Source: Faecalibacterium prausnitzii (GTDB taxonomy: Bacteria > Bacillota > Clostridia > Oscillospirales > Ruminococcaceae). Taken from it: a stretch of DNA of 64,000 bases. The position numbers and the translations under genes are program-made. The notes beneath the pieces were generated by a model. It saw only the letters and a list, made by a program, of their open reading frames with translations, ran no database searches and was not told the DNA's origin. Shown piece after piece: positions 1 through 64,000 of this stretch (position 1 is its first letter; every line of letters starts with the position of its first letter). The stretch is taken from contig NZ_PXUP01000007.1 in assembly GCF_003324185.1 (NCBI RefSeq), positions 1 through 64,000 on the forward strand, read 5' to 3'.

Positions 1-300
1 TCAACTTCACGGATGATGCCAAAACGGTCACCCGTGAGGAAGTGTTGGGTTCGAGTGCTGTGGACAATGCTCCACCAAAACAAGAGTCCCTGACTTCGGT
101 CAGGGGCTTTTTTGTTGCGTCATCCACTAACCTGCGTCAGAGCAGGACGGTACAGGACTCGAACAGCACGTGCCGAGCGCAGCGAAGGCAATCAAAGCCC
201 TAGCAGGGCTTTGATTAGTGCGCGGTTTCCAACGCGTAGGAATGTCTACCAAGAAAGATGCCGCCAGACCATTCGGTTCGGGGATTTTTTGTTGTGACAG
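1..300. other. Left-edge stretch without a convincing gene
   Basis: The third forward frame is open from base 3 to a stop at 203, but it runs straight through a terminator-like hairpin, so at most its first ~85 bases could be the 3' end of a gene entering from the left. Short frames on both strands have no family resemblance. The stretch also holds an 8-bp inverted repeat (CAAAGCCC/GGGCTTTG) near 195-215 and two T-arm-like strings: GTTCGAGT near 49, and GGACTCGAAC near 152, which is GTTCGAGTCC on the minus strand. Neither folds into a full tRNA. It may be the edge of an integrated element, but this is not shown. Confidence 0.3.
88..113 (+). terminator. Rho-independent terminator
   Basis: A 7-bp stem CCCTGAC/GTCAGGG closed by a TTCG tetraloop is followed by six T residues. 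It would end transcription entering from the left edge of the window. Confidence 0.6.
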
Positions 301-319
301 GACGAGAACAAAAATAAGC

Positions 320-359
320 AAAGGCAGGGTATCACTATGGTAGTGGTATCCTGCCTTTT
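320..359. terminator. Bidirectional terminator after the cupin gene
   Basis: The stem AAAGGCAGG/CCTGCCTTT continues into ATCACTA/TAGTGGT and is flanked by T-rich sequence on both strands. It lies just past the stop of the minus-strand cupin gene and most likely terminates it. Confidence 0.75.
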
Positions 360-375
360 GTTTTGATATGTTTTA

Positions 376-729
376 TCAGTAGATCACAGCATCCGTTGCA
401 GTATAGCCTTCGAGAGAATTCTCCTTGACCTGAATACAAATATAAGTGATCTCAGAATTGCTTGCAGCAAAGAACTGACGTTTTGCCATGGGAGAAATCT
501 TCAGCCAGTCGCCTGCTGCAAGGCTGATTTCTTCGCCATCGATAACGACCTTGCCTTTGCCGGAAAGAACACCGTAGATTTCCTCATTTGCCTTGTGGGA
601 GTGGACAAACGGAACATTTGCTCCCGCAGGAAGCGTATTCAGGCTGATCTCCGCACCAGTCAGGGCGAGCTTTTCATGAAGCTCCGTCCGATTTTCTTTT
701 CCAACTGTCATTTTTGTGTAGCTTGCCAT
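376..729 (-). CDS. Small cupin-domain protein
   Basis: A 117-residue single-domain cupin. The central part has the cupin motif 1 pattern (HSHKANEEIYGVLSGKG, with two histidines and a glutamate suited to metal binding) followed by the G-D-W-L turn of motif 2. No enzyme activity can be assigned from sequence; such proteins can be isomerases, oxygenases or small-molecule sensors. The start is set at 729 because AGGAGG-like GGAGGTG lies 6 bases upstream; the longer open frame would run across the divergent promoter. It is transcribed away from an HxlR regulator, which suggests it is that regulator's target and may serve in electrophile or oxidative stress. Confidence 0.8.
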   Translation of the reverse strand: MASYTKMTVGKENRTELHEKLALTGAEISLNTLPAGANVPFVHSHKANEEIYGVLSGKGKVVIDGEEISLAAGDWLKISPMAKRQFFAASNSEITYICIQVKENSLEGYTATDAVIY

Positions 730-775
730 TGTAAGCACCTCCATTTTGATTCGCAATCTTTCATTGCCTGCGCTA

Positions 776-852
776 AGTATAGAATCTTGCACATTCAAAA
801 ACAAGTACGCACTTTTTTGTAACTGTACACTCAAAAATGAATGTGATATACT
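776..852. promoter_or_regulatory. Divergent promoters with shared HxlR-type operator
   Basis: On the minus strand TTGTTT (799-804) and TATACT (776-781) are spaced 17 bp and drive the cupin gene. On the plus strand TGTACA (824-829) and TATACT (847-852) are spaced 17 bp and drive hxlR. Both are embedded in a dyad: CACATTCA at 790-797 is the exact inverted repeat of TGAATGTG at 838-845, with GTAC cores at 805-808 and 825-828. A dimeric regulator bound here could repress both genes. Confidence 0.7.
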
Positions 853-871
853 ACATACAGAGGTGACTGAT

Positions 872-1204
872 ATGCGTACAAAAGAAGAATTGCCGGAATG
901 TCCGGTTGCAACAGCAGTATCCCTGATTGGCGGAAAATGGAAACTCTTGCTTCTGCGCAATCTGAAAGAGCGTCCATGGAGATTCAATGAGTTGCAAAGA
1001 AGCATCGACGGGATCTCGCAGAAAGTTTTGACCGAGAGCTTAAGACAGATGATTGATGATGGGCTTGCCTACCGCCGTGATTATCACGAAAATCCTCCCA
1101 AAGTAGAATATGGGTTGACCGATCTCGGAATGGAAATGTTACCAATCGTCAATGCACTTGCAGACTTTGGCAATTACTATAAATCAGTCGTTGATCGGTC
1201 ATGA
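872..1204 (+). CDS. HxlR-family winged-helix regulator
   Basis: A 110-residue protein with the full HxlR (DUF24) pattern: CPVATAVSLIGGKWKLLLL at the N-terminus, RFNELQRSIDGISQKVLTESLRQM for the recognition region, and a wing ending in VEYGLTDLG. Cys10 in the CPV motif corresponds to the redox-sensing cysteine of YodB/HypR-type members, so thiol-reactive compounds could be its signal; that is inference from the family. The start ATG at 872 follows AGAGGTG. It is divergent from the cupin gene and probably represses both, acting through the dyad between them. Confidence 0.88.
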   Translation: MRTKEELPECPVATAVSLIGGKWKLLLLRNLKERPWRFNELQRSIDGISQKVLTESLRQMIDDGLAYRRDYHENPPKVEYGLTDLGMEMLPIVNALADFGNYYKSVVDRS

Positions 1205-1251
1205 TCGATATTATGAAGCAAGGTTTGGAGCAGGCACACCCCAACAAGAAG

Positions 1252-1306
1252 CCGTCCCAAGGGGCTGGAAATTTTCAAGAATTGAAAATTTGTGGCCACG
1301 GGACGG
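1252..1306. repeat. Long imperfect palindrome
   Basis: CCGTCCC (1252-1258) pairs with GGGACGG (1300-1306), and AAATTTTCAA (1269-1278) pairs with TTGAAAATTT (1282-1291), giving a two-tier hairpin with an internal loop. There is no T-tract, so it is not a simple terminator. It directly precedes a 27-bp tandem repeat. Confidence 0.55.
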
Positions 1307-1307
1307 T

Positions 1308-1367
1308 TCTTGCCCTCACCATCAGAATTATCCGTCTTGCCCTCACCATCAGAATTATCCGTCTTGC
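1308..1367. repeat. 27-bp tandem repeat (about 2.2 copies)
   Basis: Units at 1308-1334 and 1335-1361 are identical, and the first six bases of a third copy follow. They lie in the spacer between the convergent hxlR and glpK genes. Confidence 0.85.
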
Positions 1368-1405
1368 ATCCGTAGTCATTTCGTGATACAATGCTCCACT
1401 AAAAC

Positions 1406-1450
1406 ACCCCCGGCAGGCAATCACCATTACGGTGGCAGCCTGCCGGGGGT
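1406..1450 (-). terminator. Terminator of glpK
   Basis: A 13-bp perfect stem (ACCCCCGGCAGGC/GCCTGCCGGGGGT) contains an inner CACC/GGTG stem. On the minus strand it is followed by GTTTTAG. It lies 35 bp past the glpK stop. Confidence 0.8.
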
Positions 1451-1484
1451 ATTATAATGTTATCCTGTCAAACTTTTTCCTGCC

Positions 1485-3047
<1,563 letters not shown>

Positions 3048-3099
3048 CTATCTGCTCTGTCTGTCGCTCTCCTGCTCTGCGCAAACATATTCTGTGCTT

Positions 3100-3128
3100 A
3101 TTGTACACGCTCCGCAGGCAAAATACAA
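3100..3128 (-). promoter_or_regulatory. Promoter of glpK
   Basis: TTGTAT (3123-3128) and TACAAT (3100-3105) on the minus strand are separated by 17 bp. This predicts a leader of about 105 bases before glpK. The remainder of the 330-bp gap up to the truncated regulator at 3319 shows no gene; a weak plus-strand GTGACG/TATCGT pair near 3252-3280 might serve that pseudogene. Confidence 0.6.
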
Positions 3129-3318
3129 GCTTCTGCGCGATTTTTGGAGGTTCTGCACAAGGGGACCGCGCTGCCGTTGAACACTCTGCCGAAAGGGTGC
3201 GCGGTGCAGCCGCCGGGGATATAAAAAGCTTGCAAATTTGCGAAAAAGATGTGACGAAACGGCACGGATGTGGTATCGTTAAGGGGTGGATTTTTTGTTC
3301 GGAAAGGATTTCTTTGCT

Positions 3319-3796
3319 ATGACCCGGATCGCTTTCTGTGATGACGATGCCGCGCTGCTGCATCAGATGCAGGATTTTCTGGAGCAGTACCGCACCCTGC
3401 GGGGGGTGCAGCTGGAGCTGGCCCCCTATACAAAGCCCATGGAGCTTCTGGCGGATATCGAGGCCGGGGTGCGCTTTGATGTGCTGTTTTTGGATGTGCT
3501 CATGCCCGGCATCAACGGCATCAATGCCGCCCGGGAGATCCGCCGGTATGACACGGCGGTGCAGATCATCTTTGTGACTTCTTCTTCGGAATTTGCCGTA
3601 CAGTCCTATGTGGTAGGCGCATACTACTACCAGCTCAAGCCCATCTGGAAGGACAGCTTTTTCCGCCTTACCGATGCTGTGCTGGCCGAGTGCCGCAAGC
3701 GCACCCAGCACAGCCTGATCCTGCGCTGCAAAAGCGGCGTGACCCGCATTACGCTGGACAGTCTGGAATACTGCGAGGTGCAGGGGCGCACGCTGG
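3319..3796 (+). pseudogene. Truncated LytTR-type response regulator
   Basis: The receiver domain is intact: acidic FCDDD near the start, LFLDVLMPGINGI carrying the phospho-acceptor Asp, a T/S position in IIFVTSSSE, and QLKP with the conserved lysine. The LytTR DNA-binding domain begins (LILRCKSGVTRITLDSLEYCEV) but breaks off after QGRTL. From there the frame runs through out-of-frame kinase sequence to a stop at 3987, giving a low-complexity Ala/Gly/Pro tail. An AgrA/VirR-like output domain is therefore lost. The start ATG at 3319 follows GGAAAGGA. It was probably once followed by a separate GHKL sensor kinase gene, now fused by deletion. Confidence 0.85.
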
Positions 3797-4333
3797 GTGG
3801 CGCTGGCGGTGGCACTGTTCCTCCCGCAGCATCCGCTGGTGCAGCCGGTGGCAGAGCTGCTGTTCACCCTGCCGCTGCTGCTGCTGTTCATCCGCTTCGT
3901 TGCACCCTCCATGCGGCAGCTTTCCCACTACCCGGCCTCGGTGCAGTGCCAGTTCGGCATCGTGCCGCTGGTGGGCTATCTTTTTGACTACATCACCCAT
4001 GTCTACACCAGCCTTTTGTCCGAGGCGAACCCGGCGGCGGTGGAGTTCATGTTCTTTGTGTGCTGTGCAGCCTTTCTGTGCTCCATTTTGCGCGCCTCCC
4101 GGGTGGAGCGGCAGCGCATCCAGATGGAGCAGTTACAGACCAGCCTGAACCTGCAAGTTACGCAGGCCATGCGCGAGATCGAGGCGCTGCGCCTTTCCCA
4201 GCAGCGCGCCAGCACCTACCGCACCGGTCACGGGCTTGGAGTGCGCAGCATCTGCGCCATCTCGGAGCGGTACGGCGGCCTGACCAGCTTTGCCGCCAAG
4301 GACGGGCAGTTTACCCTGCGGGTAATGTTATAA
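3797..4333 (+). pseudogene. Remnant of a GHKL sensor histidine kinase
   Basis: In a frame offset from the regulator, hydrophobic helices (ALAVALFLPQ, LLFTLPLLLLFIRF) and a coiled-coil linker (VERQRIQMEQLQTSLNLQVTQ) are typical of AgrC/VirS-like kinases. The protein then jumps from the start of the H-box region (QQRASTYR) directly to the ATP-binding G-box (TGHGLGVRSI), so the phospho-accepting histidine, the N-box and most of the catalytic domain are missing. The carboxyl end (FAAKDGQFTLRVML) is normal. Both the 5' end and an internal segment have been deleted. It cannot act as a kinase. The ATG at 3797 is only the first in the open frame; related sequence starts a few codons upstream. Confidence 0.85.
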
Positions 4334-4341
4334 GTTATAAA

Positions 4342-4393
4342 AATAAATAGTAAGGCGGGAAGGTCCACGGACCTTCCCGCCTTACTATTTATT
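4342..4393. terminator. Bidirectional terminator, 25-bp perfect stem
   Basis: Bases 4342-4366 are the exact inverted repeat of 4369-4393 with a 2-base loop. The GC-rich centre is flanked by A/T arms that act as T-tracts on either strand. It separates the kinase remnant from the convergent GltD-like gene, whose stop codon lies inside the palindrome. Confidence 0.9.
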
Positions 4394-5708
4394 ATAATTG
4401 CTGCTTTGCCAGCACGTCAGAGGTAGGGGTCTGGAACACCGGGATGTCGGCATAGGGGTCAGCAGTGGTGTCGGCGGGCAGGCTCTTCATATATTCGTCC
4501 ATGGCGACAGCCACCTTCTTGGCAACAGCCACAGCCTCCACCACGGTGCGTGCGCCCATGACGGCGTCGCCGCCGGCAAATACGCCCTCGCGGGTGGTGC
4601 GGCCGTCCTCGCTGACGCTCAGCAGACCCTTCTGGTTGGTCTCGATGCCGGTCGTGGTCTTGACGAGGTTGCTCTCAGAACCCTGACTGACCGACACGAT
4701 GACGCCGGTGTGGGGGTAAAAAGTCTCGCTGCCCTCTACCTGCGTAAACTTGCCATCCTCGCCCTTGACGGTGTCGCGGCAGATCAGGCCGTCCTCGCGG
4801 ATCTCCACCGGTGCCTTGCAGAACCGGAAGCCCACGCCCTCCAGCTTAGCGTAGCTCACCTCGTACTCGGAGGCGCTGATGCAGCTTTCGTCCCGGCGGG
4901 CGTAGCAGGTAACGTGGCGGGCACCGTTGCGGATGGCAGTGCGGGCGCAGTCCATGGCGGAGTTGCCCACGCCGATGACAGCCACGTCATCGCCCAGACG
5001 GAAGGCCTTGGAGTTTGCCAGATAGTCGATGCCGAAAGCCACGTTGCCAAGGCTCTCGCCCTTGATGTGCATGGCGTTGGCCTTCCACAGACCGGCGCCG
5101 ATGAACACGCTCTTGTAGCCGTCGCGGAACAGATCGTCGATGGTAATGGTCTTGCCGATGGTAGTATTGGGGCGCACCTTGATGCCCTTCAGCTCCAGAT
5201 GACGATACTGGAAATCGTCCAGCACACTGTCCGGCAGGCGGTAGTTGGGGATGCCGTAACGCATCACGCCGCCGATCTTATCCCGGGCGTCAAAAATGGT
5301 CACATCGTAGCCCCAGCGTGCCAGCAGCACTGCGATGGTCAGGCCTGCCGGGCCGGAGCCCACCACAGCAGCCTTCATGCCGTTTTTCGGGGCAGGGCCT
5401 GCGGTCATCTTGTTGGCGTAGGTGGTGGAGATATAGTCCTCGATGATGGAAAAGTGCACCGGGTCGTGGCTGGGCATCCGGTTGCGGATGCAGTGGCCCT
5501 CGCACTGCTTTTCGTGGTTGCACACCAGACTGCACACAGTGGTCAGAGGGTTGTTTTCAAACAGCATCCGGCCTGCATCGTCCATCTGGTTTGCCTTGAG
5601 CAGACGGATGACCTCCGGGATATTGGTGTGGATGGGGCAGCCCTCCTGACACATCGGCTTTTTGCAGCCGAGGCAGCGGTTGGCTTCGTCCAGAACATGA
5701 AGTGCCAT
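4392..5708 (-). CDS. GltD-like FAD/NAD(P)-dependent oxidoreductase
   Basis: A 438-residue flavoprotein of the glutamate synthase small-subunit family. An N-terminal cysteine cluster (CLGCKKPMCQEGCPIHTNIPE and later C-x3-C-x6-C-x3-C) should bind [4Fe-4S] centres. The FAD fold starts at VVGSGPAGLTIAVLL, the NAD(P)H fold at VIGVGNSAMDCARTA, and the C-terminal FAD motif is GVFAGGDAVMGARTVVEA. No large glutamate synthase subunit lies nearby, so it may instead be an electron-transfer subunit for another partner; the true substrate is open. The start at 5708 follows AAGGAGG. The gene stands alone. Confidence 0.88.
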   Translation of the reverse strand: MALHVLDEANRCLGCKKPMCQEGCPIHTNIPEVIRLLKANQMDDAGRMLFENNPLTTVCSLVCNHEKQCEGHCIRNRMPSHDPVHFSIIEDYISTTYANKMTAGPAPKNGMKAAVVGSGPAGLTIAVLLARWGYDVTIFDARDKIGGVMRYGIPNYRLPDSVLDDFQYRHLELKGIKVRPNTTIGKTITIDDLFRDGYKSVFIGAGLWKANAMHIKGESLGNVAFGIDYLANSKAFRLGDDVAVIGVGNSAMDCARTAIRNGARHVTCYARRDESCISASEYEVSYAKLEGVGFRFCKAPVEIREDGLICRDTVKGEDGKFTQVEGSETFYPHTGVIVSVSQGSESNLVKTTTGIETNQKGLLSVSEDGRTTREGVFAGGDAVMGARTVVEAVAVAKKVAVAMDEYMKSLPADTTADPYADIPVFQTPTSDVLAKQQL

Positions 5709-5783
5709 GGGTTCCTCCTTGTGTTTCCCCTGCGGGGACAGTCGTTTTTACAGGTTCGTTGTATCCAACATTGCATTACTCTA

Positions 5784-5812
5784 ATCATACACCCGAACTG
5801 CGCCGGATACAA
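5784..5812 (-). promoter_or_regulatory. Promoter of the GltD-like gene
   Basis: Minus-strand TTGTAT (5807-5812) and TATGAT (5784-5789) are separated by exactly 17 bp, about 75 bases before the start codon. Confidence 0.6.
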
Positions 5813-5848
5813 GAGGGTACAATATAAAATTTTTGGCGTTATTTTTTG

Positions 5849-7051
5849 TCAATTCGTCAAAAAGATAATTTTTTGACGATATATTCCGCCCATCGGCTCC
5901 GGTTTTGTCCGGCACAGCGCACCAAGGTCGCTGGCTCTGCTCTGGTCGGCAGCCATTTGGGCGCAGGTCTCGTTTTCCCGCGCCAGCCGCGCCAGCGAGT
6001 GGGACAGCGGCAGCGCCGTTTCCCCGGGCAGGGGCAGAGCCTCCTTGCGTGCGCCCAGCAGGTGCAGATAGGGCGGCAGCGCCGGGGTCTGGGCGGTGTA
6101 GCCCAGCGCCGCATCCATTGCCAGCCGCCGCATCCGCGCCCGGGGGTAACGCACGGTGGTCAGGGCGTCCAGCAAAGCGGGCAGACTTGCGGTCTTCCGC
6201 ACAGCATTTTCCAGCCGGTGCTCCAACCCCTCGGATACCCCGCGCACTGCGGCAAAGGGAGCTTGCCCTGCGCAGGCTGCCCGCAGCAGTGCCAGCTCGC
6301 AGTGCCCCATGATCACAAAATCTGTATACTTTCCGTCATATTCTTCTTGTTTATACAGTTTCAGCGCCTTTTGCGGCACATAAGGTGCCAGTGCCGCCGC
6401 GCCGCCCTCCGCCCAGAGTGCCCGCAGGGCACTGGCGCTGGCAAAGGCTGCATGAGCACTTTCGGTCAGCGCCTGCCCGTGGTCTGCGCCCTGCCGGGGC
6501 AGGGCGATGGGCTGCATTTCTACATTCTGTTCTATGATGGCTTTACAATACTCTACGGCAAGATTATTGTTGGGCTTGTCCAGCAGTGCGGCGATGTCTG
6601 CCCCCGGGCACAGCGCCTGCACCGCCGCCTGCCGGGCGGCGGCAAAGCTGCGCGCCCCAGCGGCAAGCTGCTGCCTGAGCGCAGCGCGGTAGTCCTCGCT
6701 GCACAGCACCCGGGCAGCTTTTTGCAGCAGGGCGGTGTCCGGGGTCTCTGCCCCAAAGACCAGTGCGTCGCACCCGGCAGCGGCCAGAATGCGCACCCCC
6801 GCCCGGGCAAAGGCCTCGGCACCGGCGCAGGCGCAGGGCGCGGGCAGGGCAAACACAAGGTCTGCTCCGCAGGCCAGCGCCGCCTGCACCCGCACCGCCT
6901 CCGGCAGCAGCGGCAGCGCGCCCCGCTGGGTAAGCCCGCAGCTCATGGCAACGGCCACCCGCTGCGCCCCCAGCGCCCGCGCCTGCGCCAGCTGCCATGC
7001 GTGGCCGTTGTGGAAGGGGTCGTACTCCGCAATGATGCCTGCAAACTTCAT
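5849..7051 (-). CDS. tmcAL: tRNA(Met) cytidine acetate ligase
   Basis: This 400-residue member of the TmcAL (DUF795) family activates acetate with ATP to acetylate the wobble cytidine of elongator tRNA-Met. The nucleotidyltransferase signature AEYDPFHNGH is at the N-terminus. The next family motif is altered, reading MSCGLTQRG where relatives have MSGNFVQRG. GADLVFALP and KPNNNLAVEYCKAI follow as expected. The start at 7051 follows AAAAGGAG; the longer open frame is unsupported. The next gene upstream is the divergent acetate kinase, which fits a link to acetate metabolism. Composition is unusually Ala/Arg/Gln-rich. Confidence 0.88.
   Translation of the reverse strand: MKFAGIIAEYDPFHNGHAWQLAQARALGAQRVAVAMSCGLTQRGALPLLPEAVRVQAALACGADLVFALPAPCACAGAEAFARAGVRILAAAGCDALVFGAETPDTALLQKAARVLCSEDYRAALRQQLAAGARSFAAARQAAVQALCPGADIAALLDKPNNNLAVEYCKAIIEQNVEMQPIALPRQGADHGQALTESAHAAFASASALRALWAEGGAAALAPYVPQKALKLYKQEEYDGKYTDFVIMGHCELALLRAACAGQAPFAAVRGVSEGLEHRLENAVRKTASLPALLDALTTVRYPRARMRRLAMDAALGYTAQTPALPPYLHLLGARKEALPLPGETALPLSHSLARLARENETCAQMAADQSRASDLGALCRTKPEPMGGIYRQKIIFLTN
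5854..5879 (-). terminator. AT-rich hairpin overlapping the tmcAL stop
   Basis: CGTCAAAAA (5855-5863) pairs with TTTTTGACG (5870-5878). The palindrome covers the last codons of tmcAL, and on the minus strand T-rich sequence follows. It is the only terminator candidate for this gene. Confidence 0.45.
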
Positions 7052-7186
7052 GGAACTGCTCCTTTTCGCCAACAGATTGTTAAATTTATATCGGATATAC
7101 AGAAAAATCCTGCTGTTTCCGGGATTTGTGGGCAGGATATACAAAAACCTTGTACACAAGTTTTACCGCTTTGCCCGGGTTGCGCC

Positions 7187-7215
7187 TTGAAAAGCCGCCA
7201 CACCTATTATATAAT
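7187..7215 (+). promoter_or_regulatory. Promoter of ackA
   Basis: TTGAAA (7187-7192) and TATAAT (7210-7215) are separated by 17 bp, close to consensus. They give a leader of about 70 bases. Confidence 0.85.
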
Positions 7216-7239
7216 AAACATAGGAATCTGTAAAATTCT

Positions 7240-7264
7240 GTCCGCAGGTTTTTAGGCTGCGGAC
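7240..7264 (+). promoter_or_regulatory. Hairpin in the ackA leader
   Basis: GTCCGCAG (7240-7247) pairs with CTGCGGAC (7257-7264) around a T-rich loop, 15 bases before the AGGAGG of ackA. There is no T-tract directly after it, so it more likely stabilises the mRNA or tunes translation than terminates. Confidence 0.5.
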
Positions 7265-7293
7265 GGTACAAAAATTTTCAGGAGGCAACACAG

Positions 7294-8490
7294 ATGAAGA
7301 TTCTGGTTATTAACTGCGGTTCTTCTTCCCTGAAGTATCAGCTGATCGATATGGACGGCGAAAAGGTGCTGTGCAAAGGCCTGTGCGAGCGCATTGGCAT
7401 GGAGAGCAGCATGATCACTCACGAGGCCAACGGCACCAAGGCTACCACCCCGGCAATCTTCCCCACCCACACCGAGGCTTTTGCCGAGGTCGTGAAGAAG
7501 ATGACCACCGGTGCAGGCAAGTGCATCAATGACGTGAGCGAGATCGACGCCATCGGCCACCGCGTTGTGCACGGCGGCGAGAAGTTCAAGAGCAGCTGCC
7601 TGATCACCGATGAGGTCATCAACACTCTGCGTGAGCTGAGCCCGCTGGCTCCTCTGCACAACCCCGCCGGTATTCTGGGTATCGAGGCCGCCCGCAAGGT
7701 GTTCGGCAACATTCCCATGGTGGCTGTGTTCGACACCGCCTTCCACAGCACCATGCCGCCGAAGGCTTATATGTACGCCATCCCCTACGAGTACTATGAG
7801 AAGTACGGCGTGCGCCGCTACGGCTTCCACGGCACCAGCCACAAGTACGTTGCCCACAAGGCAGCCGAGTATCTGGAAGAGCCCATTGAGCGCCTGAAGC
7901 TGATCACCTGCCATCTGGGCAACGGTTCTTCCATTGCCGCAGTCGATCAGGGCAAGGTGGTGGATACCTCCATGGGCATGACCCCGCTGGCCGGCCTGAT
8001 GATGGGCACCCGCTGCGGCGACCTGGACCCCTCTGTGGTCAACTACCTGAAGTACACCCTGAACATCACCGGCCACGAGCTGGACGAGATCCTGAACAAG
8101 AAGTCCGGCCTGCTGGGCATCTCCGGTGTTTCCAGCGATAAGCGCGATGTGGAAGAGGCTGCCGCGGCCGGCAACAAGCGCGCACAGCTGGCTTCCGATA
8201 TGCTGAACTACCAGATCAAAAAGACCATCGGCAGCTACATTGCAGCTATGGGCGGCGTGGATGCCATCGTCTTTACCGGCGGCATCGGCGAGCACGATGC
8301 CATTGCCCGTGCAAAGATCTGCCACCACATGGATTGGCTGGGCATCCGCATCGACACCGAGAAGAACAAGCACCCTGTTGGCGATGTGTGCGAGATCACC
8401 GCTTGGGGCGCAAAGGTGCGCACGCTGGTCATTGCTACCGACGAGGAGCTGATGATCGCCCGCGACACCAAGGAAGTCATCGAGAAGTAA
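7294..8490 (+). CDS. ackA: Acetate kinase
   Basis: This 398-residue enzyme converts acetyl phosphate and ADP to acetate and ATP, the last step of acetate fermentation, and runs in reverse for acetate assimilation. The N-terminal NCGSSSLKYQLIDM, the HRVVHGGE motif, FHGTSHKYV, HLGNGSSIAAV and the C-terminal FTGGIGEHD are all intact, and the length is standard. AGGAGG lies 9 bases before the ATG. There is no adjacent phosphotransacetylase; it has its own strong promoter and terminator. Codon use is strongly biased, as for an abundant protein. Confidence 0.97.
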   Translation: MKILVINCGSSSLKYQLIDMDGEKVLCKGLCERIGMESSMITHEANGTKATTPAIFPTHTEAFAEVVKKMTTGAGKCINDVSEIDAIGHRVVHGGEKFKSSCLITDEVINTLRELSPLAPLHNPAGILGIEAARKVFGNIPMVAVFDTAFHSTMPPKAYMYAIPYEYYEKYGVRRYGFHGTSHKYVAHKAAEYLEEPIERLKLITCHLGNGSSIAAVDQGKVVDTSMGMTPLAGLMMGTRCGDLDPSVVNYLKYTLNITGHELDEILNKKSGLLGISGVSSDKRDVEEAAAAGNKRAQLASDMLNYQIKKTIGSYIAAMGGVDAIVFTGGIGEHDAIARAKICHHMDWLGIRIDTEKNKHPVGDVCEITAWGAKVRTLVIATDEELMIARDTKEVIEK

Positions 8491-8512
8491 GCTTTTCCCA
8501 AAGGGCTTTGCA

Positions 8513-8549
8513 GGGGCTGCTGCACAGAATGTGCGGCAGCCCCTTTTTG
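8513..8549 (+). terminator. Terminator of ackA
   Basis: GGGGCTGCTGCACA pairs with TGTGCGGCAGCCCC around a 3-base loop with one unpaired pair, followed by TTTTT. Confidence 0.85.
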
Positions 8550-8565
8550 CTTGTATGAAAAAGTG

Positions 8566-8596
8566 GTTCAGAAACACCCGCAGGTGTTTCTGAACC
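8566..8596. repeat. Palindrome downstream of ackA
   Basis: A 14-bp perfect inverted repeat (GGTTCAGAAACACC/GGTGTTTCTGAACC) has a 3-base loop. Its core resembles the palindrome at 35335-35377 (AAACACCTGCAGGTGTTT). No T-tract follows. A second, bulged hairpin lies at 8615-8640 (GCCGCTGCACA/TGTGCGGC). The 8549-8735 stretch holds no gene. Confidence 0.6.
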
Positions 8597-8735
8597 GCAA
8601 ATCATAAATTATCTGCCGCTGCACATAACCTGTGCGGCGCGCCGCTTTTCTATCTTCCGGCGGTGATTTTACCCAAATATATGCTGTCGGTTTGTGCCAT
8701 GTGTACAAATAAAAGGGCGAACGGTTGTTTTTTGG

Positions 8736-8764
8736 TTGACAAATCTCAAAAATAACGGTACAAT
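8736..8764 (+). promoter_or_regulatory. Strong promoter of the zinc-ribbon gene
   Basis: Consensus TTGACA (8736-8741), a 17-bp spacer and TACAAT (8759-8764). Confidence 0.85.
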
Positions 8765-8770
8765 AGGAAA

Positions 8771-8900
8771 GTCCTCAATCCGAGGGCGTTTATCTATTCA
8801 AGCCCCTGGTAAGCTTACTGATCAGCGCGATGGTCCCAAAACCAAAGGTATGGTTACAATCCTTCCGTGGGCAAGAACTAACTAAAGAGGAGATACTACT
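8771..8900 (+). promoter_or_regulatory. Long structured 5' leader
   Basis: About 130 transcribed bases precede a 95-codon gene. CCTC/GAGG can pair near 8774-8786. A nested hairpin is possible with CCCA (8835-8838) against TGGG (8868-8871) and ACCA (8841-8844) against TGGT (8851-8854). The ribosome site AGAGGAG lies at the end. I recognise no known riboswitch class; a cis-acting control RNA is an inference. Confidence 0.4.
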
Positions 8901-9188
8901 ATGTTTGAAGACAAGACTCTGGTCTGCAAGGACTGCGGTAAGGAATTTGTTTGGACTGCCGGCGAGCAGGAGTTCTACGCTTCTCGCGGCTTCGAGAACC
9001 AGCCCCAGCGCTGCAAGCCCTGCCGTGACGCCCGCAAGAACGGCGGCGCACGCAGCAACAGCGGCGAGCGTCAGATGTTCGACGCTGTCTGCGCAGCTTG
9101 CGGCAAGGCCTGCAAGGTTCCCTTCCAGCCCCGTGAGGACCGTCCGGTCTACTGCTCTGACTGCTTCGCTCGCATGAAGCAGAACTAA
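8901..9188 (+). CDS. CxxC zinc-ribbon protein
   Basis: A 95-residue protein with two treble-clef-like halves: VCKDCGKEF...RCKPCRDARK, and the C-terminal VCAACGKACKVPFQPREDRPVYCSDCF, which matches the CxxC-x17-CxxC domain. All eight cysteines are present, so two zinc ions are likely. The function of this family is unknown; nucleic-acid binding is plausible given the basic middle (RKNGGARSNSGERQ). Codon use and the consensus promoter suggest high expression. It is monocistronic, with a long leader and a strong terminator. Confidence 0.85.
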   Translation: MFEDKTLVCKDCGKEFVWTAGEQEFYASRGFENQPQRCKPCRDARKNGGARSNSGERQMFDAVCAACGKACKVPFQPREDRPVYCSDCFARMKQN

Positions 9189-9219
9189 GCGTTGATTTTC
9201 ATTTAAATCGGTAACAAAT

Positions 9220-9253
9220 CCCCCCGCTGCCAGTCGGCAGCGGGGGGATTTTT
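9220..9253. terminator. Terminator between zinc-ribbon gene and glycosyltransferase
   Basis: A perfect 12-bp stem CCCCCCGCTGCC/GGCAGCGGGGGG, loop AGTC, then ATTTTT on the plus strand. It also sits just past the end of the convergent polysaccharide operon. Confidence 0.85.
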
Positions 9254-9263
9254 GCGTTTCTCT

Positions 9264-10283
9264 TCAGGTATTCTTACGCTGATTTGCGCCCGAGAGCAGC
9301 AGCACCGCGCGGCATAGCCGCAGCTTGAGCAGCAACAGCTTTACCTGGTCGTTCCGGCTCTGCATGGCGTGCAGTGGGGTGCTGCGCACCGCCGTGCGCA
9401 CCCGGGGCTTTTGCAGGGTACTGCGCAGCCAAGCAGTCTGCTCTGCAAGGGAAAGCGGGCTGCATCCAAGATTCTTGATTCCCATCATCAGGTCGCGGAT
9501 CGTGCAGTAGCTCGCCTTTGCGCGGTGCATGGGGCTGTCCTGTAAGCCCCACGCGGCAACGGTGTCCCACACTGCATCGCTGAGATAAAAGTTATCCTCC
9601 AGACGCTCCGGGTGGTAGCTGTTGGACAGGCTGCCCCGCCGGGCAGCGGTGTAGTGGTACAGCGGCTTTTCCAGCACCACCAGACAGCCGGGATTTTGAC
9701 GATAAAAGGCTACAAAGAACAGCCCGTCCTCCCCCAGCTGATGGCAGGAGAAACGCAGCCGATGCTGCTCCAGAAACGCCCGGCGGAACAGCTTATTGGT
9801 GACCAGATACGAGGACGCCGTCTCGTCGAAATGTTCCCTGAAGGGCGCGCCCCGGTACACGCCGGAGAGGGTGCTGCCGCTGGTCTGCGTGTGCAGCAGC
9901 CGGTCATTTTCATCATAGCTGTCCAGATACAGCCCAAACTCCACGCAGTCCGCATCAGCATTCCGGGCGGCATGATACAGCACTTCTGCCGCATCCGGCT
10001 CTACCCAGTCATCCGGATCCAGAAAGAAGATATACTCGCCCCGGGCTGCATCCAGACCCGCGTTGCGGGCAGCGGCTACGCCGCCGTTGGGCTGGTCGAT
10101 GAAGCGAAAGCGCGCATCCTCGGCAACAGCCTGTGCACACAGCGCGGCGCTGCCGTCCTTGGAGCCATCGTTGATGAGAATGGCCTCGAAGTCGGTCAAA
10201 GTCTGCGCCCGCAGTGAGCGCAGCGCCCGGGGCAGCAGGCGCTCCATATTATAAACAGGCACTATAAACGAGATACAGGGCAT
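9264..10283 (-). CDS. Family 2 glycosyltransferase
   Basis: A 339-residue GT-A fold enzyme that probably adds a sugar from an NDP donor to a lipid-linked surface polysaccharide. The N-terminal ISFIVPVYNMERLLPRALRS, ILINDGSKDGS, NGGVAAARNAGL and metal-binding FLDPDDWVEPD are all present; the acceptor half contains GEDGLFF. The sugar cannot be predicted. The ATG at 10283 is chosen because AAGGAG is 8 bases upstream; the in-frame GTG at 10292 lies on the ribosome site itself. It is the last gene of the operon. Confidence 0.88.
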   Translation of the reverse strand: MPCISFIVPVYNMERLLPRALRSLRAQTLTDFEAILINDGSKDGSAALCAQAVAEDARFRFIDQPNGGVAAARNAGLDAARGEYIFFLDPDDWVEPDAAEVLYHAARNADADCVEFGLYLDSYDENDRLLHTQTSGSTLSGVYRGAPFREHFDETASSYLVTNKLFRRAFLEQHRLRFSCHQLGEDGLFFVAFYRQNPGCLVVLEKPLYHYTAARRGSLSNSYHPERLEDNFYLSDAVWDTVAAWGLQDSPMHRAKASYCTIRDLMMGIKNLGCSPLSLAEQTAWLRSTLQKPRVRTAVRSTPLHAMQSRNDQVKLLLLKLRLCRAVLLLSGANQRKNT

Positions 10284-10301
10284 TGTTTTCACTCCTTGCC
10301 G

Positions 10302-11681
10302 TCACACTTCCTTCATCAGAATATGGATGCGGTCCCGCATCTCCTGCCGACTGTCCGGCATCCACACCTTGGGTTCCGGGGGCTTTTTGCGCTCCATGGC
10401 GTAGGCAAGCGTCACCAGACGCAGCGCCATCGTGCTCCAGAAATAAAAGGCGGTATTATCGGTCAGGTAGGTCACCGTCATATAGCCTAGCTCGGACAGA
10501 TACAGCAACGTGGTCTCTTGGTCTGCATAGCGCTGCCAGAACAGCGGAGCCAGAACATACTGGATGCTGGACCAGAGCAGAAAACCCGGAAAGCCTACCT
10601 CTACAAAGACCTTCAGGATGTCGTTGTGGAAGGGGTAAGGCTGGTTGATGAGCCCGTCATTATACCACTGGGCGATGATGGTGTCCACATATTCAAAACC
10701 GCGGCCGATATATGTGATAGAAAATTCATAGTAGGGGTTCGCCATGCTCCACAGGTAGTCCCGTCCCATCATGTCAATGCCAAAACTGTTCAGCAACCTT
10801 GAAATAACACCGTAGCGCACACAGTAGAGGAATGCCAGAAAAAACAGGATACAGCAGACGCCCACTGCCGGGTAAAACCAGCCGGGGACTTTGCGCTTGC
10901 GGAGAAGCAGAGCGATCAGGACGAACAGAACCACCGCCGGGATGGCGATGCGCTTCATGCCGACCAGAAAAAACCAGCAGCAGAGCAGCAGATACAGCCA
11001 GCGCTTGCGCTTTTCCTGCCGGGTAGTACGAGGAGCAAAAACGGCGTAGTACAAGATCATCTGCCCGAACACAAAGGTCAGGTCGTGAATCTCCAGCTGC
11101 AGCGCATAGCCATCCGCATCACCGAAGGTGATCAGACAGGTAACGAGAGACTGGATGCTGGCTGCAAAACCGTAGCCAGGAATACTCAGCAGCATGATGG
11201 CCGTGTTGGCAATGCAGATGCTGATGGTAAACAGCTCGATGGCTTTTTCCCGGAACAGATAGACCAGCGCCACGGCAGTGAGGATGGCAATACTCTGGAA
11301 CACGATCTTGGAGCAGCTTCGGATCATGGAAGACACTGCGGCAAAGCTTTCGATCCAGATGACCATCGACCAGAAAAACAGCACCGCCATCAGGGACATA
11401 TAAAGCAGGGTAGGCTTCCATAACTCCCGGAGACGCTTTTCGTCCGGGTAAAACAGGGTGTACAGCATTGCCAGCCCGATCACCCCCAGAGAGATGGCTT
11501 TGGGAAGGCCGCCCACTGCGCTGTTGATTGGTTTCCACTCTCCCAGCCCGGCACCGGCCAAAAAGACCACGCAACCGATGGTCAGCAGTTTTTGCCACAG
11601 TGGGCTGTCCTTATAAAACAAAGAGGCCGGAGTTTTCCGGCTGTAATCCTTTTTGGTCAGGATCTGATCCAATGTGCGCAT
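10302..11681 (-). CDS. Wzy-like polysaccharide polymerase
   Basis: A 459-residue protein with about a dozen hydrophobic helices and a larger non-helical segment near residues 310-370 that contains YPFHNDILKVFVEVGFPGFLLW. That pattern (H-N-x-x-L then a G-x-x-G helix) is typical of O-antigen polymerase/ligase (Wzy/WaaL) proteins. It likely joins repeat units on the outer face of the membrane. The start at 11681 follows AAAGGAG. Position between glycosyltransferases supports the role. Confidence 0.75.
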   Translation of the reverse strand: MRTLDQILTKKDYSRKTPASLFYKDSPLWQKLLTIGCVVFLAGAGLGEWKPINSAVGGLPKAISLGVIGLAMLYTLFYPDEKRLRELWKPTLLYMSLMAVLFFWSMVIWIESFAAVSSMIRSCSKIVFQSIAILTAVALVYLFREKAIELFTISICIANTAIMLLSIPGYGFAASIQSLVTCLITFGDADGYALQLEIHDLTFVFGQMILYYAVFAPRTTRQEKRKRWLYLLLCCWFFLVGMKRIAIPAVVLFVLIALLLRKRKVPGWFYPAVGVCCILFFLAFLYCVRYGVISRLLNSFGIDMMGRDYLWSMANPYYEFSITYIGRGFEYVDTIIAQWYNDGLINQPYPFHNDILKVFVEVGFPGFLLWSSIQYVLAPLFWQRYADQETTLLYLSELGYMTVTYLTDNTAFYFWSTMALRLVTLAYAMERKKPPEPKVWMPDSRQEMRDRIHILMKEV

Positions 11682-11729
11682 GAAAAGGGCTCTCCTTTTA
11701 TTGTGGGTGTTCCCGCAGCCGCCGGGGGG

Positions 11730-12841
11730 CTACGCCTGCCCTCCCAGTTGCAGGTACTGCTGCTGTAAGCGGGCGGCGGCGATGTTGATATCGTAGCCAG
11801 CCTGTCGGATCAGTTCTGCACCAGCAGATCGGTCGCAGGGCTGGTGGAGCATCCGCTGCAAGCCTGCTGCCCAGTCTGCATTGCTGGCGGAAAGCGGGAT
11901 CTGGATGGCATGGGAAGAAAGCAGCACCTCCGCCGGCACTGCGTCCGAAAATACGCACCCCAGCCCAGCGGCTTGCGCCTCGATCCCCACCACCGGCAGA
12001 CCCTCAAAGCGGGAGGGCATGACGAAGAGATCCATCATCTGGTACCAGTCGGCCACATTGCTTTGCAACCCGGCAAACAGGATGTGGTCTGTGATGCCCA
12101 GTTCCTGCGCCTGTGCACGGACAGCCTGCTCCAGCCTGCCGGTACCAATGAGCACCAGCATCGCCCGGGGCTCCAGCTGCAAAAAGGCGGCAAAGATCTC
12201 CAATAGACGCTCGTGGTTCTTGCGGACATCAAAGCGGCCTACATGACCCAGAACCACCCGGTCTTCCAGCCCGTAGCGCGCCCGCATTTCGGCGCGGACG
12301 GCGGGGGAGAAGCGGAAGGTCTCCGGCTCGATGGCGTTGGGAATGATCTGTCCCCGGCGCTCCCAGTCCGCTTTGCCAAAGTAGTAGATGCCCGCATCCC
12401 GGCCGCAGGCCCACAGGTGGGTGGCGGCGCCGGGCAGCAACTGTTTACAGAACATCTTCAGCGGCCACTTGTAGTCCCGGACGATCCAGATGTTATGGGC
12501 GTGGGCAATGCGCACTTGCAGCCCGGCCTTCTCTGCACCCTTCAGGGCATAAAGCCCCATCGCCTCGTTGTGGGCGTGCAGGATGCGGATGCGGGGTCTG
12601 CGGCCACGGTCTGCTGCACAAAGCGCAGATACGCCGGGTAGTGCAGCGGGTTTAATCCCGGACTCTGGTAGATATGCCCGCCCAGACGGCGGATCTCGTC
12701 GTCGTAATCGCCGGGCTTTTGCTTGTTGACGATAAAATCAAACTGGACCTTTTCGCGGTCGATATGCCGGTAGTAGTTCATCAGCATGGTCTCGATCCCG
12801 CCGCGGTCCATATTGCTGACCGAATGCAGCACTCGTATCAT
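11730..12841 (-). pseudogene. Family 1 glycosyltransferase with a frameshift
   Basis: The N-terminal 80 or so residues (IRVLHSVSNMDRGGIETMLMNYYRHI, a GT-B donor-side start) are in one frame and end in a junk tail at 12542. The rest, beginning within ILHAHNEAMGLYALKG, is in the next frame and runs to 11730 with the family's C-terminal features (GHVGRFDVRKNHERLLEIF, MPSRFEGLPVVGIEAQAAG). The two frames meet near 12590-12598, where one base appears to be missing; restoring it gives a continuous ~370-residue GT4-type protein. The start at 12841 follows AAGGAGT. Either a true inactivating mutation or a sequencing error. Confidence 0.85.
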
Positions 12842-12855
12842 GGGTACTCCTTATA

Positions 12856-14055
12856 TTATAACAACTGAAATCTTCTGCCGTAGCGGCACCACAGCCCAAA
12901 GTCCTGCTGCCGCAGCGCCCGGGCACCCCAGCGGGCACGGCGGGGCAGTGCGCCCGCTTGCGGCAGCGCCTTTGCGTACAAAGCACAGCACAACCGGAAA
13001 ACAGCCTGCTGCGTTTCCGGCGGCAGGCCGGATACAGTGGCATAGCAGAAAGCCGAAAGCTGCAGCGTCAGGGTGCAGCGGTATAACGCATCGTGGGGCA
13101 GGCCCAGCGCAGCATCCTGCACTGCCAGCTGCTCCATGATCCAGTAGCTCTGCACGGCGGCAGGGCGGTGCTGACTTGTGGCGGTAAGCCCCTTGGGGTT
13201 TTTGCGCCACAGATAGACCATCTCCGGCACAGAGGCCACAGTCTTTGCCAGCCGGAATACCAGAAAATGGATGATGGCATCCTCAAAGCAGGTATAGTAA
13301 GCCGGAAAGCGCACCTGTGCAAACAGTTCCCGCCGGTACACCTTGCCCCATGGCATCCCGGGCAGCTCGAACCGCTCCGGCGCGGCGGCACCGGCGTAGA
13401 CTGCCGCCGGGTAGCGCTGCACCGGGCCGCGGGTGCCGTCGGTGTACAGGTACTGCCAGCCGCCTTGCACCACATCGGCGTCAAGGCGCTGTGCGGCCTC
13501 CAGCAGGGTGCGGATGGCACCGGGCAATAACAGATCGTCGCTGTCCACGAACATCAGCCAGCGGCCCACGGCGTGGCGTAGCCCCTCGTTGCGGGCGGCG
13601 GCGGCGCTGCGGGGCGCACTGCAATTGCACAGCAACACCCCGGGCAGTGCCCGGTAGCGTTCCAGCACGGCGGCTGTGCCGTCGGTGGAATCGCTGTCCA
13701 CCACGATCAGCTGCACGGTGCAGCTGGTCTCCTGCTGCAAAATGCTGTCCAGACAGGGGCCGATGGTAGCTTCGCCGTTGTACACCGGCACAATGACCGA
13801 AAGGGTCACCGTCGGGTCCTGCGGCGGCAGCAGCGGGCAGGTCTCTTCTGCTGCAGGTTTCGGGCACAGGGCTGCCAGCGCGGCGCGGTCGGCCTGTGTG
13901 CTGTCCGGCAGCGGGGCACCGCCCCGGTGCAGCAGATGGTACAGCCCAAGGTCTGCATGGCCGCAGGCTGCGCCGCACACGGCGGCAGCGCCCGCCAGCA
14001 GACGGCTGCGGGTGCGGCAGTGGATCAGCTGGTAAGCGCGTCGGTTCTGGATCAT
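12856..14055 (-). CDS. Family 2 glycosyltransferase with N-terminal extension
   Basis: A 399-residue protein. Residues 1-80 form an Ala/Cys-rich, partly hydrophobic extension of unknown role. The GT-A domain begins at LSVIVPVYNGEATIGPCLDSIL, with VVDSDSTDG, AAAARNEGLRHA and the metal site FVDSDDLLLPGA. GMPWGKVYRREL and CFEDAIIHFLVFRLA follow. The ATG overlaps the preceding stop by 4 bases (ATGA), so translation is coupled to the Wzz-GGDEF gene. The donor and acceptor are unknown. Confidence 0.87.
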   Translation of the reverse strand: MIQNRRAYQLIHCRTRSRLLAGAAAVCGAACGHADLGLYHLLHRGGAPLPDSTQADRAALAALCPKPAAEETCPLLPPQDPTVTLSVIVPVYNGEATIGPCLDSILQQETSCTVQLIVVDSDSTDGTAAVLERYRALPGVLLCNCSAPRSAAAARNEGLRHAVGRWLMFVDSDDLLLPGAIRTLLEAAQRLDADVVQGGWQYLYTDGTRGPVQRYPAAVYAGAAAPERFELPGMPWGKVYRRELFAQVRFPAYYTCFEDAIIHFLVFRLAKTVASVPEMVYLWRKNPKGLTATSQHRPAAVQSYWIMEQLAVQDAALGLPHDALYRCTLTLQLSAFCYATVSGLPPETQQAVFRLCCALYAKALPQAGALPRRARWGARALRQQDFGLWCRYGRRFQLL

Positions 14056-15890
14056 GCTTCACCACGCTCCGTTCCGGCAAGGACAGCGCCGCCCTCCTCT
14101 GCGATCAGGGACATCTTTTTCTGTGCGCAGCGCACAAGGTCGCGCACATGGTAGAGCTCCTCCTCCGAGGTGGTGGCCCATGCGGCGGTGAACAGGATGG
14201 GGTACTCCGGGTTGAGCTTATTGTACTCGTCCACCTGACTTTGCAGGATGTGGATCATGACCTCTGCCTTCCGGGTGCTGCATTCATCAAAGAAGGCAAG
14301 GAACTTGCCCGCGCCGTTGTAGCCCACGGTGCCGTCGGTATCGCCCATCAGCTGCAAAAGACCGGAAAAATCCTTCAGGATGCCGTCACCCACATGGTAG
14401 CCGAAGCGGCGGCTCATCTCGGTCAGGTTGTCCAGCTGCAAAGCAAAGCAGGTATAGTCCTCCGGCAGGATGCGGTCGGCCATGCCGGTGATATACACGT
14501 TGAGCTTTTCGCGGTTGGGCAGACCGGTCTTTTTGTCCACATACAGCAGATAATCCACCGCATCCGAGATGCGGCCCAGCAGAATTGCACCGCAGCAGCC
14601 GATGACAAAGAACAGCACCAGCGCCAGCATCAGATACAGCTTGACATTGATGGCGGCAGCCACCTGCACCGAGCTGATCATCTTCAGATAATCCGCGCTG
14701 ATGTACAGGTTCAGCTCCTTGCTGCTGGTATTGATGATCTCGTAGTAGCTTTTCAGCTGCGCCTCGTAGTCGTTGATCATGCTTTCCATCTTGGCGTGCT
14801 GCTCGCCTGTACCGCCAAAATCCACGTTGCGGAAGCTTTGCAGGATCTCCTCCTGAAACTGCCGGTCGATCTGGCTGGATGCGACCTGCTGTTCCAGCGA
14901 TACCAGTTTCAGCACCAGACCGTCGTAGGTGGTCTGTGCCTTATCGCCAGCACCTTCCAGCTCGATGTTATTCAGGATATAGTCCGAGGACACCACCTCG
15001 CCCCGGTCAGTAAAGTAGTTTTGCAGCAGATCGGCGTTCTTGTACACATACTGGTCGGTCAGGCTCCACAGACTGTCCCGCTGCTCGGTGGTGATCTGTT
15101 CGTTCTGCTTTGCAGTTTCGATGGTGTTGGCCAGATATTCCTGCAGCACCGTGCCGTCCCGCACCTGCGGGCCGTTGAGCACATAGGCGTACAGCGCCGG
15201 GATGGTGTATTTTTTGAAGTCGGAATAGATATCGCACAGGTCTGCATAGGTGTAGCCGGTGCGGGAGGAGCGAAAATTCGGGTAGTGCTCCCGCTTGCTC
15301 AGCAGATAGTCCTGCATCTCGTTGGTATCGTTTTCCAGAATGCGGATGCACTCGTAGTAGTCATAGCCGTTATCCAGCAGGCCGGACGAGGGGTTGAGCG
15401 AGAGTTTCTGCTCCACATATTTTTCCGTATAATAGGTGCAGTAGCTCTGGATGATGGCATCCAGCATATTGCGGGCATAACCCGCGCCCTGCTCTCCATC
15501 CACCACAAGGCTCACCTTGTAGGTATCCGGGAAATAGGTCACCTCTTCGCCCTTTTGCAGCAGTGCCTCGTTGATGGTCTGCTGATCTTCCGAGATCACC
15601 GGGGTCACCGAGATGTTGGAACGGATGGTGCTCAGCCGCCCGGAAGCACCCAGTGCATCCATGGCCTGCGAGATGACGGTGGAGGAGTAGATCTCGTTGA
15701 CGTCCAGTTCGCTGCCGTCCGGGGTGTAGCCGTCCGAGATGCCGTCGTTGGTATAGCGGATAATGACCGATGCAGTGTACTTCTGCCGACCGTCCGCATA
15801 CAGGTAGATGGCGGCCGCACCTGCCAGCGACACCAGAAAGATCAGCAGGCTGAAACGCTTCAGATAGCGCAGGATCTCAAACTTTTTCAT
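14052..15890 (-). CDS. Wzz-like chain-length protein fused to a degenerate GGDEF domain
   Basis: A 612-residue membrane protein. TM1 (LLIFLVSLAGAAAIYLYA, about 15-33) is followed by a large extracytoplasmic region and TM2 (about 417-439), as in polysaccharide co-polymerases. After TM2 comes a GGDEF-like domain: DKKTGLPNREKL (about 453), then FALQLDNLTEMSRRFGYHVGDGIL, then GYNGAGKFLAFFDE (about 520) where an active cyclase has GGDEF. The signature is therefore lost, and catalysis is unlikely; nucleotide sensing is possible. The start at 15890 overlaps the previous stop (ATGA); the longer open frame from 15935 lies inside that gene. Confidence 0.78.
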   Translation of the reverse strand: MKKFEILRYLKRFSLLIFLVSLAGAAAIYLYADGRQKYTASVIIRYTNDGISDGYTPDGSELDVNEIYSSTVISQAMDALGASGRLSTIRSNISVTPVISEDQQTINEALLQKGEEVTYFPDTYKVSLVVDGEQGAGYARNMLDAIIQSYCTYYTEKYVEQKLSLNPSSGLLDNGYDYYECIRILENDTNEMQDYLLSKREHYPNFRSSRTGYTYADLCDIYSDFKKYTIPALYAYVLNGPQVRDGTVLQEYLANTIETAKQNEQITTEQRDSLWSLTDQYVYKNADLLQNYFTDRGEVVSSDYILNNIELEGAGDKAQTTYDGLVLKLVSLEQQVASSQIDRQFQEEILQSFRNVDFGGTGEQHAKMESMINDYEAQLKSYYEIINTSSKELNLYISADYLKMISSVQVAAAINVKLYLMLALVLFFVIGCCGAILLGRISDAVDYLLYVDKKTGLPNREKLNVYITGMADRILPEDYTCFALQLDNLTEMSRRFGYHVGDGILKDFSGLLQLMGDTDGTVGYNGAGKFLAFFDECSTRKAEVMIHILQSQVDEYNKLNPEYPILFTAAWATTSEEELYHVRDLVRCAQKKMSLIAEEGGAVLAGTERGEA

Positions 15891-17185
15891 CTGCGGTGCC
15901 TTGCCTTTCTGCGTTTGCGTTCGTGGAGCAGCCATGCACTGCCCAGCATAACAGCAACGGACTCCATCAGGGTCTTTTTCAGGCTCAGGCGCTGCAGGAA
16001 GGAGGCCGAGCCGTAGGTAAAGGTAATATAGTTCTGGGATTTGTACTTGATATACGCCTTGTCCAGTACAAACAGCTGCTCCGAGATCTCGTTGATGGCG
16101 GTCTCCAGCTTGTTCACCATGGCCTGCGCCTCGGCCAGACGCGGCTGACCGGCATCCAGCTCCCGGATCTTCTGGATCACATAATTCGTGCTCACGATCT
16201 CGGACTGGTAGTCGGTGGCATCGGCCAGAGAAGCGTCTGCCGCCCGCGCCAGCGCATCCATGGCGGTCTTGGTGCGGGACATATAGTACTCGCTTGCTTC
16301 ATCCACGGTGGGGATCATCATGATGGAGGTCATGGATTTTTCGTAGATGGAAATGCCCTTTTTGTCGGCGTCATAGTAAGCCTGCTGGGTGCGCATGTCA
16401 ATATCGTCGATCTTGTTCTTGTATTCCAGAATGCTGGTCAGCATGGCCGGGTCGCGGGCAACACCGCCCTCGATGACAAAGGCCATGGCGTTGGGCAGGT
16501 CGTAATCCACCAGATTGTTGATCATTTTGCCCAGTGTGGTAAAGTTGTTGGTGGAAGGGTCGGGATTTGCCTCGTCCGTAAAGCTTTTGTTCTCCCCCAG
16601 ACGGGCGTTCAGATAGCGGTTCAGCGCGGCGGCGCGCACCTCCAGCTCGTTCAGTCGCAGGTAAGGCTCGCACGCGGTGGTCACTTCCAGCTTTTCCTTG
16701 AGGATGCTCTGGTTATCGCAGTAGTTGCTCAGAAAGATCTCCCGGTAGGATTCGCACACGCTCTGCAAAAGATCTGTGGGCTTGCGGTTGCCCAGGTTCA
16801 GCTTGCGGGTGTTGATGGAGAGATAGTAGTTGGTGCTGATATACTCGCTGCCGTTGGCGCTGCCGGTGCCGTCCGGGCTCAGGTAAAGGCACTCTGCCAG
16901 CTGGGAGGCAGTCAGGCTGTCCTGCAGGCCTACCCGCCGGATGGCGCGCTCCATCACCTCGTCCGACACGATCTCGTAGGCGTTGAAGCGGGTCTTGTTG
17001 GGGTTCATGCCAAGCGCCGCCTCGGAGTAATTGAAGGAGATGCTGGCAGTGGCGCTGTCCGCACTTTTAAAATAGTGGATCAGCCCGAACAGACAGCACA
17101 AGGTCAGCAGGCAGAGAAACAGACGGTATTTATTTGTCCAGATATGGCGCAGCGCCTGTTTGATTTTTTCTTTGATGTCATCCAT
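15887..17185 (-). CDS. Wzz-like polysaccharide co-polymerase
   Basis: A 432-residue protein with an N-terminal TM (YRLFLCLLTLCCLFGLIHYF), a long extracytoplasmic part with predicted helices, and a second TM near the C-terminus (LMESVAVMLGSAWLL) ending in a basic tail. This is the chain-length-determinant topology; no kinase domain is present. Similarity is low and based mostly on topology and position. It is translationally coupled to the following Wzz-GGDEF gene, so the two may form a hetero-complex. The start at 17185 has a modest AAGGGTAG site. Confidence 0.7.
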   Translation of the reverse strand: MDDIKEKIKQALRHIWTNKYRLFLCLLTLCCLFGLIHYFKSADSATASISFNYSEAALGMNPNKTRFNAYEIVSDEVMERAIRRVGLQDSLTASQLAECLYLSPDGTGSANGSEYISTNYYLSINTRKLNLGNRKPTDLLQSVCESYREIFLSNYCDNQSILKEKLEVTTACEPYLRLNELEVRAAALNRYLNARLGENKSFTDEANPDPSTNNFTTLGKMINNLVDYDLPNAMAFVIEGGVARDPAMLTSILEYKNKIDDIDMRTQQAYYDADKKGISIYEKSMTSIMMIPTVDEASEYYMSRTKTAMDALARAADASLADATDYQSEIVSTNYVIQKIRELDAGQPRLAEAQAMVNKLETAINEISEQLFVLDKAYIKYKSQNYITFTYGSASFLQRLSLKKTLMESVAVMLGSAWLLHERKRRKARHRR

Positions 17186-17231
17186 GGCATTCTACCCTTT
17201 TGCAGCGGCCTGCACGCGCAGCGCAGGCCGC

Positions 17232-18248
17232 TTAGTCGATGTCAATGACCGAAAGCTCCGGCACATTGTTGATGCGGGGCGCCCGGCTGGAATCGCCCAG
17301 TCCCCGGCTTACAATGAGGGTGGCGTTGTTGGCAAGCGTATAGCTGCCTCCGGCATAGTCGGGCAGAAAGCCCTCCTCGGCGGTATAAAGCGGACCGATC
17401 TTCGGCAGCCGCACGATGCCGCCGTGGGTGTGCCCGGCCAGTCCCAGCTCAAAGGAATAGTTTTCCAGATGCTCGGGAAAGTAGGTGGGAACGTGTGCCA
17501 GACAGATGCGCAGGTCGTAGTCTGTCTGCGGCTCCACGCTGTCCATAAAGGTGCTGGCACCGTAGTTAGAAAAATCCGCCGGGCTGCCCTCCACGCCCAG
17601 AATGCTGATAACATTGTCGTGGATGGTATAGCGCGCCTCCTGATTGCGCAGGACGGTCACCCCGGCGGCGGTGAACTTTTCCACCAGTTCCCGGTCGTTG
17701 TCCAGAAAATACAGCTCGTCCTCGTGGTTGCCCAGCACTCCGCATACCGGGGCAATCTCGCTCAGCTGACGGAACAGGGAGAGCATATTATCATAGTCGG
17801 TGCCTTCGTCGTAGGTCACAAAGTCGCCGCCCAGCAGGATCAGATCCGGGGTAAGGCTGCGGACATCCTGCACCAGCTCACAGTTATCTGCTCCGTATTC
17901 CCGCAGATGCAGGTCGGTCAGAAAAACGACCCGGCAGCTCTGGGTCAGCTTGCGGGAATGGATCTGATAGAACTCTGCCGTATAGTGGGTGCGGTTATAG
18001 CAGATATTCTGCCACAGCGCCCCGCCCAGCAGGGCGAGCAGGGCAACAAGAACCAGCAGCGTCAGCAGCACCTGCTTCCAGGGGGGCGTTGCCCTCTGTG
18101 CGCCGCCACTGTGTGTATGTCTGCTGTTTTGCGCTGCGCCTTTTCCGTGTTTTGCTTTGATAAAGGCCACATCCTTTCTGCCGGGGAACGTTGCATAGAG
18201 AAGGGCGCAGCACAAGGCCGCAGCCCATCTTTCCAAAAACGGATACAA
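17232..18248 (-). CDS. Membrane-anchored metallophosphoesterase
   Basis: Calcineurin-like phosphoesterase with all metal motifs: FLTDLHLR, LLGGDFV, GVLGNHEDE and GLAGHTHGGIVRLP. A TM helix (VLLTLLVLVALLALLGGALW) precedes the domain, placing it outside the membrane, like YkuE-type enzymes. The substrate is unknown; a lipid-linked intermediate would fit the operon. The start is uncertain: the open frame begins with TTG at 18248 without a good ribosome site, and a GTG at 18170 is possible. It is the first gene of the polysaccharide operon, 46 bases before the Wzz gene. Confidence 0.82.
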   Translation of the reverse strand: MYPFLERWAAALCCALLYATFPGRKDVAFIKAKHGKGAAQNSRHTHSGGAQRATPPWKQVLLTLLVLVALLALLGGALWQNICYNRTHYTAEFYQIHSRKLTQSCRVVFLTDLHLREYGADNCELVQDVRSLTPDLILLGGDFVTYDEGTDYDNMLSLFRQLSEIAPVCGVLGNHEDELYFLDNDRELVEKFTAAGVTVLRNQEARYTIHDNVISILGVEGSPADFSNYGASTFMDSVEPQTDYDLRICLAHVPTYFPEHLENYSFELGLAGHTHGGIVRLPKIGPLYTAEEGFLPDYAGGSYTLANNATLIVSRGLGDSSRAPRINNVPELSVIDID

Positions 18249-18266
18249 AAACTGATATATAAATAA

Positions 18267-18294
18267 ATTATAACATATTTAGTAGGAAAAGCAA
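18267..18294 (-). promoter_or_regulatory. Promoter of the polysaccharide operon
   Basis: TTGCTT (18289-18294) and TATAAT (18267-18272) on the minus strand with a 16-bp spacer. The predicted transcript start is close to 18260, so the leader is very short if TTG 18248 is used. Confidence 0.6.
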
Positions 18295-18344
18295 AGAGTG
18301 CATCTCTGCCATGGGCGGATTTCACATTTGGGAGTTCCCATCAA

Positions 18345-18376
18345 AAAAGGGATGCCGCGCACGCAGCATCCCTTTT
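18345..18376 (-). terminator. Terminator of the lepA operon
   Basis: AAAAGGGATGC/GCATCCCTTTT stem, followed on the minus strand by a T-tract. It lies 14 bases past the lepA stop. Confidence 0.8.
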
Positions 18377-18389
18377 GCATATTTGCAGA

Positions 18390-20201
<1,812 letters not shown>

Positions 20202-20220
20202 GTAGTTCCTCCGGGCAGCT

Positions 20221-21423
20221 TTATGCTTCTAAGATCCAGTCCTCCACGGCCACGATCTGTCCGTGGTCGCGGTAGACGCGGGGCACGCGGCGGGAAACGC
20301 CGCACAGCACTTCGTAGGGAATGGTATCAGTCTTGCGGGCAATGGTCTCTGCGGTGTCGCTCACGGTGCCGCCCCACAGGATGGCTTCATCGTCCTCGCG
20401 CACATCCGGTACATCGGTCACGTCCACCATCATCTGATCCATACACACCCGCCCCAGCACCGGGCAGGCCTTGCCGTGGATCTCCACCACGCCCTTGCCG
20501 CAGCTCAAAAGCCGGGGGTAGCCGTCGGCATAGCCGGTGCAAAGGGTGGCTACCTTGGTGGGCTTTTCGGCGGTAAAGCGGCGGCCGTAGCTGGCGCACT
20601 GGCCGGGCTGCATCTCCTTGATCATGCTCACCACGGTCTTGAGGGTCATAACCGGCTTAAAGCGCCCAAAGCGTACCTCGTCGCTGGGGTCGTAGCCGTA
20701 CAGGATGATGCCGGGGCGCGCCATGCAGCGCTCCCGGGGCAACCCCTCCGGCCAGTCCGGGTGCAGCATGACCCCGGCAGAGTTGTCGCAGTGCACAAGG
20801 GCGGGTTCCCGCCCGGCAGCTTTCAGCGCGTGGAAAGCTTTCACGAACAGTGCGTGCTGTTCGGCGGTATAGGCCACATTTTCCGGGGCGGTATCATCGG
20901 CCACGGAAAAATGCTGGAACAGGCCGGTCATTTCCAGCCCGGGCAGCGCACAGGCTTCCAGCATCTCCCGGATGGCGGCGTCAAAATCGGTGCGCAGGGC
21001 AAAGCCGATGCGCCCCATACCGGTGTCGGCCTTGAGGTGGATATGCACTCTGCCGCCCGCCGCCACGGCAGCTTCGCTCAGGGCGCGTGCCTGCCCAAGG
21101 GAGTAGCAGGCCACGGTGATGTCGTTCTGGATCAGGGCGGCGGCGTAGGCGGGCTGCACATGACCCAGAATGAGGATGGGCAAAGTCTGCCCTGCCTTGC
21201 GCAGCTGCACAGCCTCGGTCAGGCAGCTGACCGCCAGCCATGCGGCGCCCTCCTCGGCGAACACCCGGGCGCACTGTACCGCGCCGTGGCCGTAGCTGTC
21301 CGCCTTGACCACTGCGCACAGGGGCAGTTCCCCTGCCCGGGCTTTTACCTCCCGGAAATTATACCGAAGGGCCTCGAGGTCGATCTCGGCCCAGACGTGT
21401 TTTTCAAATGGTTGTTTCTGCAT
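20221..21423 (-). CDS. alr: Alanine racemase
   Basis: This 400-residue fold-type III PLP enzyme makes D-alanine for peptidoglycan. Lys40 in [11 protein letters not shown] binds PLP. The catalytic tyrosine region is intact ([13 protein letters not shown]), as are [13 protein letters not shown] and the [13 protein letters not shown] segment. The start at 21423 has AAGGA upstream; the open frame extends further only because it overlaps the TtcA-like gene, with which it shares 20 bases. It is slightly longer than typical Alr (about 370-390). Confidence 0.95.
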
Positions 21424-22204
21424 GATCTGTTTCCTTTTTTGGTACGATAAAGCTGCCCCGGCCCGTGTGGACGGGACGCCAGCCGTCAATGCCGCTCTCC
21501 TGCAAGGCATGGAGGGTCTTTTGCCGGAAGGCGTGGTCGGTGCGGCAGCGCTCCTGCACAAATTCCTTGGTCTGTTCCCGCACGGTAACGCCGTCGGCGG
21601 GGCAGCGGCTCTTCACGATGGGCAAACCCGCCTCCCGCACAGCGCACTGCACCTCGTACTCCGTTGCCAGCAGCATGGGGCGAATGAGGGTGAGGTCCCG
21701 CTGGGAGAGGTAGGTCACCGGCGAGAAGCAGCCGATGCGCCCCTCCCGCCAGAGGTTCATATAAAAGGTCTCCACGGCATCGTCCAGATGATGCCCCAGC
21801 GCCACCTTGTTGCAGCCAAGCTCCTGCGCGGCGGTGTGCAGCGCGCCCCGCCGCAGCTTGGCGCACAGGGCGCAGGGGTTCTTCTCCTTGCGGTACTCGA
21901 ACACCACCGGGCCGATCTCGGTGCGGCGCACCTCGTAGGGGATGCCGTGCTGCCGGAACAGCTCTGCCAGCGCGGAGTAGTCCATGGGCTGATGGTCGAA
22001 CTGCGGGTCCAGCGTGACCGCCACCACCTCGTAATCGAAGCCGATGTACTTGCGCAGCATGGAAAGACCGATGGTCAGCGCCACGCTGTCCTTGCCGCCG
22101 GAAACGCCCACCATCACCCGGTCGCCGGGGGCGATCATTTCATAGTCCTGTACGGCCTTGCGCATTAAACCGCAGAGCCGCTGCATTGCACGAAGATCAC
22201 TCAT
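21404..22204 (-). CDS. ttcA: TtcA-like tRNA thiolation protein
   Basis: A 266-residue PP-loop ATPase. The P-loop VSGGKDSVAL, CALCAKLRRG (CxxC) and a third cysteine in KSRCPADG match TtcA, which uses a [4Fe-4S] cluster to make 2-thiocytidine at tRNA position 32. The HHLDDAVETFYMNL motif is also present. The start at 22204 overlaps the stop of the upstream gene (ATGA); the open frame to 22573 is out-of-frame sequence of that gene. Assignment to TtcA rather than a related PP-loop thiolase is likely but not certain. Confidence 0.82.
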   Translation of the reverse strand: MSDLRAMQRLCGLMRKAVQDYEMIAPGDRVMVGVSGGKDSVALTIGLSMLRKYIGFDYEVVAVTLDPQFDHQPMDYSALAELFRQHGIPYEVRRTEIGPVVFEYRKEKNPCALCAKLRRGALHTAAQELGCNKVALGHHLDDAVETFYMNLWREGRIGCFSPVTYLSQRDLTLIRPMLLATEYEVQCAVREAGLPIVKSRCPADGVTVREQTKEFVQERCRTDHAFRQKTLHALQESGIDGWRPVHTGRGSFIVPKKETDHAETTI

Positions 22205-22770
22205 GACAGGCTCACGCTTTCTACCAGATTGACCACATCGCTGATGGACGCCAGCTTTGTCAGCGCCGAGACATAGACCACATCGCCGCTGTCGTAGGTG
22301 ATGGTGGCCAGCACGGCGTAGTAGGTGCGGATATCGCAGCGCACCGCCTCTACCGCTGCACCCTCCACGGTCAGGTTGACCTTGCGGGGCTTGATGACGC
22401 CGTAGGCCTGCTTGAGGTCGGCTTCCGAGTCCTCGATAAAGCTTTCGTAGCTGTCGGCGGTGCCCCGCTGTAACAAAACGGCCTGATAGTCCTCGCTGTC
22501 TGCCGTGTCGGCGGTGGCAAGCTCCAGCACGGTGCCGAGGGTTGCGTCCTCGGTCATGCGGCACACGCTCCACACGCTGCTGTCGTAGTAGACAGAGATG
22601 CCGTTCGTGCCGGTATAGTGGGTGTCGGGTGTCGCGGGGGTCTGCCGGTTCACCAGCAGGGTGAGCACCATGTAGGCTGCGATGCCCAGACAGATGAAAA
22701 TGGCCATCGCCGTCAGCAGCCTGGAACTGCGGCGCTGCGCCGAAGAAGTGCGGTCGATCTCATTTGGCAT
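22201..22770 (-). CDS. Small single-span membrane protein, unknown function
   Basis: A 189-residue protein with a short charged N-terminus, one TM helix (LLTAMAIFICLGIAAYMVLTLL) and a ~145-residue outer domain rich in beta-type sequence. No family is recognised. ATG 22770 is chosen because AAGGAG lies 10 bases upstream. It is the first gene of the unit with ttcA, alr and lepA, and is translationally coupled to ttcA. A PsbP- or LpqN-like fold is conceivable but unsupported. Confidence 0.75.
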   Translation of the reverse strand: MPNEIDRTSSAQRRSSRLLTAMAIFICLGIAAYMVLTLLVNRQTPATPDTHYTGTNGISVYYDSSVWSVCRMTEDATLGTVLELATADTADSEDYQAVLLQRGTADSYESFIEDSEADLKQAYGVIKPRKVNLTVEGAAVEAVRCDIRTYYAVLATITYDSGDVVYVSALTKLASISDVVNLVESVSLS

Positions 22771-22825
22771 GGATGTGTTCTCCTTGTGTTGGCAAGGGCA
22801 GCTGTGCACCGCCCATATCCTTTAT

Positions 22826-22854
22826 AGTATACCACAACCGCAGCGGGATTTGTA
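22826..22854 (-). promoter_or_regulatory. Possible promoter of the ttcA-alr-lepA unit
   Basis: Minus-strand TATACT (22826-22831) with a weak TACAAA -35 (22849-22854) at 17 bp spacing. Confidence 0.4.
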
Positions 22855-22993
22855 GCGGGCAAATGGCAAAAATATGCCGGTGTGGGCAAAAAACTTTTAC
22901 AAAAATCGGAATTCAGAAATCAAGAGGATTTGAGAGAAAACAAGCGATTTTGAGAGGTTCAAAAATTTCCGCCGAAAAAATCCAAAAATCATG

Positions 22994-23022
22994 TTGACAG
23001 GCGCGTTTTTGTGTTGTATACT
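22994..23022 (+). promoter_or_regulatory. Promoter of rplM-rpsI
   Basis: Consensus TTGACA (22994-22999), a 17-bp spacer and TATACT (23017-23022). The ~55-base leader (GCGCCCC...GGGTGCC can pair) may be an L13-type autoregulatory leader, but this cannot be confirmed by eye. The 313-bp gap between the flanking genes holds only these promoters. Confidence 0.85.
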
Positions 23023-23083
23023 GACACTCGCGCCCCAAAAGGGTGCCTGAAACGTACAAAAAGCTTATCAGGAGGAAATAGAT

Positions 23084-23512
23084 ATGAGCACTACTCTCGT
23101 AAAGCCCGCTGAAGTCGAGCGTAAGTGGTACCTGCTCGACGCTACCGGCAAGAGCCTGGGCCACGTCGCTGCTGAGGCCGCTGTTCTGCTGCGCGGCAAG
23201 CAGAAGGTCGATTACACCCCCAACGTGGACTGCGGCGATTTCGTGGTTGTCATCAACTGCGACAAGGCTGTTCTGACCGGCAAGAAGGCCGAGCAGAAGT
23301 TCCACATCACCCACAGCAAGTACATCGGCGGCCTGAAGAAGGTCCAGTACAGCAAGCTGATGGCTGAGAACAGCGATCTGGCTATGACCTACGCTATCAA
23401 GGGCATGATCCCTTCCAACACCATCGGTGATAAGGCTCTGACCCGCCTGCACTGCTACCAGGGTGCCGAGCACGCTCACGCTGCTCAGAAGCCCGAGAAG
23501 ATCGAGTTCTAA
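23084..23512 (+). CDS. rplM: Ribosomal protein L13 (uL13)
   Basis: A 142-residue large-subunit protein of standard length, with [34 protein letters not shown] and [27 protein letters not shown] lies 8 bases upstream of the ATG. Codon use is highly biased. It is cotranscribed with rpsI, 17 bases downstream, as in most bacteria. Confidence 0.98.
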
Positions 23513-23529
23513 GAAGGAGGCAATCGAAT

Positions 23530-23928
23530 ATGTACGAAACCAAACCTTATTTCTACGGCACTGGTCGTCGTAAGGATTCCGTTGCCCGCGTTCGCGTTTA
23601 CACCGGCACCGGTAAGATCACCATCAACGATCGTGATATCGACAACTACTTCGGTCTGGAGACCCTGAAGCTGATCGTCCGTTCTCCGCTGGTCCTGCTG
23701 GGCCTGGAGGGCAAGTATGACGTCGTCGTCCGCGTTTCCGGCGGCGGTGTTTCCGGTCAGGCTGGCGCTATCCGTCACGGCCTGAGCCGCGCCCTGCTGC
23801 AGCAGAGCGACGAGAACCGTCCTGTGCTGAAGAAGGCTGGCTTCCTGACCCGCGATCCTCGTATGAAGGAGCGTAAGAAGCCAGGTCTGAAGGCTGCACG
23901 TCGTGCTCCCCAGTTCTCCAAGCGCTGA
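23530..23928 (+). CDS. rpsI: Ribosomal protein S9 (uS9)
   Basis: A 132-residue small-subunit protein. [16 protein letters not shown] at the start, [19 protein letters not shown] in the middle and the basic tail [25 protein letters not shown], whose C-terminus contacts P-site tRNA. AAGGAGG precedes the ATG. The last 25 bases belong to a downstream tandem duplication and are also one arm of a 16-bp inverted repeat. Confidence 0.98.
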
Positions 23929-23950
23929 TTATATTTCAGATGCAACTTTA

Positions 23951-23978
23951 CGGCTCTGCTTCGGCAGAGCCGTTTTTT
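23951..23978 (+). terminator. Terminator of rplM-rpsI, copy 1
   Basis: CGGCTCTGC/GCAGAGCCG 9-bp stem with a TTCG loop and TTTTTT. Confidence 0.92.
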
Positions 23979-24154
23979 GCTGCCCCTTTCCCGGAGAACA
24001 GGGGAGCACGACTGCGCATCTCCGACGGTTGCCCCGCAAGGGGCGAGCCGGAGGCGCTTATAAAACATTGCTCAAGCATCGCGTGCAGGGCGCAGCCCTG
24101 CCAGCGATGCTCCCCAGTTCTCCAAGCGCTGATTATATTTCAGACGCAACTTTA

Positions 24155-24182
24155 CGGCTCTGCTTCGGCAGAGCCGTTTTTT
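24155..24182 (+). terminator. Duplicated terminator, copy 2
   Basis: Identical CGGCTCTGC-TTCG-GCAGAGCCG-TTTTTT inside the second duplication unit. It has no gene of its own and would catch read-through from copy 1. Confidence 0.9.
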
Positions 24183-24343
24183 GCTGCCCCTTTCCCGGAG
24201 AACTGGGGAGCACGACTGCGCATCTCCGGCGGTTGCCCTGCAAGGGGCGAGCCGGAGGCGCTTTTAAATCCTTGCTCAAGCATCGCGTGCTAAAACAAAA
24301 AGCATGGGTTTGCGTCTATTCTGCAAACTTTTTATGAACCCTA

Positions 24344-24372
24344 TTGACAAAGTGGGTGAATAGGAGTATATT
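24344..24372 (+). promoter_or_regulatory. Promoter of clpB
   Basis: TTGACA (24344-24349), a 17-bp spacer and TATATT (24367-24372), a housekeeping sigma promoter immediately before the CIRCE element. Confidence 0.88.
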
Positions 24373-24373
24373 T

Positions 24374-24400
24374 TTAGCAGTCGAGCAGATAGAGTGCTAA
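24374..24400 (+). promoter_or_regulatory. CIRCE operator (HrcA site)
   Basis: TTAGCAGTC-N9-GAGTGCTAA, differing from the classical inverted repeat TTAGCACTC-N9-GAGTGCTAA at one position. It covers the transcription start of clpB, so HrcA should repress clpB until heat shock. Confidence 0.92.
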
Positions 24401-24438
24401 AAACAAAACAAACTGCTCCGTAGGAGGCGTGCAAGACC

Positions 24439-24501
24439 ATGAAGAAGAACATCTGTATAATCAACTCACGGCTCTGCCGCCGCCGGGCGCGGAGCTGTTA
24501 G
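24439..24501 (+). CDS. Candidate 20-codon leader peptide upstream of clpB
   Basis: An ATG at 24439 is preceded by TAGGAGG with a 12-base gap and opens 20 codons to TAG at 24499-24501. The peptide starts MKKNICII and ends SRLCRRRARSC, so it has three cysteines and seven arginines. It lies wholly in the clpB leader, between CIRCE and the clpB ribosome site. Its 3' half forms a hairpin (GCTCTGC/GCGGAGC). Translation of a run of rare or limiting codons (CGC CGC CGG, TGC) could affect downstream expression. No known leader-peptide family is recognised; it may also be chance. Confidence 0.45.
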   Translation: MKKNICIINSRLCRRRARSC

Positions 24502-24559
24502 CAAAGAACTTATCCGTCCGCTAAAATAAACCTTCCGGTATGAATGGAGGCTTGACTTT

Positions 24560-27172
24560 ATGAATACCAATCAATATACCCAAAAGACCCTTGAGGCTTT
24601 GCAGGCAGCCCAGCAGCTGGCTGTGGAGTATCAGCACAATGCGCTGGAGCCCGCCCACCTGCTGCACGCACTGGCTGCGCAGGAAAACGGCCTGATCCCT
24701 CAGCTGCTGCAAAAGCTGAACGTTGACCCCGGCAGCTTTGCCGCCGCCGTGGCGGAAAAGCTGTCAGCGCTGCCCCGGGTGTCCGGCTCCGGTCGCGACC
24801 CCGATAAGGTCTATATCTCGCAGGCCACCGATAAGGTGCTCAGTGCCGCCGCCCGCGAAGCCAAGGCCATGAAGGACGACTTCATCAGCGTGGAGCATCT
24901 GTTCCTTGGCCTGCTGGACGAACAGGACCAGACCACCAGTGAGCTGTTCCGCGCCTTCAACCTGAAAAAGGACGCCTTTTTGCAGCAGCTTACCGCCGTG
25001 CGCGGCAACCAGCGGGTGACCACCGATAACCCGGAGGACACCTACAACGCACTGCAGAAGTACGGTCAGGATCTGGTGGAACTTGCCCGCAAGCAGAAGC
25101 TGGACCCCGTCATTGGTCGAGATCAGGAGATCCGCAATGTGATCCGTATCCTGTCCCGTAAGACCAAAAACAACCCCTGCCTCATCGGTGAGCCCGGCGT
25201 TGGTAAAACCGCCATCGCCGAGGGTCTGGCGCAGCGCATCGTGCGTGGCGATGTGCCCGAAAACCTGAAGAACCGCACCGTGTTCAGCTTGGACATGGGT
25301 GCTCTGGTGGCCGGTGCAAAGTACCGCGGCGAGTTCGAGGAACGCTTAAAGAGCGTGCTGAACGAGGTGAAAAAGAGCGAGGGCAAAATCATCCTCTTCA
25401 TCGATGAGCTGCACACCATCGTGGGTGCCGGTAAGACCGACGGCGCTATGGACGCAGGCAACCTGCTCAAGCCCATGCTGGCGCGCGGCGAGCTGCACTG
25501 CATCGGCGCGACCACGCTGGACGAGTACCGTCAGTATATCGAAAAAGACCCCGCACTGGAGCGCCGGTTCCAGCCGGTGCAGGTGGATGAGCCTACCGTG
25601 GAGGATACCATCTCCATCCTGCGCGGCCTGAAGGAGCGGTATGAGGTGTTCCACGGCGTAAAGATCAACGATAGCGCCCTGATCGCCGCTGCCACCCTTT
25701 CCGACCGCTATATCACCGACCGCTTCCTGCCGGATAAGGCCATCGACCTTGTGGATGAAGCCTGCGCCATGATCAAGACCGAGATGGACAGCATGCCCAG
25801 CGAGATGGACGATCTGGCACACCGCATCACCCAGCTGCAGATCGAGCAGGTGAGCCTGAAAAAGGAGACTGACGCTCTGAGCCAGAGCCGTTTGAAGGAT
25901 CTGGAAAAGGAGCTTGCCGAATTGCAGGATAAGTTCCGCAGCATGAAGGCAAAGTGGGAGAACGAGAAGAACGCCATTGGCAAGGTGCAGACTCTGCGCG
26001 AGCAGATCGAGCAGACCAATGCCGCCATCGAGAAAGCCCAGCGCGAGTACGACCTGAACAAGGCCGCCGAACTGAAATACGGCAAGCTGCCCCAGCTGCA
26101 AAAGCAGCTGGCCGAAGAGGAAAAGGTGGCTGCCGCCAAGAAGGAGGACAGCCTGCTGCGTGACCGCGTGACCGACGAGGAGATCGCCCGCATCGTGGCA
26201 CGCTGGACCGGCATCCCGGTGGAGAAGCTGGTGGAGGGCGAGCGCGAGAAGCTGCTGCATCTGGACGATGTGCTGCACCAGCGGGTCATCGGTCAGGACG
26301 AGGCTGTGACCAAGGTAAGCGAAGCCATTCTGCGCAGCCGCGCCGGTATTGCCAATCCCAACCGCCCTATCGGCAGCTTCCTGTTCCTCGGCCCTACCGG
26401 CGTGGGCAAGACCGAGCTGGCTAAGGCACTGGCACAGGCACTGTTTGACGACGAGCGCAACATGGTGCGTATCGATATGACCGAATATATGGAGAAGTTC
26501 AGCGTCAGCCGTCTGATCGGCGCGCCTCCGGGATATGTCGGTTATGAAGAGGGCGGCCAGCTGACCGAGGCTGTGCGCCGCAAACCTTACAGCGTGGTGC
26601 TGTTCGATGAGGTGGAAAAAGCTCACCCCGATGTGTTCAACATCCTGTTGCAGGTGCTGGACGATGGCCGCATCACGGATAGTCAGGGCCGCACCGTGGA
26701 CTTCAAGAACACGGTCATTATCCTGACCTCCAACCTTGGCAGTGATATCATCCTGAACGATCTGGAGCAGCGCCGTGCGCAGGGCTCCAACGAGCTGAGC
26801 GAGGATGCAAAGCACCAGATCGACCTGTTGCTCAAGAGCAAGTTCCGTCCCGAATTTTTGAACCGTCTGGACGAGATCGTCTACTACAAGAGCCTGACCA
26901 AGGACGAAATGCGCAAGATCGTGGATCTGCAGCTGCAGGATCTGCGCAACCGCATGGAGGAGGGCAAGCACCTCAAGCTGGAGGTCACCACCGCCGCCAA
27001 GGACTTCATCATTGATTCTGCCTACGACAGCGTCTATGGTGCACGTCCCATCAAGCGCTTCATCCAGAGCCGCGTGGAGACCCTGATCGCCAAGGCCATC
27101 ATCAAGGGCAGTTATGCCGAGGGCGATACCCTGACGGTGGATTATGACGGCAGCGCATTGGTTCTGCGTTAA
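24560..27172 (+). CDS. clpB: ClpB disaggregase
   Basis: This 870-residue AAA+ chaperone dissolves protein aggregates together with DnaK. The N-domain (1-145) is followed by NBD1 with Walker [10 protein letters not shown] and Walker [10 protein letters not shown]. The coiled-coil middle domain spans about residues 400-525. NBD2 has [25 protein letters not shown] and the [20 protein letters not shown] pore region. The length is normal and the middle domain marks ClpB rather than ClpA/C. GGAGG lies 9 bases upstream. HrcA control through CIRCE is predicted. Confidence 0.97.
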
Positions 27173-27253
27173 AATTTACCGGTTTTGTACATGGAGTACA
27201 GGCCAAACGCTTGCACCCGTGTGCAGAATATGTTATTATAGAAAATAACATTG

Positions 27254-27300
27254 ATGTGCTTTTCATCGTGGAAATGGCAACGATGGAAAGCACATTTTTG
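27254..27300 (+). terminator. Terminator of clpB
   Basis: ATGTGCTTTTCATCGT/ACGATGGAAAGCACAT, a 16-bp stem with a wobble/mismatch, then TTTTT. Confidence 0.85.
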
Positions 27301-27401
27301 TATACGGAAAAGCCCGCTTGGCACGGTTGAAGCACAATGAAAATACAACGGGCAAATAAATCTAAATTTAAAACAGAAAGTTGAGTGTGATTCCCCTTTT
27401 T

Positions 27402-28706
27402 ATGGACGATGGCAGTATGACGCTCTGGGTAGCGCTGGTAGTATTGGTGGTATTCTCCGCCTTTTTCTCCGCATCCGAGACCGCATTTTCTTCCCTGAAT
27501 CAGATCCGCCTGAAAAGCCGCGCCGAGGACGGCGATACCTCTGCCGCCCGGGTGCTGGAAATGGCTGAAAAATACGATAAGCTGCTTTCCACCATCCTCA
27601 TCGGAAACAATATCGTGAACATTGCCGCAGCCTCCATTGGCACCATCCTTTTCACCAAGATGCTGGGTGCAGAGCGGGGCGCTACGGTGTCCACCATGGT
27701 GCTGACCGTGGTGGTGCTGATCTTTGGCGAGGTGACCCCCAAGAGCCTTGCCAAGGAGATGCCGGAAACGGTGGCCACCGCAGTTGCGCCGGTACTGAGC
27801 CTGCTGATGCTGGTGTTTACCCCGCTGACATGGCTGTTCAGCCAGTGGAAGCGCTTTCTGGGGCACTTTGTCCACAGCACCGAGGAGGACACCATCACCG
27901 AGGGTGAGCTGATGACCATGGTCAGCGAAGCCGAGAATGACGGCGAACTGACCGACCGGGAAAGCGAGCTGATCCGCAGCGCCATCGAGTTTGATGATGT
28001 GGAAGTGGAAGAGATCCTGACCCCCCGCGTGGATGTGATCGCGGTGGAGGACGATATGCCGCTGGAAGAGGTGGCACAGACCTTTGCGGAATCCGGCTAC
28101 TCCCGTCTGCCGGTGTACCACGACACCATTGATAACATCATTGGTGTGGTACATGAAAAGGACTTCTACATGGCACGCCTGAAAAAGGAGACCAAGCTGG
28201 AGGATCTGGTCAAGCCCACCCTCTACACCACCGGCTCCACCCAGATCTCCCAGCTGCTGCGCACCCTGCGTGAGCAGCACCATCACATGGCTGTGGTGGT
28301 GGACGAGTACGGCGGCACCGAGGGCATCATCACGCTGGAGGACATTCTGGAGGAGCTGGTAGGCGAGATCTGGGATGAGCACGACGAGGTGACCGAGGAC
28401 TTCCGCAAGCAGTCGGACGGCAGTTGGATCGTGCTGGGCAGCGCCGGTGTGGATGACCTGTACGAGCGGCTGGGTCTGCCGGAGGACGAGGATATCGACT
28501 CCAACACGGTGAACGGTCTGGTGCAGGAAAAGACCTGCCGCCTGCCCAAGGTAGGCGACCGCTTTACGCTGGGCAGCTACGACGGCGTGGTCACCCGCAC
28601 CGCCAAGCGCCGCGTGACCGAGGTGCGTCTGACCCCGGCGGAAAAGCCTGACACCAAAAAGGACGAAGAGGAAAAAGGCCACTTTGGCAGAATGACCTCT
28701 AAATAA
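27402..28706 (+). CDS. CNNM/HlyC-CorC family membrane protein
   Basis: About 434 residues. An N-terminal CNNM (DUF21) domain has four hydrophobic helices (AFFSASETAFSSLN, STILIGNNIVNIAAAS, VVVLIFGEVTPKSLAKE). A CBS pair follows (EEILTPRVDVIAVEDD, YSRLPVYHDTIDNIIGVVHEKD), then a C-terminal CorC_HlyC domain (VDEYGGTEGIITLEDILEELVGEI). Members export Mg2+/Co2+ or act in ion homeostasis; the old name hemolysin is misleading. The start is uncertain: TTG 27381, GTG 27387 and ATG 27402 are in frame and none has a strong ribosome site. Confidence 0.9.
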   Translation: MDDGSMTLWVALVVLVVFSAFFSASETAFSSLNQIRLKSRAEDGDTSAARVLEMAEKYDKLLSTILIGNNIVNIAAASIGTILFTKMLGAERGATVSTMVLTVVVLIFGEVTPKSLAKEMPETVATAVAPVLSLLMLVFTPLTWLFSQWKRFLGHFVHSTEEDTITEGELMTMVSEAENDGELTDRESELIRSAIEFDDVEVEEILTPRVDVIAVEDDMPLEEVAQTFAESGYSRLPVYHDTIDNIIGVVHEKDFYMARLKKETKLEDLVKPTLYTTGSTQISQLLRTLREQHHHMAVVVDEYGGTEGIITLEDILEELVGEIWDEHDEVTEDFRKQSDGSWIVLGSAGVDDLYERLGLPEDEDIDSNTVNGLVQEKTCRLPKVGDRFTLGSYDGVVTRTAKRRVTEVRLTPAEKPDTKKDEEEKGHFGRMTSK

Positions 28707-28722
28707 AACGGTATAAAGCACA

Positions 28723-28763
28723 ACACCCCCGGCACTGCAAAAGCAGCGCCGGGGGTGTATTTT
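28723..28763. terminator. Bidirectional terminator
   Basis: ACACCCCCGGC/GCCGGGGGTGT with an inner CTGC/GCAG, then ATTTTAT. It lies between the convergent CNNM gene and the SDR gene. Confidence 0.85.
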
Positions 28764-28771
28764 ATGGGCTT

Positions 28772-29572
28772 TTACTTAGGCTGGCGGCCAATATAGGCCA
28801 GAATGCCGCCATCGGCGTAGAGGATCTGGCCGTTCACGAAGTCGGATGCGTGGCTGGCAAGGAACACGCAGGGGCCAACCATGTCCTCCGGCTCGCCCCA
28901 GCGGCCTGCGGGGGTCTTGGCAACGATGAAGCTGTCAAAGGGATGACGGCTGCCGTCCGGCTGACGCTCACGCAGGGGAGCGGTCTGGGCGGTGGCAATG
29001 TAGCCGGGACCCATGCCGTTGCACTGGATGTTGTACTCGCCGTACTCAGAGGCGATGTTCTTGGTCAGCATCTTCAGCGCACCCTTGGCGGCAGCGTAGG
29101 CAGAGACGGTCTCGCGGCCCAGCTCGCTCATCATGGAGCAGATGTTGATGATCTTGCCCGCGCGCTTTTCCATCATGTCGGGCAGCACGGCCTTAGAGCA
29201 GTTGAAGGCACCGCCCACATGCACGTCGATCACCCGCATAAAGTCGGCGTGGCTCATCTCGATCATGGGCACGCGCTTCATCAGACCGGCGTTGTTCACC
29301 AGAATGTCCACCGGGCCGACCTCGGCCTTGATCTTTGCCACCATGGCGTTTACGGCGTCCTCGTCGGAAACGTCTGCCACATAGCCGTGGGCGTCGATGC
29401 CGGCAGCCTTGTAGGCGGCCATGCCCTTTTCTAAGCTGGCCTCAGAGGAGCAGTTGAAGCAGATGACGGCGCCGCACTTGGCCATGCCCTCTGCGATGGA
29501 AAAACCGATGCCGTGGGCACCGCCGGTGATCAGGGCTACCTTGCCCTGCAGGTTGAATGCAGACAGATCCAT
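28772..29572 (-). CDS. kduD: SDR dehydrogenase, KduD / gluconate 5-dehydrogenase type
   Basis: A 266-residue short-chain dehydrogenase. The cofactor motif is TGGAHGIGFSIAEG, NNAG is in LVNNAGLMKR, and the catalytic Ser-Tyr-Lys are in ICSMMSELGRETVSAYAAAKGAL. By context it reduces 2,5-diketo-3-deoxygluconate to 2-keto-3-deoxygluconate (KDG), the step after KduI. The start at 29572 follows AAGGAG. A terminator-like hairpin lies between kduI and this gene, so its level may be set lower than the rest of the operon. Confidence 0.82.
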   Translation of the reverse strand: MDLSAFNLQGKVALITGGAHGIGFSIAEGMAKCGAVICFNCSSEASLEKGMAAYKAAGIDAHGYVADVSDEDAVNAMVAKIKAEVGPVDILVNNAGLMKRVPMIEMSHADFMRVIDVHVGGAFNCSKAVLPDMMEKRAGKIINICSMMSELGRETVSAYAAAKGALKMLTKNIASEYGEYNIQCNGMGPGYIATAQTAPLRERQPDGSRHPFDSFIVAKTPAGRWGEPEDMVGPCVFLASHASDFVNGQILYADGGILAYIGRQPK

Positions 29573-29614
29573 GAGGTTCTCCTTTTTCACAGTATCCAAG
29601 TTAATTTTTTAGCA

Positions 29615-29650
29615 AAACGCCCCGTGCCGGTTTCCCGGTACGGGGCGTTT
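29615..29650 (-). terminator. Terminator-like hairpin between kduI and kduD
   Basis: AAACGCCCCGTGCCGG/CCGGTACGGGGCGTTT, 16-bp stem with one mismatch, followed on the minus strand by TTTTGC. It would attenuate read-through into the SDR gene. Confidence 0.75.
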
Positions 29651-29661
29651 GATTGGTGCTT

Positions 29662-30510
29662 TTAGCGCAGGTCAGTGGTAGCGATGTTGTCCATGTCGTC
29701 AAACTCCATGTTCTCGCCGCCCATTGCCCAGATAAACGTATAGTTTGAGGTGCCTACGCCGCTGTGAATGCTCCAAGAGGGGCTGATGACAGCATCCTCG
29801 TTGTGCATCACGATGTGGCGGGTCTGGGTAGGCTCGCCGCACATATGGAACACCACCTGCCCCTCGGGCAGTTCAAAGTAGGTATAGATCTCCATGCGCC
29901 GCTCGTGGGTGTGGCTGGGCATCGTGTTCCAGTTGGAACCCGGTGCCAGCTCGGTCATACCCATGCTCAGCTGGCAGGTATTCAGCACATCCGGGTGGAT
30001 GAACTGGTTGATGGTGCGCTTGTTGCAGGTGTCCACACTGCCCAGCGGGCGGTGGTTTGCATCAGCCATCTTGATCAGACGGGTCTGGTAAGCGCAGTGT
30101 GCCGGAGCAGAGACCATGTAGAACTTGGCGGGATGCTCCGGGTCGGCGGAAGCAAAGGTGACTTCCTTGGTGCCCTGCGTAATGTACAGGCAGTCCTTAT
30201 AGCCCAGCTCGTACTTTACGCCGTCGGCCACCACGATACCGGTGGAATCCTTGCCGATGTTGAACATGCCGATCTCGCGGCGCTCCAGAAAGTAGTGGGT
30301 GCCGAAGTTGGCCCAGATGTCGATGCCCTTGTCGATGGACACGGTCTCGTGCACCGGCATGCAGCCCAGCGTGACCATACGGTCCACGTGGCTGTAAACG
30401 GCCACCACTTCATCTGCCTTGTACAGGCCGGTGATCAGCATCTCGTCCCGCATTTCCTCGGTAGTATAGCGCTTAAAATCCTTCTGGTTGCAGGAATAAC
30501 GGATATCCAT
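29662..30510 (-). CDS. kduI: 5-keto-4-deoxyuronate isomerase (KduI)
   Basis: This 282-residue cupin-fold zinc isomerase converts 5-keto-4-deoxyuronate, released by pectate or glycosaminoglycan lyases, to 2,5-diketo-3-deoxygluconate. Family features: MDIRYSCNQKDFKRYTTEEM, KDCLYITQGTKEV, the metal-site region MPSHTHERRMEIYTYFELPEG and SPSWSIHSGVGTSNYTFIWAMGGEN. The length is standard. GGAGGGAG precedes the ATG, and the gene lies 19 bases after kdgK. Confidence 0.95.
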   Translation of the reverse strand: MDIRYSCNQKDFKRYTTEEMRDEMLITGLYKADEVVAVYSHVDRMVTLGCMPVHETVSIDKGIDIWANFGTHYFLERREIGMFNIGKDSTGIVVADGVKYELGYKDCLYITQGTKEVTFASADPEHPAKFYMVSAPAHCAYQTRLIKMADANHRPLGSVDTCNKRTINQFIHPDVLNTCQLSMGMTELAPGSNWNTMPSHTHERRMEIYTYFELPEGQVVFHMCGEPTQTRHIVMHNEDAVISPSWSIHSGVGTSNYTFIWAMGGENMEFDDMDNIATTDLR

Positions 30511-30529
30511 GGCGGACTCCCTCCTGCTC

Positions 30530-31555
30530 TTAGCGCTGGATACGGCCGGAACCGTCGCCGCCGGCCAGCTTCTCGACCTCGGACACGGTCATCATGTTGT
30601 AGTCGCCCTCGATGGAGTGCTTCAGAGCGGAAGCTGCAACTGCGAACTCGACAGCCTCCTGGGTGCTCTTGCCGGTCAGCAGGCTGTAGATCAGGCCGCC
30701 GCCGAAGGAGTCACCGCCGCCAACGCGGTCGATGATGTGCAGGTCGTACTTCTTGGAGAAGCAGTACTCGTTGGAAGCAACATCGTACAGCATAGCGCTC
30801 CAGCCGTTGTCGAATGCGCTGTGGCTCTCACGCAGGGTGATAGCGACCTTCTCGAAGTGGAACTTGTCAGCCAGCTGCTTGGCAACGCTCTTGTAGCCCT
30901 CAGCGTTCAGCTTGCCGCCGTAGATATCGGTAGCCTCAGCCTCGATGCCGAACACGTCCTTTGCGTCCTCCTCGTTGGAGATGCAAACGTCAACGTACTG
31001 GCACAGATCGGTCATGGCAGCGCGGGCCTGCTCACGGGTCCACAGCTTGCCGCGGTAGTTCAGGTCGCAGCTGATCTTCACGCCGTGAGCCTTAGCAGCC
31101 TTGCAGGCCTCGCGGCAGATCTCGACAACGTTCTCGCCCAGAGCCGGGGTGATGCCGGTGAAGTGGAACCAATCCACACCCTCAAAGATCTTATCCCAAT
31201 CAAAGTCGGAGGGCTGAGCCAGCTGGATGGCGCTGTTGGCACGGTCGTAGATGCAGACGGAACCACGCTGAGAAGCGCCCTTCTCGTTGTAGTAGATGCC
31301 CACACGGTCACCGCCGCGGGTGATCATGCTGGTATCAACGCCGTAGCGGCGCAGGCTGTTGACAGCGGCCTGACCGATGGCGTGTGCGGGGAGCTTGGTG
31401 ACGAAGGCTGCGTCCAGACCGTAGTTGGCCAGAGAAACAGCAACGTTGGCCTCGCCGCCGCCGAAGCTGAACTCCAGGCTGTTAGCCTGAACGAAACGCT
31501 CGTAGTTGAAGGGCTGCAGACGGACCATCAGTTCGCCAAAAGTAACGACTTTCAT
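30530..31555 (-). CDS. kdgK: 2-keto-3-deoxygluconate kinase (KdgK)
   Basis: A 341-residue PfkB/ribokinase-family sugar kinase. FSFGGGEANVAVSLA binds the sugar; the C-terminal signature DRVGGGDSFGGGLIYSLL carries the catalytic Asp and anion hole. By operon context the substrate is KDG, giving KDPG for the downstream aldolase; sequence alone would not exclude another keto-sugar. AAAGGAG lies upstream of the ATG at 31555. Confidence 0.88.
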   Translation of the reverse strand: MKVVTFGELMVRLQPFNYERFVQANSLEFSFGGGEANVAVSLANYGLDAAFVTKLPAHAIGQAAVNSLRRYGVDTSMITRGGDRVGIYYNEKGASQRGSVCIYDRANSAIQLAQPSDFDWDKIFEGVDWFHFTGITPALGENVVEICREACKAAKAHGVKISCDLNYRGKLWTREQARAAMTDLCQYVDVCISNEEDAKDVFGIEAEATDIYGGKLNAEGYKSVAKQLADKFHFEKVAITLRESHSAFDNGWSAMLYDVASNEYCFSKKYDLHIIDRVGGGDSFGGGLIYSLLTGKSTQEAVEFAVAASALKHSIEGDYNMMTVSEVEKLAGGDGSGRIQR

Positions 31556-31590
31556 TGGTTATTCTCCTTTATATCAGGTGTTTCATTCAT

Positions 31591-31620
31591 CCCGCCGCAG
31601 GGCATACCCGCTGCGGCGGG
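31591..31620 (-). promoter_or_regulatory. Intercistronic hairpin between eda and kdgK
   Basis: CCCGCCGCAG/CTGCGGCGGG, a perfect 10-bp stem with a 10-base loop. On the minus strand no T-tract follows it, so it is more likely an mRNA-stability element than a terminator. Confidence 0.55.
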
Positions 31621-31648
31621 GCTTTTACGGTAAAAGGGGGACAGGCGC

Positions 31649-32611
31649 TTATGCCTGCACCAGATGGAAGGCAAAGCCGGCGATCTCGTCTGCCATGTAG
31701 CAGGCAACGGTCTTGCCGTTCTTCACGTTCTTGCTGTCCAGATCGAACTTCACGCCGCGCTGAGACAGGTGGTAGATGGCACGGTCCACGTTGTTGCAGC
31801 CGATGGCGATGTGGCCATTGGTGCCGCGGCCGGGCTTCTTCATGATCTCGAACTCCTTGTTGCCGACAAAGATGCTGGAGTTGCCGGGAGCGACCTTCAT
31901 GTTCAGCATAGCGCCGATCAGGTTAGCCACCTTCATGGCCTCCTCCTCGTTGTCGGTGTTGATGCCGACATGCAGCAGCTTCAGGCCCAGCATGGTGTCA
32001 ACAGCTTCCTTGCTCTGTGCAGTGATCTTTGCCCAGTCGCCGGCCTTGATCACATCGCTCTTGCACATCCAGGTGCCGCCCACGGCAAAGATCTGGTCAT
32101 AGCCCAGATAATCGTTGACGTTCTTGGCGTTGACACCGCCGGTGCACATCCAGCGTGCGCCCTTCAGGGCAGCGCCGATGTTCTTCAGCATGCCCACGCC
32201 GCCGTTTGCCTCAGCGGGGAAGAACTTCAGGGCCTCGCAGCCCATGTTCATGGCCTGCTGCATCTCGCCTGCGGAGCAGGTGCCGGGCATCATGATGCCG
32301 CCCTTGTCGATGACGTGCTTGCAGACCTCGGGGTCGAAGCCGGGAGCAACGATGAAGGAAGCACCGGCAGCCATAGCACGGTCGGCCTGCTCGCAGGTCA
32401 GAACGGTGCCGGCACCCAGCAGCATCTCGGGCATCTCCTCGTGGATCTTGCGGATGCACTCTTCAGCACAGGCAGTGCGGAAGGTGACCTCAGCTGCGGG
32501 CAGACCGCCCTCAGCCAGAGCCTTGCACAGGGGCAGGGCCTCATCAACGCTGTTGAAAGCGATAACAGGGATAATGCCGATCTGATAGACCTTTTCTACG
32601 ATGGGATTCAT
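31649..32611 (-). CDS. eda: KDPG aldolase fused to a VOC domain
   Basis: A 320-residue protein. Residues 1-208 form a class I KDPG/KHG aldolase: EVTFRT, GAGTVL, and the Schiff-base Lys129 in ALKFFPAE. Residues 211-320 form a vicinal-oxygen-chelate (glyoxalase-like) domain, from LLHVGINTDNEEEAM to AGFAFHLVQA. It cleaves KDPG to pyruvate and glyceraldehyde-3-phosphate, closing the pathway. The VOC half could detoxify methylglyoxal or modulate the aldolase; it has few obvious metal ligands beyond His214 and the NGHIAIG histidine. The start at 32611 follows AAGGAG. First gene of the operon. Confidence 0.9.
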   Translation of the reverse strand: MNPIVEKVYQIGIIPVIAFNSVDEALPLCKALAEGGLPAAEVTFRTACAEECIRKIHEEMPEMLLGAGTVLTCEQADRAMAAGASFIVAPGFDPEVCKHVIDKGGIMMPGTCSAGEMQQAMNMGCEALKFFPAEANGGVGMLKNIGAALKGARWMCTGGVNAKNVNDYLGYDQIFAVGGTWMCKSDVIKAGDWAKITAQSKEAVDTMLGLKLLHVGINTDNEEEAMKVANLIGAMLNMKVAPGNSSIFVGNKEFEIMKKPGRGTNGHIAIGCNNVDRAIYHLSQRGVKFDLDSKNVKNGKTVACYMADEIAGFAFHLVQA

Positions 32612-32694
32612 AACGCATTTCTCCTTTTATATTTGAACTCTCTCGGTGCGTCGGGTTTGCTCCAGTGGGCGCAATACCCCCATACGCGCTTATG

Positions 32695-32728
32695 ATACTA
32701 GTATAAACGAACAGTCCGTCTTTGGTAA
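32695..32728 (-). promoter_or_regulatory. eda-kdgK-kduI-kduD promoter with GntR operator
   Basis: Minus-strand TTACCA (32723-32728), a 17-bp spacer and TATACT (32700-32705). The palindrome ATACTAGTAT (32695-32704) overlaps the -10. The identical 10-mer is at 34604-34613 in the promoter of the GntR gene. The remainder of the gap up to 32848 shows no gene. Confidence 0.75.
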
Positions 32729-32848
32729 TACTCAACAAGCACAATGTTTTGCATAAGAGCTTGTATACATTGCACAAAAATGACGAATGACCCGAAAAAT
32801 CGGGGCAAATGCCGGTAAAAATGCTGGAAAATTGCTGCAAAAACTGGC

Positions 32849-33757
32849 TCAGATGCCAAGGGTTTCCAGTATCTCGGCCACGCCGTCATGGTCGCAGTCG
32901 GCTTTGCTGACAAGGTGCGCCAGCGCCCGGATCTCCGGCATGCCGTTGACCATCACAGCGGCTACCCCGGCCTTTTGCAGCATGGCGCGGTCGTTCTCAC
33001 TGTCGCCCACCGCAAGGGTGCATTCGTGGGGGACGTCCAGCCGGTCGGCCAGTGCGCGCAGCGCCTCGCCCTTGTCCACACCGGCAGCGGTCACCTCCAC
33101 ATTTTTCGGCGACCCCTGCACGATCTCCACGCCCGGGACGGCGCGGAAGCGGGGCAGCGCAGACGCAGCCTGCTGCGGGGTTTCAAAGAATACGCAGAGC
33201 TTTTCAACGGCAAAGGCGTTGCGGCTCATCCACTCGGCTGCGTCCCGCAGAATGGTAAAGCGGCCATCGTTGGGCTGGCACGCTTCGGTGCCGTCCTTCT
33301 TTGCTGCCCGGGCAGCGGCCAGCGCTATGCTGTGGGCATCGGTGCAGGCGTATCCGTCCGAGAAAATGCGCAGGTCGGCGTGGCAGCTCTCGCAGACGGC
33401 AAAGGCTTCGCGGGCAGTCTCCACCGGCATCAGGCTGTGCAGCAGGCAGACCGGGGTGCTGGTGCGGTGCTCTTTTGCGTTGGAATAGCGGCTGTACACT
33501 GCGCCCACGGGGTCGGTGCCCAAATCCCACACGGCGGCACCATTGCAGGTGATGACGTAGCGGATGCCGGGCAGCTGCGCCACCTCCGGCGGCAGACTGG
33601 CCAGCGGACGGCCGGTGGCGGGCACGATGTACACGCCTTTATCCACGGCAGCTTGCAGGGCGGCGCGGGTGCGGGGGGTGACGTGCCCCTCGCGGTTCAG
33701 CATGATGCCGTCCAGATCCAGCGCGACCAGACGGATGGCGGGAAATTCTTGTGGCAT
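32849..33757 (-). CDS. HAD-superfamily (Cof-type) phosphatase
   Basis: A 302-residue type IIB HAD hydrolase. Motif I reads ALDLDGIML, with Ile where most members have Thr (DxDGT). Motif II lies in ATGRP, the lysine in VDKGEALRALA and motif IV in VGDSENDRAML. It probably removes phosphate from a sugar phosphate or cofactor; the substrate cannot be read from sequence. The start at 33757 has AAAAGGAG upstream. It has its own promoter, so it is probably not part of the hexuronate operon. Confidence 0.88.
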   Translation of the reverse strand: MPQEFPAIRLVALDLDGIMLNREGHVTPRTRAALQAAVDKGVYIVPATGRPLASLPPEVAQLPGIRYVITCNGAAVWDLGTDPVGAVYSRYSNAKEHRTSTPVCLLHSLMPVETAREAFAVCESCHADLRIFSDGYACTDAHSIALAAARAAKKDGTEACQPNDGRFTILRDAAEWMSRNAFAVEKLCVFFETPQQAASALPRFRAVPGVEIVQGSPKNVEVTAAGVDKGEALRALADRLDVPHECTLAVGDSENDRAMLQKAGVAAVMVNGMPEIRALAHLVSKADCDHDGVAEILETLGI

Positions 33758-33795
33758 GACGTACTCCTTTTATAAATAAGATGCAGCTTGCTTTT

Positions 33796-33845
33796 ATTGT
33801 ATCGCAGGGAAAACATTTGCGCAAGTGGACGGAATGTGCTATAAT
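33796..33845. promoter_or_regulatory. Overlapping divergent promoters sharing one -35
   Basis: The palindrome TTGCGCAA (33817-33824) supplies TTGCGC to both strands. Plus: TTGCGC (33817-33822), 17 bp, TATAAT (33840-33845), toward the PAP2 gene. Minus: TTGCGC (33819-33824), 17 bp, TACAAT (33796-33801), toward the HAD gene. Confidence 0.75.
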
Positions 33846-33881
33846 AACACGTCAATTCACATAAAAAATAGGAGAAACGAC

Positions 33882-34523
33882 ATGAAACTTAGCCAACTGC
33901 GCAGCCGGTGCCGCCCGCATTTGTGGTACCAGCTGTACTGGGTGGTGTACCTGATCTGGTTCTTCTGGCTGGACCTCACCGTCACCGCCCCGAAATATAT
34001 CCTGCACAGCCCGCTGGACGATCTGATCCCCTTCAACGAGTGGTTCGTGCTCCCCTATTGCAGCTGGTTCCTGCTGCTGGCGGGGGTGACGGCGGCGCTG
34101 TGGTGGTGCGATACCGCCACCTACGATAAGCTTTGCCTGACCATGTTTTCCGGCATGACCTTCTGCCTGATCGTGTACATGATCCTGCCCAACGGGCTGG
34201 AACTGCGCCCTGCTGTGGAGACCCTTGGCAGGGACAACCCGGCGCTGCGGATCATGCAGCTGCTGTGGAAGGCGGACGCCGCCGTGAACGTCTGCCCCTC
34301 CATCCACTGCCAGAGCTCTGCCTGCATGGCAATGGCCTTCAGCCACAGCAAGCTGGCAGAGGGCAAGCCTCTGCGCAAGGTGCTGGCGTGGGCGTGGGCG
34401 GCGCTGATCTGCCTGTCCACCGTGTTCACCAAGCAGCACTCGGTCATTGATGTGGCCTGCGGCTTGGCGGTGGCTTTTGTGTGGCTGCCGGTGATGTACC
34501 GCCCGGCGCGGGCACTTCATTGA
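33882..34523 (+). CDS. PAP2-family membrane phosphatase
   Basis: A 213-residue protein with about six TM helices. Two of the PAP2 motifs are clear: CPSIHCQSSAC and STVFTKQHSVIDVACG, which supply the catalytic His pair and Asp. The first KxxxxxxRP motif is absent, as in the inositolphosphorylceramide-synthase-like (PAP2_3) branch. It likely acts on a lipid phosphate such as undecaprenyl pyrophosphate or phosphatidate. The start at 33882 follows GGAG; no terminator is evident before the GntR promoter. Confidence 0.85.
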   Translation: MKLSQLRSRCRPHLWYQLYWVVYLIWFFWLDLTVTAPKYILHSPLDDLIPFNEWFVLPYCSWFLLLAGVTAALWWCDTATYDKLCLTMFSGMTFCLIVYMILPNGLELRPAVETLGRDNPALRIMQLLWKADAAVNVCPSIHCQSSACMAMAFSHSKLAEGKPLRKVLAWAWAALICLSTVFTKQHSVIDVACGLAVAFVWLPVMYRPARALH

Positions 34524-34568
34524 ACAAAATAGCAAAAAATTGCCCTTGATTTTCGGTTGCTCCTGCTA

Positions 34569-34613
34569 TTGACAGTTGCCCGGCAGTTGGGTAATATGGT
34601 CATATACTAGTAT
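34569..34613 (+). promoter_or_regulatory. GntR gene promoter with operator
   Basis: TTGACA (34569-34574), 17 bp, TAATAT (34592-34597). The palindrome ATACTAGTAT (34604-34613, extended to ATATACTAGTATAT) covers the expected transcript start, so the regulator should repress itself. Confidence 0.8.
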
Positions 34614-34646
34614 ATCACCAACTGACCCCGAAGGGAGAACACTGCA

Positions 34647-35321
34647 ATGGCATCTTTGAGTGCGAGGGAACAGGCGTATCAGACCATCCGCAGCCGGATC
34701 ATCACCATGGAGCTGAAGCCCGGCGACCCCCTGAACGACAGGGAACTTGCGGAGCAGATGGGCATCAGCCGCACCCCCATGCGGGAGGCGCTGATCATGC
34801 TCAACATTGCCCACATGGTGGACATCAAGCCGCAAAGCGGTACCCATGTGGCGCCCATCGACCTGAAGCGGATGGAGCTGGAGCAGTTTGCCCGCTTCAC
34901 CCTTGAAAAAGAGATTTTGAACCGCGTGCGCGGCCGCTTGACCGACCAGCAGGAGCAGGAATACCGGCAGGTCATCGAGAACTACCGCTTACTGGAAGCC
35001 GACCTGACCCAGCCGAACCGGGAGACCCGCCTGCTGGAACTGGACAACCAGTTCCACCGCAAGGCCTTTGAGATCACCGGTATGGAGGCGCATTTTGACC
35101 ATATGCTGAGTGAGCTGCAGCATGTGGAGCGCATCCGCAAGTTCAGCTTGCAGACCAACGAGAACAAGTCCGTCTGCGCCGCCCACACCCGCATTCTGGA
35201 AATGGTGCTGCACGGCACCGCCGATGAACTGGGCGAAGCGCTGGAAAGCCACCTGAACCGCTATAAGCTCTCGGTGGAGCAGGCCCGCAGCGTCCACCCG
35301 GAGTATTTCACCGAAGGGTGA
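34647..35321 (+). CDS. GntR/FadR-family regulator of hexuronate catabolism
   Basis: A 224-residue protein: winged helix (residues 8-75; REQAYQTIRSRIITMELKPGDPLNDRELAEQMGISRTPMREAL region) and a C-terminal FCD effector domain with the DNQFHRKAFEITG metal/ligand region and AHTRILEMVLHG. FCD members of this kind usually sense sugar acids. Its presumed operator occurs before the eda operon and before itself, which supports control of the KDG pathway, probably relieved by a pathway intermediate. The ribosome site is GAAGGGAG. Confidence 0.88.
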   Translation: MASLSAREQAYQTIRSRIITMELKPGDPLNDRELAEQMGISRTPMREALIMLNIAHMVDIKPQSGTHVAPIDLKRMELEQFARFTLEKEILNRVRGRLTDQQEQEYRQVIENYRLLEADLTQPNRETRLLELDNQFHRKAFEITGMEAHFDHMLSELQHVERIRKFSLQTNENKSVCAAHTRILEMVLHGTADELGEALESHLNRYKLSVEQARSVHPEYFTEG

Positions 35322-35334
35322 AAAGAAATTGTTT

Positions 35335-35377
35335 AAATATGGCTCCAAACACCTGCAGGTGTTTTGGAGCCATATTT
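35335..35377. terminator. Long palindrome after the GntR gene
   Basis: AAATATGGCTCCAAACACCT pairs with AGGTGTTTTGGAGCCATATTT with one bulged T. A/T arms flank a GC core. Its centre matches that of 8566-8596. Confidence 0.7.
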
Positions 35378-35396
35378 ATTTATACAATATAAAAAG

Positions 35397-35439
35397 CCCG
35401 CCGGCAGAGCAGTGCATCGCTGTCTGTCGGCGGGTTTTC
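35397..35439. terminator. Bidirectional terminator
   Basis: CCCGCCGGCAGA/TCTGTCGGCGGG stem extended by AGCAG/CTGT pairs, followed by TTTTC on plus and CTTTTT on minus. It sits between the GntR gene and the convergent membrane protein. Confidence 0.8.
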
Positions 35440-35461
35440 TATTAAGCAGCGGGGGAAAAGG

Positions 35462-36136
35462 TTAGTTCTGCTTGCCGGCCTCAGCCTTCATGGCGTTGTA
35501 GCCGATGAGCACGGTCCAGACGTAGGCGCAGGTCTTGGGGATCATCAGCATCCCGATCAGGGGGTTGACGTCTGCCCACAGCACCACGGGGATATAGAAG
35601 CCGAAGCTCAGCACGATGGTCAGCCACATCCAGCGGAAAGCCTTATCGTTGTTCTGTTTGGCGCTGCGGTAGAACAGCACGATGATCAGCAGACCCAGCA
35701 GGGCAAAGGGTACATTGCGCAGGATGCCCCATGCCAGCGGGGTGTGGTTGGTGAGCCACTGGTTCTGCGGCATCATGCACAGCACGATGCGCACGGCGGA
35801 CAGGGCGTACACAGCGGCGGTCACGTTCTTCTGCCCTTCGATCTGGTAGCGCTTGCGCCAGACGTAGTACAGCAGCACATAGAACATGGTCATGGTCACA
35901 GAGGTGATCCACTTGCCCAGACCCAGCGGCACGGCGTAGCTTTCCAGACCAGTGGTGCACAGCGCCAGTGCGCGGGGCACCAGATGGAAAGAGTCGCCCG
36001 CGCCCAGCACAACGGCCATCAGGCCGAACAGACGGAACTGGGTGCCCGCCTTGCTGCCGCGGATCATGCGGATGCCCACCGTAAGCACGGTGACCAGATA
36101 GAAGATGTCGAAAACGGTTTCAATGATTGCTCGCAT
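35462..36136 (-). CDS. Multi-spanning membrane protein, unknown function
   Basis: A 224-residue protein with about seven hydrophobic helices and short loops. Conserved-looking polar sites include GAGDSFHLVPRALAL in helix 2-3, YYVWRKRYQIEG and a lysine inside the last helix (MLMIPKTCAYVWTVLIG). No family is recognised with confidence. The start at 36136 follows AAGGAG. A TetR gene lies directly upstream on the same strand, and the same operator precedes both, so a role as a regulated exporter or sensor-type protein is plausible. Confidence 0.75.
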   Translation of the reverse strand: MRAIIETVFDIFYLVTVLTVGIRMIRGSKAGTQFRLFGLMAVVLGAGDSFHLVPRALALCTTGLESYAVPLGLGKWITSVTMTMFYVLLYYVWRKRYQIEGQKNVTAAVYALSAVRIVLCMMPQNQWLTNHTPLAWGILRNVPFALLGLLIIVLFYRSAKQNNDKAFRWMWLTIVLSFGFYIPVVLWADVNPLIGMLMIPKTCAYVWTVLIGYNAMKAEAGKQN

Positions 36137-36269
36137 ACGTTTGTCTCCTTTGTTTGTTTTGATTGCAGTTTTTTGATTTTATAGGGAGCCGGCGCGGCAG
36201 AGCCGTACCGGAGGCATCGTAGGGAAAAGGGCTTGCAGTAGTATGGTCTGCGGGGCGCAAAAACCAAAT

Positions 36270-36282
36270 TGAACAGTGTTCA
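36270..36282 (-). promoter_or_regulatory. TetR operator before the membrane protein gene
   Basis: TGAACAGTGTTCA, near-perfect palindrome, matching TGAACGCTGTTCA at 36906-36918. A possible promoter (TTGGTT, 16 bp, CATACT on the minus strand) lies just downstream. Confidence 0.7.
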
Positions 36283-36300
36283 CATTCGGACTTAAAAAAC

Positions 36301-36328
36301 TCCCACAAGACTTGTGGGATGTTTTTTT
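36301..36328. terminator. Terminator of the TetR gene
   Basis: TCCCACAA/TTGTGGGA stem with GAC loop; T-tracts on both strands (ATGTTTTTTT on plus, GTTTTTT on minus). Confidence 0.85.
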
Positions 36329-36330
36329 GT

Positions 36331-36879
36331 TTAATAAATGGTTCTGCGCACGATCTCCAGCACTGCAGAGGGGTCGAAGTTCTGCTGCACCACCGCGGAC
36401 AGCATCAGGGAGAACAGGATGCCCGCAAACTGTTCCGGGGTGAACTGCTCGGTAAAAGCGCCCGGACGGACTTTGGCATCGTGGCACAGCACGTTGCACA
36501 AAGCATCCAGAATGTGCTGCCATGTCTGCCGCATCTGCTGCTTGCCGCCGGCAGTGTCCTGCTGCACAAAGCCCAGTGCATGGTGGGTGAAGAAGCCGGG
36601 ATATTGCTGGCAGCCGTATTCCATCTGCCGGTACATCCACTGGATGCAGGACCGGGTGTCCTGAAACACAGTCTCATCCTCCGGGTGGTGGAAGATGTCG
36701 TTCCAGATGCTTTCCACCGCCGCGCTTACCAGCTCGGTCTTGGAGCCGAAGTAGTTGTAGATGCAGCCCACGGAGACCCCGCAGGCTGCGGCGACCGCAC
36801 GGATGTTGACCGCTGCCCAGCCGTTTTGCTGGATCAGCTCCCGGCTGGTTTTCAGGATGTCCGCTTTGGACGTTGCCAT
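36331..36879 (-). CDS. TetR/AcrR-family repressor
   Basis: A 182-residue regulator. The HTH is typical (SKADILKTSRELIQQNGWAAVNIRAVAAACGVSVGCIYNYFGSKTELVSAA region). The C-terminal ligand domain is helical and divergent; the inducer is unknown. ATG 36879 is chosen; GGAGGTG lies 14 bases upstream, a long gap, while the alternative ATG at 36906 precedes that site. Matching TGAACRSTGTTCA sites lie in its own promoter region and upstream of the membrane-protein gene. Confidence 0.88.
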   Translation of the reverse strand: MATSKADILKTSRELIQQNGWAAVNIRAVAAACGVSVGCIYNYFGSKTELVSAAVESIWNDIFHHPEDETVFQDTRSCIQWMYRQMEYGCQQYPGFFTHHALGFVQQDTAGGKQQMRQTWQHILDALCNVLCHDAKVRPGAFTEQFTPEQFAGILFSLMLSAVVQQNFDPSAVLEIVRRTIY

Positions 36880-36905
36880 TGGATTCGTAAGCTCACCTCC
36901 CAACA

Positions 36906-36955
36906 TGAACGCTGTTCACGATGCATAGTATACAGCGGCGGCTGGCGGCTGTCAA
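36906..36955 (-). promoter_or_regulatory. TetR gene promoter and operator
   Basis: Minus-strand consensus TTGACA (36950-36955), 17 bp, TATACT (36927-36932). The operator TGAACGCTGTTCA (36906-36918) covers the start of transcription. Confidence 0.85.
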
Positions 36956-37093
36956 GGGGAAAATAAAATTATCTGCGCCGTTATCCCGCAGCCACATAGG
37001 GAAAAACAGCCGGAATGTCAACGATATGATTCAAGTTTACATCTCCTAAAATGTGCCAAATTCATGTCAAAATAGTAACAATTCTTATTTTAT

Positions 37094-37144
37094 CGTTAAT
37101 TTTTAACGAAAAAAGCTTGCTTTTTTCGTCAACGTGCGTATAAT
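37094..37144 (+). promoter_or_regulatory. Lipoprotein promoter embedded in stacked palindromes
   Basis: TTGCTT (37117-37122), 16 bp, TATAAT (37139-37144). Two palindromes overlap it: TCGTTAA-TTT-TTAACGA (37094-37110) and CGAAAAAAGC-TT-GCTTTTTTCG (37108-37129, containing the -35). Operator function is inferred. The 346-bp gap from 36880 holds only this and the TetR control region. Confidence 0.65.
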
Positions 37145-37225
37145 GGAAGGACATCAGACAACCGATGCAGCTGGTATGCTGCCGGGGGCCTGACACCAAC
37201 AAAAGAAGAAAAAGGAGATTTCCCT

Positions 37226-37705
37226 ATGAAGCTCAAGACTGTTGCAATTGCCGCTGCCGCTCTGGCACTGGCTGTCGGCATGACCGCCTGCGGCGGCTCT
37301 GCCTCTACCGCTGCATCCTCCACCGCATCCTCTGCTGCTGCCTCTTCCGTGGCTGCTTCCTCCGAAGCTGCTTCCTCTGAGGCCGAGGCTGCTTCTGCCG
37401 AGTACACCGTGTACAACACCACCGGCAGCAAGGTGACCGAGCTGTACCTGTACGATGCAGGCTCTGAGGACAAGGGCGAGAACCTGGCAGGCGAGGGTCT
37501 GGCTGACGGCGAGAGCATCGTCATCACCCGCGATGTCGAGGCTGACAAGCAGGCTGACGTTGTCTACGTTCTGGAGTTCACCACCGAGGACGGCAATACC
37601 CAGAGCTTTGACACCCTGCACTACGAGGTGGCTCCCATCTCTCTGAAGAGCGTGGACGCCGCTGCCGGTGCTACCGCCATCGCTTTCGAAGCTCCCCAGA
37701 AGTAA
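37226..37705 (+). CDS. Small secreted lipoprotein
   Basis: A 159-residue protein. The signal peptide ends in a lipobox-like VGMTAC, with Cys22 the expected lipidated residue. A Ser/Ala/Glu linker (about 24-57) leads to a ~100-residue beta-rich domain beginning YTVYNTTGSKVTELYLYDAGS. The domain has no family I can name. AAAGGAG precedes the ATG. Monocistronic, with strong terminator; codon use suggests good expression. Likely displayed on the outer face of the membrane. Confidence 0.85.
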   Translation: MKLKTVAIAAAALALAVGMTACGGSASTAASSTASSAAASSVAASSEAASSEAEAASAEYTVYNTTGSKVTELYLYDAGSEDKGENLAGEGLADGESIVITRDVEADKQADVVYVLEFTTEDGNTQSFDTLHYEVAPISLKSVDAAAGATAIAFEAPQK

Positions 37706-37731
37706 GAGCAAACCCTTACATTTGTAAGCAG

Positions 37732-37769
37732 AAAAAGGCTGCTGCACCGTGCGTGCAGCAGCCTTTTTG
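37732..37769. terminator. Terminator of the lipoprotein gene
   Basis: AAAAAGGCTGCTGCAC/GTGCAGCAGCCTTTTT, perfect 16-bp stem with a 5-base loop; usable from both strands and 13 bases from the convergent dnaJ-like gene. Confidence 0.9.
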
Positions 37770-37781
37770 TATAAAATCATA

Positions 37782-38534
37782 TCACATACGGAACCCACGG
37801 AAGCCCCAGCCGCCGCAGCAGCAGTTGCACAGCAGGTTCAGTAAAATCATGCTCCAGCACCAGCGCAAAAGCCCGCCGGGCTGGGCGTAGGTGGTCTGGG
37901 TGCGGTAGGTTTGGCCGGGGTTCTGCATCCGGCGCAGGTGCATCTGGTACTCGGTGTTGTTTGGGTCCAGCTGCACGGCGCGGCGGGCGTCCTGCAAAGC
38001 GTCCACGCTTTTGCCCAGACCCTGATTGGCCAGCGAAGAGAGATAGTACCACCGCGCGTTGCGGCCGGTCATGCCGTCCAGCACCCGGCGCGCTTCGACG
38101 TAGCGGCCGCTGGCCACAAAGTTGCGGGCGGCTTGCATCTCCGGGGTATCTGTACCGGAAGCACTGGGCCCGGCCTGCTGGTAGCCGCCAAAGCCAAAAC
38201 CAAAGCCAAAGGGGTCGAAGCCCTCAAACCCGTCAAAGCCGTCAAAACCGGTGTAACCGTAGTTCTGCTGGCCGTAGCCCTGCTGCCCGTAGCCTTGCCG
38301 GTTATAGCTTTGCTGCTGGTAGCCGCCGTAGGGGTTGCCGCCCATCTGGGGGCCGGTATCGCCCTTGGTAATAGCGTCGTAGGCGGCCTGCACCTCCTTG
38401 AAGTGCTCCTCCGCCGTGGGGTCGTTGGGGTTCAAATCCGGGTGCCAGCGCTTGCACTTGGCGCGGTATGCTTTTTTGAGCTCATCGTCGCTTGCGCCGC
38501 GCTGAACGCCCAGCACCTCATAGGGATCTCTCAT
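37782..38534 (-). CDS. J-domain protein with Gly/Tyr/Gln-rich linker
   Basis: A 250-residue protein. The J domain (1-65) has [21 protein letters not shown] and the HPD motif in [11 protein letters not shown], so it can stimulate a DnaK. Residues about 66-130 are low complexity, with GYGQQ repeats and [22 protein letters not shown] short TPR-like part ([19 protein letters not shown]) follows, then a Trp/Cys-rich hydrophobic end ([21 protein letters not shown]) that may anchor it to membrane. No zinc-finger domain, so it is not DnaJ itself. Confidence 0.85.
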
Positions 38535-38621
38535 GCTCGGTATACTTCCTCACTCATTATACTGACGGTACAGCGCCACTGCACCATATCCGTTTTATTT
38601 TACCGGAATATCGGCATAAAA

Positions 38622-39467
38622 TCAAGACACATCGGGCTTTCCGGTGCGTTTTGCGTTTTTGCAGTTGTATTTCAGCCACACGCCGGAATACAGGATGTTG
38701 CGCAGCAGATCTGCGTCCTCCACGCAGGGCAGACGCTCAAAGTTCTGCGCGCAGCGTGCCAGCAACAGCTCAAAGATGTCCAGCATCTCTTCCTCATAGT
38801 CCGGGTGGGTGCTCAGCTCCCGCAGGGGGTTGTACGCGCCCCTGCGCTTGTCGCGGGGCAGGTCGTCGTAGGCGTCCAGCAGGTAGATGAACTTGCCCAG
38901 ATGGAAGCCGATGCTGCGCAGCTCCGGTGCCCAGCGGTCCTGCCGGTAGTCGAACAGCTCCGCCATCAGGGTGCCGAAGCAGCCGGACACTGCATCAAGG
39001 TCGGTGCTGCCGGCGGCTTCGTACTCGGCAAGCTTGGCAAGACACGAGCGGATCGCATTGCACTGGCGCGGCCAGCGCAGGGCGGCTTCGGCGGTGCTGT
39101 TGTCCAGCAGGGCGCTGTACCCCAGCGCCAGCAGATTGCGGTCGTCCTGCCATTTGTCCTGCGCGTTGTAGTAATGCAGCGCCACGCTCAGGTCGGCGCA
39201 GTAGTCGGTAGGGCCGGCGCTGCGCCAAAGTACACCGTGTACCGGGTGGATGGGACAGCGGTTTATACCGCTGTCTGCGGGGGTCTCGCCCTCGTACAGG
39301 CTGCACAGCAGAATGTTCAAAAAGGTCAGGTCATAACTCAGGCTGAACCGTCCCCGCAGCCCGTGCAGAGCATCGATGCGGCGGCACAGCCCGCAGTAGG
39401 CCGAGCGGTAGCGGCTCTGCGCTTCGGGGCTGAGGGCGGCCCGATCCGGGATCACATATCCGAACAT
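38622..39467 (-). CDS. DUF5685-like family protein
   Basis: A 281-residue soluble protein. Conserved-looking stretches are MFGYVIPDR, YRSAYCGLCRRIDALHG, HYYNAQDKWQDDRN and YLLDAYDDLPRDKRRGAYNPL; the paired D/E clusters resemble helical isoprenoid-type folds. The family is matched from memory as DUF5685. The biochemical role is unknown. It follows the zinc-ribbon membrane gene by 6 bases and precedes the J-domain gene on the same strand, so the three may work together. Confidence 0.75.
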   Translation of the reverse strand: MFGYVIPDRAALSPEAQSRYRSAYCGLCRRIDALHGLRGRFSLSYDLTFLNILLCSLYEGETPADSGINRCPIHPVHGVLWRSAGPTDYCADLSVALHYYNAQDKWQDDRNLLALGYSALLDNSTAEAALRWPRQCNAIRSCLAKLAEYEAAGSTDLDAVSGCFGTLMAELFDYRQDRWAPELRSIGFHLGKFIYLLDAYDDLPRDKRRGAYNPLRELSTHPDYEEEMLDIFELLLARCAQNFERLPCVEDADLLRNILYSGVWLKYNCKNAKRTGKPDVS

Positions 39468-39473
39468 GGCGGC

Positions 39474-39869
39474 TCAGCTCTTTTTGATGAACTGGGTGCC
39501 GCAGCGCGGGCAGGAGATCTGGATGCGTCCGCGTCCCCGGGGCACCCGCAGCTTCTGGCGGCACTGGGGGCAGCGGTAGTAGTGGTACAGCTTGCGGTTG
39601 GCCCACTGCTCCTTCAGGCTGCGGAACTTGTTATTGAACCGATCCTTCAGGCTGTAAAAGCGGTAGTTCTCCTCGGTGCGCTTGGAGATATTGCGGCTCA
39701 GGCTGCGGTAGTAGCACAAAATCAGCAGTGCCGCGCCCAGCCATGTGAACAGGGAAACGCGGGTGAGCAGCGATACCAGCAGCATCACGATGGAACTCAT
39801 GCTCAAAAACTGGTTCAGGCCATCGGTGCCGTAGCGCCCGATCATGAATTGACGGAATTTTTCTCTCAT
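39474..39869 (-). CDS. Two-helix membrane protein with C-terminal zinc ribbon
   Basis: A 131-residue protein: hydrophobic helices at about 18-55 (SSIVMLLVSLLTRVSLFTWLG, LLILCYY), a basic stretch, then a CxxC...CxxC ribbon (YRCPQCRQKLRVPRG, ISCPRCGTQF). The cytoplasmic ribbon may bind nucleic acid or a partner. ATG 39869 is preferred; ATG 39881 sits on the AGAGG site. Function unknown. Confidence 0.8.
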   Translation of the reverse strand: MREKFRQFMIGRYGTDGLNQFLSMSSIVMLLVSLLTRVSLFTWLGAALLILCYYRSLSRNISKRTEENYRFYSLKDRFNNKFRSLKEQWANRKLYHYYRCPQCRQKLRVPRGRGRIQISCPRCGTQFIKKS

Positions 39870-39910
39870 AGGTTTTCGCATCCTCTTCTCTGGGGCTTTA
39901 CACACGGAAA

Positions 39911-39935
39911 CGCAGGGCAGCAGTGCCGCCCTGCG
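39911..39935 (-). terminator. Hairpin downstream of the GH2 gene
   Basis: CGCAGGGC/GCCCTGCG 8-bp stem; only a short T-rich stretch (GTTTCC) follows on the minus strand, so it is a weak terminator or mRNA end. Confidence 0.4.
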
Positions 39936-40016
39936 GAATACTTTGTACCTCTAGAATATCAGCCAACCATGATAAAATTTTGAACAGACTGCAAATCTAT
40001 CATGAAAGGACGAAAA

Positions 40017-42416
40017 TTAAACGTTTTGCTCCTCCCGGCTGCGCACGGTGAGCGCCGCTTCGGTGTCCAGTGCGCCCTCCATGCGGCAGTGCAGCACGGC
40101 GCGTCCGGCCTTGCCGGTGGTGGCAAGGTAGGTGCCCGCCATGCCGCCCCGCAGGGGCACTACGCAGGGGCCTAAAATTTTCAGCGGCCCTTCCACGGAC
40201 AGGCAGACGGCCTCGCCGCAGTAGGGCAGCAGGTTGCCGTTCTGGTCGATGGCGCGCAGGCTGACCGCAGCGCAGTCCCATGTGGGGCCGTCGGTCAGCA
40301 GGGGGTTGTGCACAGTGCACTCCAGCCGGACGCTCTGCACCGGCTCCCGCACCACGGTGCGCACGGCGCGGCCATGCCACACCGCTTCGAACCGGTACAC
40401 CGGCGCGGAGCTGCCCAGCACACCGATGTACTTGTAATACATCCGCAGCAGCTCGTTCCAGTTCAGCCGCAGCGAGAGCATCCGCGCCTTGGACAGGGGT
40501 GAAAGCGCCATGGCGTCCCGCCGCAGCTCGTTGAGGATGGCAGCAGCCTGCACGGCGGTGGCGTGATCCATGCCCTCGTATTTTTCCAGCAGCGAGCCGA
40601 CAAAATCGTTGATCTCGATGGGCGGGTGGGGCAGGGCGGCAAAGCGTCCCCGGCGGTCGGGGCTGAACTCGGCCACAAAGTCGTTGCCGCGGTACAGCCG
40701 CACGCTCTCGGCGTTGGTGAACACCCAGCAGGCGGCGGCTGCGCCGCCGGGCAGGTCGCCCAGCGTCATGGCAGAGGAGACCTCCAGCACGATGTCGGAG
40801 GGGGCACGGGGCGTTTTCTGGCTGGCGTAGACGGCGGCGGAGAGCTTCGGGTTGCGGAACAGATCCATCACGCCGTGGTAGCAGATGCGGTCGCCGCTGC
40901 CAAACTCCCGGTGGGTGTTGTAGTCGGTCATGCACCAGCCAAAGCTGCCCGCAACGCCCGGCTGGGCAATGCTGTCGTTCAGCACGGCGGCGTGGTGCAA
41001 CGCCTGCACCAGACGGTGGGGCTCGTCATCAAAGGGCTTGGCGGGGAAGTTTTGACCGCCGAACTCGCTGATAAGGTAGCCCTTGCGGGTGTCGGGGGTC
41101 ACGGCGGCACGGTTCTCGCAGCCCGCGCCGCGCCCGGCGTAGGAATAATCGTTGTAGGCGTAAACGTCCTCCAGCAGTTGGCTTTTGCGGGTGCTGCGGG
41201 TGCCCGCCGTGGGGCGGGTGGGGTCCAGCCGGTGGATGGCTTCGTTGGTGCGCTTATAAAAGGCTTCGTTGTCGGGGCTGCCGCTGATGCGGGCACCCCA
41301 CAAAAAGATGCTGGGATGGCTGCGGTACTGGCACACCATCTCCCGGCAGTTCTGCAGCGCCTGCGCCTGCCACACCTCATCACCGATGTGCTGCCAGCCG
41401 GGCATTTCGGGGAACACCAGCAGGCCCAGCTCGTCGCAGGCGTCCAGAAACGCCGGGCTGGGGGGCGCATAGCAGGTGCGTACGGCGTTGCAGCCCAGCT
41501 CCTTTTTCAGCAGCTGGGCGTCCAGCCGCTGGATGCTGTCCGGCATGGCGTAGCCCTGATAAGGGTAGCTCTGGTGCCGGTCAAGGCCGCGCAGCTCTAC
41601 CCGCTGACCGTTCAGGTACAGCCCGCCTGCCACGAACTGCACCGTGCGGAAACCGAACCGCACCGTTTTTTCGTCCAGCACCCGGTCGGGCAGACCGCCG
41701 GTGCCGGGGCGGATGAGCCGCACGGTCAGGGTGTACAGGGTAGGGTGCTCTAAGCTCCACGGGTGCACGTTGTTCAGCGTGCCGGTGATGGGCAGGGAAA
41801 GCTCGCCGCTGTACACCGCCCGGCTCCCGGCGGGGCTGCGGATCTCGGCCTGCAGGGTGCAGCCGACCGTCTCGCCCACGGTGGCGGTGTAGATGCGGAA
41901 ATCGCCCTCCGCCTTTGCTTCAATGAACACGTCCCGCAGATAGGCAGGCTCCTTGATATCCAGACTGACGGCGCGGTAGATGCCGCCGTAGGTCAGCGCA
42001 TCCAGCTGCCCGCCGAAGGGCGGGATGTTCAGATCCTCCCGGCTGTCGCAGCGCACAGCCACCACGTTCTTCTGCCCCAGACGCAGCGCACCGGTCAGGT
42101 CTACCGTAAAAGCGGTGTAGCCGCAGCCGTGGTGGAACACCCGCCGCCCGTTGCAGAACACAGTGGCATCGTGTGCCACTGCCCCGAAGGTAAGCAGCAC
42201 GGTGCGGCCCAGCCACTCTCTGGGTGCAAAAAACTCCCGCCGGTAGCCGCACAGGCGCTGGTAGTCGTTTTCATTGCAATAATTATAGGGCAGAGGCTTG
42301 ACCGTGTGCGGCAACCGCACCGGGGTAAGGGAAAGCTCCGGGCACTCCGGGCGCACTAGCGCCGGGTCAAAGGTGGGGGCAAACAGCCAGCCCTCGTTCC
42401 AATCGTAGTGTTCCAT
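40017..42416 (-). CDS. GH2-family protein lacking the acid/base glutamate
   Basis: A 799-residue protein with the GH2 order: sugar-binding (1-170), immunoglobulin-like, TIM barrel (about 270-560), then further beta domains. It resembles beta-galactosidases/glucuronidases. In the acid/base signature HPSIFLWGARISGS, residues 378-379 are Ser-Gly where the family has Asn-Glu. The nucleophile is present (Glu451 in LISEFGG). As read, it should hydrolyse poorly or not at all. The start at 42416 follows GGAG. It has no sugar transporter beside it. Confidence 0.85.
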   Translation of the reverse strand: MEHYDWNEGWLFAPTFDPALVRPECPELSLTPVRLPHTVKPLPYNYCNENDYQRLCGYRREFFAPREWLGRTVLLTFGAVAHDATVFCNGRRVFHHGCGYTAFTVDLTGALRLGQKNVVAVRCDSREDLNIPPFGGQLDALTYGGIYRAVSLDIKEPAYLRDVFIEAKAEGDFRIYTATVGETVGCTLQAEIRSPAGSRAVYSGELSLPITGTLNNVHPWSLEHPTLYTLTVRLIRPGTGGLPDRVLDEKTVRFGFRTVQFVAGGLYLNGQRVELRGLDRHQSYPYQGYAMPDSIQRLDAQLLKKELGCNAVRTCYAPPSPAFLDACDELGLLVFPEMPGWQHIGDEVWQAQALQNCREMVCQYRSHPSIFLWGARISGSPDNEAFYKRTNEAIHRLDPTRPTAGTRSTRKSQLLEDVYAYNDYSYAGRGAGCENRAAVTPDTRKGYLISEFGGQNFPAKPFDDEPHRLVQALHHAAVLNDSIAQPGVAGSFGWCMTDYNTHREFGSGDRICYHGVMDLFRNPKLSAAVYASQKTPRAPSDIVLEVSSAMTLGDLPGGAAAACWVFTNAESVRLYRGNDFVAEFSPDRRGRFAALPHPPIEINDFVGSLLEKYEGMDHATAVQAAAILNELRRDAMALSPLSKARMLSLRLNWNELLRMYYKYIGVLGSSAPVYRFEAVWHGRAVRTVVREPVQSVRLECTVHNPLLTDGPTWDCAAVSLRAIDQNGNLLPYCGEAVCLSVEGPLKILGPCVVPLRGGMAGTYLATTGKAGRAVLHCRMEGALDTEAALTVRSREEQNV

Positions 42417-42596
42417 AGCAGGATCTCCGTCTGAGTGATATGCTTATAGAGGTATGGTATCACAAAGTTATGAACGAAAAAAGCATTCACGCCCCTTTTG
42501 TGCCGGAACAGCAGAAATTTTGTAGTGCGCGGAAGCTGCCGGTGGCAGGTTGCCCAAGAAATGCTTGGAAAAATTGTATAAAATCGCCCATAGAAA

Positions 42597-42633
42597 TGGA
42601 GCCCCGGAACGCCAGCGGCGTTCCGGGGCTCCA
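42597..42633 (-). terminator. Terminator of the flavodoxin-fold gene
   Basis: TGGAGCCCCGGAACGCC/GGCGTTCCGGGGCTCCA, perfect 17-bp stem, 14 bases beyond the stop, with ATTTCT on the minus strand. Confidence 0.75.
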
Positions 42634-42647
42634 AATTTATTCATACC

Positions 42648-43268
42648 TCAGCGGATAAAGTTGGTCATGGGGCGGGGCGGGTTCTGCGGGTGGTCGATGC
42701 CTGCGGCCTTACCGGCCTCGATGCAGCGCAGCAGCCATGCCATGTTGCGGCCCAGTTCCTGCATCACGGCGCAGCCCTCGGCGTCCTGCAGTACCTGCTC
42801 GGGGTTGGAGCCATGTACCATAGCCCAGTAGGAGCCGTTGACCAGCGGCATGTGGAAGAACTGGGGGTACTTGACCAGCTGGTCAAGGGTGGAGGTGGTG
42901 CCGGCGCGGCGGGCAGAGCAGCAGACAGCGGCGGGCTTATAGGCCAGATACTTGCCGCCCGCGTAGGCCAGACGGTCCATAAAGCTGGCCATGTTGCCCG
43001 CAGCGGAGGCGTAGTGCACCGGGCTGCCGAACACGAAGGCGTCGGCGGTCTTGGCCTTCTCAATGGCCTCGTTGACCACGCCGCCGAACACGCATCCATT
43101 GCCGCCGCGGCAGCCGCCGCAGCCGATGCAGCCGCCTACGGGCTGACCGCCGACGTGCAGGATCTCGGTCTCGATGCCCTGTGCCTTCAGCTCCCCGGCA
43201 ATAAGGGAAAGGGCGGTGTAGGTGCAGCCCTTCTCGTGGGGGCTGCCGTTGATGAGCAGAACTTTCAT
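42648..43268 (-). CDS. Flavodoxin-fold NAD(P)H-dependent FMN oxidoreductase
   Basis: A 206-residue protein. The phosphate loop is LLINGSPHEKGCTYTAL, and the FMN-binding second loop is GSPVHYASAAGNMASFMDRL. A cysteine cluster (GCIGCGGCRGGNGCVFGG) sits where iron-sulfur flavoproteins bind a [4Fe-4S], but spacing differs and cluster binding is uncertain. It likely reduces quinones, flavin or metals. The start at 43268 has AAAGGAGA upstream. Divergent from rsmD. Confidence 0.87.
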   Translation of the reverse strand: MKVLLINGSPHEKGCTYTALSLIAGELKAQGIETEILHVGGQPVGGCIGCGGCRGGNGCVFGGVVNEAIEKAKTADAFVFGSPVHYASAAGNMASFMDRLAYAGGKYLAYKPAAVCCSARRAGTTSTLDQLVKYPQFFHMPLVNGSYWAMVHGSNPEQVLQDAEGCAVMQELGRNMAWLLRCIEAGKAAGIDHPQNPPRPMTNFIR

Positions 43269-43324
43269 GCTGTATACTCTCCTTTACTGAAATGCGCCGT
43301 AAAATGCGCAATATTGCTGCTATG

Positions 43325-43391
43325 ATTGTAGCACAAAGCCGCCCGCAGCGCAATGCGGGCTCTTGACAATGCTATGCAGTTGGGAGATAAT
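43325..43391. promoter_or_regulatory. Divergent promoters of the flavoprotein gene and rsmD
   Basis: Minus: TTGCGC (43348-43353), 17 bp, TACAAT (43325-43330). Plus: TTGACA (43363-43368), 17 bp, GATAAT (43386-43391). The inverted repeat CCCGCA/TGCGGG lies between the two -35 elements. Confidence 0.7.
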
Positions 43392-43456
43392 AAAGGATAC
43401 GAAAGAGTTCAAACCGGCTGCCGCGGGGGCGGCAGCTACGGCAAGGAGGTAACATC

Positions 43457-44032
43457 ATGCGCGTGATCGCAGGAGAAGCCCGGGGCCGCAGGCTGGAAGC
43501 ACTGCCCGGCACCGATGTCACCCGCCCCACCCTCTCGCAGGTGAAGGAGGCGATGTTCAGCATCGTACAGTTCGACCTGCCCGGGGCCCGGGTGCTGGAT
43601 CTGTATGCCGGCAGCGGCCAGCTGGGCATTGAGGCGCTGAGCCGGGGTGCGGCCCGGTGCGTCTTTCTGGACGAGAGCCGGGAGGCCGTAAGCATCGTGA
43701 TGCGCAACTGCAAGGCCTGCGGCGTGTTCGACCGCAGCCGGGTGAATATCGGCGAGGCTGCGCGGTTCTTATCGGCCTGCCGGGAGCAGTTCGATCTGGT
43801 GCTGCTGGACCCGCCCTTCCGTGGCGGCACGCTGGAAAAGATCCTGCCCGCCGTGGAAAAGTGCGTTGCTCCGGGCGGCATCGTGCTGTGCGAGAGCGAA
43901 ACAGGCATCGTGCTGCCCGCGCAGGCGGGCAGTCTGACCCTGCAGAAGCAGTATAAATACGGCAAGGTGCTGCTGTGGAAGTACACAAAGCCCATGCAGT
44001 CCGCCGCTGAGCAGGAGGGAGAAGCCTTATGA
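43457..44032 (+). CDS. rsmD: 16S rRNA m2G966 methyltransferase (RsmD)
   Basis: A 191-residue SAM-dependent methyltransferase. N-terminal MRVIAGEARGRRLEALPG and RPTLSQVKEAMFSI, motif I LDLYAGSGQLGIEALSRGA, and the catalytic DPPF in VLLDPPFRGG. AAGGAGG lies upstream. Its stop overlaps the start of the next gene by 4 bases. In many Firmicutes it is followed by coaD; here it is not. Confidence 0.93.
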   Translation: MRVIAGEARGRRLEALPGTDVTRPTLSQVKEAMFSIVQFDLPGARVLDLYAGSGQLGIEALSRGAARCVFLDESREAVSIVMRNCKACGVFDRSRVNIGEAARFLSACREQFDLVLLDPPFRGGTLEKILPAVEKCVAPGGIVLCESETGIVLPAQAGSLTLQKQYKYGKVLLWKYTKPMQSAAEQEGEAL

Positions 44033-44490
44033 ACGTGAACGAGCTTTTGGATACCATTGAGGATGCACTGGAAGAGAGCGCAAATGTGCCCCTTTCCGGC
44101 GGCAAGCGCATCGTGGATGTGGAGCAGATCCGGGATTATCTGGACGAGGTGCGGGCGGCATTGCCCGGCGAGCTGCGGCAGGCGCAGCAGATCGTGAACG
44201 ACCGGGCGCAGATCGTGGACAGCGCCAACGCACAGGCACAGGCCATCGTGAAAAAGGCCGAGGAGCGCGCCCGCATTCTGGTCAGTGACGCCGAGATCGT
44301 CAAGGCCGCCCAGCAGCGCGCTTCTGAGATCACCTCCGCAGCCCAGACCGAGGCGCGCACCCTGCGCCAGACCGTGACCGACTACTGCGAGAATATGCTG
44401 CGCACCACCGAGGACACCATGGTGGAAAACGCCGCACAGGTCAAAAATATCCGTGCCAGCCTGCGCCAGAACGCCAAGAAAAACGGCTGA
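44029..44490 (+). CDS. Coiled-coil protein of unknown function
   Basis: A 153-residue, strongly helical protein (AQQIVNDRAQIVDSANAQAQAIVKKAEERARIL and similar) that resembles the stalk-type helices of V-ATPase H/E or DivIVA-adjacent proteins only in composition. It is translationally coupled to rsmD (ATGA). Such small coiled-coil genes next to rsmD are common in clostridia. No enzymatic motif. Confidence 0.78.
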   Translation: MNVNELLDTIEDALEESANVPLSGGKRIVDVEQIRDYLDEVRAALPGELRQAQQIVNDRAQIVDSANAQAQAIVKKAEERARILVSDAEIVKAAQQRASEITSAAQTEARTLRQTVTDYCENMLRTTEDTMVENAAQVKNIRASLRQNAKKNG

Positions 44491-44534
44491 TAACGGTCAA
44501 CTTTCCACACAAATTCCACAGATTGCGGAAAACG

Positions 44535-44577
44535 AAGTCCCTGCGAGCAAAAATGACGGCTCACAGGGACTTTTTTT
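44535..44577 (+). terminator. Terminator after the rsmD pair
   Basis: AAGTCCCTG (with inner GAGC/GCTC) pairs with CAGGGACTT, then a run of T residues. Confidence 0.85.
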
Positions 44578-44612
44578 GTGGATTTTTGCGGCAAAAAGCC
44601 GCCCGAAAACCC

Positions 44613-44641
44613 TTGCATTCACGAACTTGATTTGCTACAAT
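44613..44641 (+). promoter_or_regulatory. Promoter of the dcw cluster
   Basis: TTGCAT (44613-44618), 17 bp, TACAAT (44636-44641). Confidence 0.75.
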
Positions 44642-44654
44642 AAAGATGTGTCAG

Positions 44655-44679
44655 TGGGGCAAAGTGGGTAAAAGTAGGG
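44655..44679 (+). promoter_or_regulatory. MraZ-binding direct repeats
   Basis: TGGGG (44655), TGGGT (44665) and TAGGG (44675) occur at exact 10-bp intervals just after the expected transcript start. MraZ is known to bind TGGGN repeats spaced like this and to repress its own operon. Confidence 0.85.
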
Positions 44680-44718
44680 CGCATGCCCTGAAAACGCCCC
44701 TGAAAGGGGGAACAGCGC

Positions 44719-45138
44719 GTGTTTTTTGGCCGTTATGATTACACTATCGACGCCAAGGGGCGGCTGAACTTCCCCGCAAAATTCCGCGACGCCATGGGCG
44801 AGAGTTTCGTGGTGCTGGAATGGGTGGACAGCTGCCTGTTCGCACTGCCCATGGAAGAAGTGGAGCGGCTGGCGGACAAGCTGGAAAGCGATGAACTGAT
44901 GGACAGCTGGGCGATCTCCGGCGACCTGTTCAGCACCGCCTGCGAGGTGGTGCCGGACAAGCAGGGGCGCATCCTGCTGCCCGCAGAGCTGCGCGCCTAC
45001 GCCGGGCTGGAAAAGGACGTGACCATCATCGGCAACCGCAACCATGCTGAGATCTGGGCCACCGAGGTCTGGAATGCCCGCCGCGCCGCCGTGACCAACG
45101 ACCAGCGCGCCGAGCGGCTGCGCAAGCTGCACCTCTGA
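44719..45138 (+). CDS. mraZ: MraZ transcriptional regulator
   Basis: A 139-residue protein with two SpoVT/AbrB-like halves: FGRYDYTIDAKGRLNFPAKFRD and CEVVPDKQGRILLPAELRAYAGL, each containing the DxxGR motif. The start is GTG at 44719, after GGGGG. It forms rings and represses the dcw promoter through the direct repeats in its leader. First gene of the cluster. Confidence 0.95.
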   Translation: MFFGRYDYTIDAKGRLNFPAKFRDAMGESFVVLEWVDSCLFALPMEEVERLADKLESDELMDSWAISGDLFSTACEVVPDKQGRILLPAELRAYAGLEKDVTIIGNRNHAEIWATEVWNARRAAVTNDQRAERLRKLHL

Positions 45139-45174
45139 TGCAAAAAAACTAAACCGAGAAAGGAGGCCGTGCCA

Positions 45175-46140
45175 ATGGCCTTTGAAGAACAGCAGCCCTT
45201 TGACCCGGCCTCGTTTGAGCATATCCCCGTTTTGCTGAACGAGTGCCTGACGGGGCTTGCCATCGACCCGGCAGGCACCTATCTGGACGGCACCGCCGGC
45301 GGCGCGGGACATTCCCGCCAGATCGCCTTGCGGCTGGACGCCGCCAAGGGCGGCAGGCTCATCTCGCTGGATCAGGACCCGGACGCGGTGCAGACCGCGC
45401 GTTCCCGTCTGGCCGGGCTGCCTGCCACCGTGGTACAGATCAATTTTCGCTATGCGGGACAGGCGCTGGAGCAGCTGGGCATTGAAAAGATCAACGGCGC
45501 ACTGCTGGATCTTGGCGTTTCCAGCCACCAGCTGGACGATGCCGCCCGGGGCTTTTCCTACCGGGCAGACGCGCCGCTGGATATGCGCATGAGCCAGCAG
45601 GGCGAGACCGCCGCAGACCTTGTGAACACCGAAAGCCGCGAGGAACTGGCCCGCATCCTGCGGGATTACGGCGAGGAACCCTATGCGTGGCAGATCGCAG
45701 GAAAGATCGTGGAGGCGCGGGAAACCGCTCCCATCCTGACCACCCTGCAGCTGGCAGATATCGTAGCAAGCGCCATGCCCCCGGCAGAGCGCCGCAAGAA
45801 CAAGAACCCCTCCCGCCGCACCTTTCAGGCACTGCGCATTGCAGTGAACCACGAACTGGACGCGCTGGAAGAGGGCTTGGATACCATTTTCGATCACCTT
45901 GCACCGGGCGGCCGGTTGTGCGTGATCACCTTCCATTCTCTGGAGGACCGGCTGGTCAAGAACAAGTTCCGCCGCTGGTCCACAGCCTGTACCTGCCCGC
46001 CGGAGTTTCCGGTGTGTGTATGCGGCGGCAAGGCAAAGGCAAAGCTTATCACCCGCAAACCCATTGAAGCTGATACGCAGGAACTGGAGGAGAACCGGCG
46101 CAGCCGTTCCGCCCACCTGCGCGTGCTGGAAAAATGCTGA
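45175..46140 (+). CDS. rsmH: 16S rRNA m4C1402 methyltransferase (RsmH)
   Basis: A 321-residue methyltransferase. HIPVLLNECL, TAGGAGHSRQIA (SAM motif), LLDLGVSSHQLDDAARGFSY and TFHSLEDRLVKNKF are all family signatures. AGGAGG lies 8 bases before ATG 45175; the GTG at 45169 is too close to the ribosome site. Second gene of the dcw cluster, as usual. Confidence 0.96.
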   Translation: MAFEEQQPFDPASFEHIPVLLNECLTGLAIDPAGTYLDGTAGGAGHSRQIALRLDAAKGGRLISLDQDPDAVQTARSRLAGLPATVVQINFRYAGQALEQLGIEKINGALLDLGVSSHQLDDAARGFSYRADAPLDMRMSQQGETAADLVNTESREELARILRDYGEEPYAWQIAGKIVEARETAPILTTLQLADIVASAMPPAERRKNKNPSRRTFQALRIAVNHELDALEEGLDTIFDHLAPGGRLCVITFHSLEDRLVKNKFRRWSTACTCPPEFPVCVCGGKAKAKLITRKPIEADTQELEENRRSRSAHLRVLEKC

Positions 46141-46179
46141 GATGCCGGAAGCACCGGCATTGTGAGGAGGAGAGAAACC

Positions 46180-46659
46180 ATGGGTCAGCCAGCATATGAT
46201 CGTAATGCGGTGCGCCGCCGCAGGGCACCGCAGCCGCAGCGCAAAGCAAACCTGCGGGTAGCAAAGGGCGGCAAGCGGCGGTTGAACCCGCTGCAGGCCG
46301 CCGTACATAACGCCATGAATCTGGTGGCGGCAGCACTGCTGGTGGGCTTTGCCATCAGTCTGCTGTGGAGCGAGGCACAGCTGGTGGAGCTGAACGACCA
46401 GATCCAAGCCACTAAGGCGCAGCTGGTCAGCGAGCAGAGCCAGTATACCTACTACAACAGCACCCTGAACAGCAAGACCAACATTGCCAGCGTGGAAGAG
46501 ACCGCAGGGCGGCTGGGTCTGATGAAAGTAGACCCCAGCCAGATCACCTACATCCGCCTGGGCGAAAGCGGCGCACTGGTGCGCCGGGAGTCCACCGTGC
46601 GGCAATGGACCGACTTTTTGTACACCGGCGCGGTGAACATTCTGGGCACCGTGAGATAA
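46180..46659 (+). CDS. ftsL: FtsL-like division protein
   Basis: A 159-residue bitopic protein: basic cytoplasmic part (1-43), one TM (about 44-66), then a coiled coil (AQLVELNDQIQATKAQLVSEQS) and a short end with AGRLGLMKVDPSQITYIRL, typical of FtsL/septum initiator proteins. Sequence identity is low, as always for FtsL; position between rsmH and ftsI supports it. GAGGAGG is 9 bases upstream. Confidence 0.85.
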   Translation: MGQPAYDRNAVRRRRAPQPQRKANLRVAKGGKRRLNPLQAAVHNAMNLVAAALLVGFAISLLWSEAQLVELNDQIQATKAQLVSEQSQYTYYNSTLNSKTNIASVEETAGRLGLMKVDPSQITYIRLGESGALVRRESTVRQWTDFLYTGAVNILGTVR

Positions 46660-46667
46660 CCGAAGAA

Positions 46668-46692
46668 AGCGTGCGGCAGCGCACGCTTTTTT
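46668..46692 (+). terminator. Terminator-like hairpin inside the dcw cluster
   Basis: AGCGTGC/GCACGCT stem with a 6-base loop and TTTTTT, only 9 bases after the ftsL stop and 81 bases before the PBP start. It should reduce transcription of the downstream genes. Confidence 0.8.
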
Positions 46693-46772
46693 CGGTTTAT
46701 GGACACCGCAGTCTGAATAAATAACAGCGCAGGGCGCGCGGAATGCAGTGCACGCCCCGCAGGAGAGAACCA

Positions 46773-49250
46773 ATGCAAGAACCTTTCCGTAACAAAAAAA
46801 ACAGGGGCTACCGCCTGCGTCCGGCCTCCGGCCGGGACCGGCTGGACAGCCGGGTGCGGCGGCTTTGCAGCCGTCTGGGCATCCTTGCGGTGGTGGTGGC
46901 AGCCGCCATCGTCATCCGCAGCCTGTATAATATCCAGATCATCCACGGGGCAGAGTACCGCCAGTACGCCGCCCAGCAGCAGCTGCTGGATACCACCATC
47001 AAGGCCACCCGCGGCGAGATCTACGATGCCTCCGGCATCACCCTTGCATCCACCAGCGTGGTGTGGACTATCTGGGCAGACCCCAGTTACAGCAGCATCC
47101 TTTATACCAGCAAGACCAACGATGACGACACTGTGACCAAAACGTTGGACCCCGCCATGTGCGCCGAGGTGAGCCGGGAGCTGACGTTGCGTCTGCTCTC
47201 CGGGGACGGCGAGAGCTTGGACAGTGTGGACACTTCCTCGGCAGAGTACCAGCAGCAGTACCAGACCGTTTACGATGCACTATCCCGGCTGGATTCTGCC
47301 TACGTTACCCTTGCCACCAAGGTGAACAACGCGGTGAAGCTTTCCATTGAAAAATACGTCACCAGCTTCAACAAGGCGCACAAAAAGGCCACCGATACCT
47401 CCCGCAAGGGGCGCATCTCGGTGTCCTCGGAAAAAAGCTTCCAGCGTAACTACCCCTACGGCGCCTTTGCCGCAGCGGTGCTGGGCTTTACGGATGCGGA
47501 CGGCGTCGGCACCTACGGACTGGAAAAATCCTACCAGTCCACCTTGGCCGGTGTGGATGGCCGCACCATCACCCAGCGCAACGCGGTGGGCAACGCCATT
47601 GCAGACGCCAACGCCACCACCTTTGCCGCCAAGGACGGCTCTAATCTGGTGCTGTCGCTGGATGTGAACGTGCAGGAGATCGCGGAGCGGTACCTGAACG
47701 AAGCCATTGCAGCCAATACGGTGGAAAACCGCGGCTGCGCCATTGTGATGGACGTCAAGACCGGTGCTATCCTTGCCATGGCTTCCAAGCCGGACTTTGA
47801 CCCCAACGACCCGCTGAACTTCACTGCCAACGAGGCCTACCTCAACGAGCTGGTGCACGCAGAGCCGGAACTTTACGGCATCTATAAAAAGGATGCCGAC
47901 GGCAACTACATCACCGACGAGCTGGGCAACAAGATTCTGGACGAAGAAGCGGACTATTCCGGTTACTACCGGGATATCCTGTGGAAGAACAAGACCATCA
48001 CTGAGCTGTACTACCCGGGCTCTGTGTTCAAGGTCATCACCTCCGCCATGGGCATCGACTCCGGCGTGGCGACCATGAACACCACCTTTACCTGCTCTGG
48101 CGCTTACGGCGTAGCCAAGGAGACCTACCACTGCGCAGGGCGCAAGGCGCACGGCCTGCTCAATATGGCCGAGGCACTGCGCAAGAGCTGCAACATCTAC
48201 TACATCCAGCTGGGGCAGCGCGTCGGCTCGCAGCAGTTCTATAACTACTTCGATGCCTTCGGCTTTACCGCCCGCACCGGGGTGGACCTGCCCAGCGAGA
48301 CCAACTTTATGCAGTACTACCGCGCCGACCAGCTGGGCGAGGTGCAGCTGGCTTCCTCCTCCTTCGGTCAGGCCATGGCCATCACCCCGCTGCAGATGTG
48401 CACCGCTATTGCGGCCACCGTCAACGGCGGGTATCTGGTCACCCCCCATGTGGTGGATAAGATCACCGATGCCAACGGCAATGTCATTCAGGAGATCGGC
48501 GCAAATGTGCGCCGTCAGGTCATCAGCCAGAGCGCCAGCGAGGTTATCCGGCAGATGATGGAGTACGAGGTGGGCAACGGCACCGGCGGCGGCAAAAACG
48601 CCTATGTGTCCGGTTACCGCATCGGCGGCAAGTCCGGCACTTCCGAGCAGCTGAATATGCACCGCCGCGCCGATGGCGACTATAAGAAGGTGGCTTCTTT
48701 CGTGGCGGTGCTGCCCGCCAACGACCCGGAAATTCTGGTCTACGTCATGCTGGACGACCCCAACAACGCAAGGACAGACTATTCCTCCATCCTTGCAGCC
48801 CCTGTGGCGGGCAATATCATCAGCGAGGTGGCCCCTTATCTTGGCATTGCCACCGACGGCGAGGACCGCAGCGGCACCATCGTTACGGTGCCGAACCTTG
48901 TGGGCACCGAGTGGAGCAATGCGCAGGTGCAGCTGAACATTCAGGGCTTGAAGCATCAGCTGCAGGAAAGCCAGAGCAGCCAGTCCGCTGCCCCGGTCAC
49001 CTACCAGTACCCCCACGCGGGGAGCAAGGTGCCCTACGGCACCACCATCTACCTGTATACCGATACCTACGAGGGCAGCCACACCGAGGTGCCGGATGTG
49101 ACCGGCAAGAGCCCGGACTTTGCCCGCCAGATGCTGAGCGCCGCCGGGCTGAACTGCGTGGTGGAGGGCAGCGGCACGGTGCAGGCGCAAAGCGACGAGC
49201 CCGGCTCCAGCGTACAGCGCGGCACCATCATCACCCTGACCTGTGGGTAA
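46773..49250 (+). CDS. ftsI: Class B penicillin-binding protein with PASTA domains
   Basis: An 825-residue septal transpeptidase (FtsI/SpoVD type). TM at about 30-52; dimerisation region with ATRGEIYDASG; active-site Ser near 416 in YPGSVFKVITS, SCN near 471 (LRKSCNIYYIQ), KSGT near 618 (GGKSGTSEQ). Two PASTA domains follow from about 704 (VPNLVGTEWSNAQVQL; VPDVTGKSPDFARQML). ATG 46773 has AGGAGAG upstream. It cross-links septal peptidoglycan with FtsW. Confidence 0.93.
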   Translation: MQEPFRNKKNRGYRLRPASGRDRLDSRVRRLCSRLGILAVVVAAAIVIRSLYNIQIIHGAEYRQYAAQQQLLDTTIKATRGEIYDASGITLASTSVVWTIWADPSYSSILYTSKTNDDDTVTKTLDPAMCAEVSRELTLRLLSGDGESLDSVDTSSAEYQQQYQTVYDALSRLDSAYVTLATKVNNAVKLSIEKYVTSFNKAHKKATDTSRKGRISVSSEKSFQRNYPYGAFAAAVLGFTDADGVGTYGLEKSYQSTLAGVDGRTITQRNAVGNAIADANATTFAAKDGSNLVLSLDVNVQEIAERYLNEAIAANTVENRGCAIVMDVKTGAILAMASKPDFDPNDPLNFTANEAYLNELVHAEPELYGIYKKDADGNYITDELGNKILDEEADYSGYYRDILWKNKTITELYYPGSVFKVITSAMGIDSGVATMNTTFTCSGAYGVAKETYHCAGRKAHGLLNMAEALRKSCNIYYIQLGQRVGSQQFYNYFDAFGFTARTGVDLPSETNFMQYYRADQLGEVQLASSSFGQAMAITPLQMCTAIAATVNGGYLVTPHVVDKITDANGNVIQEIGANVRRQVISQSASEVIRQMMEYEVGNGTGGGKNAYVSGYRIGGKSGTSEQLNMHRRADGDYKKVASFVAVLPANDPEILVYVMLDDPNNARTDYSSILAAPVAGNIISEVAPYLGIATDGEDRSGTIVTVPNLVGTEWSNAQVQLNIQGLKHQLQESQSSQSAAPVTYQYPHAGSKVPYGTTIYLYTDTYEGSHTEVPDVTGKSPDFARQMLSAAGLNCVVEGSGTVQAQSDEPGSSVQRGTIITLTCG

Positions 49251-49293
49251 AACAGCTTTTTCGGCATCTTCGCCCAAGGCTTTCAGCATAAAG

Positions 49294-49311
49294 CACTGCC
49301 GCAAGGCAGTG
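49294..49311 (+). promoter_or_regulatory. Intercistronic hairpin before murF
   Basis: CACTGCC-GCAA-GGCAGTG, a 7-bp stem with a GNRA-like loop and no T-tract, in the 106-base gap between the PBP and murF. Probably an mRNA-stability element. Confidence 0.5.
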
Positions 49312-49356
49312 ACGGATGAGGGTGCAGCATTCAATAGAACGAGAGGGGATAAAACA

Positions 49357-50739
49357 ATGGAAAAGATCCATGCAAGCAAGCTTCTGGCAGGGCTGGTGCC
49401 TGCCGGAAAACTGACCAGTGACCCGGAGGTGGCACTGGTCACCACCGACAGCCGCGAGGTAAAGCCCGGCTGCATTTTTGTGGCCTTCCCCGGCGAGCGG
49501 TTCGACGGCCATGATTTCGCCGCCCGTGCGCTGGAGCAGGGCGCGGAGTATGTGGTGGTCAACCACCCCGTGCCCGGTGTGCCGGAGGAAAAGGCCATCC
49601 TTTGCCCGGACAGCTACCACGCCATGATGGTGATGGGCGCAAACTACCGCAGCCAGTACCACCCCAAGATGGTGGGTGTGACCGGCAGTGTGGGCAAGAC
49701 CACCACCAAGCAGATGACCTACGCCGCCCTGAGCGGCTTTGGCGAGACCATCAAGACCGAGGGCAACCAGAACAATGAGCTGGGAATGCCCCGCACCCTG
49801 ATGCGGCTGGAAAGCAGCACCGAGTACGCGGTCATCGAGATGGGCATGAGCCACGCCGGTGAAATTGACCGTCTGGCGCGGGCAGCACGGCCGGATGTGG
49901 GCATCATTACCTGCATCGGCGTGTCTCACATCGGCAATCTGGGCAGTCAGGAGAACATCTGCAAGGCAAAGCTGGAGATCTGCAACGGTCTGCCGGAGGG
50001 CGCACCGCTGGTGCTGAACTACGACGACCCCTTCCTGCGCAAGGCAGTGCTGCCCGCCCATGTGCGCCCGGTGTGGTTCAGCCTGAGCGATGAAAACGCA
50101 GACGTCTGCGCCCTGTCCATCCGGCAGGAGACGGACGGCATGAGTTTTGTGCTGGAGGATCAGGAGCACGGCACCTTTGTGGTGAACATCCCCGCCATGG
50201 GACGCCACAATGTGGCAAACGCCTTGGCTGCCTACTGCGCCGCCACCCGTCTGGGCTGCGACGCCAAGAGGGTCATCCGGGGTCTTTCCAACTTTGAGCA
50301 GACCGGCCGCCGCCAGAAGGTGGTGGACAGCGAGGGCGTGACCGTCATCGAGGACTGCTACAACGCAAACCCGGACAGCATGAAGGCCGCGCTGGCGATG
50401 TTTAAGGACTTCCCCTGCAAGCGCCGCTTTGCCCTGCTGGGCGATATGCTGGAGCTGGGCGATCTGAGCCGCGAAGCACACGAGGAGCTGGGACGTCTTG
50501 CCGCCGAGAGCGGGCTGTATTGCCTGATCACCTACGGCGAGCAGGCCAAGCGCACCGCCGTGGTGGCTGCCGCCAAGGGGGTAGAGACCCTGCACGCAGA
50601 AAATTACCGCGAGGCCGCCGATGCCCTGCTGGACCGGGTGCAGCCCGGCGATGCTGTTCTGGTAAAGGCCAGCCACGGCATGGCACTGGAAAAAGTGCTG
50701 GATATCTTCTACGAAGAGCATAAAGAAGCAGAAGTATAA
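49357..50739 (+). CDS. murF: UDP-MurNAc-tripeptide:D-Ala-D-Ala ligase (MurF)
   Basis: A 460-residue Mur ligase. The N-terminal domain recognises UDP-MurNAc (VALVTTDSREVKPGCIFVAFPGERFDGHDF). The ATP loop is GVTGSVGKTTTKQM, followed by TEGNQNNELGMPRTL and AVIEMGMSHAGEI. The C-terminal signature is VIEDCYNANPDSMKAAL. It adds D-Ala-D-Ala, the product of Ddl using D-Ala from Alr. GAGGGG lies upstream of ATG 49357. Confidence 0.96.
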   Translation: MEKIHASKLLAGLVPAGKLTSDPEVALVTTDSREVKPGCIFVAFPGERFDGHDFAARALEQGAEYVVVNHPVPGVPEEKAILCPDSYHAMMVMGANYRSQYHPKMVGVTGSVGKTTTKQMTYAALSGFGETIKTEGNQNNELGMPRTLMRLESSTEYAVIEMGMSHAGEIDRLARAARPDVGIITCIGVSHIGNLGSQENICKAKLEICNGLPEGAPLVLNYDDPFLRKAVLPAHVRPVWFSLSDENADVCALSIRQETDGMSFVLEDQEHGTFVVNIPAMGRHNVANALAAYCAATRLGCDAKRVIRGLSNFEQTGRRQKVVDSEGVTVIEDCYNANPDSMKAALAMFKDFPCKRRFALLGDMLELGDLSREAHEELGRLAAESGLYCLITYGEQAKRTAVVAAAKGVETLHAENYREAADALLDRVQPGDAVLVKASHGMALEKVLDIFYEEHKEAEV

Positions 50740-50767
50740 CTATTTGGCGAAATGGAGTGTCTGAGTT

Positions 50768-51763
50768 ATGGAGCGTTTCGCCTTGGCAGCGGCGGTGGTG
50801 CTGGGCTTTGCCCTTACGGCAGCCCTGTGCAGCCTGTTTGTGCCGCTGCGGCGGGTGCTGGAACGCCGCGAACAAAACCAGCAGCCGGTACAGTCTGAGC
50901 AGCCCCGGCCTGCACCCCTGCGCGCCCCGCTGTGGGGCGGACTGTGTGCGGCGGCGGGCACGGTGGCTGCGGTGGGCGTGGGCTGGCTTGCTGCCTGCGT
51001 GGGTCAGCCGGAGCTGCTGGGCAGCGAGGGCCGGTTGATGACACGGCTGCTCACGGCGCTGGCCGGAAGCCTTGCCTTTGGGGCAGTGGGTCTTGCAGAG
51101 GACCTTGCCCGGATGCGCAGCCCGGCGGCGCTGGGGCTGCGGCGGGACGTGCGGCTTTTGCTGGAAGCACTGGCCGCGGCATTCGTTCTTTTGCTGCTGC
51201 GGGCAGCGGGCTGTCTGCCCCGGGGGCTGGGTGTGCCCGGGGCGGGGTATGTGCTGCTGGGCAGCGCCGTGCCCTTTTTGTGGGCGGTGCTCATGGTGGC
51301 ACTGGCCGAGTGCGCCCGCATCGCCGAGCGGGATGAAGGCACGGTGTGCGGCGCGGCCTTTGTGGCTATGCTGGCGCTGATGATGGCAGAGGCCGGCTTG
51401 GGCGTGCCCGGGCTGGCGGTGCTGCCCGCCGCGCTTGCCGGGGCACTGGTGGCGCTGCTGCTGTGGGCGTTCCCCCCGGCAAGGCTGGGGGTGGGCTGCT
51501 GCGGCAGCCTGCTGGCGGCGGGTGCCATCGGCTGCATCCCGCTCAGTCTGGATATGACCAGCCTGACTGTGCCGCTGGCGCTGCCCTTCTGGGCGGCAGG
51601 CGGTCTTTTGGCAGCGCAGCTGCTGGGTGCAAAACGCACCGGCAAGCCCTTGCGCTGCTGGGTAAAAAAGCATAAAATGAGCCCGGAGACGGTGTTCCTG
51701 TGCAGCTTTGCGCTGAGCGCTGTCGGCTATGTACTGGCGCTGGCGCTGCTGCGCTGGTGCTGA
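50768..51763 (+). CDS. MraY-like polytopic membrane protein without catalytic residues
   Basis: A 331-residue, very hydrophobic protein with about nine to ten helices in the mraY position of the dcw cluster. It aligns by eye with MraY: PLWGG (54-58) for PTMGG; FGAVGLAEDLARM (104-116) where MraY has FGxxGFxDDxxK, leaving Glu-Asp for Asp-Asp; ECARIAERDEGTVCG (181-195) for the NLTDGLDGLAxG loop; and RCWVKKHKMSPETV (296-309) for HHHFE. The residues that bind Mg2+ and UDP-MurNAc are thus missing. It is unlikely to be the lipid I synthase. A real mraY should lie elsewhere. Confidence 0.7.
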   Translation: MERFALAAAVVLGFALTAALCSLFVPLRRVLERREQNQQPVQSEQPRPAPLRAPLWGGLCAAAGTVAAVGVGWLAACVGQPELLGSEGRLMTRLLTALAGSLAFGAVGLAEDLARMRSPAALGLRRDVRLLLEALAAAFVLLLLRAAGCLPRGLGVPGAGYVLLGSAVPFLWAVLMVALAECARIAERDEGTVCGAAFVAMLALMMAEAGLGVPGLAVLPAALAGALVALLLWAFPPARLGVGCCGSLLAAGAIGCIPLSLDMTSLTVPLALPFWAAGGLLAAQLLGAKRTGKPLRCWVKKHKMSPETVFLCSFALSAVGYVLALALLRWC

Positions 51764-51791
51764 CCGGGCACAGAGAGGGAAGGGAGCGCAG

Positions 51792-53105
51792 ATGGCGACT
51801 ATCCGCAAAAAACACAGAGCGCCGGTGCCGGTGTTCCAGCGAGACCCGGGCCCGTGGTCCCGGCTGCTGATCGACTGGCTGGCCACGCTGGCTGTTATTA
51901 TGATCTTTGGGCTGGTGATGCTGTTCAGCGCCAGCTACACCACCGGTTACCTGCGCATGGGCGACAGCTTCCACTACATCAAGCAGCAGGCGCTGTGCAT
52001 GATACTGGGGCTGGGCTGTATGTTCCTGATAAGCTATGTGGATCACCGTTTTCTGCGCAAGATGGTGGTGCCGGGGTACATCATCGTGCTGGCTATGCTG
52101 GCCGTCACCCTGACCATGGCACCCCTGAACGGCTGCCGCCGCTGGATCCGCTTTGCAGGCCTTACGCTGCAATCCTCGGAGGTGGCAAAGTTTGAGATGA
52201 TCCTGTTCAGTTCCCATCTTGCAGCCAAGGCGCCGCAGGTGGAGCGGCTGGACCCGGAGCGCCGCATCCTGCTTACCCCCCGGGAATGGCTGCGGGTGCG
52301 GGTGTGGAAGCAGCTGGTGGTGCCGGTGCTGCCCCTTATACCGGTGGTCCTCCTGCTGGCGATGGAGCCGCACATGTCCGGCATCGTGCTGACGGTGGCG
52401 GTGGTGGGCACCATCCTGCTGCTGTCCGGCAGCGGCGGTGTGCTGACATGGGCGGGTGCCATCACGGCGGGCACCCTGCTGGAGACCCTGCTCTCCCATG
52501 TGGACTCTATCCCCTACCTGCAAAAGCGTCTGGACGGCTGGACGCAGGATCTGAGCCAGATGACCGACCAGACCGTGCAGAGCCTTTATGCTATCGGCTC
52601 CGGCGGACTGAAGGGGCTGGGGCTGGGCAACAGCGTGGAAAAGCAGCTCTGGCTGCCGGAAAGCACCAACGACTTTATTTTCAGCGTGGTGTGCGAGGAG
52701 CTGGGCTTCATTGGCGCAGTGCTCATCATCGTGCTGTTCGTGCTGTTCATCGTGCAGGGACTGCTCATCGCCTATAAGGCGGAGAACCTGTACTGCACCA
52801 TGGTAGGCATTGGCATCATGGCGCAGATCGCGTGGCAGGTGTTCTGCAACATCGCCGTGGTCACCAACACCCTGCCCAACACCGGCATCAGTCTGCCCTT
52901 CTTCTCCTCCGGCGGTACCAGCCTGATCCTGCTGCTGGCAGAGATGGGCGTAATGGTGAACATCGGCCGCAACGGCGAGCGGGCAGCGCAGCAGCGGGAG
53001 CAGATGCGTGCCCAGCGGGAGGCCGCCCGCGCCGAGCGCGAGGCAGAACTTGCACGTAAGACCATTGACTTGGCCTCTGCCCGCGCAGCCCGTACAGAAC
53101 AGTAA
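51792..53105 (+). CDS. ftsW: FtsW lipid II polymerase (SEDS family)
   Basis: A 437-residue SEDS protein with about ten TM helices. MLFSASYTTGY, GCRRWIRFAGLTLQSSEVAKFEMILF, GSGGLKGLGLGNSVEKQLWLPESTNDFIFSVVCEELGF and NTGISLPFFSSGGTSLI are all family hallmarks. A charged coiled C-terminal tail (residues ~405-437) is extra. It polymerises glycan strands together with the upstream PBP. The start ATG 51792 follows GGGAG. Confidence 0.93.
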   Translation: MATIRKKHRAPVPVFQRDPGPWSRLLIDWLATLAVIMIFGLVMLFSASYTTGYLRMGDSFHYIKQQALCMILGLGCMFLISYVDHRFLRKMVVPGYIIVLAMLAVTLTMAPLNGCRRWIRFAGLTLQSSEVAKFEMILFSSHLAAKAPQVERLDPERRILLTPREWLRVRVWKQLVVPVLPLIPVVLLLAMEPHMSGIVLTVAVVGTILLLSGSGGVLTWAGAITAGTLLETLLSHVDSIPYLQKRLDGWTQDLSQMTDQTVQSLYAIGSGGLKGLGLGNSVEKQLWLPESTNDFIFSVVCEELGFIGAVLIIVLFVLFIVQGLLIAYKAENLYCTMVGIGIMAQIAWQVFCNIAVVTNTLPNTGISLPFFSSGGTSLILLLAEMGVMVNIGRNGERAAQQREQMRAQREAARAEREAELARKTIDLASARAARTEQ

Positions 53106-53160
53106 AACAAACCGCAAGCCCGCCCGGCCGCAGGCTGGGCGTTTATAAGGAGGAATCACC

Positions 53161-54288
53161 ATGCGTGTTCTCATCGCAGCCGGCGGCACCGCCGGACATA
53201 TCAACCCTGCACTGGCCATTGCCGGTGCTCTGAAAAAGGCCGACCCTACCGCCGAGATCCACTTTGCAGGCCGTAAGGAGGGCATGGAGTACCGTTTGGT
53301 AACACAGGCGGGCTACCCCTTCCACCATATTGAGATCACCGGTTTTCAGCGCAAGCTCAGCCTGCACAACATCAAGCGCAACATCATTACCCTGTGGAAT
53401 CTGGCGCTTTCCGGCCCCAAGGCCAAGGCCATGATGAAGGAAGTAAAGCCGGATCTCGTCATCGGCTGCGGCGGTTATGTGTCCGGCCCGGTGGTGCGCT
53501 GCGCCGCCAAAATGGGCATTCACACCGCCCTGCATGAGCAGAACGCTTTCCCCGGTGTGACCAACAAGCTGCTGGCCCCGGATGTGGATATCGTGTTTGC
53601 CGCCGTGCCCGCCGCCGTGGAAAAGCTGGGTGCACCGGACAAGACCCTTGTGGTGGGCAACCCCGTGCGGCCGGAGGTGTTTGCACAGGCCGCCAACCGC
53701 GAGGCCATCCGTGCACAGCTGGGTGCGGGCGACCGCACCGTCATCCTGTCCTTCGGCGGCAGCTTGGGCGCACGCCGGGTCAACGAGGTGGTGGCAGACC
53801 TGTGCGCCTGGGAGCAGCACGAGCACAAGCCGGTGCTGCACCTGCACGCCACCGGCCAGTACGGGGTGCAGCTGTTTGAGCAGCTGCAAAAGCAGAAGGA
53901 TTTTGCCCCCGGTGACAGCCTTGTGGTAAAGGAATACATCAACAATATGCCGGAGCTGTTGGCAGCGGCAGACCTCGTCATCAGCCGCGCCGGTGCGCTG
54001 ACGCTGGCCGAGCTGGAAGCTGTAGGACGCGCCGCTGTGCTGATCCCCAGCCCCAATGTGGCGGAGAACCACCAGTACTACAACGCCATGGAGCTGCAAA
54101 AGGCCGGGGCGGCTGTGGTCATTGAAGAAAAAGACCTGACCGGTGAAAAGCTGGTGCAGACTGTTTCTGCCATGCTGGCACAGCCCGGCAAGCTGGCCGA
54201 GATGGGCAAAAACGCCCGCAGCCTGTCTGTGGACGACAGTCTGGACCGCATCACTGCGGCGCTGCTCAAGCTGGTAAAGACCCCGTGA
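53161..54288 (+). CDS. murG: MurG transferase
   Basis: A 375-residue GT-B glycosyltransferase that adds GlcNAc to lipid I to give lipid II at the inner face of the membrane. LIAAGGTAGHINPALAIA, GCGGYVSGPVV, HEQNAFPGVTNKLL, LSFGGSLGARRVNEVV and the donor motif ISRAGALTLAEL are present. GAGAL replaces the more usual ISRAGAxT only in detail. AGGAGG lies upstream. Confidence 0.96.
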   Translation: MRVLIAAGGTAGHINPALAIAGALKKADPTAEIHFAGRKEGMEYRLVTQAGYPFHHIEITGFQRKLSLHNIKRNIITLWNLALSGPKAKAMMKEVKPDLVIGCGGYVSGPVVRCAAKMGIHTALHEQNAFPGVTNKLLAPDVDIVFAAVPAAVEKLGAPDKTLVVGNPVRPEVFAQAANREAIRAQLGAGDRTVILSFGGSLGARRVNEVVADLCAWEQHEHKPVLHLHATGQYGVQLFEQLQKQKDFAPGDSLVVKEYINNMPELLAAADLVISRAGALTLAELEAVGRAAVLIPSPNVAENHQYYNAMELQKAGAAVVIEEKDLTGEKLVQTVSAMLAQPGKLAEMGKNARSLSVDDSLDRITAALLKLVKTP

Positions 54289-54322
54289 TGCAGCCCCGGA
54301 ATAAACAGGAAAGAAGGTGCGA

Positions 54323-55879
54323 ATGATGCAGCAGAACCGTGACCGCAACGGCAGACCCCGGAACACGAGACCCTATGACCTGAACCGGGATGTGGCGCGC
54401 ACCTCTGCGCCTTCGCAGGATCATACGCCCCGGAGCACCGGCAGCAGCCGCTACGGCTACAACGGCGAGCCGCTCAGCCGCCCGCCCTCCCGCAGCGCCA
54501 ACGGCAGTGTGCGCTCCTCCCGGGCAGATAACAGCATCCAGTTCCCCACCCAGACCCAATCCCAGCCCCGCCGCCCGGCGCAGGGGCAGGGGAGCAATAC
54601 CACCCAGTATCCCGCCGGTAACCGCCCGGCGGGCAGCAGACCAAAAAACGCGAAGTCCGGTGGCAAACAGCGCCGCCCGGCAAACAATGCCCGCAGCGGG
54701 CAGAGCAGCCGGAAAAACCAGAACGCGCAAAACCGCCCGAACCGGCAGCACCCGGCAGGCAGCCAGAGCGCCCCGCAGCAAAGCCCTGCCCGGCGGGAAA
54801 TGCGCAAAAAGCGCAAGGTGACCCGCGCCACATTGCGGCGCCGCCGGATGCTGCGCCGCCTGACCGCCTTTGCCATGCTGCTGTGCGTTATTGGCGCGGG
54901 CATCTACCTGACCATGACCATGCTGTTCCGCATCAACTCCATTCAGGTGCAGACCCCGGACGGCAAGCAGGTGACCGAAATCGCTGGCTACTCCGCAGAC
55001 AGCATTTTGCAGCGGATGGGCGTGCAGCTGGAGGAAAACATCTTCAGCTTTGAACCCGGCGAAAAGGCCGCGGTGCTGGAGCAGAACTTCCCGCTGCTGG
55101 GCTCCATCAAGGTGATCCGGGACTACCCCAACACCGTGGTGGTGCAGGTGACCGAGGCCGTGCCCGCCTACGCGGTGCAAAACGGCAATAAATGGCTTGT
55201 GATCTCGGACAAATGGAAGATTTTGTCCGAGGAAAGCACCCAGCCTGAGGGGCTTTGCACCCTGTACGGCGGCAAGCTGCAGGACACCACCCCGGGACAG
55301 GGCTTCTGGTTCGCGGAGGACGTGGACGCGGCAAGCGCCTCCGGCTCGGAAACCGCCGAAAGCGAAAGCGCGGTGAGCACCGAGACCGCCCGCATGGAAG
55401 CGCTGCGCACCTTAGTAGGCAAGCTGGAAGAATACGGCCTGTCGCAGGATGTGACGCGGCTGGAGGTGGCAGACACCGAGCAACTCGCATTTTTGTATCA
55501 GGACCGCATCAGCGTGCTGCTGGGCACGCTGAACGATCTGGATTATAAGCTGGACCGCGCCCGCTATGTGCTGACCAACGCCGACGGCAAGGGCTGCGGC
55601 CCCACCGACACCGGGCGGCTGGACTTCAGCCATACCAGCGCCAGCAGCACCCGCAAGATTTATTTTGCACAGGGTGAGCCCACTCTGCCCTCCGGCTATG
55701 TGGTGCCGCCCAAGGCCGAGGAACCCGCCCCGGCAGAGGACACTGCCGACAGCACCGACAGTGCAGAAAGCACGGATACTGCCGACACCACCGAACCGGC
55801 GGCTGAAACGGACACCGAGCAGCTGCCCCTGACCCACCCTGACCGCATGACGGCCAACGAAGAAGAAAACCCCATGTAA
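54323..55879 (+). CDS. ftsQ: FtsQ/DivIB division protein
   Basis: A 518-residue bitopic protein. Residues 1-170 are a disordered, Arg/Gln/Pro/Ser-rich cytoplasmic part, unusually long. The TM (FAMLLCVIGAGIYLTMTMLF) is followed by a POTRA domain (INSIQVQTPDGKQVTEIAGYS; EQNFPLLGSIKVIRDYPNTVVVQVTEAVPAYAV) and an FtsQ beta domain. An acidic Thr/Ser/Asp/Glu tail ends the protein. Two ATGs (54323, 54326) follow AGAAGG and either could be the start. Part of the division complex with FtsL and FtsB-type proteins. Confidence 0.88.
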   Translation: MMQQNRDRNGRPRNTRPYDLNRDVARTSAPSQDHTPRSTGSSRYGYNGEPLSRPPSRSANGSVRSSRADNSIQFPTQTQSQPRRPAQGQGSNTTQYPAGNRPAGSRPKNAKSGGKQRRPANNARSGQSSRKNQNAQNRPNRQHPAGSQSAPQQSPARREMRKKRKVTRATLRRRRMLRRLTAFAMLLCVIGAGIYLTMTMLFRINSIQVQTPDGKQVTEIAGYSADSILQRMGVQLEENIFSFEPGEKAAVLEQNFPLLGSIKVIRDYPNTVVVQVTEAVPAYAVQNGNKWLVISDKWKILSEESTQPEGLCTLYGGKLQDTTPGQGFWFAEDVDAASASGSETAESESAVSTETARMEALRTLVGKLEEYGLSQDVTRLEVADTEQLAFLYQDRISVLLGTLNDLDYKLDRARYVLTNADGKGCGPTDTGRLDFSHTSASSTRKIYFAQGEPTLPSGYVVPPKAEEPAPAEDTADSTDSAESTDTADTTEPAAETDTEQLPLTHPDRMTANEEENPM

Positions 55880-55902
55880 AGAAGCTCTTTGGAGGAGACT
55901 GT

Positions 55903-57381
55903 ATGAAGCTGGAACAACTGATGGAAGGCGTGCCCTTTACCCTTGTGCAGGGCAGTCTGGATACTGAGATCGCGGATATCATCTACGACAGCCGCAAGGC
56001 TGCCCCGGGGCTTTTGTTCGTGTGCATCGTGGGCACCCAGCGGGACAGCCACGCGTTTGCCGCCGACTGCGCCGCCAAGGGAATCAGCGCGCTGGTCATC
56101 CAGCACGACATCGACCTTTCTACCCTGCCCGGGGTGACCGTGGTCAAGGTGGAGAGCAGCCGCTATGCCATGGCGTTGATGAGCGCCAACCTCTTCGGCA
56201 ACCCTGCCCGGCAGATGACCATGATCGGCGTCACCGGCACCAAGGGCAAGACCACTACCACCCACATGATCAAAAGCGTGCTGGAGGCCGCAGGCCGCAA
56301 GGTAGGCATGATCGGCACCAACGGCATCTACTATATGGGACGCCACAAGGACACCGCCAACACCACCCCGGAAAGCTACGAGCTGCAAAAGACCTTCCGG
56401 GAGTTTCTGGATGCCGGCTGTGACACCGCACTGATGGAAGTATCCAGTCAGGGTCTGATGATGGATCGCGTGGCGGGCGTGCACTACGATGTGGGTGTGT
56501 TCACCAACCTTTCGCCGGATCACATCGGCCCCGGTGAGCACAAGACCTTTGAGGAGTACCGCAGCTGGAAGGGACAGTTGTTCAAGCGCTGCAACGTGGG
56601 CGTGGTGAACATCGACGATGAGAACACCGCCGCTCTGCTGGAGGGTCATACCTGCAAATTGGTCACCTATGGCCGCGATGAAAAGGCCGACTACCGCGAG
56701 ACCGGCTACGAGCTGCTGCGCACCCACGATTTTCTGGGCGTTGCCTTCCACGTTACCGGCAAGGACGAGATGGACGTCAAGGTGAATATGCCCGGCGAGT
56801 TCAGCGTGTACAACGCGTTGGCAGCGCTGGCCGTGGGCAAGGTGCTGGGTCTGCCGGATGCCGCCATCCACGATGGTCTGGGCAAGTGCGTGGTGAAGGG
56901 ACGTGTGGAGCTGGTGCCCATCAGCAAAAAGTTCACCATCCTGTTGGACTACGCCCACAACGAGGTGTCCACCGAGAGCCTGCTCACCACCCTGCGCGCC
57001 TACAAGCCCCACCGTCTGGTGGTGGTGTTCGGCTGCGGCGGCAACCGCTCCAAGCTGCGCCGCTATGGCATGGGCGAGATCTGCGCCAAGATGGCGGATT
57101 TCTCCATCCTCACCGAGGACAACAACCGCTTTGAAAAGGTGGAGGACATCATCGCGGATATCCGCGAGGGCATGAACAAGGGCAACCCGGACGCAAAGTT
57201 CGTGGAGATCCCCGACCGTCTGGACGCTTTGCACTACGCAGTGGATCACGCACAGGAGGGCGATCTGATCGCCGTCATCGGCAAGGGGCACGAGACCTAC
57301 CGCGACCGCGAGGGCGTCAAGACCCCCTTCCTTGAGCGGGAGCTGCTGGAGGAATACGCACAGCAGATCGGGCTGGAATAA
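55903..57381 (+). CDS. murE: MurE ligase
   Basis: A 492-residue Mur ligase adding the third amino acid of the peptide. UDP-MurNAc-Ala-Glu binding in IIYDSRKAAPGLLFVCIVG; ATP loop GVTGTKGKTTTTHMI; LMEVSSQGLMMDRVAG; C-terminal GCGGNRSKLRRYGMGEIC. The specificity loop reads TEDNNRFEKVEDI. Most diaminopimelate enzymes have DNPR here; DNNR keeps Asp, Asn and Arg but not Pro, so DAP is likely. Last gene of the dcw cluster; GGAGG upstream. Confidence 0.95.
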   Translation: MKLEQLMEGVPFTLVQGSLDTEIADIIYDSRKAAPGLLFVCIVGTQRDSHAFAADCAAKGISALVIQHDIDLSTLPGVTVVKVESSRYAMALMSANLFGNPARQMTMIGVTGTKGKTTTTHMIKSVLEAAGRKVGMIGTNGIYYMGRHKDTANTTPESYELQKTFREFLDAGCDTALMEVSSQGLMMDRVAGVHYDVGVFTNLSPDHIGPGEHKTFEEYRSWKGQLFKRCNVGVVNIDDENTAALLEGHTCKLVTYGRDEKADYRETGYELLRTHDFLGVAFHVTGKDEMDVKVNMPGEFSVYNALAALAVGKVLGLPDAAIHDGLGKCVVKGRVELVPISKKFTILLDYAHNEVSTESLLTTLRAYKPHRLVVVFGCGGNRSKLRRYGMGEICAKMADFSILTEDNNRFEKVEDIIADIREGMNKGNPDAKFVEIPDRLDALHYAVDHAQEGDLIAVIGKGHETYRDREGVKTPFLERELLEEYAQQIGLE

Positions 57382-57404
57382 GAAAATAATATTATTATTG
57401 CGGG

Positions 57405-57443
57405 AAAAGCCGCTGCACAAAGCACTGTGCAGCGGCTTTTTTG
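57405..57443 (+). terminator. Terminator of the dcw cluster
   Basis: AAAAGCCGCTGCACA/TGTGCAGCGGCTTTTTT, 15-bp stem with a 6-base loop and T-tract. Confidence 0.9.
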
Positions 57444-57522
57444 CGCCCTGTGCAGGGGGCTATATAAAAAGGAAGCAAACTGTGACAAAAGTGTAAAAGA
57501 TAAAAATATTTAACTAAATCCA

Positions 57523-57550
57523 TTGACTTATCCGACGAATTGGCTATAAT
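57523..57550 (+). promoter_or_regulatory. Promoter of the fatty-acid operon
   Basis: TTGACT (57523-57528), 16 bp, TATAAT (57545-57550). Just downstream TACCT and AGGTA form an inverted repeat with a 9- to 10-base gap (about 57563-57582), a possible operator for a lipid-responsive repressor. Confidence 0.8.
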
Positions 57551-57624
57551 GGTCGTGTTCGATACCTCATAATTTTTAGGTAAATAATTAAACACAAACA
57601 GTAAACATAAAGGAGAATACTACC

Positions 57625-57852
57625 ATGACTTTCGAGGAAATGAAGAAGATCGTTGTCGATACCCTGAGCTGCGATGAGGACAAGGTGACCATGGAAGCCA
57701 GCCTGACCGAGGATCTGGAGGCCGACAGCCTGGACGCTGTGGAGCTGAACATGGCACTGGAAGAGGCCTGCGGCGTGTCCATCCCCGATGAGGAACTGGC
57801 AAACCTCAAGACCGTGGGCGATATCTTCAACTACATCAATGCCCATGTCTGA
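57625..57852 (+). CDS. acpP: Acyl carrier protein
   Basis: A 75-residue acidic helical protein. Ser35 in LEADSLDAVELNM is the phosphopantetheine site. AAAGGAG lies upstream of the ATG. It is first in the fatty-acid operon, upstream of the carboxyltransferase genes and FabH, and carries the growing chain for all the enzymes encoded downstream. Confidence 0.96.
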   Translation: MTFEEMKKIVVDTLSCDEDKVTMEASLTEDLEADSLDAVELNMALEEACGVSIPDEELANLKTVGDIFNYINAHV

Positions 57853-57873
57853 GGCTGACCGAGGCGAAACGCG

Positions 57874-58731
57874 ATGAACAGTATTAAAGACCTGCTGCCG
57901 GGCAGTATGCGGGAGCGCACCTTCCAGCTGAAAGCCCGGCGGGATGCGGGTGCCGTGTGGAACGACCCGCAGTTCGTGGAATGCAAAAAGTGCGGACGCC
58001 GTGCCACCCGCCAGATCTGGAACAAGGCGCAGTACGTCTGCCCCAACTGCGGGGTGCACCTGCCCATCGGCGGGTACTACCGCCTGAACCTGATTTTGGA
58101 CAAGGGCAGCTTCCGGGAATTGGATGCCGACCTTGCCCCGCAGGATGTGCTGCAGTTTCCCGGTTACCCGGAAAAGCTGGAAGCACAGACCGGTAAGACC
58201 GGCCTGAAGGAAGCTGTCATCACCGCCACGGGGCGCATCGAGGGCACCCCGGTGGTGGTGGCAGTGCTGGACAGCCGGTTCTTTATGGGCAGCATGAGCA
58301 CCACTGTGGGCGAAAAGATCACCCGCGCCGTGGAGCACGCCACCGCAAAGCACCTGCCGCTGATCATCTTCTCGGCCAGCGGCGGCGCCCGGATGCAGGA
58401 GGGCATTTTCAGCCTGATGCAGATGGCAAAGACCTCTGCCGCCATCGAGCGGTTCTCCGCCCGGGGCGGGCTGTACATCAGCGTGCTGACCCACCCCACC
58501 ACTGGCGGCGTGACTGCCAGTTTTGCCAGCCTTGGCGATATTATGCTGGCAGAGCCCGGGGCGCTGATCGGTTTTGCGGGCCCCCGGGTCATTGAACAGA
58601 CCATCGGCGAAAAGCTGCCCGCAGGCTTCCAGCGCAGCGAGTTCCAGTACGAGCACGGCTTTGTGGACAAGGTAGTGCCCCGTACCGAAATGCGCGAAAC
58701 ACTGGCGCAGCTGCTGCGTCTGCACGCCTGA
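57874..58731 (+). CDS. accD: Acetyl-CoA carboxylase carboxyltransferase subunit beta
   Basis: A 285-residue subunit. N-terminal zinc ribbon (VECKKCGRRATRQIWNKAQ, YVCPNCG), then the crotonase-type carboxyltransferase core with FSASGGARMQEGIFSLMQMAKT and HPTTGGVTASFASLGDIMLAEPGALIGFAGPRVI. It works as a pair with AccA to transfer carboxyl from biotin carrier protein to acetyl-CoA. A GAGGC precedes the start. The accB/accC genes are not in this window. Confidence 0.96.
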   Translation: MNSIKDLLPGSMRERTFQLKARRDAGAVWNDPQFVECKKCGRRATRQIWNKAQYVCPNCGVHLPIGGYYRLNLILDKGSFRELDADLAPQDVLQFPGYPEKLEAQTGKTGLKEAVITATGRIEGTPVVVAVLDSRFFMGSMSTTVGEKITRAVEHATAKHLPLIIFSASGGARMQEGIFSLMQMAKTSAAIERFSARGGLYISVLTHPTTGGVTASFASLGDIMLAEPGALIGFAGPRVIEQTIGEKLPAGFQRSEFQYEHGFVDKVVPRTEMRETLAQLLRLHA

Positions 58732-58745
58732 GGAGGGAGCGCCTT

Positions 58746-59705
58746 ATGATCAAGGACATCTTACAACAGCTCGCACCGCTGGATGAAAAGATCGCCGCCT
58801 TGCGCGGCGACCCGGCGGACGAGAACATGACCGATATCACCAACCACGCTGCCGAGCTGGCAGAGCTTTCCGCACAGGAGGACGCTTTGCTGTCCGGCTG
58901 CGGGGCGCTGACTGCAGAGGACAGGGTCTTTCTGGCCCGTCACCCGGAGCGCCCCCACATCGATGAGATCGTGGATGCACTGTTCACCGACTTCTTTGAG
59001 CAGTGCGGCGACCGCCAGTGCAAGGAAGATGCCGCCATTCTGGGCGGTGTGGCACTGTTCCACGGCCAGCCGGTCACGGTCATCGGCCACCGCAAGGGCA
59101 GCACGCTGGAAGAAAACCTGCGCTGCAACTTTGGTATGCCCGGGCCGGAGGGCTACCGCAAGGCCCTGCGCCTGATGAAGCAGGCCGAAAAATTTGACCG
59201 TCCCATCATCACCTTTATCGACACCCCGGGTGCATACCCCGGCAAGGATGCCGAGGAGCGCGGACAGGGCGAAGCCATTGCCCGCAACCTGATGGAGATG
59301 AGCGGCCTGACCGTGCCGGTGATCGCAGTGGTCACCGGCGAGGGCTCCTCCGGCGGCGCGCTGGCGCTGGGTGTGGCAAACCGCATCCTGATGCTGGAAA
59401 ACGCCGTTTACTCGGTGCTGAGCCCCGAGGGCTTTGCCAGCATCCTGTGGAAGGATTCCTCCCGCAGCGGCGAAGCCTGCGAGATCATGAAGCTGACCGC
59501 ACAGGATCTGTACAAGGACGGCATCGTGGAGGAGATCATCCCGGAGCCGGTGGGCGGCGCACAGCGCGCCCACGGGGTACTGTTCGGCAATCTGGACGAG
59601 GCACTGCGGCGTCAGCTGCGCAGCCTTGCCCGCATGAACGGCCGTCAGCTGGCCGAGCAGCGCTACCAGAAATTCCGTCAGATCGGAGAAATGAGGAAAG
59701 CATGA
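58746..59705 (+). CDS. accA: Acetyl-CoA carboxylase carboxyltransferase subunit alpha
   Basis: A 319-residue subunit. FGMPGPEGYRKALRLMKQAEKF, ITFIDTPGAYPGKDAEERGQGEAIARNL and VVTGEGSSGGALALGVANRILMLENAVYSVLSPEGFASILWKD are family hallmarks. The stop overlaps the fabH start (ATGA). Length matches AccA. Confidence 0.96.
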   Translation: MIKDILQQLAPLDEKIAALRGDPADENMTDITNHAAELAELSAQEDALLSGCGALTAEDRVFLARHPERPHIDEIVDALFTDFFEQCGDRQCKEDAAILGGVALFHGQPVTVIGHRKGSTLEENLRCNFGMPGPEGYRKALRLMKQAEKFDRPIITFIDTPGAYPGKDAEERGQGEAIARNLMEMSGLTVPVIAVVTGEGSSGGALALGVANRILMLENAVYSVLSPEGFASILWKDSSRSGEACEIMKLTAQDLYKDGIVEEIIPEPVGGAQRAHGVLFGNLDEALRRQLRSLARMNGRQLAEQRYQKFRQIGEMRKA

Positions 59706-60652
59706 AGGGTTTGCGTCTGATCGCCACCGGCGGGGCTTTGCCCGGCCGCACGGTCACCAACGAAGAGCTGAGCCGCACCGTGGATACCAGCGACGAGTGG
59801 ATCACCACCCGCACCGGCATCCGCACCCGGCACTACTGCACCGAGGGCGAAAACGCCGCCACACTGGCCATTGCCGCCGCAAAGCAGGCGCTGCAGCGCA
59901 GCGGCCTTGCCCCGGCAGACATTGCCTGCTGCGTCTGCGCCACCCTTTCCGCGCCGGACGCCACCCCAAGCGTGGCCTGTCAGGTGCAGGCGGCGCTGGC
60001 ACTGCCGGAAAACCGCCCCGCACTGGATGTGAACGCCGCCTGCTCCGGTTTTTTGTACGGCACGGCGGTGGCGCGCGGCCTGCTGGCTACGCTGGGCGGG
60101 CGGTATGCGCTGGTCATCGGCACCGAGGCGCTCTCCCGCCTGATGGACCCTGCCGACCGCTCCACCTGTGTGCTGTTCGGCGATGGTGCCGGTGCGGCGG
60201 TGTTTGAACTGACCGACACCTCCGTGCCTTTTGCCATCACGCTGGGTGCCCGGGGCGATGCCGCCATCCATGCCGGCGGCCCCAGCCGTGCAGGCTCGGC
60301 ACCCATCAGTATGGACGGCAGGGCGGTGTTCCGCTTTGCGGTGGATGCCCTGCCCAAGTGCCTGCATACCGTGCTGGACGAGACCGGCCTTACGCTGGAC
60401 GGGCTGGACTGGGTGGTCTGTCATCAGGCCAACAGCCGCATCATCGACCACTGCGTCAAGGCGCTGCACGCCGACGGTGCAAAGTTCTACAAAAACATGG
60501 ATCGCCACGGCAACACCAGTGCTGCCAGCATCCCGGTGGCACTGAACGAGCTGGCTGAGAGCGGCCAGCTGCACCCCGGCCAGACCCTTGCCTGCATCGG
60601 CTTCGGCGGCGGTCTGACATGGGGCGGCATGATCGTGGAATATAAAGGATAA
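59702..60652 (+). CDS. fabH: Beta-ketoacyl-ACP synthase III (FabH)
   Basis: A 316-residue enzyme starting chain synthesis from acetyl-CoA and malonyl-ACP. Cys114 in VNAACSGFLYG, His in VVCHQANSRII and Asn in DRHGNTSAASIPVAL form the catalytic triad. The N-terminal TSDEWITTRTGI is typical. The start overlaps the accA stop; the longer open frame upstream lies inside accA. Confidence 0.95.
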   Translation: MKGLRLIATGGALPGRTVTNEELSRTVDTSDEWITTRTGIRTRHYCTEGENAATLAIAAAKQALQRSGLAPADIACCVCATLSAPDATPSVACQVQAALALPENRPALDVNAACSGFLYGTAVARGLLATLGGRYALVIGTEALSRLMDPADRSTCVLFGDGAGAAVFELTDTSVPFAITLGARGDAAIHAGGPSRAGSAPISMDGRAVFRFAVDALPKCLHTVLDETGLTLDGLDWVVCHQANSRIIDHCVKALHADGAKFYKNMDRHGNTSAASIPVALNELAESGQLHPGQTLACIGFGGGLTWGGMIVEYKG

Positions 60653-60657
60653 AGACC

Positions 60658-61593
60658 ATGAAACTTTTAAACGAGATCCTGGGGACGAAATACCCCATCA
60701 TTCAGGGCGGCATGGCAAACATTGCCACCGGCGAGTTTGCCGCCGCCTGCTCCAACGCCGGTGCACTGGGCATCATCGGTGCAGGCGGCATGAATGCCGA
60801 TACCCTGCGCCAGAACATCCGCCGCTGCCGGGAGCTGACCGACAAGCCCTTTGGCGTAAACATCATGCTCATGCACCCGCAGGCAGATGAGTTTGCCCAG
60901 ATCGTGGTGGAGGAAAAGGTCGCCGTGGTCACCACCGGCGCAGGCAACCCGGGAAAGTACGTTCCCATGTGGAAAGCTGCCGGCGTCAAGGTGATCCCGG
61001 TGGTGGCTGCTGCCGTGCTGGCACGGCATCTGGAGCCGCTGGGCATTGACGCCGTCATCGCTGAGGGCACCGAGAGCGGTGGCCATGTGGGCGAGATGAC
61101 CACCATGGCACTGGTGCCGCAGGTGGTGGACGCGGTCAGCGTGCCGGTCATCGCCGCAGGCGGCATTGCCGATGGCCGTCAGCTGGCGGCTGCGCTGGCA
61201 CTGGGCGCTTGCGGGGTGCAGGTGGGCACCTGCCTGCTGGCAAGCGAGGAGTGCCCCATTCACCCCAACTACAAGGCCGCGCTGCTCAAAGCCGGGGACA
61301 GTGACACCATCGTCACCGGACGCACCGTGGGTGCGCCGGTGCGTGTGCTGAAAAACCGCATGAGCCGGGAGTATGTCCGTCAGGAAAAGGCGGGCGCGGA
61401 TAAGATGGAACTGGAAAAATACACGCTGGGCAGCCTGCGCCGCGCCGTCTTTGAGGGCGACACGGTAAGCGGCAGCCTGATGGCCGGTCAGGTGGCCGGA
61501 ATGCTGCACGAGGTGCGCCCCGTGGCGGACATCCTTGCCGACCTGTGGCAGGGCGGGAGGCAGCGCATCGCCGCGCTGAACACCGAATGCTGA
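60658..61593 (+). CDS. fabK: Enoyl-ACP reductase II (FabK)
   Basis: A 311-residue FMN- and NAD(P)H-dependent TIM-barrel reductase that completes each elongation cycle. PIIQGGMANIATGEFAAACSNAGALGIIG, PFGVNIMLMHP, AEGTESGGHVGE, IAAGGIADGRQLAAALALGACGVQVGTCLLASEE. The organism thus uses FabK; FabK-type reductases are resistant to triclosan. It overlaps the next gene by 7 bases. Confidence 0.94.
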   Translation: MKLLNEILGTKYPIIQGGMANIATGEFAAACSNAGALGIIGAGGMNADTLRQNIRRCRELTDKPFGVNIMLMHPQADEFAQIVVEEKVAVVTTGAGNPGKYVPMWKAAGVKVIPVVAAAVLARHLEPLGIDAVIAEGTESGGHVGEMTTMALVPQVVDAVSVPVIAAGGIADGRQLAAALALGACGVQVGTCLLASEECPIHPNYKAALLKAGDSDTIVTGRTVGAPVRVLKNRMSREYVRQEKAGADKMELEKYTLGSLRRAVFEGDTVSGSLMAGQVAGMLHEVRPVADILADLWQGGRQRIAALNTEC

Positions 61594-62654
61594 CCCTTGG
61601 CGGCAAGCCCCTGCAAGTACCCATTTTGCAGGGCGGCATGGGCGTGGGCGTCTCGCTGGGTGGGCTGGCCGGTGCGGTAGCGGCCTGCGGCGGCATGGGG
61701 TGCATCTCCACCGCCGATGCAGGTTACCGGGAGCCGGATTTTGCCCGTGACCCGGCGGCAGCCAACCACCGCGCCCTGACCGCAGAGATCCAAAAAGCCA
61801 AGGCCATTGCCGGAGGTATGGGTCTGGTAGCCATCAACGCCATGGTAGCCACCCGGGACTATGCCGACGCCATCCGCACCGCCGTGGCGGCGGGGGTGGA
61901 TGCCGTGGTCTCCGGCGCGGGTCTGCCGCTGGAGCTGCCGGGCATCGTGGGCACCAAAGAGGTGGCCATTGCGCCCATCGTATCCAGCGCCCGGGCGGCA
62001 AAGCTCATCCTGCGCCGCTGGGCAAAGGGCTTTGACCGCACCGCCGATTTTGTGGTCATCGAGGGCTGCAAGGCGGGCGGGCATCTCGGCTTTGCCGAGG
62101 AGGACCTGCTGGCCGACCGCTGCCAGACCTTGGACGAAATTCTGCCCGGGGTGCTGGCCGAGGTAAAACCCTACGAGGAGCAATACGGCCACGCCATCCC
62201 GGTATTCGTGGCGGGCGGCGTGTACACCGGTGCCGACATGGCACACTTTACAAAGCTTGGCGCTGCGGGCGTGCAGCTTGCCACCCGCTTTATCCCCACC
62301 TACGAGTGCGACGCCTCCCAGACCTACAAGGACGTGCTGCTGGCGGCAAAGCCGGAGGATGTGCGCATCATCCACAGCCCGGTGGGAATGCCCGGCCGCG
62401 CCCTGAACACCCCGCTGGTGCAGGCGCTGGCCGAGGGCAAACGCTTCCCGCCCAAGCACTGCGCCCGGTGTCTCAAGACCTGCGACCCCGCCGCCGTGCC
62501 CTACTGCATCACCCACGCCCTCATCGAGGCGGTGAAGGGCAATGTGGAGGAAGGGCTCTTCTTCTGCGGCGAAAACGTGGGCAGGCTGGACCGGATGCGC
62601 ACCGTGCGCGAGCTGATGGACGAACTTGTGACCGAATGGAGGCAGAATTTATGA
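61587..62654 (+). CDS. FabK/nitronate-monooxygenase-like flavoprotein
   Basis: A 355-residue FMN TIM-barrel protein, paralogous to FabK. LQVPILQGGMGVGVSLGGLAGAVAACGGMG, EGCKAGGHLGFAEEDLL, VFVAGGVYTGADMAHFTKLGAAGVQLATRF. A cysteine-rich segment follows (HCARCLKTCDPAAVPYC), not seen in FabK, and could bind metal or a cluster. Position between fabK and fabD suggests a role in lipid synthesis, perhaps a second reductase; nitronate oxidation is only the family label. ATG 61587 overlaps the fabK stop. Confidence 0.85.
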   Translation: MLTLGGKPLQVPILQGGMGVGVSLGGLAGAVAACGGMGCISTADAGYREPDFARDPAAANHRALTAEIQKAKAIAGGMGLVAINAMVATRDYADAIRTAVAAGVDAVVSGAGLPLELPGIVGTKEVAIAPIVSSARAAKLILRRWAKGFDRTADFVVIEGCKAGGHLGFAEEDLLADRCQTLDEILPGVLAEVKPYEEQYGHAIPVFVAGGVYTGADMAHFTKLGAAGVQLATRFIPTYECDASQTYKDVLLAAKPEDVRIIHSPVGMPGRALNTPLVQALAEGKRFPPKHCARCLKTCDPAAVPYCITHALIEAVKGNVEEGLFFCGENVGRLDRMRTVRELMDELVTEWRQNL

Positions 62655-63583
62655 AGCTTGCCGTACTTTACGCCGGTCAGGGTGCGCAGCACCCCGGCAT
62701 GGGCAAGGAATTTTACGAAGCATCTCCCGTCTTCCGGGCGGCCTTTGACAGCGCAGCGCTGGATTTTGACCTGCACCGCGTCTGCTTTGAGGACCCGGAC
62801 GGCGTTTTGAACCAGACCGAATACACCCAGCCCTGCATGGTGGCCTTTGCCTGCGGCGTGACCGCTGTGCTGGCCGAAAAGGGCGTAAAGCCCGCCTATC
62901 TGGCGGGGCTTTCGCTGGGCGAATACTCCGCGCTGCAGGCAGCCGGGGTGTTCACCGCAAAGCAGGCCATCGAGCTGACCGCCTTCCGGGGCAAGGCCAT
63001 GGCCGAAGCTGCAAAGGGCCTTGCCTGCGGCATGACCGCCGTGCTGGGGCTGGACAGAGAAAAACTGTCTGCCTGCTGCGAACAGGCTGCAGAGACGGGC
63101 TGTGTGCAGATCTGCAACTACAACTGCCCGGGGCAGCTGGTCATCGGCGGTGAGAAAGCCGCTGTGGAGCAGGCCGCTGCGCTGGCAAAGGAAGCCGGTG
63201 CCCGCCGCTGCATCCCGCTGAAGGTCAGCGGCCCCTTCCACACAAAGCTGATGGCTCCCGCAGGGGATGCGCTGGCACAGCGCTTTGCGGGCGAGAACTT
63301 CGGCACCATGGAGACACCGGTGCTGTTCAACTGTCTGGGGCATGAAAAGGCTGAGACCGACAGCATCCCGCAGCTGCTGGTAAAGCAGGTGCAGAGCAGC
63401 GTCTACATGGAAGATACCCTGCGCCGTCTGGGCGAGTTGGGCGTGGACCACATTCTGGAAGTCGGCCCCGGCAATGCCCTGAGCGGTTTTGTGAAAAAGA
63501 CCCTGCCCGGGGTGGTCTGCACCGCAGTGGAGACCCCGGAACAGCTGGATGCGGTGCTGACCGCATGGAAGGATGCAGAATGA
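62651..63583 (+). CDS. fabD: Malonyl-CoA:ACP transacylase (FabD)
   Basis: A 310-residue acyltransferase. LYAGQGAQHPGMGKEFYE at the N-terminus; nucleophile serine near residue 90 in LAGLSLGEYSALQAAG (GLSLG where GHSLG is common); the His in SGPFHTKLM; and EVGPGNALSGFVKK. It overlaps the upstream and downstream genes by ATGA. The open frame from 62306 lies in the upstream gene. Confidence 0.95.
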   Translation: MKLAVLYAGQGAQHPGMGKEFYEASPVFRAAFDSAALDFDLHRVCFEDPDGVLNQTEYTQPCMVAFACGVTAVLAEKGVKPAYLAGLSLGEYSALQAAGVFTAKQAIELTAFRGKAMAEAAKGLACGMTAVLGLDREKLSACCEQAAETGCVQICNYNCPGQLVIGGEKAAVEQAAALAKEAGARRCIPLKVSGPFHTKLMAPAGDALAQRFAGENFGTMETPVLFNCLGHEKAETDSIPQLLVKQVQSSVYMEDTLRRLGELGVDHILEVGPGNALSGFVKKTLPGVVCTAVETPEQLDAVLTAWKDAE

Positions 63584-64000
63584 GTGAAGAAAAGCTGACC
63601 CGCGCCGCCATTGTTACCGGCGGCAGCCGGGGCATTGGCCGCGCAGTGTGCGTGGCACTGGCAAAGCAGGGCTGCAATGTGGTGGTGAACTACTGCCACG
63701 GCGCAGAGCCTGCAGAACAGACGGCAGCGCTCTGCCGCGCCGAGGGCGTGCAGGCGGTGACCGTACAGGCGGATGTATCCACCGCTGAGGGCTGCAAAGC
63801 GCTGTTCGATGCTACCGCCGAGGCCTTTGGCCGGGTGGATGTGCTGGTGAACAACGCGGGCATCACCCGGGACAACCTGATTTTGCGCCTGACCGAGCAG
63901 GATTTTGACGCGGTGCTGGACACCAACCTGAAAAGCGCCTTTCTCTGCTGCAAGGAAGCTGCCCGCCGCATGGTGCGCCAGCGCTATGGCCGCATCGTGA
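63580..64000 (+). CDS. fabG: 3-oxoacyl-ACP reductase (FabG), truncated by the window edge
   Basis: The first 140 codons are present and open to the right edge. TGGSRGIGRAVCVALA binds NADPH; VNNAGITRDNLILRL carries the catalytic Asn and the FabG-typical NAGITRD; TNLKSAFLCCKEAARRMVRQRYGRIV continues toward the active Ser-Tyr-Lys, which lie beyond the window. ATG 63580 overlaps the fabD stop. Confidence 0.93.
   Translation, partial: MSEEKLTRAAIVTGGSRGIGRAVCVALAKQGCNVVVNYCHGAEPAEQTAALCRAEGVQAVTVQADVSTAEGCKALFDATAEAFGRVDVLVNNAGITRDNLILRLTEQDFDAVLDTNLKSAFLCCKEAARRMVRQRYGRIV

Follow-up and report, generated by a model that had tools for sequence, protein, structure and literature searches.

The clpB gene of this Faecalibacterium prausnitzii genome is preceded by two CIRCE-like sites, and between them lies a short open reading frame (ORF) whose stop codon falls inside the second site. 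Comparison with relatives suggests that evolution has retained the existence and stopping point of this ORF but not its peptide sequence. We tentatively read the arrangement as a two-operator, HrcA-controlled leader in which a ribosome on a peptide-indifferent ORF helps RNA polymerase past the second operator. The elements, numbered within the window (the whole stretch of 64,000 nucleotides that was analysed), are as follows:

24344-24372, forward strand: clpB promoter, TTGACA-17-TATATT, 11 of 12 consensus letters
24374-24400, forward strand: CIRCE1, the primary operator for HrcA, covering the predicted start of transcription; one mismatch to the consensus
24422-24427, forward strand: AGGAGG, the Shine-Dalgarno (SD) sequence of the leader ORF; AGGAGGTG in close relatives
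24439-24501, forward strand: leader ORF, 20 codons (MKKNICIINSRLCRRRARSC) plus TAG; strong-SD ORF in 17 of 27 genus leaders
about 24471-24495, forward strand: hairpin rich in G+C within the 3' half of the ORF, z = -3.5; kept in close relatives only
24498-24524, forward strand: CIRCE2, a degenerate second CIRCE (TTAGCA...CGCTAA), 12 of 18 consensus letters, with the ORF stop codon in its left arm
24546-24550, forward strand: GGAGG, core of the clpB SD, from the sequence
24560-27172, forward strand: clpB, above the cut-off of TIGR03346

The clpB product scores 1354 bits against the curated ClpB model TIGR03346 (cut-off 1232.1), and the leader from CIRCE to the clpB ATG at 24560 is 159 nt long. 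A preliminary description of this DNA had placed the CIRCE, the SD, the 20-codon ORF and clpB here, and the sequence confirms all four; it had overlooked CIRCE2, the site that contains the ORF stop codon. The gap between AGGAGG and the ORF start is 11 nt, longish against the optimum. A -35/-10-like pair can be recognised by eye 5' of CIRCE1 in the 19 leaders compared. Further upstream, between rpsI and the clpB promoter, a 183-nt direct repeat is present in two copies that are 96% identical (23904-24086 and 24108-24290), each with a terminator-like hairpin and T run at its end.

CIRCE1 reads TTAGCAGTC-N9-GAGTGCTAA, agrees with the consensus at 17 of 18 letters and begins 1 nt past the -10 hexamer. 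Its right arm is GAGTGCTAA in all 56 leaders of the clade and its left arm is TTAGCAGTC in 55 of them (the other one has A); ten of the 56 were found through the pattern TTAGCAGTC-N9-GAGTGCTAA, which bears on the left-arm count, and with these excluded it is 45 of 46. That pattern is present in 79 of 396 genomes, from which only sites judged to be at clpB were taken further. In the listed leaders from outside the clade the left arm is TTAGCACTC or TTAGCACTT; L086, with ATAGCACTC, and the duplicate L041 are the exceptions. The clade's clpB CIRCE1 carries a conserved C-to-G change in its left arm; three other CIRCE of the same genome keep the consensus. Six CIRCE sites were found in the genome, at clpB, hrcA, htpG, groES and two hsp20 genes, the htpG, groES and hsp20 names being assigned by eye from translations. 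HrcA itself is encoded (PF01628 above the cut-off, E 1.5e-34), and with both a promoter CIRCE and an hrcA gene in place, clpB is a predicted member of an HrcA/CIRCE regulon.

The genus set comprises 31 genomes, in 27 of which the clpB start was obtained; the 27 leaders used are L001-L025 (from a DNA search), L038, whose coordinates match G019, and L118, which is G020. All 27 have a CIRCE; six are short (87-106 nt, without the ORF) and 21 are long (163-234 nt). We chose the 56 clade leaders ourselves, 46 through DNA or protein similarity and ten through the CIRCE pattern, and 22 representatives were selected from the tree by eye. Each genome set contains one genome per species, and many leaders come from close relatives, so the counts given below are not independent.

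Shuffles would yield a strong-SD ORF of 12 codons or more in 0.29 of the 27 genus leaders, against the 17 observed, and 0.7% of 1000 dinucleotide shuffles of the present leader contain one; judged from sequence, the leader ORF is not a product of chance. This bears out the conserved short ORF that the preliminary description had suggested looking for upstream of clpB in relatives. Ten of the 17 strict ORFs have 20 codons and four have 21, with one each of 25, 18 and 12. Both analysed genomes of g13 (L132, L133), the genus sister to this one in the ClpB tree, likewise have a 20-codon ORF with AGGAGG. No SD-ORF was found in L025 or L118, which are long genus leaders; the ORFs of L025 and L124 were read by eye alone. 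A longer overlapping frame of 31 codons, starting from GTG at 24429, was rejected as a candidate, being only 8 codons long in L002.

Of the 17 strict ORFs, 16 end on the TAG of the CIRCE2 left arm (TTAGCA or CTAGCA), reached by frames of 18, 20, 21 or 25 codons; the exception is L023, which stops 7 nt ahead of CIRCE2. The ORF of L024, with 28 codons and a weaker SD, also ends on the CIRCE2 TAG. Counted more broadly, an SD-ORF ends between -15 and +5 of the CIRCE2 edge in 19 of 21 long genus leaders (0.23 expected) and in 3 of 17 long leaders of other genera, giving 22 of 38 against 0.40 expected. These expectations come from shuffling only the stretch between the operators; the SD pattern was widened after L024 and L038 had been inspected and was applied identically to the shuffles. 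In L010, L013 and L025, CIRCE2 was positioned manually at TTAGCA. Short ORFs also end on the CIRCE2 TAG in L169 and L128 of genus g110, where CIRCE2 scores 10 and 11 of 18. In that genus AGGAGG (L124, L128) or AAGGA (L169) lies inside the 9-nt spacer of CIRCE1 and is followed by a 15-16-codon ORF ending on the CIRCE2 TAG; by eye, the SD of L124 and L128 is a long 16 nt from the start.

CIRCE2 in this genome is TTAGCAAAG-aacttatcc-GTCCGCTAA, in exact CIRCE register, with a shuffle p of 0.027 for this leader alone. Across the clade, a second site reaches p < 0.05 (1000 shuffles each) in 32 of 56 leaders; the 24 without one include all 12 leaders of 76-80 nt together with L009, L010, L013, L025, L038 (11/18, p = 0.096) and L118. 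L010 and L013 have the ORF with a second site of just 10/18 in the scan. Of the 44 clade leaders that reach 85 nt, 30 have a second site with 9-9-9 spacing and a score of at least 12/18, as do 14 of the 22 representatives, whereas 1000 permuted palindromic half-sites gave means of 0.72 (of 44) and 0.37 (of 22) and maxima of 24 and 8, none reaching 30 or 14; a single permuted motif accounted for the maximum of 24. The true half-sites at spacers of 3-8 or 10-19 occur in 0-3 of the 44 leaders. The distribution of CIRCE2 links it to this clade: a site of at least 12/18 was found in one of 50 clpB upstream regions lacking CIRCE1, regions that had been selected for having no site of 14/18 or better, and in none of the 20 scannable CIRCE1-clpB leaders outside the clade (0 of 21 with the duplicate L041, which is the in-genus L010). 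The entire window holds nine sites of at least 12/18, counting CIRCE1. CIRCE2 is weak, at 12-14/18, but as an inverted repeat beyond chance it is a putative conserved second HrcA operator.

Could CIRCE2 instead be an RNA hairpin? In the four leaders of the G016 type (L016, L019, L020, L022) just 5 of the 9 arm positions can pair, and still GAGTG is kept in the CIRCE2 right arm; this is more in keeping with a DNA operator than with an RNA stem. We set the hairpin reading aside, since pairing is poor in the L016 group with the DNA consensus kept; yet pairing is good in L007 and L120, where 8 of 9 arm positions can pair, so some RNA role is possible. CIRCE2 at 12/18 or better also occurs without an SD-ORF, in L119, L120, L125, L129, L176-L179 and four of the six short genus leaders (in these four, 34 bp after the CIRCE1 start), so the ORF is not needed everywhere that CIRCE2 exists.

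On the ClpB tree the presence of the ORF needs 2 changes, against 12.9 in shuffles (the tree has 56 rows, of which 18 unlabelled ones were left out of this test). All six short genus leaders group together (support 86/98), nested within branches that carry the ORF; the simplest history is therefore a single loss of the ORF, by deletion, in these six species. What the ORF encodes varies widely: peptides across the genus, such as MKKNICIINSRLCRRRARSC, MKHKSKVRCFRFCSLCAQSG, VKQLKNSRCFPFGSISAPGF and MIQFVCTSAPLGSGFFLPPPC, are unrelated. Within the leader, the four nearest species differ most in the ORF, where the mean p-distance is 0.137; CIRCE2 has 0.019 and the final 35 nt have 0.000. The order is reversed in L006-L008 (ORF 0.035, CIRCE2 0.148). 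Nonsynonymous/synonymous ratios for the ORF are 0.48, 0.13 and 0.60 in three groups, and a synonymous excess falls below P = 0.05 in 2 of 15 pairs under a placement null, the pairs not being independent. There is thus no clear sign in these alignments of purifying selection on the leader peptide.

These patterns bear directly on the preliminary description, which had proposed a translational layer over HrcA repression in which a peptide sensing Cys or Arg controls access to the clpB start. A translational layer is likely, given an SD-ORF conserved in position and frame; the sensing and access mechanism is highly improbable. It drew on the RLCRRRARSC of this genome and on the hairpin in the ORF, whose fold does exist at about 24471-24495 (its z value was computed on the ORF from codon 5 through the stop). 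Among L002-L004, the three nearest species, however, Cys6 is replaced by D, D and Y; two have HRR or RRW in place of RRR, and one has Y for the C-terminal Cys. The synonymous bias and conserved RRR and Cys expected of a sensing peptide reduce to the two nominally significant pairs above, with varying codons. The hairpin fares no better across the genus. Only 4 of 21 leaders show a z of -2 or lower for the 3' part of the ORF, and the whole leader is not clearly better folded than shuffles (z = -1.15). Masking the whole ORF as ribosome-covered leaves the predicted accessibility of the clpB SD at 0.20 here and shifts it by more than 0.10 in only 2 of 21 leaders (L007, L016); masking the stop region alone does so in two (L007, L024), and all of these shifts are downward. 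On this folding of 21 leaders we rejected hairpin attenuation of clpB translation. The ORF contains no terminator-like hairpin with a T run, and an intrinsic terminator in the leader was rejected because the sole match overlies the clpB SD itself. An amino-acid-sensing attenuator was likewise rejected, there being no conserved regulatory codon run and no terminator or SD-sequestering hairpin under ORF control. Rfam gave no match between 21000 and 29000 at gathering thresholds. As a separate observation, CTTCCGGTATGAATGGAGG at 24532-24550 surrounds the clpB SD and is kept in the nearest relatives; local pairing is possible there (SD about 0.20 unpaired), and the region is a possible RNA thermometer.

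What is conserved, then, is a ribosome binding site with a start codon, an open frame whose sequence is free to vary, and a stop placed at the second operator, which suggests that the position of the ribosome matters and not its product. In the model that we tentatively favour, HrcA at the strong CIRCE1 over the transcription start would block initiation, and HrcA at the weak CIRCE2, about 125 bp inside the transcribed region, would slow those polymerases that escape. A ribosome loaded on the leader ORF would catch the stalled polymerase from behind and push it across CIRCE2, and would itself terminate at the UAG in the left arm, leaving the clpB start free. Both sites, the SD-ORF and where it stops, its conservation despite a changing peptide, and one likely loss can all be read in the DNA; from them we infer translation of the ORF, HrcA binding to CIRCE2 and ribosome-aided passage of the polymerase.

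The geometry is compatible with such a roadblock, as an operator recognised by sequence match lies inside the predicted transcribed region and the ORF ends there. In the 15 leaders listed the ORF starts 43-83 nt upstream of CIRCE2, which would leave space for a ribosome behind a polymerase stalled at the site. In the expressome, a collided pair has about 30 nt between the ribosomal P site and the polymerase active site; at that spacing, a ribosome at the ORF stop would have brought the polymerase to roughly the far edge of CIRCE2. In these 15 leaders the stops precede the CIRCE2 right edge by 26-39 nt. Excerpts of two papers describe trailing ribosomes that push stalled polymerase and help it past roadblocks (PMC10310618, PMC7858274), and those of the second describe transcription in B. 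subtilis as outrunning translation and mostly uncoupled from it (PMC7858274). Such uncoupling weakens the case for pushing in Firmicutes unless the polymerase stalls. It is more speculative that the ORF evolved to deliver a ribosome to a repressor operator, forming a gate in which translation capacity would determine how readily polymerase gets past HrcA, and which would read ribosome activity together with chaperone shortage. For Rho, four weak matches were found in the genome (listed as 99.85% complete), none above the curated cut-off; a role of the ORF in protection from Rho is thus unlikely, and Rho-dependent leader control was rejected on the same ground.

The main rival to ribosome-aided passage, uncertain in its own right but a serious possibility, is that the SD and ORF act as a 5' mRNA stabiliser of the STAB-SD kind, with a near-5' ribosome shielding the leader from the 5'-3' exonuclease RNase J and the stop merely keeping translation off clpB. 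It owes this rank to a TIGR00649 protein (listed as MG423) encoded in the genome, which we take to be of the RNase J family. A strong SD near the 5' end, itself a predicted end, and an RNase J-type protein are both found here, as a STAB-SD would have it. The leader SD is predicted to pair at -10.2 to -16.0 kcal/mol and the clpB SD at -10.6 to -11.4, and the former is the stronger in 13 of 17 strict-ORF leaders, though not in this genome (-10.2 against -10.6) nor in L018, L021 or L023. An AGGAGGA near the predicted 5' end with no adjacent start codon also occurs in at least eight CIRCE-hsp20-like leaders (8 of the 11 listed, from 18 loci examined), including both copies here, which again suits a stabiliser. 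(The hsp20-like genes of this genome, L182 and L208, start 162 nt after the CIRCE start.) A STAB-SD, however, which would not direct translation, requires no start codon, frame or stop, whereas at clpB the start codon and frame are kept alongside the SD and the stop sits on the CIRCE2 TAG in all but one strict ORF; moreover, the six short leaders manage with neither SD nor ORF.

It is less likely that CIRCE2 acts as an auxiliary operator, binding HrcA cooperatively or by looping, and that the ORF is a separate leftover or has an unrelated role. Such a site would account for CIRCE2 occurring without the ORF in other genera and in the short genus leaders, and a low-affinity site beside a high-affinity one is known for repressors, as in an excerpted account of HspR in C. 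jejuni (PMC7464140). It would leave the conservation of frame and stop unexplained, however, and the distances between CIRCE1 and CIRCE2, 34 to 258 bp across leaders, match by eye no single helical phase. CIRCE2 might also serve a second, weaker promoter, TTAGCA-18-TAAAAT at 24498-24527, with 9 of 12 consensus letters in the window; by eye, its TAAAAT is kept in L001-L004 and L006-L008 but lost in L005, L010, L013 and the L016 group, and we regard this as improbable. Slightly less credible still is an untranslated, neutral relic: a peptide nearly free to evolve and the absence of the ORF from six species that retain CIRCE1 would suit it, but SD-ORFs end at CIRCE2 in 19 of the 21 long genus leaders, where shuffles lead one to expect 0.23.

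If ribosome-aided passage holds, heat-shock control in a clade of gut bacteria would gain a step that acts during elongation and is linked to translation, and the leader would exemplify an ORF kept for the destination of its ribosome and not for its peptide, a class missed by searches for peptide conservation. HrcA/CIRCE control is usually pictured as an operator at the promoter; what the present comparison adds is a second operator-like site and its apparent tie to an ORF stop, in Faecalibacterium and a few relatives. The open-licence literature searched gave nothing on a CIRCE-clpB leader peptide, on HrcA/CIRCE in Faecalibacterium, or on ribosome profiling or small-protein leaders in that genus, and among the matches listed for HrcA, CIRCE and clpB no title or abstract opening describes such a leader.

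Set beside known systems, the clpB locus is like class I HrcA/CIRCE genes of the B. subtilis type in having a promoter followed by an operator of the TTAGCACTC-N9-GAGTGCTAA form and an hrcA gene in the genome, and unlike them in the degenerate second operator in the leader, the short ORF between the two and the C-to-G change in the left arm of CIRCE1. Two CIRCE at one gene are also described for dnaK of Lactococcus lactis (PMC1676014), where both overlap the promoter; here the second is degenerate and about 125 bp downstream. The cry3A STAB-SD of B. thuringiensis, as excerpted, likewise places a strong SD near the mRNA 5' end and far from the gene start (PMC4113751), and the present host has a TIGR00649 protein; the clpB leader differs in that its SD belongs to a start codon, with a reading frame running to an operator. 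Finally, the translation-aborting short ORF mgtQ lies upstream of mgtB, and its translation affects the next gene, as that of the clpB leader ORF may do; judging by the headings of the paper, mgtQ works through alternative stem-loops and acidic codons (PMC8092293), and the clpB leader differs in having no conserved structure or codons.
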